Origin: K189A clade bacterium
Lineage (GTDB): Bacteria > Pseudomonadota > Gammaproteobacteria > Pseudomonadales > Azotimanducaceae
Direction of reading: 5' to 3'
Assembly (NCBI GenBank): GCA_009886205.1
Contig: QXZU01000007.1
Location: 1-38,102, forward strand
Length of the DNA stretch: 38,102 nt
The notes beneath the pieces are model-generated. The model made no database searches. It worked only from the letters and a program-made list of their open reading frames with translations, and had not been told where the DNA came from. Within the stretch, counting starts at the first letter, position 1. Each line of letters starts with the position of its first letter. Below are positions 1 through 38,102 of the stretch, in pieces. Both the position numbers and the translations under genes were made by a program.

Positions 1-1356
1 CCAACTTCACAGGTAAGCAAGGCAAACAAAGTAAGCACGGAGGCATATAAGAGCCCTATAGATGACAGCAACAAAAGCAGCGCAGAAAAACCTGATTCAG
101 CAAGAGGCAACATAGAAAAAGACAACATAACAAAAGACAAAACTACCGGGCGCACCAGAAACGAACCGGGCAACCCTAACACCGACTCTCCCGTAGCTAA
201 TTTCGTAAACCACCTTATCGATACTGCCTATGAAAAGAGGGCCTCAGATATACACATAGAACCCTTTGAAAATGAGTTTAGGGTCCGCTTGCGCATTGAC
301 GGCCTGCTCCAACCCGGTCCAATACCACCGAAGGATATTGCAGGCCGGCTCAGCTCACGAATAAAAGTCTTGGGGCAATTAGATATTTCAGAAAGGCGTC
401 TGCCACAAGATGGCAGGTTGCGCCTGAACACCGCTTCACATAATGCATTGGATTTGCGTATCAGCAGCCTGCCTACTTTATGGGGTGAAAAAATAGTCTT
501 ACGCCTGCTCAACGTCGATGCCGCACATAGAGGCATTGAGCATCTCGGTTTAGAGGCAAGACAAAAAACCATATTGCTAAGCGCCATAGGCCAGCCGCAA
601 GGCCTGATATTGGTTACAGGGCCAACGGGCAGCGGTAAAACAATGACCCTATATAGTGCCCTAGATCTTTTAAACCAAACTCAATGCAACATTTCAACAG
701 TGGAGGATCCTGTAGAAGTAAATGTTCACGGCATTAATCAGGTTAATGTGAATGCGCGCATCGGGCTAGATTTCGCGACAACCTTAAGAGCCCTACTGAG
801 GCAAGATCCAGACGTAATAATGGTGGGCGAAATTCGAGATCTTGAAACCGCCAGTATAGCCATACGCGCCGCCCAAACCGGCCACCTTGTGTTATCAACA
901 CTACACACCAACTCTGCTTTTGCCACATTAGAACGGCTCATACAGATGGGCATTCCACGTCACAACCTAACCACCTCAATCAGTTTGATTGTCGCGCAAC
1001 GCCTGCTCAGAAAACTCTGCATTCATTGCAAAACATTAGACCGCCTACCAAAAGCAATCCTCCTTGAGGCAGGAGTAGACCCAAGCGCCTTAAACAATCC
1101 GATATTCAAGGCTCACCCAGAAGGATGCCTCTACTGCCATCAAGGCTACCAAGGCCGGTTGGGGATTTTTGAAATGATAAAAATGGACCAAAAAACATTA
1201 GAACTATTAGATCGCTCCACCGGAGAATCGCCGGCCATTGCGAGCGAGCTACGCAAGCATAGCCTGCGCAAAGGGGCATTGGAGAAAGTGATACTAGGTG
1301 TAACTAGCCTGCAAGAGGCAAATCGTTTGACACTTATAGAAGAAGCGGGCCAATGA
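1..1356 (+). CDS. pilB: Type IV pilus assembly ATPase PilB (5' end outside window)
   Basis: Hexameric cytoplasmic secretion ATPase (T2SSE/PilB family) that powers pilin polymerisation at the inner membrane. The open frame runs from base 1, so the ORF-track start at 289 is only an internal codon; 451 residues are visible of about 570 usual. Visible in order: a charged K/N/D/S-rich linker (about residues 1-60), the N2-type motif ASDIHIEPFE, Walker A GPTGSGKT, Walker B region with DPDVIMVGEIRD, the His box around HLVLSTLHTN, and two CxxC pairs (LCIHCK, CLYCHQG) that in PilB/GspE bind zinc. It overlaps pilC by 4 bp (ATGA), so the two are translationally coupled. The next genes coaE and yacG are the usual neighbours of pilB-pilC-pilD, which favours PilB over GspE. 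The missing N-terminus prevents a check of the N1 domain. Confidence 0.9.
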   Translation, partial: PTSQVSKANKVSTEAYKSPIDDSNKSSAEKPDSARGNIEKDNITKDKTTGRTRNEPGNPNTDSPVANFVNHLIDTAYEKRASDIHIEPFENEFRVRLRIDGLLQPGPIPPKDIAGRLSSRIKVLGQLDISERRLPQDGRLRLNTASHNALDLRISSLPTLWGEKIVLRLLNVDAAHRGIEHLGLEARQKTILLSAIGQPQGLILVTGPTGSGKTMTLYSALDLLNQTQCNISTVEDPVEVNVHGINQVNVNARIGLDFATTLRALLRQDPDVIMVGEIRDLETASIAIRAAQTGHLVLSTLHTNSAFATLERLIQMGIPRHNLTTSISLIVAQRLLRKLCIHCKTLDRLPKAILLEAGVDPSALNNPIFKAHPEGCLYCHQGYQGRLGIFEMIKMDQKTLELLDRSTGESPAIASELRKHSLRKGALEKVILGVTSLQEANRLTLIEEAGQ

Positions 1357-2681
1357 CAGTTGCCGACAATTCTACAACAAACACCATTGATAGGGGCGCG
1401 CTGGTGTCAGACAACAACTTGAGCACAACCTTCTTTTGGTCTGGTACCGGCGCGACAGGCAACTTCCAGCGCGGAACAATTAGCGCCGAAAATATAGATA
1501 TTGCGGCGCACAAAATTGCATTACAGGGCATCGAAATCAAAGTTCTAACGCCCCAAAAACAAGGTTCGGAAAAATTTCGAAAAGAAAATGCATCTAAAGA
1601 TTCGTTGTTCAACGCCTTCACTTTGCTTGGAAACAAAACTAGCCCCCGCAACACTGCGCTGTTTACCCGCCAGTTGGCAACGCTTATACAAGCGGGCATA
1701 CCCATTCTTCAGTCGTTAGAGGTACTTGGCGAAGACGCCTCGGCGGAGCAAAAAGAAATAGCAGCAATAGCAACTACCTTGGGCAAGGACATTTTGGCCG
1801 GTAACACGCTTGCTGAAGCTGCCAGCAATCATCCCCAGGTTTTTGATCTCCTATCCCAGCAACTGATTAAGGCGGGCGAGGCTTCTGCAACATTGGATCT
1901 TACATTGCACAATATTGCCAACCACCAAGAACGCACATTGGCACTAAAGGCGAAAATCAAAAAAGCGCTAATACACCCTATTTCCGTATTGGCGATTGCC
2001 GCGGTAGTCACGATGCTGATGCTGACCAAAGTGGTACCGCAGTTTGAGCAGATGTTTCGCAGCCAAGGAAAGGCTTTGCCGTCTATGACGGCATTTGTCA
2101 TAGAACTATCAGCGACTATGCAAAACTACTGGGCTTACGCGCTGGTGGGCGCTTTTATGCTGATAATAATATTTAGGATTTGCTATCACACAAAACCAGC
2201 CTTCACCCTTTTTGTACATCAACTGCTACTGCGCTTGCCGCTATGTGGCGGCTTGATTAAGGCCAGCTGCGTTGCAAGGTTTTCCCGCACGCTGGCCACC
2301 ACTTATAACGCCGGTATCCCCATAGCGAGTGCATTAACCTTTGCCGGCCCTGTCACAGGCAACTTGGTCTATCAGCGCGCTATTGGCCAGGTGCAACACG
2401 CCGTAGACCACGGGGAATCTCTTCATGAGGCTATTGCTCAAGCCGGCCACTTCCCGAGTTTGATTATCAAAATGATCGCTATTGGCGAGCAGGCTGGCGT
2501 TTTAGACACCATGCTCGAGAAAGGTGCGGCACACTACGAAAGCGAGGTTGAAAACACCATCGACAAAATATTACCCCTGCTTGAACCTGCCATGATGGCT
2601 TTACTGGGGCTAGTCATAGGCGGCCTTATTACAGCCATGTATTTGCCTGTTTTTCAAATGGGTACAGTGCTTGGCGGTTAA
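1353..2681 (+). CDS. pilC: Type IV pilus inner-membrane platform protein PilC
   Basis: Polytopic inner-membrane protein of the PilC/GspF family, the platform on which PilB acts during pilus extension. It is 442 aa, against about 405 for typical PilC; the surplus is a polar, Thr/Asn-rich N-terminus of about 30 residues. Two T2SSF domains are visible, each opening with the family pattern: FTRQLATLIQAGIPI (about residue 103) and ARFSRTLATTYNAGIPI (about 306). Hydrophobic helices follow near 205-230, 255-275 and 410-430, and the C-terminal pattern MYLPVFQMG is typical of the family. The ATG at 1353 overlaps the pilB stop. The prepilin peptidase gene pilD, which normally follows, is absent; 107 bp separate pilC from coaE. 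Confidence 0.92.
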   Translation: MTVADNSTTNTIDRGALVSDNNLSTTFFWSGTGATGNFQRGTISAENIDIAAHKIALQGIEIKVLTPQKQGSEKFRKENASKDSLFNAFTLLGNKTSPRNTALFTRQLATLIQAGIPILQSLEVLGEDASAEQKEIAAIATTLGKDILAGNTLAEAASNHPQVFDLLSQQLIKAGEASATLDLTLHNIANHQERTLALKAKIKKALIHPISVLAIAAVVTMLMLTKVVPQFEQMFRSQGKALPSMTAFVIELSATMQNYWAYALVGAFMLIIIFRICYHTKPAFTLFVHQLLLRLPLCGGLIKASCVARFSRTLATTYNAGIPIASALTFAGPVTGNLVYQRAIGQVQHAVDHGESLHEAIAQAGHFPSLIIKMIAIGEQAGVLDTMLEKGAAHYESEVENTIDKILPLLEPAMMALLGLVIGGLITAMYLPVFQMGTVLGG

Positions 2682-2788
2682 CCAATTTCCACTGTTTGTG
2701 GCTTTTAGTCCCGCCCTTAGACTATCCTCTACCGCATTAACGAGCGTCACAGGCGCGTGTTGTGTAAGCGGTAACGATAGGGATAACT

Positions 2789-3391
2789 ATGTTGATCGGT
2801 CTCACTGGTGGCATTGGTAGCGGCAAGACCGCAGCCGCCAATCATTTTGAATCTTTAGGCATTGATATAGTCGATGCAGACCTTGCCAGTAGAGCTGTAG
2901 TTGAGCCAGGGCAGCCTGCTCTAGATTCTATAGCCGAACATTTTGGTCCGGAAATAATTGGCGCAGATGGCGGCTTAGACCGCGCCCAACTGCGCAAGCT
3001 TGTGTTTGCGGAGGAGTCAGAACGTAAGTGGCTCCAACGCCTACTGCATCCCCTGATCAGTGAATACTTGGCCCAGCAAATCAGGGAAAGCACCTCTACC
3101 TACTGCCTTTTAGTTAATCCTCTGCTACTGGAATCTGGGCAGTCCCAATGGTGTAAAAAGATCATCGTGGTAGACACACCTTTAGAAACGCAGATTCAAC
3201 GCACTATGTCTCGCGATGACAACAATCGCGAACAGGTTCAGAGTATTGTTAATGCCCAAATGAGCCGCGACGATCGTTTGTCCGCAGCTGACTTTGTCCT
3301 ACTCAATGATCAAGGCATCGATGAGTTGAACACAAACGTTGAGAATATCCACCAAGAACTAGTAGATCTATGTCAGAAACAGCCCACATAA
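2789..3391 (+). CDS. coaE: Dephospho-CoA kinase
   Basis: Cytosolic enzyme of the last step of coenzyme A synthesis: it phosphorylates the 3'-hydroxyl of the dephospho-CoA ribose with ATP. The 200-aa length is normal. The P-loop is at the very N-terminus ([11 protein letters not shown]), followed by the [13 protein letters not shown] segment of the substrate-binding region, and the LID area carries Arg-rich RTMSRDDN. The ATG at 2789 is preceded by the Shine-Dalgarno-like AGGGA. Its 3' end overlaps yacG by 22 bp. Linkage pilC-coaE-yacG is a widely conserved gammaproteobacterial arrangement, usually with pilD between pilC and coaE. Confidence 0.95.
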
Positions 3392-3552
3392 TTCAATGTC
3401 CCACCTGCAAGCAGAGTGTGAAATGGACACCCAGCAACCCTAACCGGCCATTTTGCTCAGAGCGCTGTCGGCTGATTGATTTAGGTGCCTGGGCAGGCGA
3501 AGACCATAAAATTCCTGGTGATAGCGAACCTGAATTTGGCGAGGACAGTTAG
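3370..3552 (+). CDS. yacG: DNA gyrase inhibitor / zinc protein YacG
   Basis: Small zinc-ribbon protein (60 aa, normal size) of the YacG family. In E. coli it binds the GyrB C-terminal region and blocks DNA binding by gyrase. The four zinc ligands are visible as CPTC near residue 9 and CSERC near residue 29, followed by the family pattern RLIDLGAWA. The acidic C-terminal tail ([10 protein letters not shown]) is also typical. It starts inside the end of coaE (22-bp overlap), implying coupled translation. Identification rests on the Cys spacing, the RLIDLG motif and the position after coaE. Confidence 0.93.
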
Positions 3553-3669
3553 CCCTATTGCGAGGGCTGAGCGAGAGCACCTACACGAGGGGTTCGGTTA
3601 GAACCTGCAAGGTGCACTTCACCTATATCCCTGTGCTTTTTTCAGTCGCCGATCGCCTGCCCAAAATAG

Positions 3670-3688
3670 CCTAGGAGATTTACCTAGG
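3670..3688 (-). terminator. Possible stem-loop at the argJ 3' end
   Basis: CCTAGG is repeated 7 bp apart (CCTAGG-agattta-CCTAGG), giving a 6-bp stem that overlaps the argJ stop codon. Read on the minus strand the stem is followed by CTATTTT, a weak U-tract. It lies in the 131-bp gap between the convergent yacG and argJ and could terminate argJ. The short stem and poor U-run make this uncertain. Confidence 0.3.
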
Positions 3689-4898
3689 AGCGATACTCAG
3701 CGTTAATCCGCACGTATTCGTAGGAAAGATCAGTGGTCCAAATAGTTTCACTGGCGCGGCCACGCCCCAAATCGATGATAACGCTGAATTCATCTTGGGC
3801 CAGCACACCCGCTCCCGCCGCCTCAGTATACGTAGAAGACATTAGGCCGCCACTTGCCACTTCCACTTCGTTCAGCCAAAGCGCTACGTTTGCGACATCT
3901 AGATCTACAACCTCTGCACGGCCAATGGCCATGCAAAATCGACCCCAATTGGCGTCACCCGCAAAGAGCGCAGTCTTCACCAACGGCGATTCGGCTACGG
4001 TGTAGGCAACTTCCAAACACTCTTGCGCAGACGCGCCTCCCGTGACTTGAACCGTGACAAACTTAGTGGCGCCTTCGCCATCTCTGACAATGGCTTGAGC
4101 CAAAATTTGCGCGACCTCAGTTAGCCCTTGGCGCAATTGCTGATAAGCCAAATCGTCTTGAGACACTATTGCTGCAGCTTTGCTCTGCGCGGTAGCGCAG
4201 ACCATAAAACAGTCGTTTGTTGAGGTGTCGCCGTCTACGGTAATTCGGTTAAAACTTTCATCGGCAATTTCTTTCACCATTACCGCTAACAGCGCTTGGG
4301 AAATGTTTGCGTCACACCCAACAAAGCCAAGCATAGTCGCCATGTTGGGTTTAATCATGCCAGAGCCTTTGGCTATACCGGTAATTGTTACCACCTCACC
4401 GCCAACTGACACCTGCTGACTACAAGCTTTGGCAACGGTGTCGGTTGTCATAATTGCGGCAGCAGCTTTTAGCCACGCGCCGGAGCCAAGGTCAACAACG
4501 GCGTTTGTTACCGCATTTTGCAGGGCTGGCACATTTAGTCTTTCGCCAATAACTCCGGTTGAGAAGGGTAAAACGGTGGCTAGATCCACACCGAGCTGCT
4601 CGGCCACATGACTGCAAACAGCGTCAGCATCTTGAAGTCCCAGCTCACCCGTAGCGGCGTTAGCATTACCACTGTTAATCACCCATGCACGACAATGTAC
4701 TTGTCGTGCTTTTGCCAGTTGAACTGGAGGTGCAATAAAGGAAGATTGGGTATATACGCCAGCGGTGCTACTGCCTGGCGCAAAGGAAAAAACAGCGACA
4801 TCGTCACGATCCGCAGATTTGATTCCGGTTCTCGCGGTACCCATTTGTATGCCAGGGACCTCAAGCAACTTTCCGGGCGCCGACAAATTAACCGCCAT
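3684..4898 (-). CDS. argJ: Bifunctional ornithine acetyltransferase / N-acetylglutamate synthase
   Basis: Arginine biosynthesis enzyme that transfers acetyl from N-acetylornithine to glutamate, and in bifunctional forms also uses acetyl-CoA. It is 404 aa, normal for the family. The self-cleavage site is visible near residue 190 (KGSGMIKPNMATMLGF): the Thr in the ATML motif is the N-terminal nucleophile created when the precursor splits into alpha and beta chains. The STNDCFM segment about 40 residues later is also conserved. The ATG at 4898 has GGAGAG about 5 bp upstream. It lies 82 bp downstream of secA on the same strand, an order also known from Pseudomonas. Whether it is mono- or bifunctional cannot be read from sequence. 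Confidence 0.95.
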   Translation of the reverse strand: MAVNLSAPGKLLEVPGIQMGTARTGIKSADRDDVAVFSFAPGSSTAGVYTQSSFIAPPVQLAKARQVHCRAWVINSGNANAATGELGLQDADAVCSHVAEQLGVDLATVLPFSTGVIGERLNVPALQNAVTNAVVDLGSGAWLKAAAAIMTTDTVAKACSQQVSVGGEVVTITGIAKGSGMIKPNMATMLGFVGCDANISQALLAVMVKEIADESFNRITVDGDTSTNDCFMVCATAQSKAAAIVSQDDLAYQQLRQGLTEVAQILAQAIVRDGEGATKFVTVQVTGGASAQECLEVAYTVAESPLVKTALFAGDANWGRFCMAIGRAEVVDLDVANVALWLNEVEVASGGLMSSTYTEAAGAGVLAQDEFSVIIDLGRGRASETIWTTDLSYEYVRINAEYRS

Positions 4899-4980
4899 CT
4901 ATCTCTCCAAACCACACTGACTAAAAGCACTCGCTAGGGGGGCGTTCCAAACAAAGGCATTTGGAGCGTTACTATTGTCG

Positions 4981-7728
4981 TTATACGGTGCCGTGACATT
5001 GTTTAAATTTACGTCCAGACCCGCACGGGCAGGGCTCATTTCGTCCCACCTTGGGTTGGTTGCGCACAAAGGTTTCACCTTTTGGATCTGCTTGATTAGG
5101 TGATTGAGCGGGCGTCTCTTCGCCGCCCATACCTTGGGCCTTGCTATGCTCAAAATTCATCCGCTTCGCAGCTTCTGCGCGCCGCAGCCTTTCCTGAGCT
5201 TCAACCTCTTCTGGGCTCTCAATCTGCATGCGCGAAAGCATGCGCACCAGCTCATACTTAATGTCGAACAAAAGGTTTTGGAAGAGCTCAAACGACTCTC
5301 GCTTGAACTCCTGCTTCGGTTGCTTTTGCGCATAAGCACGCAAGTGAATGCCTTGCCGCAAGTGGTCCATGGAGGCCAAGTGCTCTTTCCATTTTTGGTC
5401 GAGAATTTGTAACATCACTTGCTTCTCTACCAAACGCATATTGATATCAGCTGCCGCCCACGCGCCTTCTTTCTGTGCGTACTCGGCCTCCAACTGAGCC
5501 AATATGCGCGCGCAAAGTTTTTCTTCATCTAGGGCGTCATCTTCATCTAACCATTTTTCAAGGGGTTGGGTGCTGGTGAATTCCGCAGCTAACGCAGCTT
5601 CTAATCCGCTCACATCCCACTGCTCAATCAAGCTTTCAGGCGGGATATATTGACTAATAAAGTCATATACAACCTCTTCGCGCAGGCCTTCAATAGTCGC
5701 ACTGATGTCTTGTGCTTCCATCAACTCACGACGCTGCTGATAAATCACCTGACGTTGATCATTAGATACGTCATCGTATTCGAGCAAATTTTTACGGCTG
5801 TCGAAATTGTGCCCTTCTACTTTGCGCTGAGCGTTTTCAATAGAGCGATTGATCATCTTGTGTTCAATGGCCTCGCCCTCTTCAGAGCTGAGCCGTAACA
5901 TCATATTGCGCACGCCTTCGGTAACAAAAATACGCATTAGGTTGTCATCTAACGACAAATAGAAGCGAGTAGAGCCCGGGTCACCTTGACGTCCAGAGCG
6001 ACCTCTTAACTGATTGTCTATTCGCCGTGATTCATGCCGCTCGGTACCAATAATATGCAGACCACCCGATTCAAGTACCGCGTCATGCCTAACCTGCCAA
6101 GCAGCCTGAACCTGATTCTTTTCTTCCTCACTTGGATTGTCTAACTTGCTAAGTTCGCTCTCTAAGCTACCGCCCAGAACAATGTCCGTACCGCGGCCAG
6201 CCATATTTGTTGCAATGGTGATCGATCCCGCACGACCTGCGTCGGCAATAATATCTGCCTCGCGCTCGTGCTGTTTGGCGTTCAGTACGTTGTGCTCAAT
6301 CTTTCGACGGTTGAGTTCGGTAGACAGCAGTTCTGAACTTTCGATAGATGCTGTACCCACTAAAACCGGCTGGCCCTTTTCAATGCACTGCTCTATGTCC
6401 TCAACAATGGCATCATATTTTTCTGCCAATGAGAGATACATTAGGTCATTTCTGTCCTGCCGAACCATAGGCCGGTGCGTAGGCACCACTACCACGTCTA
6501 AGCCATATATTTGCTTGAATTCAAATGCTTCGGTATCAGCGGTACCGGTCATACCCGACAATTTGTTGTACAGGCGGAAGTAATTTTGAAAGGTAGTAGA
6601 CGCCAGAGTCTGACTTTCGTTTTGAATCGGCAGGCCTTCCTTAGCTTCAATAGCCTGGTGGATACCGTCTGACCAACGTCGCCCGGGCATGGCTCTGCCC
6701 GTATGCTCATCTACTATCACCACCTCAGAATTGGTGATCATGTAATCCACGTCACGTTTAAATAAAGAATGCGCCTTGAGTGCGGCTAAAACGTGATGCA
6801 ACAAATTAAGATTGCTGGAGGAGTAAAGACTGTCACCCTCAGATAACAGCTCTAACTGAATGAGCGCATCTTCAACCTTTTGATGGCCTAGTTCAGTAAG
6901 TTCTATCTGCCTGTTTTTTTCATCAACGGTGAAATCAGCCGTGGGTTCTGGCACTTCGTCGCCAAATACTCTGGGCGTATCGTCAAAAGGCTGCTCGATT
7001 AGTGTAGGCGCAACTTTATTCAGCACCTGATAAAGCCGTGTGCTCTCTTCCGCAGCCCCGGAAATTATCAACGGTGTTCGTGCTTCATCAATAAGAATTG
7101 AGTCCACTTCGTCAATTACCGCAAAGTTAAGCTCGCGCTGAATTCTGTCCTCAACAGTAAAGGCCATATTGGTGCGCAGATAATCGAAACCGAACTCATT
7201 GTTGGTGCCGTAAGTAATATCGGATCTGTAGGCGAGCAATTTCTCAGGGGTAGGCTGATTGGACTGAATAATGCCAACGCTCAGACCCAACGCTTCGTAG
7301 ATCGGCGCCATCCATTCGGCATCACGTTTTGCCAAATAGTCGTTAACAGTTACAACGTGGACGCCTTTACCCGAAAGCGCGTTTAAGTAGCAGGGCAAGG
7401 TCGCCATCAGGGTCTTACCTTCACCCGTGCGCATTTCCGCAATACGCCCTTCGTGCAACGTAATACCACCAATCAACTGCACGTCGAAATGGCGCATGCC
7501 CTTGGTTCGCTTTGCCGCTTCGCGCACTGCCGCGAAAGCCTCGGGCAGCAACTGATCTAGTGATTCACCGGCATCATTCCTAGCACGCAGATCTGCGGTG
7601 AATTGGATCAAGTCTGTATTGGAGTCGAAATTCGCTTCTTGGTTGTTCACCGTATCCACGATTTTTTGCATACGTGCAAGTTCGCGTGAATTCTTCGTTC
7701 CAAAAAGTCTCGTTAGAAAGTTAGCCAT
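4981..7728 (-). CDS. secA: Preprotein translocase ATPase SecA
   Basis: Motor ATPase that pushes unfolded preproteins through SecYEG. It is 915 aa, standard for gammaproteobacterial SecA. Visible features in order: N-terminus [10 protein letters not shown]; Walker A MRTGEGKT near residue 105; the [19 protein letters not shown] block of NBD1; the preprotein cross-linking region (about 230-370); NBD2 with [10 protein letters not shown] and the Arg-finger region [12 protein letters not shown]; a long helical scaffold; a variable linker; and the zinc finger [13 protein letters not shown] that contacts SecB and lipid. A TACAAT -10-like hexamer lies about 37 bp upstream of the ATG (plus-strand 7765-7770), without a good -35 box. 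The gene sits between the M23 peptidase and argJ. Confidence 0.98.
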
Positions 7729-7859
7729 GGTCTAAATATACATGTGCAGAAAATGAGGAGGAGCATTGTAGCGGTTGAATGACGATTTCTATACCGGCAA
7801 ATTCACCCTTAGACTCTTTAATTGGGGCAAATTGCAGAACTACAATTCAATAGCGAAAT

Positions 7860-8768
7860 TTATCCGCGATTAACAAATTTCGCCGGGTTGATGGCTTTAC
7901 CTTTGCGTAAAACTTCGAAGTGCACGTGTGGTCCAGTTGACCTGCCGCTACTACCCATGCGGCCAATAACGTCCCCTCTTTTTACAGTCTGGCCAGGAGT
8001 GACTAATAACGAGTCATGATGCCCGTAGCGAGTACTCACATCGTTGCCATGATTGACTTCAACCATCATGCCGTACCCATCGCGTCTACCTGCATAGGTG
8101 ACCACACCGTTTGCTACGGCAATAACATCGGAGCCATGACGCCCAGCGAAGTCCATGCCAGCATGCCAAGCTTGCTTACCATTAATTGGATCCACACGCT
8201 TGCCGAATGGAGAGGACATCCACCCTTGGGTGATAGGTCTACCTGTGGGCTGGGCGGCTGCGTCGCTGTAATAACCAAGCAATACGTCATCTAAAATGCC
8301 TAGTTCTTTTTCGCGGCGCTCTAAACGAGTTGATAAGGAAGAAAGGTCGCTCTGCAGATCTGCCCAGGGCATAACTTTTTGGCTGGGGTCTATTGGACCG
8401 CCTTGAGCGAGAGGTTGGTCAAAACTGAATTCGTCTTGAGGCAGGCCAGTAGACTCGTGCATATAAGATGCCAGCGCCTCCATGCGCCAAAGCCTACCCT
8501 GCATTTCCGCAAGTTGACGACCAACGGCTTGGCTTTGCGCTTCGGATTTGCCTTGCAGTTCTGCGACCAAGCCCTTCTGCTCGGCTAATTGGCTGCGCCA
8601 GCTGCTTATGACATCTGAATCTACAAAGTCGCGCTTCACCATTGATGCGCCAGCAAAGAAAATTCCAGTACAAAAAACCACAAAAAATAGGCCCGCAGCC
8701 TTTGCACCCCAGGGGCTAATGGATAAATTTTTTGGATCACCTAATTTGTCGATCAGAACGATTTTCAT
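7860..8768 (-). CDS. Membrane-anchored LytM/M23 family peptidase
   Basis: Predicted peptidoglycan endopeptidase or amidase activator of the periplasm, 302 aa. One transmembrane anchor (about residues 22-44, with AAGLFFVVFCTGIFF) follows a short cytoplasmic tail; then comes a coiled-coil-like region rich in Gln/Glu (about 58-160), and a C-terminal M23 domain (about 190-300). The zinc and catalytic positions look intact: HAGMDFAG (first His and Asp), RYGHHD, and HVHFEV (HxH). With these residues it could be an active endopeptidase rather than an EnvC/NlpD-type activator. In P. aeruginosa a homologous gene sits between secA and the DUF721 gene; here a 4.1-kb gene of unknown function separates it from dciA. 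No convincing Shine-Dalgarno precedes the ATG. Confidence 0.9.
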   Translation of the reverse strand: MKIVLIDKLGDPKNLSISPWGAKAAGLFFVVFCTGIFFAGASMVKRDFVDSDVISSWRSQLAEQKGLVAELQGKSEAQSQAVGRQLAEMQGRLWRMEALASYMHESTGLPQDEFSFDQPLAQGGPIDPSQKVMPWADLQSDLSSLSTRLERREKELGILDDVLLGYYSDAAAQPTGRPITQGWMSSPFGKRVDPINGKQAWHAGMDFAGRHGSDVIAVANGVVTYAGRRDGYGMMVEVNHGNDVSTRYGHHDSLLVTPGQTVKRGDVIGRMGSSGRSTGPHVHFEVLRKGKAINPAKFVNRG

Positions 8769-9146
8769 GCAGGACTAAATTTCACTATCAAAAACATATA
8801 AGAACATAACAAAAAGTCGGCCAGCAATACATTACCTTTAGCATTGAAAATCAACTAACGCTTAACTAGCCAACGGCAATCTAGTGTTTTAGCACTAGCC
8901 GCGGCGACTGAAAAAACGGCTGCCCGGAGCGGAATATCTGTGCAAGGTATCCACGCGGCGCAAAGCGAGACACATATTGGCGTTTTTCCTTCCAAATTCA
9001 AACAGAATTTCTGCCGCTAATCATCGTTTTTCAACCACTTAGAAGAAAATCGGCCTAAAACATCCAAGCTCCGCTTTGATTAGCCTGTCCCTGTTCAAAA
9101 CCAAACCAGAACACAACCTCTTACAACTAACCATTAGGCTAGCAAA
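8769..9146. promoter_or_regulatory. Divergent intergenic region with a small palindrome
   Basis: These 378 bp separate the divergently transcribed M23 gene and the 1364-aa gene, so both promoters should lie here. I see no ORF of note and no clear sigma-70 pair. The one distinct structure is the perfect inverted repeat CTAGTG-ttttag-CACTAG at 8881-8898, a possible operator or short hairpin. The part close to the large gene is A/C-rich. Start of the large gene: ATG at 9147 with an AGG about 10 bp upstream. Confidence 0.4.
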
Positions 9147-12100
9147 ATGCTTCGATTTGCTCTGTTCATGTTACTCACCTTACACAGCGTAGCTTCAGTC
9201 GGCGCAACAGCCGAGCCACCCGCAGAAATGGCTAAATGGAAAGACTGGATATTAGCAGGCTTCTCGGAACACACCTGCCCGTACTTTGGTCAAACAGCGG
9301 ACTCTAAAAAATGCGCGTGGCCTGGCACTCTAAAACTCAAGATTGACGGCAAAGGCGCGGAATTCACCCAAACTTGGACGGTCTTTGATGACAGCTGGCT
9401 AAGTTTAGTGGGCAACGAACAACTATGGCCCGAAGGAGTCAATGTTTATCTGAACAAAAAACTACAACACCCACCGGCTGTGCTTTCACACAACGGCCGC
9501 CCGAGAGTACGCCTAGAGTCTGGTCAATATGAAGTGACTGGCCGCTTGCGTTGGCTCAAGCAACCGCAATCACTGCCTATTCCAAATGACAGCGCCATTA
9601 TTCAGCTAGACATTAACGGCAAACGAGTTGCGCTACCAGATTTTGACGAATCTGGACGTCTGTGGCTGCAACGTACGGAAAACCCAAGCGCACAGGGCAC
9701 GGATAAAGGCGACGATGTGAAAGTGGAGGTATTTCGTCGCATAACCGACGCGGTACCACTGCGCAGCAAGAGCATTTTAAAAATTGCCGTTTCGGGCAAG
9801 CCTCGAGAAATATTGCTAGGTAGGTTCCTTCCACAGGACAGTGAAATTTTGTCTCTAGTTTCGCCCCTGCCCGCCCGCATAGAGGAAAACGGTGATCTAT
9901 TGATACAGGCCCGCTCCGGTACATGGGAGCTTGAACTCAATGCGCGCTACAAGAACAACCCAACCTCTCTGCGCATGAACCGGTCTACTGAAAATTGGCC
10001 CGAGCAGGAAACTTGGACTTTTAAATCTGCTAACGCATTGAGGGGGGTCAAAATTGGCGGAGTGCAAACACTCGACCCCAGCCAAATTGACCTGCCTAGA
10101 CCATGGCACGAATTGCCCACCTACCTTGTCACTAACGACAGCAACTTTCGTATAGAAGAACAATACCGGGGTGACACGTCCAATAGCTCTAATCACATTA
10201 GTCTACAGCGCAATATATTTCTCGACTTCGACGGCGCTGGCGCCACCATAAGCGACCATCTCAGCGGCACAATGGACAGAACACCGCGACTTTCAGCACA
10301 ACCCACATTAGATCTTGGCAGAGCATCACTGCGCGGCGAACCCCAGCTCATTACCCAACTTGAAGGTGAAAGCGGCAAGGGTGTCGAAATTCGCGACACC
10401 AATCTCAATCTCGACACCGTCAGCCGCTTGGAGAATATTCAACAACTCACAGCCACGGGCTGGCAGCATAATATCGCCAATCTTTCGGCAGACCTTGAAT
10501 TGCCGCCGGGGTGGAGACTTTGGCACGTGTCGGGGCCAGACGAGGTTACGACCTCTTGGTTAAGTCGGTGGACTCTTTGGGACATTTTTTTGTGCCTGCT
10601 GATTTCAGGCGCAATTTTTAAACTCATGGGCGTGCGCTGGGCAATTCTGTCCTTAGCAGCTTTTGCACTGAACTACCATGAAAGCAATATGCCCCTCATA
10701 AGTTGGCTAATTCTAATTTTCGCCCTACCACTTTTACGCGTATTACCTACAGGCAGGGTGCGCTCGGCTATAAATGTCGCGGCTTATCTCACTCTGTTTG
10801 TCCTAGCACTCGGCACCCTGGTGTTCGCGGTGCAACAAATCCGCACAAGCCTTTACCCACAGCTGGAACATCGCAATACCACGGCAACGTTAGGCTTCAA
10901 AGATACGCAGCGACTCATCGGCAGAGATAGACAAGAAAACACAAGTGAGGTCGATACGTCGAACGAACTGGATGGCGCTAACTCTATGCATGCCCCCCTT
11001 GAGGCGGAGATCGTCTCTCGCTCTATAACCCAAAAAAGTCGCTCTAAACCCCCTCTACGAAAGCGTTATGAGCCTGACTCCTACACACAAACCGGACCGG
11101 GCCAAGCGATCTGGCGATGGAATACTGTCAATTTGAACTGGTCGGGCCCTGTAACTAAAGACGCGCCGTTGACGATCTACCTAACCGGCCCTTTAAGTAC
11201 TAGTGTGCTACTCATGTTACAAACCCTCATGGTAGTTTTGCTTGGCATAGGGTTCGCCTTGGCGCTGATAAAAACCTCAAAACCAAACTTGGGGTCGGGC
11301 AACGACAAGTGGAGAAACGCCACCACTAACAGTGTCAATGTATTGCTAATCAGTTTTATGGCTTACGCAGCATTTCCTGCAGATGCCGCAGCTAACACAG
11401 GGTTCCCGCCAGAATACCTGATGAACACTTGGCAGCAACGTTTGCTGGAGGACCCAGAATGCCTGCCTAGCTGTGTGTCCATCGACAGCACAAGGGTGCA
11501 CGTTGAAGACGACCGATTGACAATCACCATGCTTGTCAGCAGCGGTATTCATATCGGTCTACCCATTAATCAAGATGAATCTTGGCAGCTTCAGAGCGTG
11601 TTAGTAGACAACAAAGATAGCCAGCAATTTTCTTTAGTGGATAAGAAAATTTGGCTCAACATTCCTAAAGGCAAAAGCGAGGTACAAATGCAGGCGTTGA
11701 TCGTCGGCGACACCGTGAATGTGTCTTTTCTGCTGAACCCCCATAACGTTGCTCTAAACGCTGCTGGCTGGGATGCCTTCGGACTGCAAAATTACACCCT
11801 ACCCAACAGGACCCTTGAGCTACAAAAACGAGAAAAGACTGAGCAAAGTGAATTACTAGTAGCGGCGCCTGTAGCGCCTTTTGTTACTGTTAGAAGAAAT
11901 CTGGAAATAGACCTCGATTGGCAGCTTACCACTCATGTATGCCGAGTGGCTCCAGAACAAGGTGGATTTACCGTCAAAATTCCACTGATTAAAAACGAAA
12001 TCGTTATCTCAGAGGATATCGAGGTTATAGAAGAGGGTGACGAGCGTTACCTCGTTATAGGGTTCAAGCCTGGACAGACAGCATTCACATGGAACTCAAT

Positions 12101-13241
12101 ATTTGAACCGACAGAAACTATTAGCTTGATAGCGGCAACACATCCATGGCTCACGGAAACATGGCACTTTTCAAACACACCCCGCTGGCACGCAAAGTTC
12201 AGTGGCTTAACACCTGTTAAAGAAGCGCCCCTTAGGTTCGCCAAAACCACTTGGCATCCATGGCCAGAGGAGCAAGTGTCCATTAGCCTAACCAAGCCGA
12301 ATGCTACCAAAGGGCCCTCCACAACCATTGAGGCTGTGGAGGTGATCCACAGTCCTGGCGAGCGATCATCTGATGTCACCCTTAAGCTCCAGCTACTATC
12401 GAGTGTAGGTGGCGATTTTGTTGTGCCTGCACCACCGGACGCAACACTAAAACATATACGAATAGATGGTCGAGCAGTCACGGTTAAAGACGAGAACAAA
12501 AAAATTGTTTTGCCACTCCGCCCTGGGTTGCAGAGCGCTGAAATCAATTGGATCGTCGATGGCGGCGCAACATTTAGAACATCTACTTTGGGCCTTGAAC
12601 TTCCGCTCAAGCCTAACAACATTAGCTTGTCGCTAAACCTTCCTCAGTCTCGCTGGCCGCTATATGTGGGCGGCCCGAACCTCGGCCCAGCAATGCTTTT
12701 ATGGGGTGTACTCATTGTGATTCTTGGCTTAGCGATTGGCCTTGGCTATGTTGTAAAACGACAGAATCTGAGCATTCCAGTGAATACCACTCAGTGGGTG
12801 TTGCTGGCCCTAGGCATGAGCTCCATTAGTATTCTGAGTATTGTGCCGGTGGTTTTATGGTTTTTTGCCATGGAGGCGAGATCTAGACTCAAAACGATCG
12901 GAAAACGTAGCTTCAATCTATTACAGGTGGGATTAGCCGTCTTAACAGTGGTAGCAATATACAGCCTATTTTTAACCATACCCGCAAGCCTTTTGTCAGC
13001 CCCGGACATGCAAGTAGTCGGCAACGGTTCTAGTAACTATTACTATCACTGGTTCCAAGATCGCACTGTCGACAGCCTGCCACAAGGTTACGTGATCAGC
13101 GTATCAATATGGGTATACCGGCTGAGCATGCTGCTGTGGTCACTTTGGCTAGTATTCGCACTGTTTAAGTGGGCGGCTTGGAGTTGGCAGTGTTTTAGCC
13201 AAGACAAAATTTGGCAGGCAGATGAGCCAAAAACAGAATAG
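9147..13241 (+). CDS. Large inner-membrane protein of unknown function, apparently internally duplicated
   Basis: 1364 aa; I cannot assign a function. A Sec-type signal peptide opens it (MLRFALFMLLTL...VGA). A large, beta-rich, probably periplasmic region follows (about 22-470), then a cluster of about four TM segments (about 478-566), a polar linker (about 570-675) with the pattern QTGPGQAIWRW and WSGPV, a TM segment (about 680-710) and a second leader-like hydrophobic stretch (about 730-748, ending FPADAAA). A second beta-rich region (about 750-1175) and four more TM segments (about 1180-1345) complete it. Both halves open alike after their hydrophobic stretch: PPAEMAKWKDW plus a Cys pair, and PPEYLMNTWQQ plus CLPSC. 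Both contain an ETWxF motif and end with a Leu-Pro...GP pattern before the TM cluster, which suggests an ancient duplication. No catalytic motif was recognised. It stands alone between two genes that are adjacent in Pseudomonas; base composition resembles its neighbours, so recent transfer is not evident. Confidence 0.85.
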   Translation: MLRFALFMLLTLHSVASVGATAEPPAEMAKWKDWILAGFSEHTCPYFGQTADSKKCAWPGTLKLKIDGKGAEFTQTWTVFDDSWLSLVGNEQLWPEGVNVYLNKKLQHPPAVLSHNGRPRVRLESGQYEVTGRLRWLKQPQSLPIPNDSAIIQLDINGKRVALPDFDESGRLWLQRTENPSAQGTDKGDDVKVEVFRRITDAVPLRSKSILKIAVSGKPREILLGRFLPQDSEILSLVSPLPARIEENGDLLIQARSGTWELELNARYKNNPTSLRMNRSTENWPEQETWTFKSANALRGVKIGGVQTLDPSQIDLPRPWHELPTYLVTNDSNFRIEEQYRGDTSNSSNHISLQRNIFLDFDGAGATISDHLSGTMDRTPRLSAQPTLDLGRASLRGEPQLITQLEGESGKGVEIRDTNLNLDTVSRLENIQQLTATGWQHNIANLSADLELPPGWRLWHVSGPDEVTTSWLSRWTLWDIFLCLLISGAIFKLMGVRWAILSLAAFALNYHESNMPLISWLILIFALPLLRVLPTGRVRSAINVAAYLTLFVLALGTLVFAVQQIRTSLYPQLEHRNTTATLGFKDTQRLIGRDRQENTSEVDTSNELDGANSMHAPLEAEIVSRSITQKSRSKPPLRKRYEPDSYTQTGPGQAIWRWNTVNLNWSGPVTKDAPLTIYLTGPLSTSVLLMLQTLMVVLLGIGFALALIKTSKPNLGSGNDKWRNATTNSVNVLLISFMAYAAFPADAAANTGFPPEYLMNTWQQRLLEDPECLPSCVSIDSTRVHVEDDRLTITMLVSSGIHIGLPINQDESWQLQSVLVDNKDSQQFSLVDKKIWLNIPKGKSEVQMQALIVGDTVNVSFLLNPHNVALNAAGWDAFGLQNYTLPNRTLELQKREKTEQSELLVAAPVAPFVTVRRNLEIDLDWQLTTHVCRVAPEQGGFTVKIPLIKNEIVISEDIEVIEEGDERYLVIGFKPGQTAFTWNSIFEPTETISLIAATHPWLTETWHFSNTPRWHAKFSGLTPVKEAPLRFAKTTWHPWPEEQVSISLTKPNATKGPSTTIEAVEVIHSPGERSSDVTLKLQLLSSVGGDFVVPAPPDATLKHIRIDGRAVTVKDENKKIVLPLRPGLQSAEINWIVDGGATFRTSTLGLELPLKPNNISLSLNLPQSRWPLYVGGPNLGPAMLLWGVLIVILGLAIGLGYVVKRQNLSIPVNTTQWVLLALGMSSISILSIVPVVLWFFAMEARSRLKTIGKRSFNLLQVGLAVLTVVAIYSLFLTIPASLLSAPDMQVVGNGSSNYYYHWFQDRTVDSLPQGYVISVSIWVYRLSMLLWSLWLVFALFKWAAWSWQCFSQDKIWQADEPKTE

Positions 13242-13274
13242 CTGCTTGCAAAGTTCAACCGGTGAATAATCGCA

Positions 13275-13745
13275 ATGATCCGAATGGAATCTAGGAGTAG
13301 AGTGTTCACCACTAAGATGACACTAGAGCAGCGGAGCTTGTACAGTGTATTGCAGCCCTTATGCAGTGAAGGGGCCCTCGCACCACAATTTAGGTGCGCT
13401 CAAAGGAAAGTAGCTTTGCCAACGCAAAAAATCGAAAACATTCTCAGCGAAGATCGAACCAGGTATTCGCCGTTACAGAAGCTTTTGCACCTGTCTGCCA
13501 ATCAAAAAGCGTGGACTGCAGAATTTCGCGCCGTATTAGACGAGCCGCTAAAATATAATGTGGAGGTGACAAAGATTCAGGGGCCTGTCGCCCACATACT
13601 TTGCAGAAGTGCATCAGCGGCAACGAGAATGCGCTTTAAGGCGCCAGAAATTTTACCCCTACTCAATCAATTGGCCAGTTTCAGCCAAGTTTCATCGTTC
13701 AACCTGAGGGTGGCGGACGATGGCGGAGGTAGCAAACAGGATTAG
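13275..13745 (+). CDS. dciA: DUF721 protein, probable DciA replicative-helicase operator
   Basis: Likely DciA, the ancestral bacterial loader/operator that helps place DnaB helicase on DNA. The family signature lies in the C-terminal half (about residues 63-150): the LHLSANQKAW segment, a beta-strand region GPVAHILCRSASAATRMRFKAPEILPLL, and a final SSFNLRVA strand, as in the KH-like DUF721 domain. Length 156 aa is normal for gammaproteobacterial members. The start is uncertain: the ATG at 13275 has no clear ribosome site, and ATGs at 13284 or 13317 (MTLEQRS) are alternatives. The position beside lpxC, convergent with it (29-bp gap), matches the DUF721 gene of Pseudomonas and strongly supports the call. 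Gene symbol by context and weak similarity. Confidence 0.75.
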   Translation: MIRMESRSRVFTTKMTLEQRSLYSVLQPLCSEGALAPQFRCAQRKVALPTQKIENILSEDRTRYSPLQKLLHLSANQKAWTAEFRAVLDEPLKYNVEVTKIQGPVAHILCRSASAATRMRFKAPEILPLLNQLASFSQVSSFNLRVADDGGGSKQD

Positions 13746-13774
13746 GAGTGGCTCTACGCCAAGTCTACTTCCCC

Positions 13775-14698
13775 CTAATCTAGTACCGGCGCTGCTCTTC
13801 TATAGGCCAAAGGCACCTCTTCATCGCAGGCAAAGGTGACTATTTCATATGCATCAGGGGTGGCGAGCAATTTACGCAACAGCGCATTGTTCGGACCGTG
13901 GCCTGACTTATGACCATGAAAGCTGCCTATCAAACTGCAACCCAAAAGATAAAGGTCGCCTATTGCGTCTAGGACTTTGTGTTTTACAAACTCATCTCTC
14001 ACACGCAAACCATCTTCATTAAGAATTTTTGAATCATCAACAACGATGGCGTTATCTAAACTACCGCCTTTGGCTAAGTCCATATCTTGGAGTTTTTCAA
14101 TATCCGCCAAAAATCCAAATGTTCTTGCTCGACATACTTCCTTTAAAAAACTCATTGAAGAAAAATCAACGGTTGCGGTATGTTCATGGGCAGCAAAAAC
14201 CGGGTGGTCATACTCCAACGTGTAGCTCAACTTAAACCCTTCATAGGGGCGCAACTCCACAGAGAAATCGCTTTCTTCGTGTTTTATTGTTTTCAAAACG
14301 CGCAAAAACTTTTTTGGCGCTTGTTGTTCTAATATGCCAGCGGATTGAATGAGAAAGACAAATGGCGCAGCGCTGCCATCCATAATCGGCAATTCTGCGG
14401 CGTTAACTTCTACAACAGCATTGTCTATACCAAGGCCTGAGAAAGCGGACATTAAATGTTCAATAGTAGAAATTTCATCCTGACCGTTGGTCAGCGAGGT
14501 GGCCATATGCGTACTGCCCACATTCAGCGCATGAGCATGAACACTCATTTCTTCATTGAGATCGGTGCGACGAAAGACTATGCCGCTGTCGACAGGGCCG
14601 GGGCCAAGAATCAAATTCACTTGCTTGCCGGTGTGCAGGGCTAAACCGGTGGCACGGACAGAATTCTTCAGGGTTTGTTGGTGAATAGAACCGTTCAT
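13775..14698 (-). CDS. lpxC: UDP-3-O-acyl-N-acetylglucosamine deacetylase
   Basis: Zinc-dependent deacetylase, the committed step of lipid A synthesis in the cytosol. I place the start at ATG 14698 ([13 protein letters not shown]), giving 307 aa; the track start at 14707 is a GTG three codons earlier. Zinc ligands and active-site motifs are visible: [17 protein letters not shown] (first His), [14 protein letters not shown] (second His and Asp) and [14 protein letters not shown] (catalytic His). It follows ftsZ as in Pseudomonas and E. coli but is separated from it by an intrinsic terminator, so it probably has its own promoter in the 14708-14804 interval. The C-terminus ends only 29 bp from the convergent dciA. 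Confidence 0.97.
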
Positions 14699-14804
14699 AA
14701 GCAACACTCAATATTCAGCCTATTGTTTTATAGCAACTGCAGTAAACCAATAGCGCGATAAGACCAGATAGATCATGGGACAACGCAAACAATTGCACAT
14801 CAAC

Positions 14805-14834
14805 TAGAACAAAAGGGGGAGGTCTCCTCCCCCT
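14805..14834 (-). terminator. Rho-independent terminator after ftsZ
   Basis: On the minus strand a perfect 9-bp stem AGGGGGAGG-aga-CCTCCCCCT is followed directly by TTTGTTCT. It begins 36 bp after the ftsZ stop codon and precedes lpxC. This is the strongest intrinsic terminator in the window and probably ends the dcw operon transcript, at least in part uncoupling lpxC from it. Confidence 0.85.
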
Positions 14835-14870
14835 CATACGCGTCTAGCAGGATGCGTTAATTATTTAGCT

Positions 14871-16025
14871 TTAGTCTGCCTGACGCCTTAAAAAGGCTGG
14901 CACATCCAAATAATCAAGATCTTTACCTTGAAGATCTATCGCATTCACATCCTTCGCTTCCAAAGGCTGATTGCGCTGATAAGTTGGCTTATCCAACTCG
15001 TTCATATTGAGCGGCGCAGAAAGCACATCTCTAGCAATCCCATTACCGTTGTCTACCACCACATGCGGGCCAGCAGCGCCGCCCAATCCAGTGGCCACTA
15101 CAGTCACCAGAATGTCGTCGCCGAGAGACTCGTCGATGACCATGCCGATCACTACGGTAGCGTTAGGAGAAGCGAACTCTTCTATCGAGTTACCTACTTC
15201 GCTGAACTCGCCAATGCTGAGGCTGGAACCACCCGATACATTAACCAATATGCCGCGCGCGCCATTAAGGTCAACATCTTCTAGTAAGGGTGAGCGTATC
15301 GCCGCCTCGGCAGCAGAACGTGCTCGTCCTGGACCAGACGCCATGCCTGTGCCCATCATTGCTGTGCCCATTTCAGACATAACAGTGCGCACGTCAGCAA
15401 AGTCAACGTTAATCAAACCAGGTCGGATAATTAAATCGGCAATACCTTTCACAGCGCCCAGTAGTACATCATTGGCGCTACCAAATGCATCCAAAAACGG
15501 AGTATCCGCGCCAAGCACGTCTAACAACTTTTCATTAGGAATGGTAATCAACGAATCCACGTGCTGAGAAAGCTCTTCAATACCTTTCTCTGCTTTTGCA
15601 TCACGGCGCTCAAAACCAAAGGGTTTTGTCACGACAGCAACGGTCAAGATACCCAACTCACGAGCAACTTCTGCAACAACGGGTGCCGCACCTGTGCCTG
15701 TACCACCGCCCATACCAGCGGTAATAAAAACCATATCCGAGCCCATCAACAGCTCAGCTATACGGTCGCGATCCTCTAGGGCTGCGTCCCTGCCTATTTG
15801 CGGGTTGGCGCCAGCGCCAAGTCCTTTGGTAATACCACTACCAATTTGCAAAGTGGTCGGCGCAGTTAATCCTGCCAATGCCTGAGCATCTGTATTGGCG
15901 CATATAAAATCAACGCCACCTACCTCTTGGGTCAACATGTGCTGCACAGCGTTACCGCCGCCGCCGCCGACCCCTACAACTTTTATCACTGCACTCTGAG
16001 GTGCACTATCTACTAATTCAAACAT
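14871..16025 (-). CDS. ftsZ: Cell division GTPase FtsZ
   Basis: Tubulin-like GTPase that assembles the Z-ring. It is 384 aa, normal length. The nucleotide site is visible at the N-terminus (GVGGGGGNAV) and in the tubulin signature GGGTGTGAAP near residue 107; the T7 loop region NVDFADVRTVM carries the catalytic Asp residues. A linker leads to the conserved C-terminal peptide LDVPAFLRRQAD, the docking site for FtsA and ZipA. The ATG at 16025 has a strong AGGAG seven bases upstream, fitting high FtsZ output at the end of the operon. It is 12 bp downstream of ftsA. Confidence 0.98.
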   Translation of the reverse strand: MFELVDSAPQSAVIKVVGVGGGGGNAVQHMLTQEVGGVDFICANTDAQALAGLTAPTTLQIGSGITKGLGAGANPQIGRDAALEDRDRIAELLMGSDMVFITAGMGGGTGTGAAPVVAEVARELGILTVAVVTKPFGFERRDAKAEKGIEELSQHVDSLITIPNEKLLDVLGADTPFLDAFGSANDVLLGAVKGIADLIIRPGLINVDFADVRTVMSEMGTAMMGTGMASGPGRARSAAEAAIRSPLLEDVDLNGARGILVNVSGGSSLSIGEFSEVGNSIEEFASPNATVVIGMVIDESLGDDILVTVVATGLGGAAGPHVVVDNGNGIARDVLSAPLNMNELDKPTYQRNQPLEAKDVNAIDLQGKDLDYLDVPAFLRRQAD

Positions 16026-16037
16026 CGCCTTCTCCTG

Positions 16038-17267
16038 CTAGAAGTTTTCAGTGAAGAAACTTTTAACTCTGGCAAACATACTGCTCTTACGGCTGCTTCG
16101 TTTGCTCGGTCGTTCCTTCTCTTGGTCTAACCCGTACTGCAACAGCCCAACACTGGTTGCAAAAACGGGGTTCCTTACGATGTCCTTCAAACCCGCCACA
16201 TTACGTGGCGCCCCCAAACTGACTGGCATGTGAAATATTTCTTCAGCAAGCTCAATCAAACCTTCCATCTTGGCACCGCCTCCCGTGAGGACGATGCCTG
16301 ATGCAATCAAATCTTCGAAGCCGCTACGTCGCAGCTCCGCTTGGACGAGTCGGAAAAGCTCGTCATATCTAGGTTCCACTACCTCGGCAAGGGTCTGCCG
16401 AGATAATTCGCGCTCTGGTTTTTCGCCTACTCCTGGCACCTTAATCACTTCATCAGCTTTTGCAAGCTGAGTCAGAGCGCAAGCATAGCGAATCTTAATG
16501 TCCTCTGCATTCTGCGTCGGCGTTCTGAGAGCCATGGCGATATCATTAGTAACCTGATCGCCGGCAATTGGTATGACAGCAGTATGCCGTATTGCGCCGT
16601 TAGTAAATATAGCTATATCGGTTGTACCGCCACCAATATCGACAATACATACCCCAAGGTCGCGCTCATCATCAGAAAGTACCGAATAACTGGAGGCTAA
16701 TTGCTCCAATATCACGCCATTTACGGCCAAACCACAACGCTCAATACACTTTTCAATGTTCTGGGCCGCATTCACCGCACAAGTCACCATATGCACTTTG
16801 GCTTCTAAACGCACACCAGACATACCCAAAGGCTCTTTAACGCCCTCTTGTGTATCAATGATAAATTCCTGGGGCAGCACGTGCAAAATCTTTTGGTCGG
16901 CTGGTATCGCCATGGCCTTTGCCGCGTCTATAACCCGCTCTATGTCTTGAGCAAATACTTCGCGGTCGCGGATCGCAACAATGCCGTGAGAATTCAAACT
17001 GCGGATATGGCTGCCTGCTATGCCGGCATAAACCGCGTCAACCGAACACCCGGCCATAAGCTGAGCCTCTTCGATAGCACGCTGGATAGATTGCACAGTG
17101 GAGTCAATATTGACCACAACACCCTTTTTCAATCCTCGAGATTGGTGCGTGCCAATACCGATAATTTCAAGTTCTTCGCGTTCATTGACATTCGCAATGA
17201 TCGCAGCGACCTTATTTGTGCCTATATCTAGTGCAACAATTTTGTTCATTTGTAATTCAGTCGCCAT
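16038..17267 (-). CDS. ftsA: Cell division actin-like protein FtsA
   Basis: Actin-fold protein that tethers FtsZ filaments to the inner membrane and signals to the FtsQLB-FtsWI synthase. It is 409 aa, normal. ATP-site motifs are visible: ALDIGTNKVAAI near the N-terminus, DIGGGTTDIAIF in the middle and LTGGGAKMEGL towards the end. The C-terminus MFARVKSFFTENF is the amphipathic membrane-targeting helix. The ATG at 17267 lies 2 bp after the ftsQ stop, which argues for coupled translation within the dcw operon. Confidence 0.98.
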   Translation of the reverse strand: MATELQMNKIVALDIGTNKVAAIIANVNEREELEIIGIGTHQSRGLKKGVVVNIDSTVQSIQRAIEEAQLMAGCSVDAVYAGIAGSHIRSLNSHGIVAIRDREVFAQDIERVIDAAKAMAIPADQKILHVLPQEFIIDTQEGVKEPLGMSGVRLEAKVHMVTCAVNAAQNIEKCIERCGLAVNGVILEQLASSYSVLSDDERDLGVCIVDIGGGTTDIAIFTNGAIRHTAVIPIAGDQVTNDIAMALRTPTQNAEDIKIRYACALTQLAKADEVIKVPGVGEKPERELSRQTLAEVVEPRYDELFRLVQAELRRSGFEDLIASGIVLTGGGAKMEGLIELAEEIFHMPVSLGAPRNVAGLKDIVRNPVFATSVGLLQYGLDQEKERPSKRSSRKSSMFARVKSFFTENF

Positions 17268-17269
17268 AG

Positions 17270-18031
17270 CTAAATTCCAGATAAAGAGCTTTGATTTATA
17301 TTCAGGGCAAATTCGTTAACGCTTGAGCGTGTGGAACCTGCCACTGGGTCGTTTTGTTCTTGTATAAATTTTACAGCAATGCCGCTCGGATAGCGTGCAT
17401 CTACGTAATCTATTATTGCAGCCTTTTCGCGCAAAACGTTGTCATAAGCGCGAAGAAACCTATTCATGCGCGCATTAATTTCGCGGCTACCCAAATGTAG
17501 GGCCAAACCGTTAGCAAACTCAACAATCCACTCGCCTTCGGCAGATTCAGATAAATCCATAATACGAAGAGCCTGCCTTGAAGCAAATTGCTGTAACAGC
17601 CGATAAACTTCCATACTCTGTTGTGGATTACTTACCGATGAACGCAGGGTAGGCAAATTCGGATATTGATCCGGCAGCTGCAACAGGCTGCCATCTGCAG
17701 CGATGTAGGCATCCATGCCCCATTTTGCTACCGGACTTTCCTTGCGGATATTAACGATCAACTTATTTGGCCACTTGCGGCGAATGTCTACGCCCCGAGC
17801 CCAGCCCATAGATTCCAACGTGCGCTCAAAATCAGCGAGGTCGGTACTCAAAATACCCTCAACACCTACATCACTGAGCGCGTCCTGAATTCGTTCACGC
17901 TCCGCCGGAGTCATATCACCTTCAACAACGAAGGTATCAATGGGTTTATCTAATATGGCCCAAAGCTGCCAACTGACAACAAGTACCAGCAGCGTGCCAA
18001 TGGTTTTGAGGACTTTTCTAAGCATGAGCAT
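17270..18031 (-). CDS. ftsQ: Cell division protein FtsQ
   Basis: Bitopic inner-membrane divisome protein, partner of FtsL and FtsB. It is 253 aa, somewhat short (about 276 in E. coli). One TM helix (about residues 8-27) is followed by the POTRA domain (about 32-100, [22 protein letters not shown]) and the beta domain that includes [10 protein letters not shown] near the end. The cytoplasmic tail is only about 7 residues: an in-frame TGA lies 18-20 bp upstream of the ATG, so no longer form is possible. The second ATG (18025) has better spacing to an upstream GGGA and may be the real start. It overlaps murC by 14 bp; ddlB, which usually lies between them, is absent. Confidence 0.93.
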
Positions 18032-19436
18032 CCCGTAAACCGTTAGATATCACGTTGACGTTACCCGCACCCTGAACCAAAAGTACTTCGCCGTGTTTTA
18101 CTAATGAAGGCAGCAGCGCCAAAGCTTCATCAGGGTCTTGTGCATAAACTGGGCTGACTTGGCCACGTTGCCGTATGGCTTGGGCCAGCGCTTTGCTGTC
18201 AGCGCCGGGAATAGGCGCCTCGCCGGCGGAATATACTTCGAGCAATATCAGCGTATCGACTTCCGATAGCACGCGCACAAAATCATCAAATAGATCTCTG
18301 GTACGCGAGTATCTGTGAGGCTGATAAACCATGGTTATTTTTTCTTCAGGCCAAACACGTCGCGCGGTCTTAATAACGGCCTCAACCTCGGTTGGGTGGT
18401 GGCCATAGTCATCCACCAGCGTGACCTGTGCGCCACCTAGAGTAATGTCGCCGCTGACCTGGAAGCGCCGATCCACCCCAGCGAAACCGTCTAGGCCTGC
18501 CAAAATGGCGTCGTCGTTAATCCCCTCTTCGGATGCAACAGCAATTGCAGCTAACGCATTCATTACATTATGCTGCCCTGGAATAGATAGACGCACATCT
18601 AGGTTTTTACCCCAGCCTGGTCGCTCTACGGAAAATGTCCAATGCTGTCCATTGGCTTGAATATTGGTCGCACGAAATTGCGCGTCTTCTGCGCAGCCGT
18701 AGGTCAATACAGGTCTCGACAATGATGCAATTAGGTTCCTTGCTTCCGCATCATCAATGCACAAAACAACACTGCCGTAAAACGGCAGGCGGTGCGCAAA
18801 TTCAACAAAAGACGATTTCAACTTTTCAAAGTCATGGTCATAGGTTGCCATGTGATCTTGGTCAATATTAGTGATCACTGCGGTCATGGGTTGCAGGCGC
18901 AAGAATGAGGCGTCACTTTCGTCGGCCTCAGCAATCAGATAACGCCCCAGACCTAACTCGGCGTTCGTACCCGCACTGTTTAGTAACCCCCCAATGACAA
19001 ACGTTGGCGACAAATCTGCGCAACGAAAAATCTCTGTAATCAAACTAGTTGTTGTCGTTTTGCCGTGCGTTCCCGCTACAGCGATACCGTGCCGGTAACG
19101 CATCAGTTCGCCGAGCATTTCTGCTCGAGGCACTATAGGCACTCGCGAGTCTTGAGCCGCAACTACTTCTGGATTGGTTGTGTCTATAGCGGAAGACACT
19201 ACCACCACATCTGCACCCTCTACCCACTGAGCGCTGTGTCCAATATGAATTGTTGCGCCTTTTTGCTGTAACCGATTGGTAGTAACAGATCCACGAATAT
19301 CAGACCCCGTAACTTGGTAACCCTGATTAATTAAAACCTCTGCGATACCGCACATGCCTGCGCCACCGATACCGACAAAATGAATGCAGCGAATACGACC
19401 CATTTCTGGCACTTTATAATCGTTGGATTCAGACAC
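18018..19436 (-). CDS. murC: UDP-N-acetylmuramate-L-alanine ligase
   Basis: Cytosolic ATP-dependent ligase adding L-alanine to UDP-MurNAc. I choose the GTG at 19436 (protein begins [13 protein letters not shown], 472 aa) over the track start at 19478: GGAGGG stands 8 bp upstream, and the GTG overlaps the ftsW stop as GTGTCTGA. The dinucleotide-like fold opens with [18 protein letters not shown]; the ATP site is [13 protein letters not shown]; the central domain has DESDASFL and NIDQDH; the C-terminal domain carries DDYGHHPTE and YQPHRYSRT. All family motifs are intact. In relatives murG lies between ftsW and murC; here the two overlap directly. Confidence 0.96.
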
Positions 19437-20541
19437 GGGCCTTACCCTCCAACAACGAACTGCGAAAAACCAGACCAAATAGAGCGCATGAAACCATTAA
19501 GCTGCTGCCGCCATAACTTATAAAGGGAAGGGTGAGGCCTTTAGTGGGCAAAACACCTGTATTGACGCCCAAATTAATGAGCAATTGAAAAGCGAAAATC
19601 AGGCCGACGAAATAACACGCGTAACCGGCAAACAAATGACCGCTGTCAACACAGCGTCGCGCTACAGCAAAAATTTTCAAAACCAAAAAGCTAAACACGG
19701 CTACTAAAACTATCGCACCTAGTCCACCCAGCTCTTCGGCAATGACTGCGAAAATGAAGTCGTTATGAGCTTCAGGCAAATAATAAAGTTTTTGTATACC
19801 TTCACCTAACCCTAAGCCAAATAGTTCTCCGCGACCAAAGGCAATTAACGCTTGAACCAACTGATAGCCGCTATCAAAGGGCATCGCCCACGGATCTGTA
19901 AACGAATTCAGCCTGCGCATTCGGTAGGGTTCCATCCAGATTAACAGCGCCAACAAAAGACTTGCGACAAGCAGCAACAACAAAACATAACGCAACTTGG
20001 TGCCGGCCAAGAAAAACAGTGAACACACCGCTGCCATAATCACTACCGCAGAGCCCAGATCAGGCTCCACTATAAGCAAGCCAGCCACAAATGTAGTCAT
20101 CATTAAGGGGATTAAAAACTGCAACGGCGACTCAACCACGGAATCTGAATATCGCTGTATGTACCCAGCCAAATATAAGACCAGACCAAACTTTGCCACT
20201 TCAGATGCTTGGATTGTAAAACCCGCTATCGGCAACCAGCGCGAGGCGCCATTCACTTCACGGCCAATACCCGGTATCAACACAAGCACCGCAATGATTA
20301 CAGCTACCACCCAGCCCAACATGTAAAAACGCGACCAAATAGAAATTGGCACCAATGCAGTGGCTAGAAATAGAGCCAACGCGAGCACCAGAAAGATAAG
20401 GTGTTTGGATAGATAGTTGCCATTGAGGGCTACTGCCGCTGAAGCCACCATGATGCTGCCAAAGACCAGCAGCACAAACCAAGGAATAAGTAATTCTATG
20501 GCATCACGGCCAACAGGCAGATTACGCATAGTTGTAAACAT
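19429..20541 (-). CDS. ftsW: Septal peptidoglycan glycosyltransferase FtsW
   Basis: SEDS-family lipid II polymerase of the divisome, working with FtsI. It is 370 aa with about ten TM helices. The family signature is present: [16 protein letters not shown], the periplasmic loop with [21 protein letters not shown], the [14 protein letters not shown] segment that holds the catalytic Asp, and the C-terminal [12 protein letters not shown]. The ATG at 20541 shares its A with the murD stop (TGATG). The end overlaps the murC GTG. Everything points to an active enzyme. Confidence 0.96.
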
Positions 20542-21884
20542 CAGGACTGCACCGCCGCAAAATCTGCACCGGTCAAACTCCGGACAGCGCTGGCAAAAAC
20601 ATCTCCACGCTGCTGAAAATTGTCAAACATATCTAAACTTGCGCACGCGGGGGACAAAAGCACTAAATCGCCAGGAGCCGCAGCGTTTGCAGCGGCAGCA
20701 ACCGCATCTTCCATGGTAACGGCAAGAACATGAGGAATACCGCACTGATCAGCTACCGCTGCGACAGTCGGGGCATCTTTTCCTAATGTAACTATTCGTT
20801 TAACCCGGCCTACTAGAGATTCAGCCAGAGGACTCAAATCTGCGCCCTTCGCATCACCGCCAGCGATCAAAACCACATTGCCCTTTGGTTCTAACCCATT
20901 TAGCGCGGCCACTGTTGATCCAACATTAGTCGCTTTCGAATCATTCACAAAGGCCACGCCAGCTCGTTCAGCTACCGCTTCAAATCTGTGGGCAAGGCCT
21001 TTGAATTCGCGCATATAGTTTGCCGCAGCAACTGGCTCTAACCAAGGTTCAACCAGCGCCATGGCAGCCATGCAATTAAGCATATTATGACGACCCTGTA
21101 AGGGCAGGCTGACAATAGAACAAACGGGCAGTTCACCCCGAAAAACCCATTCTTGTTGATTGTGGATTGCCAACCCCCAAGCACCTTGAGCAGTTGGCTG
21201 GTCAAACCCAAAACTCGCGACACCCGCTAAAACAGCACCTTGGGTACTTTCGTCCTCGCGGCTATATATCCAACTTTTTGCGTCAGTTAATATTTTTTGC
21301 TTGGCCGACACGTAGTTATCCAAAGAACCGTGGTGATCCAAATGATCTTCACTGACATTAAGAATTACCGAGCGTGCCAAAGGCAAATTTTTACTGTGCT
21401 CAAGTTGAAAGCTCGAAAGTTCCAAAACAAAAAGGTCCACCTCACCATCAAGCAGATCAAGCGCCGCCTCGCCAAGGTTACCGCCAATAGCGCAGCGAAA
21501 GTTTGCCCTACTGAGAATATGACCCACTAAAGATACAACGGTACTTTTACCATTGGTGCCGGTGACACCAATCACTGGCGCACTAACATTCGCAAAAAAT
21601 AAATCTATATCGCTGATAATGGACAGCCCAGCAGATCTTGCTTGTTCTAGCAAACAGGTATTCAGAGGCAGGCCTGGGCTAACAATCACAGTCTCTGTCC
21701 GCGATAAAACTTGCTCTGGCCATGAGTCACAATGCCAATGAATTTCTAGGTCGGCGAATTCGGCATGAACGGCTCTTTCCGGGCGTGTATCTAACACCAC
21801 TGGATTTTCCCCGCGCGCAAGCAAGTATCTGGCCACTGACTGGCCAGTTATACCAAAACCTAGTATTGCGTTACGCGCCGTCAT
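20541..21884 (-). CDS. murD: UDP-N-acetylmuramoyl-L-alanine-D-glutamate ligase
   Basis: Cytosolic ligase adding D-glutamate to UDP-MurNAc-L-Ala. I place the start at ATG 21884 (MTARNAILGFGITG), 447 aa, because the family begins close to the GxGxTG motif and this ATG lies 11 bp after the mraY stop; the track start at 21953 would run through the end of mraY. Motifs: ATP site GVTGTNGKST, central NVSEDHLDHHGS, and C-terminal VNDSKATN and LLSPACASLDMFDNFQQRG. The 3' end overlaps ftsW (TGATG). Confidence 0.96.
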   Translation of the reverse strand: MTARNAILGFGITGQSVARYLLARGENPVVLDTRPERAVHAEFADLEIHWHCDSWPEQVLSRTETVIVSPGLPLNTCLLEQARSAGLSIISDIDLFFANVSAPVIGVTGTNGKSTVVSLVGHILSRANFRCAIGGNLGEAALDLLDGEVDLFVLELSSFQLEHSKNLPLARSVILNVSEDHLDHHGSLDNYVSAKQKILTDAKSWIYSREDESTQGAVLAGVASFGFDQPTAQGAWGLAIHNQQEWVFRGELPVCSIVSLPLQGRHNMLNCMAAMALVEPWLEPVAAANYMREFKGLAHRFEAVAERAGVAFVNDSKATNVGSTVAALNGLEPKGNVVLIAGGDAKGADLSPLAESLVGRVKRIVTLGKDAPTVAAVADQCGIPHVLAVTMEDAVAAAANAAAPGDLVLLSPACASLDMFDNFQQRGDVFASAVRSLTGADFAAVQS

Positions 21885-21895
21885 GCCGATTACAA

Positions 21896-22978
21896 CTACC
21901 TCAACTTCAAAGTGGAAAGGCCAATAATCACTAACACTAAAGTTATGATCCAAAACCGCACAATAATTTTTGGTTCAGGCCAACCCTTTAATTCGAAATG
22001 ATGATGAATAGGCGCCATGCGGAAAATTCGCCGCCCGGTAAGACGGAAGGAAATTACCTGAATGATGACACTGGCAGTCTCCAACACAAATAGCCCGCCC
22101 ATAATGAGCAACACTATTTCGTGGCGCACGATAATTGCGACCAAGCCAAGTGCCGCACCTAGAGCCAAAGCGCCCACATCGCCCATAAAAATTTGCGCCG
22201 GATAAGTATTGAACCAAAGGAACCCCAACCCTGCACCGATCAATGCCCCACAAAAAATCGCTAATTCCCCAGCGCCAGGGATATAGGGAATTTGTAGGTA
22301 ATTTGAAAATTCTGTATTCCCCGCCAAATAGGCAATCAGACCTAGGGCAGCACCCACCATCACTGAGGGTAAAATTGCTAAGCCGTCTAAACCATCCGTT
22401 AGGTTAACCGCATTACTCATACCCACAATCATCAAGTAACTTAAAGCGACAAAACCGACCCCTAGAGGAATAGCGACACTTTTGAAGAACGGTACGTAAA
22501 GCATGGTTTGCGCTGGCAGTTCCGCCGACTGATACAGATAGACTGCAGCAGCCAAACCGAATACTGACTGCCAAAAATACTTTAGCCTGCTCGACAAGCC
22601 TGCACTGTTTTTCTTCGAAATCTTTAGATAGTCATCTACCCAACCGACAGCGCCAAATGTAATGGTCACACCTAATACTAACCAGATATAACGGTTTGTT
22701 AGGTCTCCCCAAAGCAGCGTGGTGATAATGATGATGACCAAGATCAATGCCCCACCCATCGTAGGAGTCCCCGCCTTACTAAAATGCGAAGCGGGGCCAT
22801 CGTCTCTTACAACTTGTCCAATCTGCGCCTTACTGAGCCTTGCGATCATCCAAGGCCCAATCAGCAACGATGTTGCCAAGGCTGTCATCACGCTGACCAT
22901 GGTACGAAGAGTCAAATACTGGAAGACTACGAACCCGCCAACATACGCAGAAAGATAATCGGTTAACCACAGCAGCAT
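21896..22978 (-). CDS. mraY: Phospho-N-acetylmuramoyl-pentapeptide transferase MraY
   Basis: Integral membrane enzyme that transfers phospho-MurNAc-pentapeptide to undecaprenyl phosphate, making lipid I. It is 360 aa with about ten TM helices. Visible family motifs: [11 protein letters not shown] (cytoplasmic loop), [16 protein letters not shown] with the Mg-binding Asp pair, the [10 protein letters not shown] motif, [12 protein letters not shown], and [15 protein letters not shown]. The ATG shares its A with the murE stop (TAATG). In most gammaproteobacteria murF stands between murE and mraY; its absence here leaves no gap. Confidence 0.97.
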
Positions 22979-24441
22979 TAACGCATACTCCTTAATAAAT
23001 CCTCAGCATACTCAACGTCGCTAAAGCGATTGTGCTGGCCTAGTATTTCTTGGGTGTTCTCGTGCCCTTTTCCCGCGATTAAAACCACGTCATCGGGTCC
23101 AGCTGATTCGATAGCCGCCTGAATGCACTTTGCCCTATCGACTTGCGTATACACTTGGCAGGACGCATCCTCTGGAACGCCCGCTAACATGTCTTGGATG
23201 ATGCTCTCAGGATCTTCACTACGCGGATTATCAGATGTCAGCCACACTGTGTTGCTACCCGCACAGGCAAGCTTCGCCATCTCAGGCCGCTTGCCCCGAT
23301 CTCGATCACCACCACAACCCACCACGCAGATAACATTGCCACGACATTGGGGTCTTATGGCAGCCAGCACTTTGTGCACTGCGTCAGGAGTATGCGCATA
23401 GTCGACCACAACTTTGGGGCTGTTTGAGCCGCCATTTAGCACCTGCATACGCCCAGGAACTACGCGCATGTTTTGCAGTGCATTGCAGACATCGGGTAAT
23501 TTGTGCCCCATACCCATCATCACAGCCAACGAGGCGGCTATGTTGGCGACGGCAAAATCTGCCGCAACCGGTAACAGGCAACTTACCTTGCCCCAAGGGG
23601 TGGCAAACTTCACATCCATACCTTTGCTCACTGGAGAAGCACGCCAACTCACATCACCGCCTTTACCGTAACTAATCACCTCTTGAGCGCGATTGGTCAC
23701 AGCCAAGCTCCGACCAAAGGCATCGTCACTATTTATAACGGCAAGCTTAAGAGGCCAATGAGTAAAGAGCCGTGCTTTGGCTTGACCGTAGTCATCCATG
23801 GTTTTGTGAAAATCTAAGTGGTCGCGAGTAAGGTTGGAAAATACTGCCACGTCCATCTGCACATCATCTATGCGGCCCTGAGCCAGCGCATGAGAGCTCA
23901 CTTCTAACGCCAAGCGGGTAACATTGTTTTCGCGAAGACTAGCAATTCGTCGCTGCATCTCCACAGCGTTGGGGGTAGTTAACGCAGCTTCCGCCAATTG
24001 CGTCACACGCCCCCAGCCCAGAGTGCCACAATACCCACAAGGCACACCCAGCGAGTCGCTAAAATTGGCTACGTGGAAACCAATTGATGTCTTACCATTT
24101 GTGCCCGTGATGCCAATACACTCAACGTTAGCACTGGGCGACGCAAAGAATTTAACGGCAAGCGCGCTTTTACGAACGGCCAAATCTGCAACACCCAACA
24201 TAGGAACGCCGCGCTCAATAGGTGGCGTTCCATCTTGATCGTATATCACTGCAGCAGCGCCAGCGGCTAAAGCTTGCTCAATGTGCTTTTCTCGCTGAGA
24301 TGGATCCGCGGCACTTGCAATAAATATATCGTCAGTTAACACCATGGCAGAATTTTCACAAAGACCAAAACTACCGCGATCCTCCATAGCAGCGGAATCG
24401 TTAACCAAATCTTGTACAACAGTCTCTATAATGGCGGTCAT
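22978..24441 (-). CDS. murE: UDP-MurNAc-L-Ala-D-Glu: meso-diaminopimelate ligase
   Basis: Cytosolic ligase adding the third stem amino acid. It is 487 aa, normal. ATP site [13 protein letters not shown]; central motifs [25 protein letters not shown] and [11 protein letters not shown]-terminal VVDYAHTPD and the specificity motif DNPRSEDP, whose Arg recognises meso-diaminopimelate. The stem peptide is therefore expected to be mDAP-type. The ATG overlaps the ftsI stop by 4 bp (ATGA). No murF follows, so the D-Ala-D-Ala ligation must be encoded elsewhere. Confidence 0.97.
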
Positions 24442-26144
24442 CCTCGCTCCCCAAATCCAATGGGGGCGGCCGCTTCTGTCGGGGCGCGCGCTAAATCAAC
24501 ATCCACTTTGTCTGGGCCTACGCCAAGCAAGCGCAAGCTGCGCTCAGCTACTCTGGCAAATACTGGCGCTGCGACCTTACCGCCGCCAGAGCGACCGGCC
24601 TTGGCTTCGTTAATTACAATGATCATGACCACTTTTGGATCAGATACAGGAGCCACGCCAGCAAACCAAGCTATATGCCGCTCATCGTCGTAGCCATTAG
24701 CACCAATCATTCGCGCCGTACCGGTTTTACCTGCCACGCGATAACCAGACACGGCGGCATTAGCCGCGGTTCCTTCGCGAGCAGTCACAAGTTCCATCAT
24801 TGTTAAAACGTCTTTCGTTGCTTGTGCTTCAAACACCCTTTCGCCAGTGTTCGGGACATCACTTTTGACAATACTGATAGGAAGCCGCATGCCATGGCTG
24901 GCTAGCGTCAGATAGGCTTGCGCGAGTTGAATTGGCGAAACACTTAGCCCATACCCGTAAGCCAGCGTTGCGCGGACAACCGGATACTTAAGCTGCGCAC
25001 TAGACAATTTTCCATAGGCTTCGCCTGGCAACTCAACACCGACATAGTTCCCAAAACCCGCACGCGCTAACACATCAAATACGGCATCTTGTTCTAGATC
25101 CAACGCAAGTTTGGCAAATGCAACCTGACTCGATTTCTGTATAGACTGACCCAACGACAAACTTTTTCTATTTATCGGGTCCTCAATCAGTTTGTTACCC
25201 ACCTTAAAATATCCAGGGGCAGTATCAATCATAGTTTCTGGCGTATAGCGGCCGCTTTCTAATGCCGCAAGGGCGGTAAACGGTTTAATGGTGGATCCTG
25301 GTTCATAGGCGTCCACTACTGCGCGATTACGCATTGTATTTTGCTGTTTGTCGCCACTATTGGGATTAAACGAGGGCTGATTGACCATTGCTAAGATTTC
25401 GCCAGTTTTCGCATCCAGCATGATTAGCGAGCCGCTTGCCGCTTGGTGACTATTCACGGCTGACTTCAATTCGCGATAAGCAATAAATTGTAGACGCAAA
25501 TCTATCGTTAGATTCAGGTCTTCGCCATATCTAGGTGAGCTAAGGTAATCCAAATCACGGATTGAATTTTTCTTGCGATCTCTTAATACGGTTTTTGCCC
25601 CAGAGTGGCCACGCAAACTTGTTTCAAAATTAGATTCAAGCCCTTCAATACCCTTGCCGTCTACATCAGTAATGCCGACCACATGAGACGCAATCTCCCC
25701 GGCAGGGTAGTAACGCTGGTATTCTGGCTCTAAGGTAAGGTGGCTGATATCTAACTGTTTGAGGGCATTACTTTTAACCCAGCTCAGACGCCTTTTCAGG
25801 TAAAGAAATCCTTTGTCCTTATTGTCTTCAACTTTTTTGCGCACGGCTTCTTTGCTCAACCCCAACGCATCAGCGATTTGCTGTAATTCCAACTCCTTGA
25901 ACTTGGCGAGCCGGGGGTTTGTAGTCACAGCAAAAACCGGTGTACTTACCGCTAAGGGTTCTCCGTTTCTGTCGTAAATCATCCCGCGCATGCCAGGGAT
26001 AACCTCTTTATGTACGGAGCGCTCATCCCCTTCTTGTTGCAAGAACTCGCGCTCGGTAACGCCCAGATATAACACTCTCACGGACAAGCCAACACCCACC
26101 AACAAAAAGGCGCACAACACTAGATAGTGTCGCCAGGGCTTCAA
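24438..26144 (-). CDS. ftsI: Septal peptidoglycan transpeptidase FtsI (PBP3)
   Basis: Class B penicillin-binding protein of the septum; partner of FtsW. It is 568 aa with an N-terminal TM anchor (about 8-27), a pedestal domain (RGMIYDRNGEPLAVSTPV) and a transpeptidase domain. The active-site Ser is in STIKPF, and the third motif is AGKTGTARM. The second motif reads SSQ (KSSQVAFAKLAL) where E. coli PBP3 has SSN. The start codon is TTG at 26144, overlapping the ftsL TGA; AGGTG lies 8 bp upstream and no other start codon is available before the TM segment. It overlaps murE by 4 bp. Confidence 0.96.
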   Translation of the reverse strand: MKPWRHYLVLCAFLLVGVGLSVRVLYLGVTEREFLQQEGDERSVHKEVIPGMRGMIYDRNGEPLAVSTPVFAVTTNPRLAKFKELELQQIADALGLSKEAVRKKVEDNKDKGFLYLKRRLSWVKSNALKQLDISHLTLEPEYQRYYPAGEIASHVVGITDVDGKGIEGLESNFETSLRGHSGAKTVLRDRKKNSIRDLDYLSSPRYGEDLNLTIDLRLQFIAYRELKSAVNSHQAASGSLIMLDAKTGEILAMVNQPSFNPNSGDKQQNTMRNRAVVDAYEPGSTIKPFTALAALESGRYTPETMIDTAPGYFKVGNKLIEDPINRKSLSLGQSIQKSSQVAFAKLALDLEQDAVFDVLARAGFGNYVGVELPGEAYGKLSSAQLKYPVVRATLAYGYGLSVSPIQLAQAYLTLASHGMRLPISIVKSDVPNTGERVFEAQATKDVLTMMELVTAREGTAANAAVSGYRVAGKTGTARMIGANGYDDERHIAWFAGVAPVSDPKVVMIIVINEAKAGRSGGGKVAAPVFARVAERSLRLLGVGPDKVDVDLARAPTEAAAPIGFGERG

Positions 26145-26500
26145 TTATTCACCTGAACAATATCTTCTGGGAAAAACATCTGCAGTTCGGTAGTCGCCAC
26201 AACCTCAACGGTTTGCATACTCGCTAACGTACTGCGCTCCAATAAGAGCCTACTGTAGTTAGCCAACAGAACATTCTGATTTGTTTGCAACTCGTCCATA
26301 GAACGGTACAAAAAGCGCATTTCGTCTGCAGATTCAACTAACTGCAGGCCACTGTAAAAGATGCCAGCCAATAAAATAGCCACGCCGGCCACCCATTGCG
26401 CTGGGACGGATTTTTGCTGTTTAGGTACAGCCGTCGCTTTGACTGAGCTTTTCTTGGCAAGCGGTTTAGGCTTCAAGGTTTTGACCTCGCGCAGCGCCAT
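26141..26500 (-). CDS. ftsL: Cell division protein FtsL
   Basis: Small bitopic divisome protein that forms the FtsQLB complex and activates FtsWI. It is 119 aa: a basic cytoplasmic tail of about 35 residues rich in Lys/Pro, one TM helix (about 36-55, WVAGVAILLAGIFYSGLQL) and a periplasmic coiled coil (about 58-110) with a short C-terminal end. Sequence conservation in this family is low, so the call rests on size, topology and position between rsmH and ftsI. The ATG follows the rsmH stop directly (TAGATG). Confidence 0.9.
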   Translation of the reverse strand: MALREVKTLKPKPLAKKSSVKATAVPKQQKSVPAQWVAGVAILLAGIFYSGLQLVESADEMRFLYRSMDELQTNQNVLLANYSRLLLERSTLASMQTVEVVATTELQMFFPEDIVQVNN

Positions 26501-27559
26501 CTAACAAATCCTCTCTATAACCCGTAGGGTTGCGCTACGCGCTCGCGGATTGGTCGCCAGCTCATCCGATTGCGCTTTAATACTTTTGCCAATAAGTCGC
26601 GCGCTAATGCCCTGATCGCTGTGCCGTACTGGCAATCGCCGCGGCATACTCGGCGGACGACTTAAACCTCTGAACACATGCTTAACTTGCCGGTCTTCCA
26701 ACGAATGAAAGGAGATCACCGCTAACCGCCCGCCAATGGCTAAGGCTGCAAAAGCGTGCTCAAGGCCTGCGCGAAGCTCTTGGTCCTCTGCATTTATAAA
26801 AATGCGAATAGCTTGAAATGTTTTAGTCGCAGGGTGCTTGCCCATATTGTTGCGATTGCGCGGCACACAGGCTTCAACGATATCCGCCAGTTGCAAAGTG
26901 GTGCTTAACGGGCGGGCCGCGACAATATTTTTGGCGATGCGGCGAGAATTACGCTCCTCTCCGTGCACGAAGAGCACTTTGGCAATATCCTCTTCAACTG
27001 CAGTGTTTAGCCATTCCGCTGCGCTCAGACCTTGAGTGGGGTCCATGCGCATGTCTAGTGGCCCATCGGCATTAAAACTAAAACCGCGACTGGCATCGTC
27101 TATTTGAGGCGACGAAACACCAATATCTAACAGAATGCCTTGTGCCCCGCCCACTACACCGGCTTGCTCAAGCACGTCCGCCAACTGTGAAAAACGTGCG
27201 TGAAAAATACTGAAGCGAGAATCTGCTTGCGCTAACACTTGGGCTGCCGCAACCGCTTCTGGGTCACGATCTAAGCCAATCATTTTGGCATCTGGGGCTA
27301 ACCTGGCAAGCATGGAACGGCAGTGACCACCACGGCCATATGTGCCATCCACATAAACACCGGAATCAGCCTGAATGAGCGAGTGCACAACCTCGCGCAA
27401 TAGCACCGGAATGTGTTCTTCCGATGCAGCCTTGGCTGCACCGCCACCAAAATCTACCTCTTCAGATTTTATCTCTTGGGTGAACTCAACGGCTGAGTTA
27501 GATCCTGTCCATGGCGCTTGGCACGCCGCAACGAATGATGGCTGGGTAAACGCTCTCAA
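26501..27559 (-). CDS. rsmH: 16S rRNA m4C1402 methyltransferase RsmH (MraW)
   Basis: SAM-dependent enzyme that N4-methylates C1402 of 16S rRNA. It is 352 aa against about 313 in E. coli. The core begins at HIPVLLREVV (about residue 49); SAM-site motifs YVDGTYGRGGH and GLDRDPEA follow, then GILLDIGVSSPQID and the C-terminal ISFHSLEDRQVK. The surplus is an N-terminal extension of about 48 residues with no similarity I recognise. The start is a TTG overlapping the mraZ TGA, with GAAGG nine bases upstream; between it and the core there is no ATG, GTG or TTG, so the extension is probably translated. Confidence 0.95.
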   Translation of the reverse strand: MRAFTQPSFVAACQAPWTGSNSAVEFTQEIKSEEVDFGGGAAKAASEEHIPVLLREVVHSLIQADSGVYVDGTYGRGGHCRSMLARLAPDAKMIGLDRDPEAVAAAQVLAQADSRFSIFHARFSQLADVLEQAGVVGGAQGILLDIGVSSPQIDDASRGFSFNADGPLDMRMDPTQGLSAAEWLNTAVEEDIAKVLFVHGEERNSRRIAKNIVAARPLSTTLQLADIVEACVPRNRNNMGKHPATKTFQAIRIFINAEDQELRAGLEHAFAALAIGGRLAVISFHSLEDRQVKHVFRGLSRPPSMPRRLPVRHSDQGISARLIGKSIKAQSDELATNPRARSATLRVIERIC

Positions 27560-28014
27560 ACTGATAAGCCTTCAAACATATCAGCATTTTCAACCAGCGC
27601 TGAGGCACCCTCTTCGAGCCAGACGCTCATACGCTGTTGCCAATTTTGTTCTGACCAAATTTCTATTTTGTTGCCTTGCCCAACAAGCACCAGCTTTTTC
27701 TCTAGCTGAGAGTAGTCACGCAACATGCTAGGAAAAAGCAGACGCCCATTGGCGTCTAAATCCAAATCCGTGGCATGGCCAATTAACAGCCTTTGCAACA
27801 GGCGCGCTTGGGGAGCGATATTCGAAAGGCCCTCCAATTTGCGCTGGACGATTTCCCATTCGGATAATGGGTACAAAAGCAGACAGGGTTCGCGCATGTC
27901 TATGGTGACAACAACTTTATTTTCGCTAAGCGCAGACAGCGCTTCACGAGTACGGGTTGGCAGCGCCATGCGGCCCTTCCCATCAAGTGTTGCACTGTTG
28001 ATACCACGAAACAT
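27556..28014 (-). CDS. mraZ: Transcriptional regulator MraZ
   Basis: AbrB-like DNA-binding protein, first gene of the dcw operon; in E. coli it represses its own operon by binding tandem GTGGG-type boxes. I choose ATG 28014 (MFRGINSATLDGKGRMALP), 152 aa, the typical MraZ start and length; the track start at 28041 is a TTG nine codons upstream. Two MraZ domains are visible, each with the DxxGR pattern: LDGKGRMALPTR (about residue 9) and LDANGRLLFPSM (about 89). A matching operator lies about 190 bp upstream. Confidence 0.95.
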   Translation of the reverse strand: MFRGINSATLDGKGRMALPTRTREALSALSENKVVVTIDMREPCLLLYPLSEWEIVQRKLEGLSNIAPQARLLQRLLIGHATDLDLDANGRLLFPSMLRDYSQLEKKLVLVGQGNKIEIWSEQNWQQRMSVWLEEGASALVENADMFEGLSV

Positions 28015-28061
28015 TTCTTTAGCCGCGGGAGGTGGTTCCAAAATGGCAAGGAAAGCAACTT

Positions 28062-28080
28062 CGCTGATGTCGCATCAGCG
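28062..28080 (-). other. Perfect hairpin in the mraZ leader
   Basis: CGCTGATG-tcg-CATCAGCG is a perfect 8-bp stem with a 3-nt loop, lying about 48 bp upstream of the mraZ ATG within the probable 5' untranslated leader. It has no following U-tract on the minus strand (AAGTTGC follows), so it is not an intrinsic terminator. It could be a leader RNA structure or a protein-binding site. Confidence 0.5.
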
Positions 28081-28204
28081 CTCTAGCAGAGGAAAAATCA
28101 CGAAACGGAGAAAATATATTGCTACCGATCATCTACCACTGGTTTGTAGGGGCCTAAGAACTCCTCGCCCTCGCCCAAGTTATTTTGCCCATTCTGGGAA
28201 CAAT

Positions 28205-28225
28205 CCCCACTTTTCTCCACTTTTT
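28205..28225 (-). promoter_or_regulatory. Probable MraZ operator boxes
   Basis: Read on the minus strand: aaaaaGTGGAgaaaaGTGGGg, two GTGGR units with 10-bp periodicity. MraZ is known to bind GTGGG repeats separated by about 5 bp upstream of mraZ. The site lies just downstream of the proposed dcw promoter, where autorepression would be expected. A TGGG further downstream (minus-strand AATGGGC) may be a weak extra box. Inference from spacing and position. Confidence 0.65.
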
Positions 28226-28238
28226 ACCAGATTGCGAC

Positions 28239-28265
28239 ACTATATAGGCGCTTAGCGAGAGTCAA
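28239..28265 (-). promoter_or_regulatory. Candidate dcw operon promoter (Pmra)
   Basis: Minus strand: TTGACT (plus 28260-28265) as -35, then a TATATAGTG stretch as -10. With TATAGT (plus 28239-28244) the spacer is 15 bp, shorter than ideal; the overlapping TATATA is closer still. It stands directly upstream of the MraZ boxes and about 225 bp from the mraZ start, which implies a long leader. The next gene upstream on this strand is rnpB. Confidence 0.5.
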
Positions 28266-28405
28266 GGAAATAAAATACAGATAAAGCTTATAACCTGCGG
28301 AAAAATAAGAAGTTTTTCCTTCAAAAAAGGAAAAATTTGGAAATATGCGTGAGAAAGCATGGATATGCCAGCACAAGCTCGAAACTACATTAAGTTGAGC
28401 TGATT

Positions 28406-28489
28406 TTGCTCAGTACGTTATTCAGCACTTTGCCCAGTACTTTCCTAAGTACTTTCCTAAGTACTTTGCTAAGTACTTTGCTCAGCAGC
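28406..28489. repeat. Seven tandem imperfect 12-bp repeats
   Basis: Consecutive 12-mers: ttgctcagtacg, ttattcagcact, ttgcccagtact, ttcctaagtact (twice), ttgctaagtact, ttgctcagcagc. The middle units contain the palindrome AAGTACTT at each junction. The array lies 37 bp beyond the 3' end of rnpB and about 140 bp upstream of the dcw promoter. It has no ORF of its own. Around it (28266-28405 and 28490-28526) I see only A/T-rich sequence with short direct repeats. Function unknown; it could affect rnpB 3'-end formation or bind a protein. Confidence 0.9.
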
Positions 28490-28526
28490 AAGGCACCGCA
28501 GACGCCTAACAGACTAGAATAAAATT

Positions 28527-28889
<363 letters not shown>

Positions 28890-28895
28890 GGCGCC

Positions 28896-28924
28896 AGAGT
28901 AAGGATTCAGCCTCTGTGATACAA
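28896..28924 (-). promoter_or_regulatory. rnpB promoter
   Basis: Minus strand: TTGTAT (plus 28919-28924), a spacer of exactly 17 bp, then TACTCT (plus 28896-28901), with transcription expected about 7 bp downstream at the P1 5' strand of rnpB. The spacing and position fit a sigma-70 promoter for a highly expressed stable RNA, although both hexamers are imperfect. Confidence 0.65.
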
Positions 28925-29043
28925 GGTTTTTATAGCTGTGCTGATTAGCGGCGACGAACATCTCATTTGTAGTGAGTGTTTACTTACGCCAAAAGTACTC
29001 TACACAGGGATTTTGAGCACTAAGGTAACTCAAAAAGTTGTCG

Positions 29044-29880
29044 TTAAGTGTCTTTTTCAGCGCCCTTTGAGTTCATTTGCAATGCAATTTGGTAGGCCTC
29101 TTTTTTGCGCACCCCACATATGCTTGCCGCAATTCGCGACGCTTGAGTTGGTGGCAATTCTTTCAACAGAGCCTCAAGCACATGCGCAATTTCAAAGCCC
29201 TCGGTAACCTGTTCACCCGCTTCCACAATACAAACAAACTCACCTTTTGGTTGCTCAGCTAACTCACCCAGCAATTGCTCCGCCGGGCCAACCATAAAAG
29301 TTTCAAATTGCTTGGTCATTTCTCGCCCAACCAACATGCGCTTGTTACTTAACCCCGCGATGTCTGTGAGCGTTCCCCTGATACGGTGAGGCGACTCTAA
29401 AAACACCAAGGCTTCAGGCATCAGCAACCATTGGCTAAGCGCCTGTTGACGGACTTTCGCTTTAGCCGACAAAAACCCCACAAAGCGAAATGGCTGACAT
29501 GGAATGGGGCAAACACTCAGCGCCGCCGTGATGGAGCAAGCACCTGGGATAGGCACTACACGGATGTTTTCCTGCCAAGCCAGTTGCAATAACTGAAAGC
29601 CCGGATCGTTTATCAACGGTGTTCCGGCATCAGATACCAAGGCGACACTGTCGCCAGCATTTAACCGGCGAACCAAATTTTCGCTGATCCGATCTTCGTT
29701 GTGTTCGTGCAAGCTCAACAGCTCACAGCCTTTATGGCCAATATGCGTTAACAGCACGCGCGTACGTCTGGTATCCTCAGCGGCTATAATCTGCACTTGG
29801 TTAAGGACTTCTGCTCCTCGCGTAGTAAAGTCTCCTAGGTGTCCAATAGGTGTGGCGACCACATAGAGTATTCCTGACAT
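29044..29880 (-). CDS. rsmI: 16S rRNA 2'-O-ribose C1402 methyltransferase RsmI
   Basis: SAM-dependent tetrapyrrole-methylase-fold enzyme that 2'-O-methylates C1402, the same nucleotide modified by RsmH encoded nearby. I choose ATG 29880 (MSGILYVVATPIGHLGDFTTRG), 278 aa; the track start at 30144 would cross lpoA on the other strand. Motifs: VVATPIGHLGD at the start, AAEDTRRTRVLL, LVSDAGTPLINDPG, and IPGACSITAAL (SAM site). The start codon shares the tetranucleotide CATG with the divergent lpoA start, so neither gene has an intergenic promoter region. lpoA divergent from rsmI is the usual gammaproteobacterial order. Confidence 0.95.
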   Translation of the reverse strand: MSGILYVVATPIGHLGDFTTRGAEVLNQVQIIAAEDTRRTRVLLTHIGHKGCELLSLHEHNEDRISENLVRRLNAGDSVALVSDAGTPLINDPGFQLLQLAWQENIRVVPIPGACSITAALSVCPIPCQPFRFVGFLSAKAKVRQQALSQWLLMPEALVFLESPHRIRGTLTDIAGLSNKRMLVGREMTKQFETFMVGPAEQLLGELAEQPKGEFVCIVEAGEQVTEGFEIAHVLEALLKELPPTQASRIAASICGVRKKEAYQIALQMNSKGAEKDT

Positions 29881-31825
29881 GCCCAAACGCTCGATAATTC
29901 TTTGTTTGATCATTCTGACCATGAATGGCTGCCAAAGCACCCCACAATCAGCAGAAGTGGAAAATAAATTTCCACGAGATCGCGGGGCAGTCACTTCGCC
30001 TAGCTTGAGCATAGAACAGTATTCGAGCAGCCAATATAAAGCGGTCACCCTAGTTCTGAACAACGCCGCGGCCCAAATTAATGCTGCGCAAAGCTTAGCT
30101 GCGCTGAACCTGCTCAAAAGCCTAAATCCGGACACCCTACCCACTCCTCTTAGCGATCAATACCAGCGATTATCAGGAATGGCCTATGGCCAGCTTGGCG
30201 ACCAAGCCCAGGCGCTTGTACTGATGAATTTGGTATCCAACCCCAACCGGCAAGACCTAGAAGTGATCATTGAGTTTTGCGATGGCTTAGAAGATTATTC
30301 ATGCAGCGCCCGCAACCTAATTCGTCTGCAACAAGAGCACAGCGCGCGCGCTGAGGTCCCAGCAAACAAACAAGACCTTCAAGACGCAATATGGTCGGCC
30401 TTAATGTTGGCTAACTCACCGGACAAACAATTTAGTAGTCAACTGGAACGGGGCTGGTGGTCGCTGCGAGACAGCATATTTACCTCAGGATCAGTAGATC
30501 GCGCAAAGCTCGCGCTGGCGCAGTGGGCTAGTCTCAATCCTAATCATAGCGCTGCACAGCGACTGCCGAGCATGCTAAAAAATCTACAGCGTTATAGCGC
30601 GCCCAAAGTAGCGCTGTTGCTGCCACTAACCGGACGGCTAAGCAATGCTGGCGACGCAATTCGTGATGGCTTTCTGGGCGGCTACTTTGCGGACAGCAGA
30701 CTGTACCCTCAACCTAATACGCAATCTGATGCGCCACCCAATACGCAATTCGAGACACTGAACAGATTCTTCCAGCCAGAAGACGATGTGCTGGAACGGG
30801 ATTTTTTGCAGGTGCCGAGCTCCCTCGCAGGCGCACAAGCAGCTAGATCCAGATCGCTTACTTTATACGATTCAGCGAGCGCCCCGCTGAGCGACTTAGT
30901 TGCTAGGGCAAAAGCAGAGGGTGCCGATCTTATTATTGGCCCACTGCGGAAAGACAAAGCGCAGACCGTGGCTGAACTTGCCGCACGAGCCAATATGCCA
31001 GCGTTGCTACTAAACTATCTGGAGCAAGCGCCCGAGACTCAAGACAGCCCTTCAGCATTGACGCAAAGAAGCGAAATCTATCAGTTAGGCGCAGCAATTG
31101 AAAATGAAGCAGCGACCCTAGCGAACGCACTAATGAACAGTGAACATCAGCGCGTTCTTGTGGTTCATAGCGGCCAAACTTGGTCTCAACGCGCATTGGC
31201 GGAATTTCAAGCGCTTTGGCCATATCCAGTGAGCGTGGCGAAATTCGATCAGATCAAGGAAGTAACCGGCGCGGTTGGGGGTTCAATGGGTGTTGCCGAC
31301 AGTGTTGCCCGAAAGAACGAACTGACGCAGTTGTTTGATCAAGAAATTCAATTTCTACCCAGAGCCAGACAAGACCTAGATGCTGTTGTAGCACTAACAA
31401 GCAACGTTGAGTCCCGCGCTTTAGTACCAGCATTGCGCTTCCACTTTGCGGATAACCTACCCGTATATGCGACCTCCCAAAGTATACGGGGCGGCGGCAA
31501 CATAAAGGAACTCGCGGGATTTACCGTCACTGAATTACCAATTCTCACCAGTCCAAACCTCAATATGAGCAATTTGGTCAGCACCTACGGGCTAAAAGAG
31601 TCACCGTTAGTTGAACTGTATGCATTGGGCTATGACGCCTACCAACTGGCAACTTGGATACACCTGCTGAATCAACCCGGACAAACGCCTCTAAATGGTT
31701 CCTTTAGGCTTTCTATGGCCACCGGAGCGGTTCAACTCAACCCTAACGGGCGCTTTCAGCGAACCCTTGAATTGGTCAACATCGACCGGCGGGGACGCCT
31801 TAAGATAACGAACGAGCGTCTGTAA
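29879..31825 (+). CDS. lpoA: Outer-membrane lipoprotein LpoA, activator of PBP1A
   Basis: LpoA/LppC/YraM family, 648 aa. An N-terminal TPR-like helical domain (about 45-240) leads to a C-terminal periplasmic-binding-protein-like domain (about 245-640), seen in VALLLPLTGRLSNAGDAIRDGF and ADLIIGPLRKDKA. It binds and activates the main peptidoglycan synthase from the outer membrane. The signal peptide is short, with a Cys at residue 18; the lipobox TMNGC is not canonical (Met at -3, Asn at -2). An in-frame TAG lies 15 bp upstream, so a longer leader is impossible. A low-complexity Pro/Asn/Thr segment (about 280-295, near NTQSDAPPNTQ) interrupts the first lobe. It is first gene of lpoA-yraN-dolP. 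Confidence 0.93.
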   Translation: MPKRSIILCLIILTMNGCQSTPQSAEVENKFPRDRGAVTSPSLSIEQYSSSQYKAVTLVLNNAAAQINAAQSLAALNLLKSLNPDTLPTPLSDQYQRLSGMAYGQLGDQAQALVLMNLVSNPNRQDLEVIIEFCDGLEDYSCSARNLIRLQQEHSARAEVPANKQDLQDAIWSALMLANSPDKQFSSQLERGWWSLRDSIFTSGSVDRAKLALAQWASLNPNHSAAQRLPSMLKNLQRYSAPKVALLLPLTGRLSNAGDAIRDGFLGGYFADSRLYPQPNTQSDAPPNTQFETLNRFFQPEDDVLERDFLQVPSSLAGAQAARSRSLTLYDSASAPLSDLVARAKAEGADLIIGPLRKDKAQTVAELAARANMPALLLNYLEQAPETQDSPSALTQRSEIYQLGAAIENEAATLANALMNSEHQRVLVVHSGQTWSQRALAEFQALWPYPVSVAKFDQIKEVTGAVGGSMGVADSVARKNELTQLFDQEIQFLPRARQDLDAVVALTSNVESRALVPALRFHFADNLPVYATSQSIRGGGNIKELAGFTVTELPILTSPNLNMSNLVSTYGLKESPLVELYALGYDAYQLATWIHLLNQPGQTPLNGSFRLSMATGAVQLNPNGRFQRTLELVNIDRRGRLKITNERL

Positions 31826-32247
31826 TAGGCGCGTCACTCGGACGCTGGGCGGAGAAATTAGCCGCCTGGTATCTTTTTGCTCAAGGGTTGTCGTGTATAG
31901 ACAAAAATTTTCATTCGCGTTGGGGTGAGATTGACCTCATTATGCTGGATAAAACCGAAAGCTGTTTCGGCGAGAACAGCCACAACACATTACATAGCTT
32001 GCGCACTGCACCTTTAACCGATGCCATCCTCGTCTTTGTGGAGGTTCGGTACAGAAGCAGTGAAATATATGGCAGCCCGGCGGCAACAGTAGATCGTCGT
32101 AAACAGACAAAGATACTCAATACAGCCCGCGCATTTTTAGCCAAACACCCTGAATATAATGATTTGCCGGTTAGGTTTGACGTGGTTGCGGTGACAAGGC
32201 GAAACTACAGTCCGAAAATTTTGTGGATAAGAGATGCATTCCAATGA
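31825..32247 (+). CDS. yraN: YraN/UPF0102 nuclease-fold protein with apparent ATA start
   Basis: Small protein of the UPF0102 family (PD-(D/E)xK nuclease-like fold, function unsettled). The ORF-track start (TTG 31888) removes a conserved stretch: upstream in frame lies GASLGRWAEKLAAWYLFAQG, matching the family N-terminus. No ATG, GTG or TTG occurs before it; the first plausible codon is ATA at 31825, which overlaps the lpoA stop as TAATA, where the window's other junctions read TAATG. I annotate from that ATA (140 aa). Putative catalytic residues are seen in RWGEIDLIM, VFVEVRYR and the region RFDVVAV. An insertion of about 20 residues (ESCFGENSHNTLHSLR) lies between the GEIDLIM and FVEVRYR strands. 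diaA, often the next gene, is absent; the 3' end overlaps dolP (ATGA). Confidence 0.8.
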   Translation: MGASLGRWAEKLAAWYLFAQGLSCIDKNFHSRWGEIDLIMLDKTESCFGENSHNTLHSLRTAPLTDAILVFVEVRYRSSEIYGSPAATVDRRKQTKILNTARAFLAKHPEYNDLPVRFDVVAVTRRNYSPKILWIRDAFQ

Positions 32248-32801
32248 TTAAGAAAACACACATAGGCCTAATTGCGCTGCTTTCTCTGAGCCTAGTAGCC
32301 TGCACGAGCAATCCAGACAAGCAACGGTCTGCTGGCACCATCATTGACGACAACGTTTTAGAACTGGTCATAGCAAAAGAAATAAAGGCTGCAGATGAAG
32401 GCTATAAGGGCGCGCATATCGTAGTCACCGTTTATGACGGACTCGTCCTCCTCCTAGGACAAGTAGCCAGCGATGAACTTAAGACTCTCGCTACAGACAC
32501 CACCGAAGCCTTGAGCAAGGTTGAAGTAGGCAGCGTGCATAACCACATGACAGTTGAAGGACCCATTTCTTTCTTGGCCAGAACTAATGATGGATATTTG
32601 AGTAGCAAGGTGAAGGCTCGCCTATTGGCTGACAAAGCTGCCCCTGGAACAAAAATTAAAGTGAAGACCCAGGATGGCGTGATTTATTTGTTAGGAAAAA
32701 TCACCGAAGAGCAGGGCGAGGCCGCTGTTGCAGCAACGCAAAAATCTTTTGGCGTAAGAAAAATTGTAAAGGTTTTTGATTACGTAGAAAGCCCAGAATA
32801 A
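32244..32801 (+). CDS. dolP: Outer-membrane lipoprotein DolP (YraP), dual BON domain
   Basis: Periplasm-facing outer-membrane lipoprotein that binds anionic phospholipid near the division site and supports envelope integrity. I place the start at ATG 32244 (MIKKTHIGLIALLSLSLVACTS), 185 aa, because it makes a standard lipoprotein signal with lipobox LVAC and an ATGA overlap with yraN; the track start at 32223 adds seven residues. Two BON domains follow: about 36-105 (VVTVYDGLVLLLGQVAS) and about 115-180 (VKTQDGVIYLLGKITEEQGEAA). Last gene of lpoA-yraN-dolP, convergent with sspB. The following 206 bp hold only degenerate short repeats (ttagac, gctgagc). Confidence 0.93.
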   Translation: MIKKTHIGLIALLSLSLVACTSNPDKQRSAGTIIDDNVLELVIAKEIKAADEGYKGAHIVVTVYDGLVLLLGQVASDELKTLATDTTEALSKVEVGSVHNHMTVEGPISFLARTNDGYLSSKVKARLLADKAAPGTKIKVKTQDGVIYLLGKITEEQGEAAVAATQKSFGVRKIVKVFDYVESPE

Positions 32802-33007
32802 GCCGCAACAAGGGCTGGTTGGAGGCCGCCGCTAGTTTTTACTTAGCGACTTAAATTGGCAGCCTTTTATTAGGAGCAGGCTCGTTAAGGAGATTAAGTA
32901 GGCCTGACTACGCAGAACTGACTAGGTGGGCTTGTTAGGTAGAACTGGGTAGATAAAGCTGAGCCACTAGGCTGAGCTTAGACTTAGACGCAGCCGCAGA
33001 CGCAAAC

Positions 33008-33448
33008 TTAGACCAGCTTTAGAGATGGCTTACTTGGCCGTCCTTTTCCACCTTTAGGTGATGGAGGCTCGTCATCCAAGTCACTCGGACCCACTGGTCT
33101 TATAGCCGCTGGGGCTTCGCTGGCAGTATCCACTGGGCAATCTTCGTCTTCAAAGGCCAGACCTTGACCACTGCCGCGACAGTAAATTGCACGAATACTG
33201 GCCATTGGCAGAATGACTTCAAAGCTACGCCCAGAAAAACGCCCTTCGCACATTAAGTAGTCATCGGTTATGGACAAACCGCGCACTGCATCGGGGGATA
33301 TGTTGAGTACAATCTGACCGTCTTTGACAAATTCCCGAGGCACAATGACGTCTTCGCTCTCAGTATCCACCAATATGTTGGGCACTTCGTCGCTATCAAG
33401 AATCCAGTCGTAGAGAGCCCTCAATAAATAAGGGCGGCGAGCTTTCAC
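33008..33448 (-). CDS. sspB: ClpXP protease specificity-enhancing factor SspB
   Basis: Adaptor that delivers ssrA-tagged proteins to ClpXP. It is 146 aa. The N-terminal substrate-binding domain begins RPYLLRALYDWILDSDEVP, continues with NILVDTESEDVIVP and has the MCEGRFSGRSFEVILP strand region. A flexible acidic/Pro-rich linker (about 108-135) ends in GRPSKPSLKLV, the ClpX-binding tail. Start is GTG at 33448, overlapping the sspA stop (GTGA). sspA-sspB pairing is typical of Gammaproteobacteria. Confidence 0.95.
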   Translation of the reverse strand: MKARRPYLLRALYDWILDSDEVPNILVDTESEDVIVPREFVKDGQIVLNISPDAVRGLSITDDYLMCEGRFSGRSFEVILPMASIRAIYCRGSGQGLAFEDEDCPVDTASEAPAAIRPVGPSDLDDEPPSPKGGKGRPSKPSLKLV

Positions 33449-34077
33449 TCGCGCATCTCCATTTCTGTCTCGGTAAGGCTGGCACGAAACGCATCGCGCT
33501 CAAACATTGTTTGCATGTACTTATGCAATGGACGAGTGGATTTTTCCGGCAGTGTGATATCCACTTCTTTGAGACGCCATAGAATGGGCGCAACACAGCA
33601 GTCCACTAGGGAAAATTCGTCGTTCATGAAGTAAGGCTTTTCGGCAAAAATTGGCGCGATAGCAATAATGCTTTCACGTAACTCTTTGCGTGCCTTGCTT
33701 AAAACAGTTTCTCTACCCTTTCCAGCCATAAGAATGTCTAACCGGCTGCTCCACTCTTTTTCTACGCGAGTAATCCAAAGACGTGACAGTGCACGTTGAA
33801 CTGGATAAACCGGAAGTAAAGGCGGGTGTGGAAATCTTTCGTCAAGATATTCCATGATGACGTTGGCTTCATAAAGCGCCAGATCACGGTCTGCCAAAGT
33901 TGGCAGAGTGTTGTATGGATTTATTTCAGCAAGATCTTCAGGCTCTTTGCCAGAAACCACATCTATGATTTCAACGGTTACGCCTTTTTCAGCCAAAACC
34001 ATGCGTACGCGATGGGAATAGTGATCTCGTGGATCAGAAAAAAGTGTCATTGACGATCTTTTTGTAACAATACTCAT
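33445..34077 (-). CDS. sspA: Stringent starvation protein A
   Basis: GST-fold RNA-polymerase-associated protein that acts as a transcriptional co-regulator in starvation and stress. I choose ATG 34077 (MSIVTKRSSMTLFSDP), 210 aa, the family's usual length, with GAGAAG just upstream; the track start at 34179 adds 34 residues reaching back to the end of petC. Visible: thioredoxin-like N-terminal half with SHRVRMVLAEKGV and NTLPTLADRDLALYEANVIMEYLDERFPHPPL (glutathione-site analogue region), and helical C-terminal half with DEFSLVDCCVAPILWRL. It follows petC by 77 bp, as in Pseudomonas. Confidence 0.96.
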   Translation of the reverse strand: MSIVTKRSSMTLFSDPRDHYSHRVRMVLAEKGVTVEIIDVVSGKEPEDLAEINPYNTLPTLADRDLALYEANVIMEYLDERFPHPPLLPVYPVQRALSRLWITRVEKEWSSRLDILMAGKGRETVLSKARKELRESIIAIAPIFAEKPYFMNDEFSLVDCCVAPILWRLKEVDITLPEKSTRPLHKYMQTMFERDAFRASLTETEMEMRE

Positions 34078-34154
34078 TCGCTTCTCGCTTTCTAAAATTC
34101 TAACCGGTTCGACTTCGAAGCAGCATCCACATTTGGCTGCTGCACAAGCAATCT

Positions 34155-34877
34155 TTAATGACCGTCGATGTCTTTCCAATATTCACGATTAAGCAAGTAC
34201 GTAAAACATCCCAAGAAGATCAGGAACAATAAAACGTAGATACCTGTGCGCTGACGCTGCAATCGCGTTGGCTCACCTGTGTAATATAGAAAATTGGTCA
34301 GATCATAAATTGCGGCATCAAACTCTTCCGCTGACATTTTCCCAGTGCCTGGATCTAACACCAACTGATCGCACTTTCCGTCGCTACACACTTGGCGTTG
34401 TACGCCTTGCAGGTCTAACAGAACATTCGGCATTCCCACATTCGGGTAAACCTTATTGTTTGCGCCCATTGGACGATCGGCATCAGCATAAAAAGTCAGC
34501 AGATAGTTATAAACCCACTCTGGTGATCTAACTCGAGTGACTAATGTCAGATCCGGAGGGGACGCACCAAACCAACCTTTGGACTCTTGCTTAGGCATAG
34601 CGTTAGTAATCAGAGAACCAATCTTCTGACCGGTAAATACCAAGTTCTCCATAGCAATGTCGTGGGGAATACCCAAATCATCCGCAGTACGCTCGTAACG
34701 TTGGAACTGCAACGAGTGGCACCCCAAGCAGTAGTTGGTATACAACTGAAAGCCATTTTGCAGACTAGGTAAGTTTTCTAAGTCACCTTCGAAATCTTCC
34801 ATAGGCCAGTTGTTAGTGCTGGCCGACCAAGCCGTCAAAGGCAGTAATATGAGTACTGATAGTAATAGCTTCTTCAT
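34155..34877 (-). CDS. petC: Cytochrome c1 of the bc1 complex
   Basis: Haem-c subunit of ubiquinol:cytochrome c reductase. It is 240 aa: signal peptide (about 1-19), haem motif CLGCH near residue 51 followed by SLQFQRYERTA, a probable axial Met in the VGMPNVLLDL region, a Cys pair (VCSDGKC) near 165-170 that may form a disulphide, and a C-terminal TM anchor (about 213-230). The ATG overlaps the petB stop (TAATG). Confidence 0.97.
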   Translation of the reverse strand: MKKLLLSVLILLPLTAWSASTNNWPMEDFEGDLENLPSLQNGFQLYTNYCLGCHSLQFQRYERTADDLGIPHDIAMENLVFTGQKIGSLITNAMPKQESKGWFGASPPDLTLVTRVRSPEWVYNYLLTFYADADRPMGANNKVYPNVGMPNVLLDLQGVQRQVCSDGKCDQLVLDPGTGKMSAEEFDAAIYDLTNFLYYTGEPTRLQRQRTGIYVLLFLIFLGCFTYLLNREYWKDIDGH

Positions 34878-36145
34878 TATCCCGTTACCCTCTCCGGTTC
34901 AGGCTTCGTTTTTTCTATCCTGGTATACCAAGGCATCAGAATAAAGTAAGCAAAGTAAATCGTGGTGCAAATCTGCGCCATAATTGTGCCTAATTTAGAA
35001 GGCGCTTGGGTACCTAGGTAGCCAAGAATAAAGAAGCTGATGACGAACAATGAAAGCATCGTTCTTGACCAAATACCTTTATAACGCATGGACCTAACAG
35101 GGCTACGGTCCAACCATGGCAGTACCGCTGGAATCACAATGGCGCCAGCCATCACAACAAATCCCCAAAACTTAGCCGACATCCCAAACAGTGGGTAGGT
35201 TGCAGCACGGAGCATTGCGTAGAACGGTGTGTAATACCAAACCGGTGCAATGTGGTCTGGTGTCTTCAACGGATCAGCCATATCAAAGTTCGGCTTCTCT
35301 AAGAAGTAACCGCCCATCTCTGGTGCGAAGAACACTACCGCACAGAAGATGAACAAGAACACGACCATGGCGTGAATATCATGCACGGTGTAATAAGGGT
35401 GGAATGGTATGCCATCCAACGGAATGCCATCAGCATCCTTATTCTTCTTGATTTCAATACCGTCTGGGTTATTTGATCCAACGTGATGCAATGCCACCAA
35501 GTGAACAAAGATCAAAATACACAGTACAAGCGGCAGCGCCACTACGTGCAGAGCAAAGAATCGATTCAGCGTAGTTTCTGACATTAGGAAGTCACCACGA
35601 ATCCATTCCATCAACTCAGGTCCAATGAAAGGAATTGCGCCGAACAACGACACGATTACTTGCGCGCCCCAGTAAGACATGTTGCCCCACGGTAATAGGT
35701 AACCAAAGAAGCCTTCGGCCATCAGCGCTATAAAGATCGCCATCCCAATCAGCCAAAGCAATTCACGAGGACCACGGTAGGAGCCGTAACGCAAAGCGCG
35801 ATACATGTGCAGGTAAATTACGATAAAGAAGAATGATGCACCGGTTGAATGCAGGTAGCGTAGAAGCCAGCCGTATTCGACGTCGCGCATAATATATTCA
35901 ACGGAAGCAAAAGCGCCTTCGCCACTAGGCACGTAGTTCATGGTCAACCAAACCCCGGTAACCAGCTGGTTAACCAGTACGAACATGGCTAGAAAGCCAA
36001 AGTAGTACCAAAAGTTGAAGTTCTTAGGCGCGTAGTACTTTGACATGTGGTATTCAAATGTCTCAGTCGCTGGAAAGCGCTTATCTAGCCAGCCCATAGC
36101 TGCTTCCAACTTAGTCGGTCCAGTTTGAGTTTTAGATTTTTCCAT
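34877..36145 (-). CDS. petB: Cytochrome b of the bc1 complex
   Basis: Integral membrane subunit with haems bL and bH and the quinol/quinone sites. It is 422 aa, about eight TM helices. Haem-ligand His pairs are visible in LLRYLHSTGAS with IYLHMYRAL and in FFALHVVALP with FVHLVALHHVG. The Qo-site motif is PVWY (IAPVWYYTPFYAMLRA) in place of mitochondrial PEWY, a variant I believe is found in several proteobacteria. The ATG overlaps the petA stop (TAATG). petA-petB-petC form one operon on the minus strand. Confidence 0.98.
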   Translation of the reverse strand: MEKSKTQTGPTKLEAAMGWLDKRFPATETFEYHMSKYYAPKNFNFWYYFGFLAMFVLVNQLVTGVWLTMNYVPSGEGAFASVEYIMRDVEYGWLLRYLHSTGASFFFIVIYLHMYRALRYGSYRGPRELLWLIGMAIFIALMAEGFFGYLLPWGNMSYWGAQVIVSLFGAIPFIGPELMEWIRGDFLMSETTLNRFFALHVVALPLVLCILIFVHLVALHHVGSNNPDGIEIKKNKDADGIPLDGIPFHPYYTVHDIHAMVVFLFIFCAVVFFAPEMGGYFLEKPNFDMADPLKTPDHIAPVWYYTPFYAMLRAATYPLFGMSAKFWGFVVMAGAIVIPAVLPWLDRSPVRSMRYKGIWSRTMLSLFVISFFILGYLGTQAPSKLGTIMAQICTTIYFAYFILMPWYTRIEKTKPEPERVTG

Positions 36146-36786
36146 TAAGCATTACCTTCTTCGCCAATTACTATCACCGTGTCGGAGACAAACCGATAAG
36201 GAGGCACCTCTAAATTATCCGGTGCCGGAACGCCTTTAACCACACGGCCAGCTAAATCAAACTTCGAGCCATGACACGGGCAGAAGAAGCCACCTTGGCC
36301 AGATGCTTCGAAGTTATCTGTTACTACGTGCTTAGGTGAACACCCTAAGTGCGTACAAATACCCAGGTAAACACCAATCTCAGGCTTCGCAGAACGCCAC
36401 GCGTTGACTGCAAACTCTGGTTGTTGCTCTGGGTTTAGAGAATCGGGATCAGCAAGATCAGAAGTATCTGATTTGAGTGCGTCGATAGATGTTTTGTCGC
36501 GAGACACAACAAAGATCGGCTTACCTCTCCAAGCTACGATGGGACTTAACATTTCGCCCGGGGCTAGCTTGGAAAAATCGATCTTAACTGGTGCACCTGC
36601 AGCGCGGGCCTTGGCGCTTGGCGTCCAATACTTGACGAAAGGCCAAGCCGCTCCTACCGCACCAACTGCCGCTACCGCGGATGTTGCTTGAATTAGAAAG
36701 TATCTTCTACCCGTATTAACGCCACCTGATGTTGCGTCATTATTGTCGTCTTTGGCTGAATCTATAGCCACATCGCCATCGCTCAC
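36145..36786 (-). CDS. petA: Rieske iron-sulphur subunit of the bc1 complex
   Basis: Carries the 2Fe-2S cluster that accepts electrons from quinol and passes them to cytochrome c1. It is 213 aa. The N-terminal region has a Tat-like signal-anchor (TGRRYFLIQATSAVAAVGAVG, about 25-45). Cluster ligands are intact: CTHLGC and CPCHGS. The GTG start at 36786 has GGGAG nine bases upstream. First gene of the pet operon; a promoter probably lies in the 273-bp gap to rpsI, but no clear box is seen. Confidence 0.97.
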   Translation of the reverse strand: MSDGDVAIDSAKDDNNDATSGGVNTGRRYFLIQATSAVAAVGAVGAAWPFVKYWTPSAKARAAGAPVKIDFSKLAPGEMLSPIVAWRGKPIFVVSRDKTSIDALKSDTSDLADPDSLNPEQQPEFAVNAWRSAKPEIGVYLGICTHLGCSPKHVVTDNFEASGQGGFFCPCHGSKFDLAGRVVKGVPAPDNLEVPPYRFVSDTVIVIGEEGNA

Positions 36787-37010
36787 GGCAGTTAGCTCCC
36801 ATAATCTGATGATTTGTCCTTGGCCGGAGCAACGCTATTCACGTCCCGTAGCCAAGATTTTTTTAAAACTCCAGACCCAACAAGAGATCCAAAATTTTAG
36901 ACCCGGTTGCCTAGGTCATGATTAGTGCGGAGAACGAAAGTCTCACGCTATTGGTAACTGCGCCTGTCGGAAGACGCAGTTTCCTCGAACCCCAAAAGCT
37001 TACCACATAT

Positions 37011-37031
37011 CCAAGCGGGGCAACCGCTTGG
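37011..37031 (-). terminator. Hairpin downstream of rpsI
   Basis: CCAAGCGG-ggcaa-CCGCTTGG is a perfect 8-bp stem, 29 bp after the rpsI stop codon. On the minus strand it is followed by ATATGTGG, without a U-tract, so it may be a Rho-assisted or 3'-end-protecting structure rather than an intrinsic terminator. A second inverted repeat, AACTGCG...CGCAGTT, lies at about 36957-36982. The rest of the 36787-37059 gap shows no gene. Confidence 0.4.
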
Positions 37032-37059
37032 TAAACTTTTAGCGAGATAAAACGCGGTC

Positions 37060-37449
37060 TTATCGTTTTGAGAACTGTGGACGCTTACGCGCTTTGCGCA
37101 GACCGACTTTCTTTCTCTCTACCGCACGAGCATCTCGAGTTAAGAACCCTGCTTGGCGCATTGGGCCGCGGAAGTTCTCATCAAAATCAACTAGAGCGCG
37201 AGCGATGCCGTGACGGATTGCACCGGCTTGGCCAGAGTTACCACCACCGCGAACGGTGATTTTGACATCTAGCTTGTCTGTCATGTCAGCCACTTCTAAA
37301 GGCTGACGGACAACCATGCGCGAAGTTTCGCGGCCAAAGAATTCTTCTAATGACTGAGCATTTACCGAGATTTTTCCAGAACCACTGGAGAGGAATACTC
37401 TTGCTGCCGCTGTCTTTCTGCGACCAGTACCATAATTATAATCTGTCAT
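37060..37449 (-). CDS. rpsI: 30S ribosomal protein S9
   Basis: Small-subunit protein whose C-terminal Lys/Arg tail reaches the P-site tRNA. It is 129 aa, standard. Visible: [15 protein letters not shown] at the start, [59 protein letters not shown] at the end; the invariant final SKR is present. It overlaps rplM by 4 bp (ATGA), the usual L13-S9 operon. Confidence 0.98.
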
Positions 37450-37883
37450 CTGCGTAGCTCCAGAGCCTGGGGTTGCTGAGCGGCATGCGGATGTTCACCG
37501 CCTGCATAAACTTTTAACTTGCGGAACATAGCGCGACCTAACGGGTTTTTAGGCAACATGCCTTTAACCGCGATCTCAATCATTCGCTCTGGGTGTTCTG
37601 CTCGCATAGTAGAAACATCAGTGCTGCGAATACCACCCGGATAACCGGTGTGTCGCCAATACAACTTGCCTTTTTCTTTATTACCCGTAACGCGCACTTT
37701 CTCAGCGTTCACAACGACAATGAAATCTCCAGTGTCAACGTGGGGGGTAAATTCTGGCTTATGTTTGCCGCGAAGCCGGCTGGCTATCTCGGTTGCGATA
37801 CGACCAAGGGTTTGATCTTCGGCGTCTATGATCCACCAAGATCTTTCAACGTCCTGCTCGCGCATGCTCACTGTTGTTTTCAT
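37446..37883 (-). CDS. rplM: 50S ribosomal protein L13
   Basis: Early-assembly large-subunit protein. I place the start at ATG 37883 ([17 protein letters not shown]), 145 aa, with GAGG seven bases upstream; the track start at 37949 adds 22 residues absent from the family. Motifs: [64 protein letters not shown]. The region upstream (37884-38020) should hold the operon promoter; no clear hexamers are visible, and it runs into an octamer repeat tract. Confidence 0.97.
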
Positions 37884-38020
37884 TCTGTGCCTCTTTTGCT
37901 CAGCGCTGACCTTGTCAGTCAACTCTATATCAACGCTGTCGTGCGTCATTTGCTCTGTGTTTGCTCTTCTATCAACCCAAGTTCTTTACAGAATTTGGAG
38001 CCGATCACTTAATCACCACT

Positions 38021-38102
38021 TCTTTATTTCTTTATTTCTTTATTTCTTTCTTTGATTCTTTGATTCTTTGATTCTTTGATTCTTTGATTCTTTGATTCTT
38101 TG
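38021..38102. repeat. Octanucleotide tandem repeat tract (continues past window end)
   Basis: Period 8 throughout: TCTTTATT three times (38021-38044), one TCTTTCTT (38045-38052), then TGATTCTT six times plus TG to the last base. The two repeat types are in phase, so one probably arose from the other. It stands about 140 bp upstream of rplM on the opposite-strand reading AAGAATCA. The total copy number cannot be known because the window ends inside it; it could also mark a contig edge. Confidence 0.95.

Follow-up and report, generated by a model that had tools for sequence, protein, structure and literature searches.

The locus examined here raises the question of how a 1364-aa membrane protein, encoded between an M23 peptidase gene and dciA and matching no family in the libraries searched, is built and what it may do in the cell. 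The window is the whole stretch of DNA analysed, 38,102 nucleotides of a K189A clade bacterium, and all features described below lie on its forward strand. The coding sequence (9147..13241) is open across 1364 codons, its homologues are intact, and the hydrophobic leader, the Cys pairs and the ETWxF, QTGPGQAIWRW and WSGPV motifs that a first-pass annotation had pointed out are all present as described. A congeneric homologue (G005) shows 87% identity to the window protein from end to end, and the dN/dS of 0.15 between the window gene and this close relative indicates that the 1364-aa protein is maintained under purifying selection. The leader comprises residues 1–21 and carries an A-T-A cleavage-like site; together with the hydropathy peak, the sequence points to an N-terminal signal peptide at residues 1–22 (9147..9212) that is presumably cleaved after A-T-A. 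A second hydrophobic segment, residues 730–748, stands at the start of the second half. The Cys pairs are C44/C56 in half 1 and C772/C776 in half 2, the latter enclosed in CLPSC (residues 772–776, 11460..11474). Among 45 homologues, C44, C56, C772, C776, E288, W290, W1006 and W656 are invariant or nearly so, and the invariant residues are for the most part W, G, P and C. No family match for the protein was found in Pfam, NCBIfam, PHROG or PADLOC, scans of the 45 homologues by halves found no Pfam or NCBIfam match, and a search of the PDB by sequence returned chance-level scores at most. With no match in the Pfam and NCBIfam scans and with invariant residues of this kind, the earlier statement that no enzyme motif is visible holds.

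The annotation had also proposed that the protein contains an internal duplication. We built a profile of each half from 45 full-length proteins, namely the window protein and 44 homologues that are 26–40% identical to it, and compared the two profiles using hhalign. The halves aligned with a score of 155 (E 9.4e-18) over 504 colinear columns, compared with scores of 17–38 in 16 column-reversed and block-shuffled controls. Each half contains three beta-domains, here called A, B and C. The A1–A2 score of 60 and the B1–B2 score of 38 were reached by none of 140 controls, and the C1–C2 score of 30 is borderline, with one control as high. Within half 2, A2 and C2 scored 51, above all 140 controls, and the A1–C1 comparison was borderline, which suggests that domains A and C inside a half are probably copies of each other. 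The transmembrane (TM) parts of the halves gave no significant sequence alignment (score 20; 11 of 140 controls as high), although their predicted helices correspond in the AlphaFold2 models. No paralogue of a single half was found in the window's own genome. Overall, it is strongly supported that the two halves are homologous and arose when a single unit was, long ago, duplicated in tandem and fused.

Separate structure predictions of the two halves, which the annotation had suggested, gave AlphaFold2 models with a pLDDT of 86.5 for half 1 (residues 22–712, 9210..11282) and 89.1 for half 2 (residues 726–1364, 11322..13238). Compared through their element lists and their common PDB matches, the models show a near-identical series of three beta-domains, four TM helices, a membrane-proximal hairpin and one further TM helix; the approximately four-helix cluster that had been noticed in each half is present in the models, with TM5 added after the hairpin. 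The pTM values of 0.57 and 0.60 leave the arrangement of the domains relative to each other uncertain. In half 1, beta-domain A1 is predicted at residues 54–178 (9306..9680), B1 at residues 186–325 (9702..10121), with ETWTF at 288–292 (10008–10022), and C1, whose sequence match to C2 is weaker, at residues 326–470 (10122..10556), ending in LPPGW...GPD. TM helices 1–4 follow at residues 471–568 (10557..10850). A variable, apparently disordered periplasmic loop at residues 577–645 (10875..11081), with low conservation and pLDDT below 50 over most of its length, leads to a well-conserved two-stranded hairpin at residues 646–684 (11082..11198), and TM5 is placed by the model and by hydropathy at residues 685–711 (11199..11279). 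The hairpin contains QTGPGQAIWRW (648–658) and WSGPV (665–669), which had been read as motifs of a linker; in the models they instead lie in half 1's membrane-proximal hairpin, to which PDMQVVGNGS...HWFQD corresponds in half 2. In that half, beta-domain A2 spans residues 779–905 (11481..11861), B2 residues 906–1030 (11862..12236), with ETWHF at 1004–1008 (12156–12170), and C2 residues 1031–1183 (12237..12695), with RWPLYVGGPNLGPA at its end. TM helices 1–4 at residues 1184–1283 (12696..12995) are followed by the hairpin at residues 1284–1320 (12996..13106), which is among the most conserved segments, and by a highly conserved TM5 at residues 1321–1351 (13107..13199).

The loops expected to be cytoplasmic in these models (489–497, 528–542, 708–730, 1200–1214 and 1240–1256) each contain two to five Lys or Arg residues and at most one Asp or Glu. 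Together with the signal peptide, this distribution argues that both lobes and both hairpins are periplasmic, and the predicted orientation, in which both lobes stand in the periplasm on a base in the membrane as originally surmised, is strongly supported by profile comparison, models and positive-inside loops. We regard this reading of structure and duplication as very probable.

Both halves found Ost1/ribophorin I as their best fold match in the PDB, with E-values of 2.7e-6 and 2.2e-9 and a Foldseek probability of 1.00. The next confident matches, again for both halves, were the N-terminal domains of M1 aminopeptidases, over about 155–190 columns at 4–10 Å (Foldseek probability 1.00), one of them over 157 columns at 4.3 Å. 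Whole-chain superposition on Ost1 gave TM-scores of 0.16–0.29 and an rmsd of 11–26 Å, and unrelated many-domain beta proteins also matched by fold (integrins at 5e-6; a viral-library control at 3.3e-7). Because of these low scores and unrelated matches, we claim the likeness to Ost1 at the domain level and not as membership: the modelled beta-domains look like a ribophorin-I/M1-N-terminal fold, a statement that is safe at the domain level only. What the window protein appears to share with ribophorin I/Ost1 is a series of consecutive beta-domains, luminal in Ost1 and periplasmic in the window protein, with a membrane anchor and no catalytic residues. Yeast Ost1 has two similar luminal beta-domains (PMC7226087), whereas the window protein has three per half, and it has five TM helices per half compared with one in Ost1; the tandem duplication belongs to the window protein, which has neither a sequence match to ribophorin I nor an STT3 partner. 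The ribophorin I model PF04597 had no match in the window's own genome at E-values up to 10 and was absent from the matches of the 45 homologues scanned by halves. The likeness to M1 aminopeptidases (ERAP2, LTA4H and bacterial M1 peptidases) is local, covering their N-terminal beta-domain, and the window protein lacks the zinc peptidase domain and has no Pfam match. Of the two outcomes that would have spoken against the annotation's reading, unrelated folds and a clear match to a characterised family, neither was observed: the halves have related folds, and the protein's sequence matches no characterised family.

Genome searches within Pseudomonadota found homologues in 58 of 370 sampled gammaproteobacterial genomes (about one in six), in 32 of 295 genomes of the window's order, in 22 of 398 genomes sampled across the phylum and in 121 of 198 genomes of one bacterial family (f60). 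Nearly all are full-length, of about 1320–1500 aa, and nearly always single copy; a 1940-aa reading of one homologue (L162) was an upstream-frame artefact. In a tree of 84 sequences, judged by inspection, copies from the same family mostly cluster and those of four families (f1, f17, f29 and f183) split, a pattern suggestive of long-standing vertical descent, accompanied by losses and a degree of transfer. Among plasmid records there was one homologue, in Azoarcus sp. KH32C. A phage or defence origin of the gene was rejected, since phage records, viral contigs, PHROGs and PADLOC gave no convincing match.

The two-lobed, non-enzymatic-looking character of this inner-membrane protein is strongly supported. 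Ribophorin I is thought to hold its client beside STT3. Our preferred reading, to which we give a probability of about 0.4, is that the protein is a non-enzymatic periplasmic docking or holding platform in the inner membrane. In such a platform the six beta-domains and the two conserved hairpins would hold a secreted or membrane-bound client close to the membrane, and the flexible loop that follows TM4 in half 1 may recruit a variable periplasmic partner, for which TonB is a candidate in f60.

Nowhere in the periplasmic region is conservation lower than in this loop, and in f60 the loop contains a motif resembling the docking tag, the TonB box, by which outer-membrane receptors grip TonB. The 59 distinct f60 loops are related and do not represent 59 independent events; 37 of them match L..[VI].V[TSA][GA] (0.2 in shuffles, 0.5 in windows drawn at random from the f60 proteins) and 40 match L..[VI].V (2.2 and 6.5, respectively), both expressions having been written post hoc, after examples had been seen. 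L..V.V, which follows the published TonB-box consensus of Xanthomonas campestris, tLDXVXV (PMC1790865), was observed in 31 loops compared with 1.6 in shuffles and 5.4 in random windows. The motif starts mostly 25–28 residues ahead of the hairpin. Among the loops outside f60, 3 of 92 match the strict pattern, one of them far from the usual position; similar motifs are scattered among homologues of other families (L117, L169, L095, L103 and L083), with comparable spacing in L169 (f261), L095 (f70) and L117 (f80). A single homologue, from a complete genome (G217), has a Plug domain (PF07715, E 1.4e-12) inside the loop. The window protein's own loop (577–645) has neither a TonB-box-like motif nor a plug domain.

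These observations bear on two alternatives to a platform in general. The first is that the protein is a client of the Ton motor in the inner membrane, gripped by TonB in at least one branch through a TonB box of its own. A motif conserved at an almost fixed spacing within the hypervariable f60 loop, its recurrence in the three families just named and the Plug domain all favour it, and TonB-box segments are known to bind TonB and to bear a pulling force (PMC9022066). On the other hand, neither the window protein nor most of the family has the motif, matching a motif does not amount to binding, and TonB might be titrated rather than used. TonB-dependent receptors are 22-strand outer-membrane barrels with a plug, whereas the window models are alpha-helical in the membrane and contain no barrel. 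We know of no inner-membrane TonB client, and consider this explanation unlikely. The second alternative, also improbable in our view, is that the TonB-box-like segment and the plug are inert relics of fusion with TonB-dependent receptors. Some bacteria have many such receptors (PMC1790865), which would make recombination with them easy, and a plug domain in only one homologue fits such an origin; the distance between motif and hairpin, however, has been kept while the flanks diverged beyond alignment.

The gene had been described from its genomic position as a lineage-specific insertion beside cell-wall genes. The site itself is indeed peculiar to a small clade: in the window's genus two species (G000 and G005) have the gene between M23 and dciA, a third (G020) has an 81-aa deletion remnant in which the first approximately 60 codons are joined to the last approximately 12, and a fourth (G016) has an empty site with flanks about 84% identical. 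The description does not extend to the family, which is widespread (the 58 of 370 genomes above) and has different neighbours elsewhere. In 88 loci, the neighbourhood survey that had been proposed found no constant companion; neighbours were common to close relatives only, and the 121 Pfam families matched by 129 adjacent proteins each occurred three times at most. Because the neighbours differ in almost every lineage, the position beside M23, dciA, lpxC and ftsZ is uninformative on function, and it is strongly supported that the gene is standalone and context-free. A cell-wall or division factor acting with the neighbouring M23 peptidase, DciA, LpxC and FtsZ, an idea that draws on the position in the window, is therefore very unlikely; the M23–dciA junction lacks this gene in most of the window's genus. 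Upstream regions of homologues were not enriched in known regulator boxes, and their one enriched word, GTTCAAA, came chiefly from one family with a common upstream sequence, so a common promoter motif was rejected.

We compared 40 genomes with the gene to 40 without it, and none of STT3, exosortase and rhombosortase tracks the gene. The exosortase/PEP-CTERM and rhombosortase/GlyGly-CTERM systems have patchy distributions like that of the gene, and exosortase turns up somewhat more often where the gene is present (22/40 vs 13/40). This excess could reflect genome size, the window's genome has no exosortase, and rhombosortase hits over the cut-off are found in 14/40 genomes with the gene and 20/40 without it; there is thus little to recommend a part in either sorting system. 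A bacterial ribophorin I serving as accessory oligosaccharyltransferase subunit beside STT3/PglB is scarcely credible despite the top fold match of both halves, since STT3 (PF02516) occurs in only 2/40 genomes with the gene (0/40 without) and is absent from the window's, PF04597 finds nothing, a published survey located OST1 in no lineages other than eukaryotes and the TACK and Asgard archaea (PMC11417166), and the non-catalytic oligosaccharyltransferase subunits had no promising prokaryotic candidates in an earlier HMM search (PMC4973528).

The protein described here belongs to a widespread, undescribed family of inner-membrane proteins in Pseudomonadota, with two tandem lobes whose beta-domains look like those of ribophorin I. 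It is a single-copy membrane protein of 1364 aa that is common in f60, and the libraries searched hold no family model for it. True homology behind the ribophorin-like architecture would mean that bacteria, too, possess a type of component reported only from eukaryotes and archaea. A working TonB box, for its part, would give the Ton motor a client in the inner membrane rather than in the outer one.

The junction between the M23 peptidase gene and dciA was compared in two relatives of the window's organism. In G020, it holds an 81-aa gene remnant (L007:1471-1716), in which about 60 N-terminal codons are fused to about 12 final codons, indicating that the gene has suffered a large internal deletion. 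The site is empty in G016 (L183), where the flanks align with the window up to position 8864 and again from 13250, and are separated by approximately 350 unrelated bases. Short family fragments also lie within short open frames at G123:C23:24054-24281 and G836:C164:6299-7227, and are possibly additional decaying copies. Elsewhere in the window, we detected an RNase P RNA (RF00010, 333.5 bits) at 28524-28888 on the minus strand.

A full-length homologue, WP_015452075.1 (L180:7730-11824), is carried by the 737-kb plasmid pAZKH of Azoarcus sp. KH32C, which is typed as mobilizable; the isoaspartyl peptidase gene downstream overlaps its end by 4 bases. In five loci of bacterial family f29 (L074, L075, L076, L077 and L078), the regions upstream of the gene share GAACCGGTTCAAA, which contains a short palindrome and lies directly past the stop of the preceding gene. 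This sequence is possibly an operator, or merely a conserved flank.

In some homologues, the periplasmic loop of half 1, between TM4 and the hairpin, bears features resembling those of TonB-dependent receptors. In family f60 (L235-L304), 37-40 of the 59 distinct loops carry a TonB-box-like motif, mostly 25-28 residues ahead of the hairpin. In the G217 homologue (L105:7136-11461; identical protein at L224), LEEVVVTGAR is followed by most of a Plug domain, which lies in this loop and matches PF07715 over positions 42-107 of 107 (E 1.4e-12).
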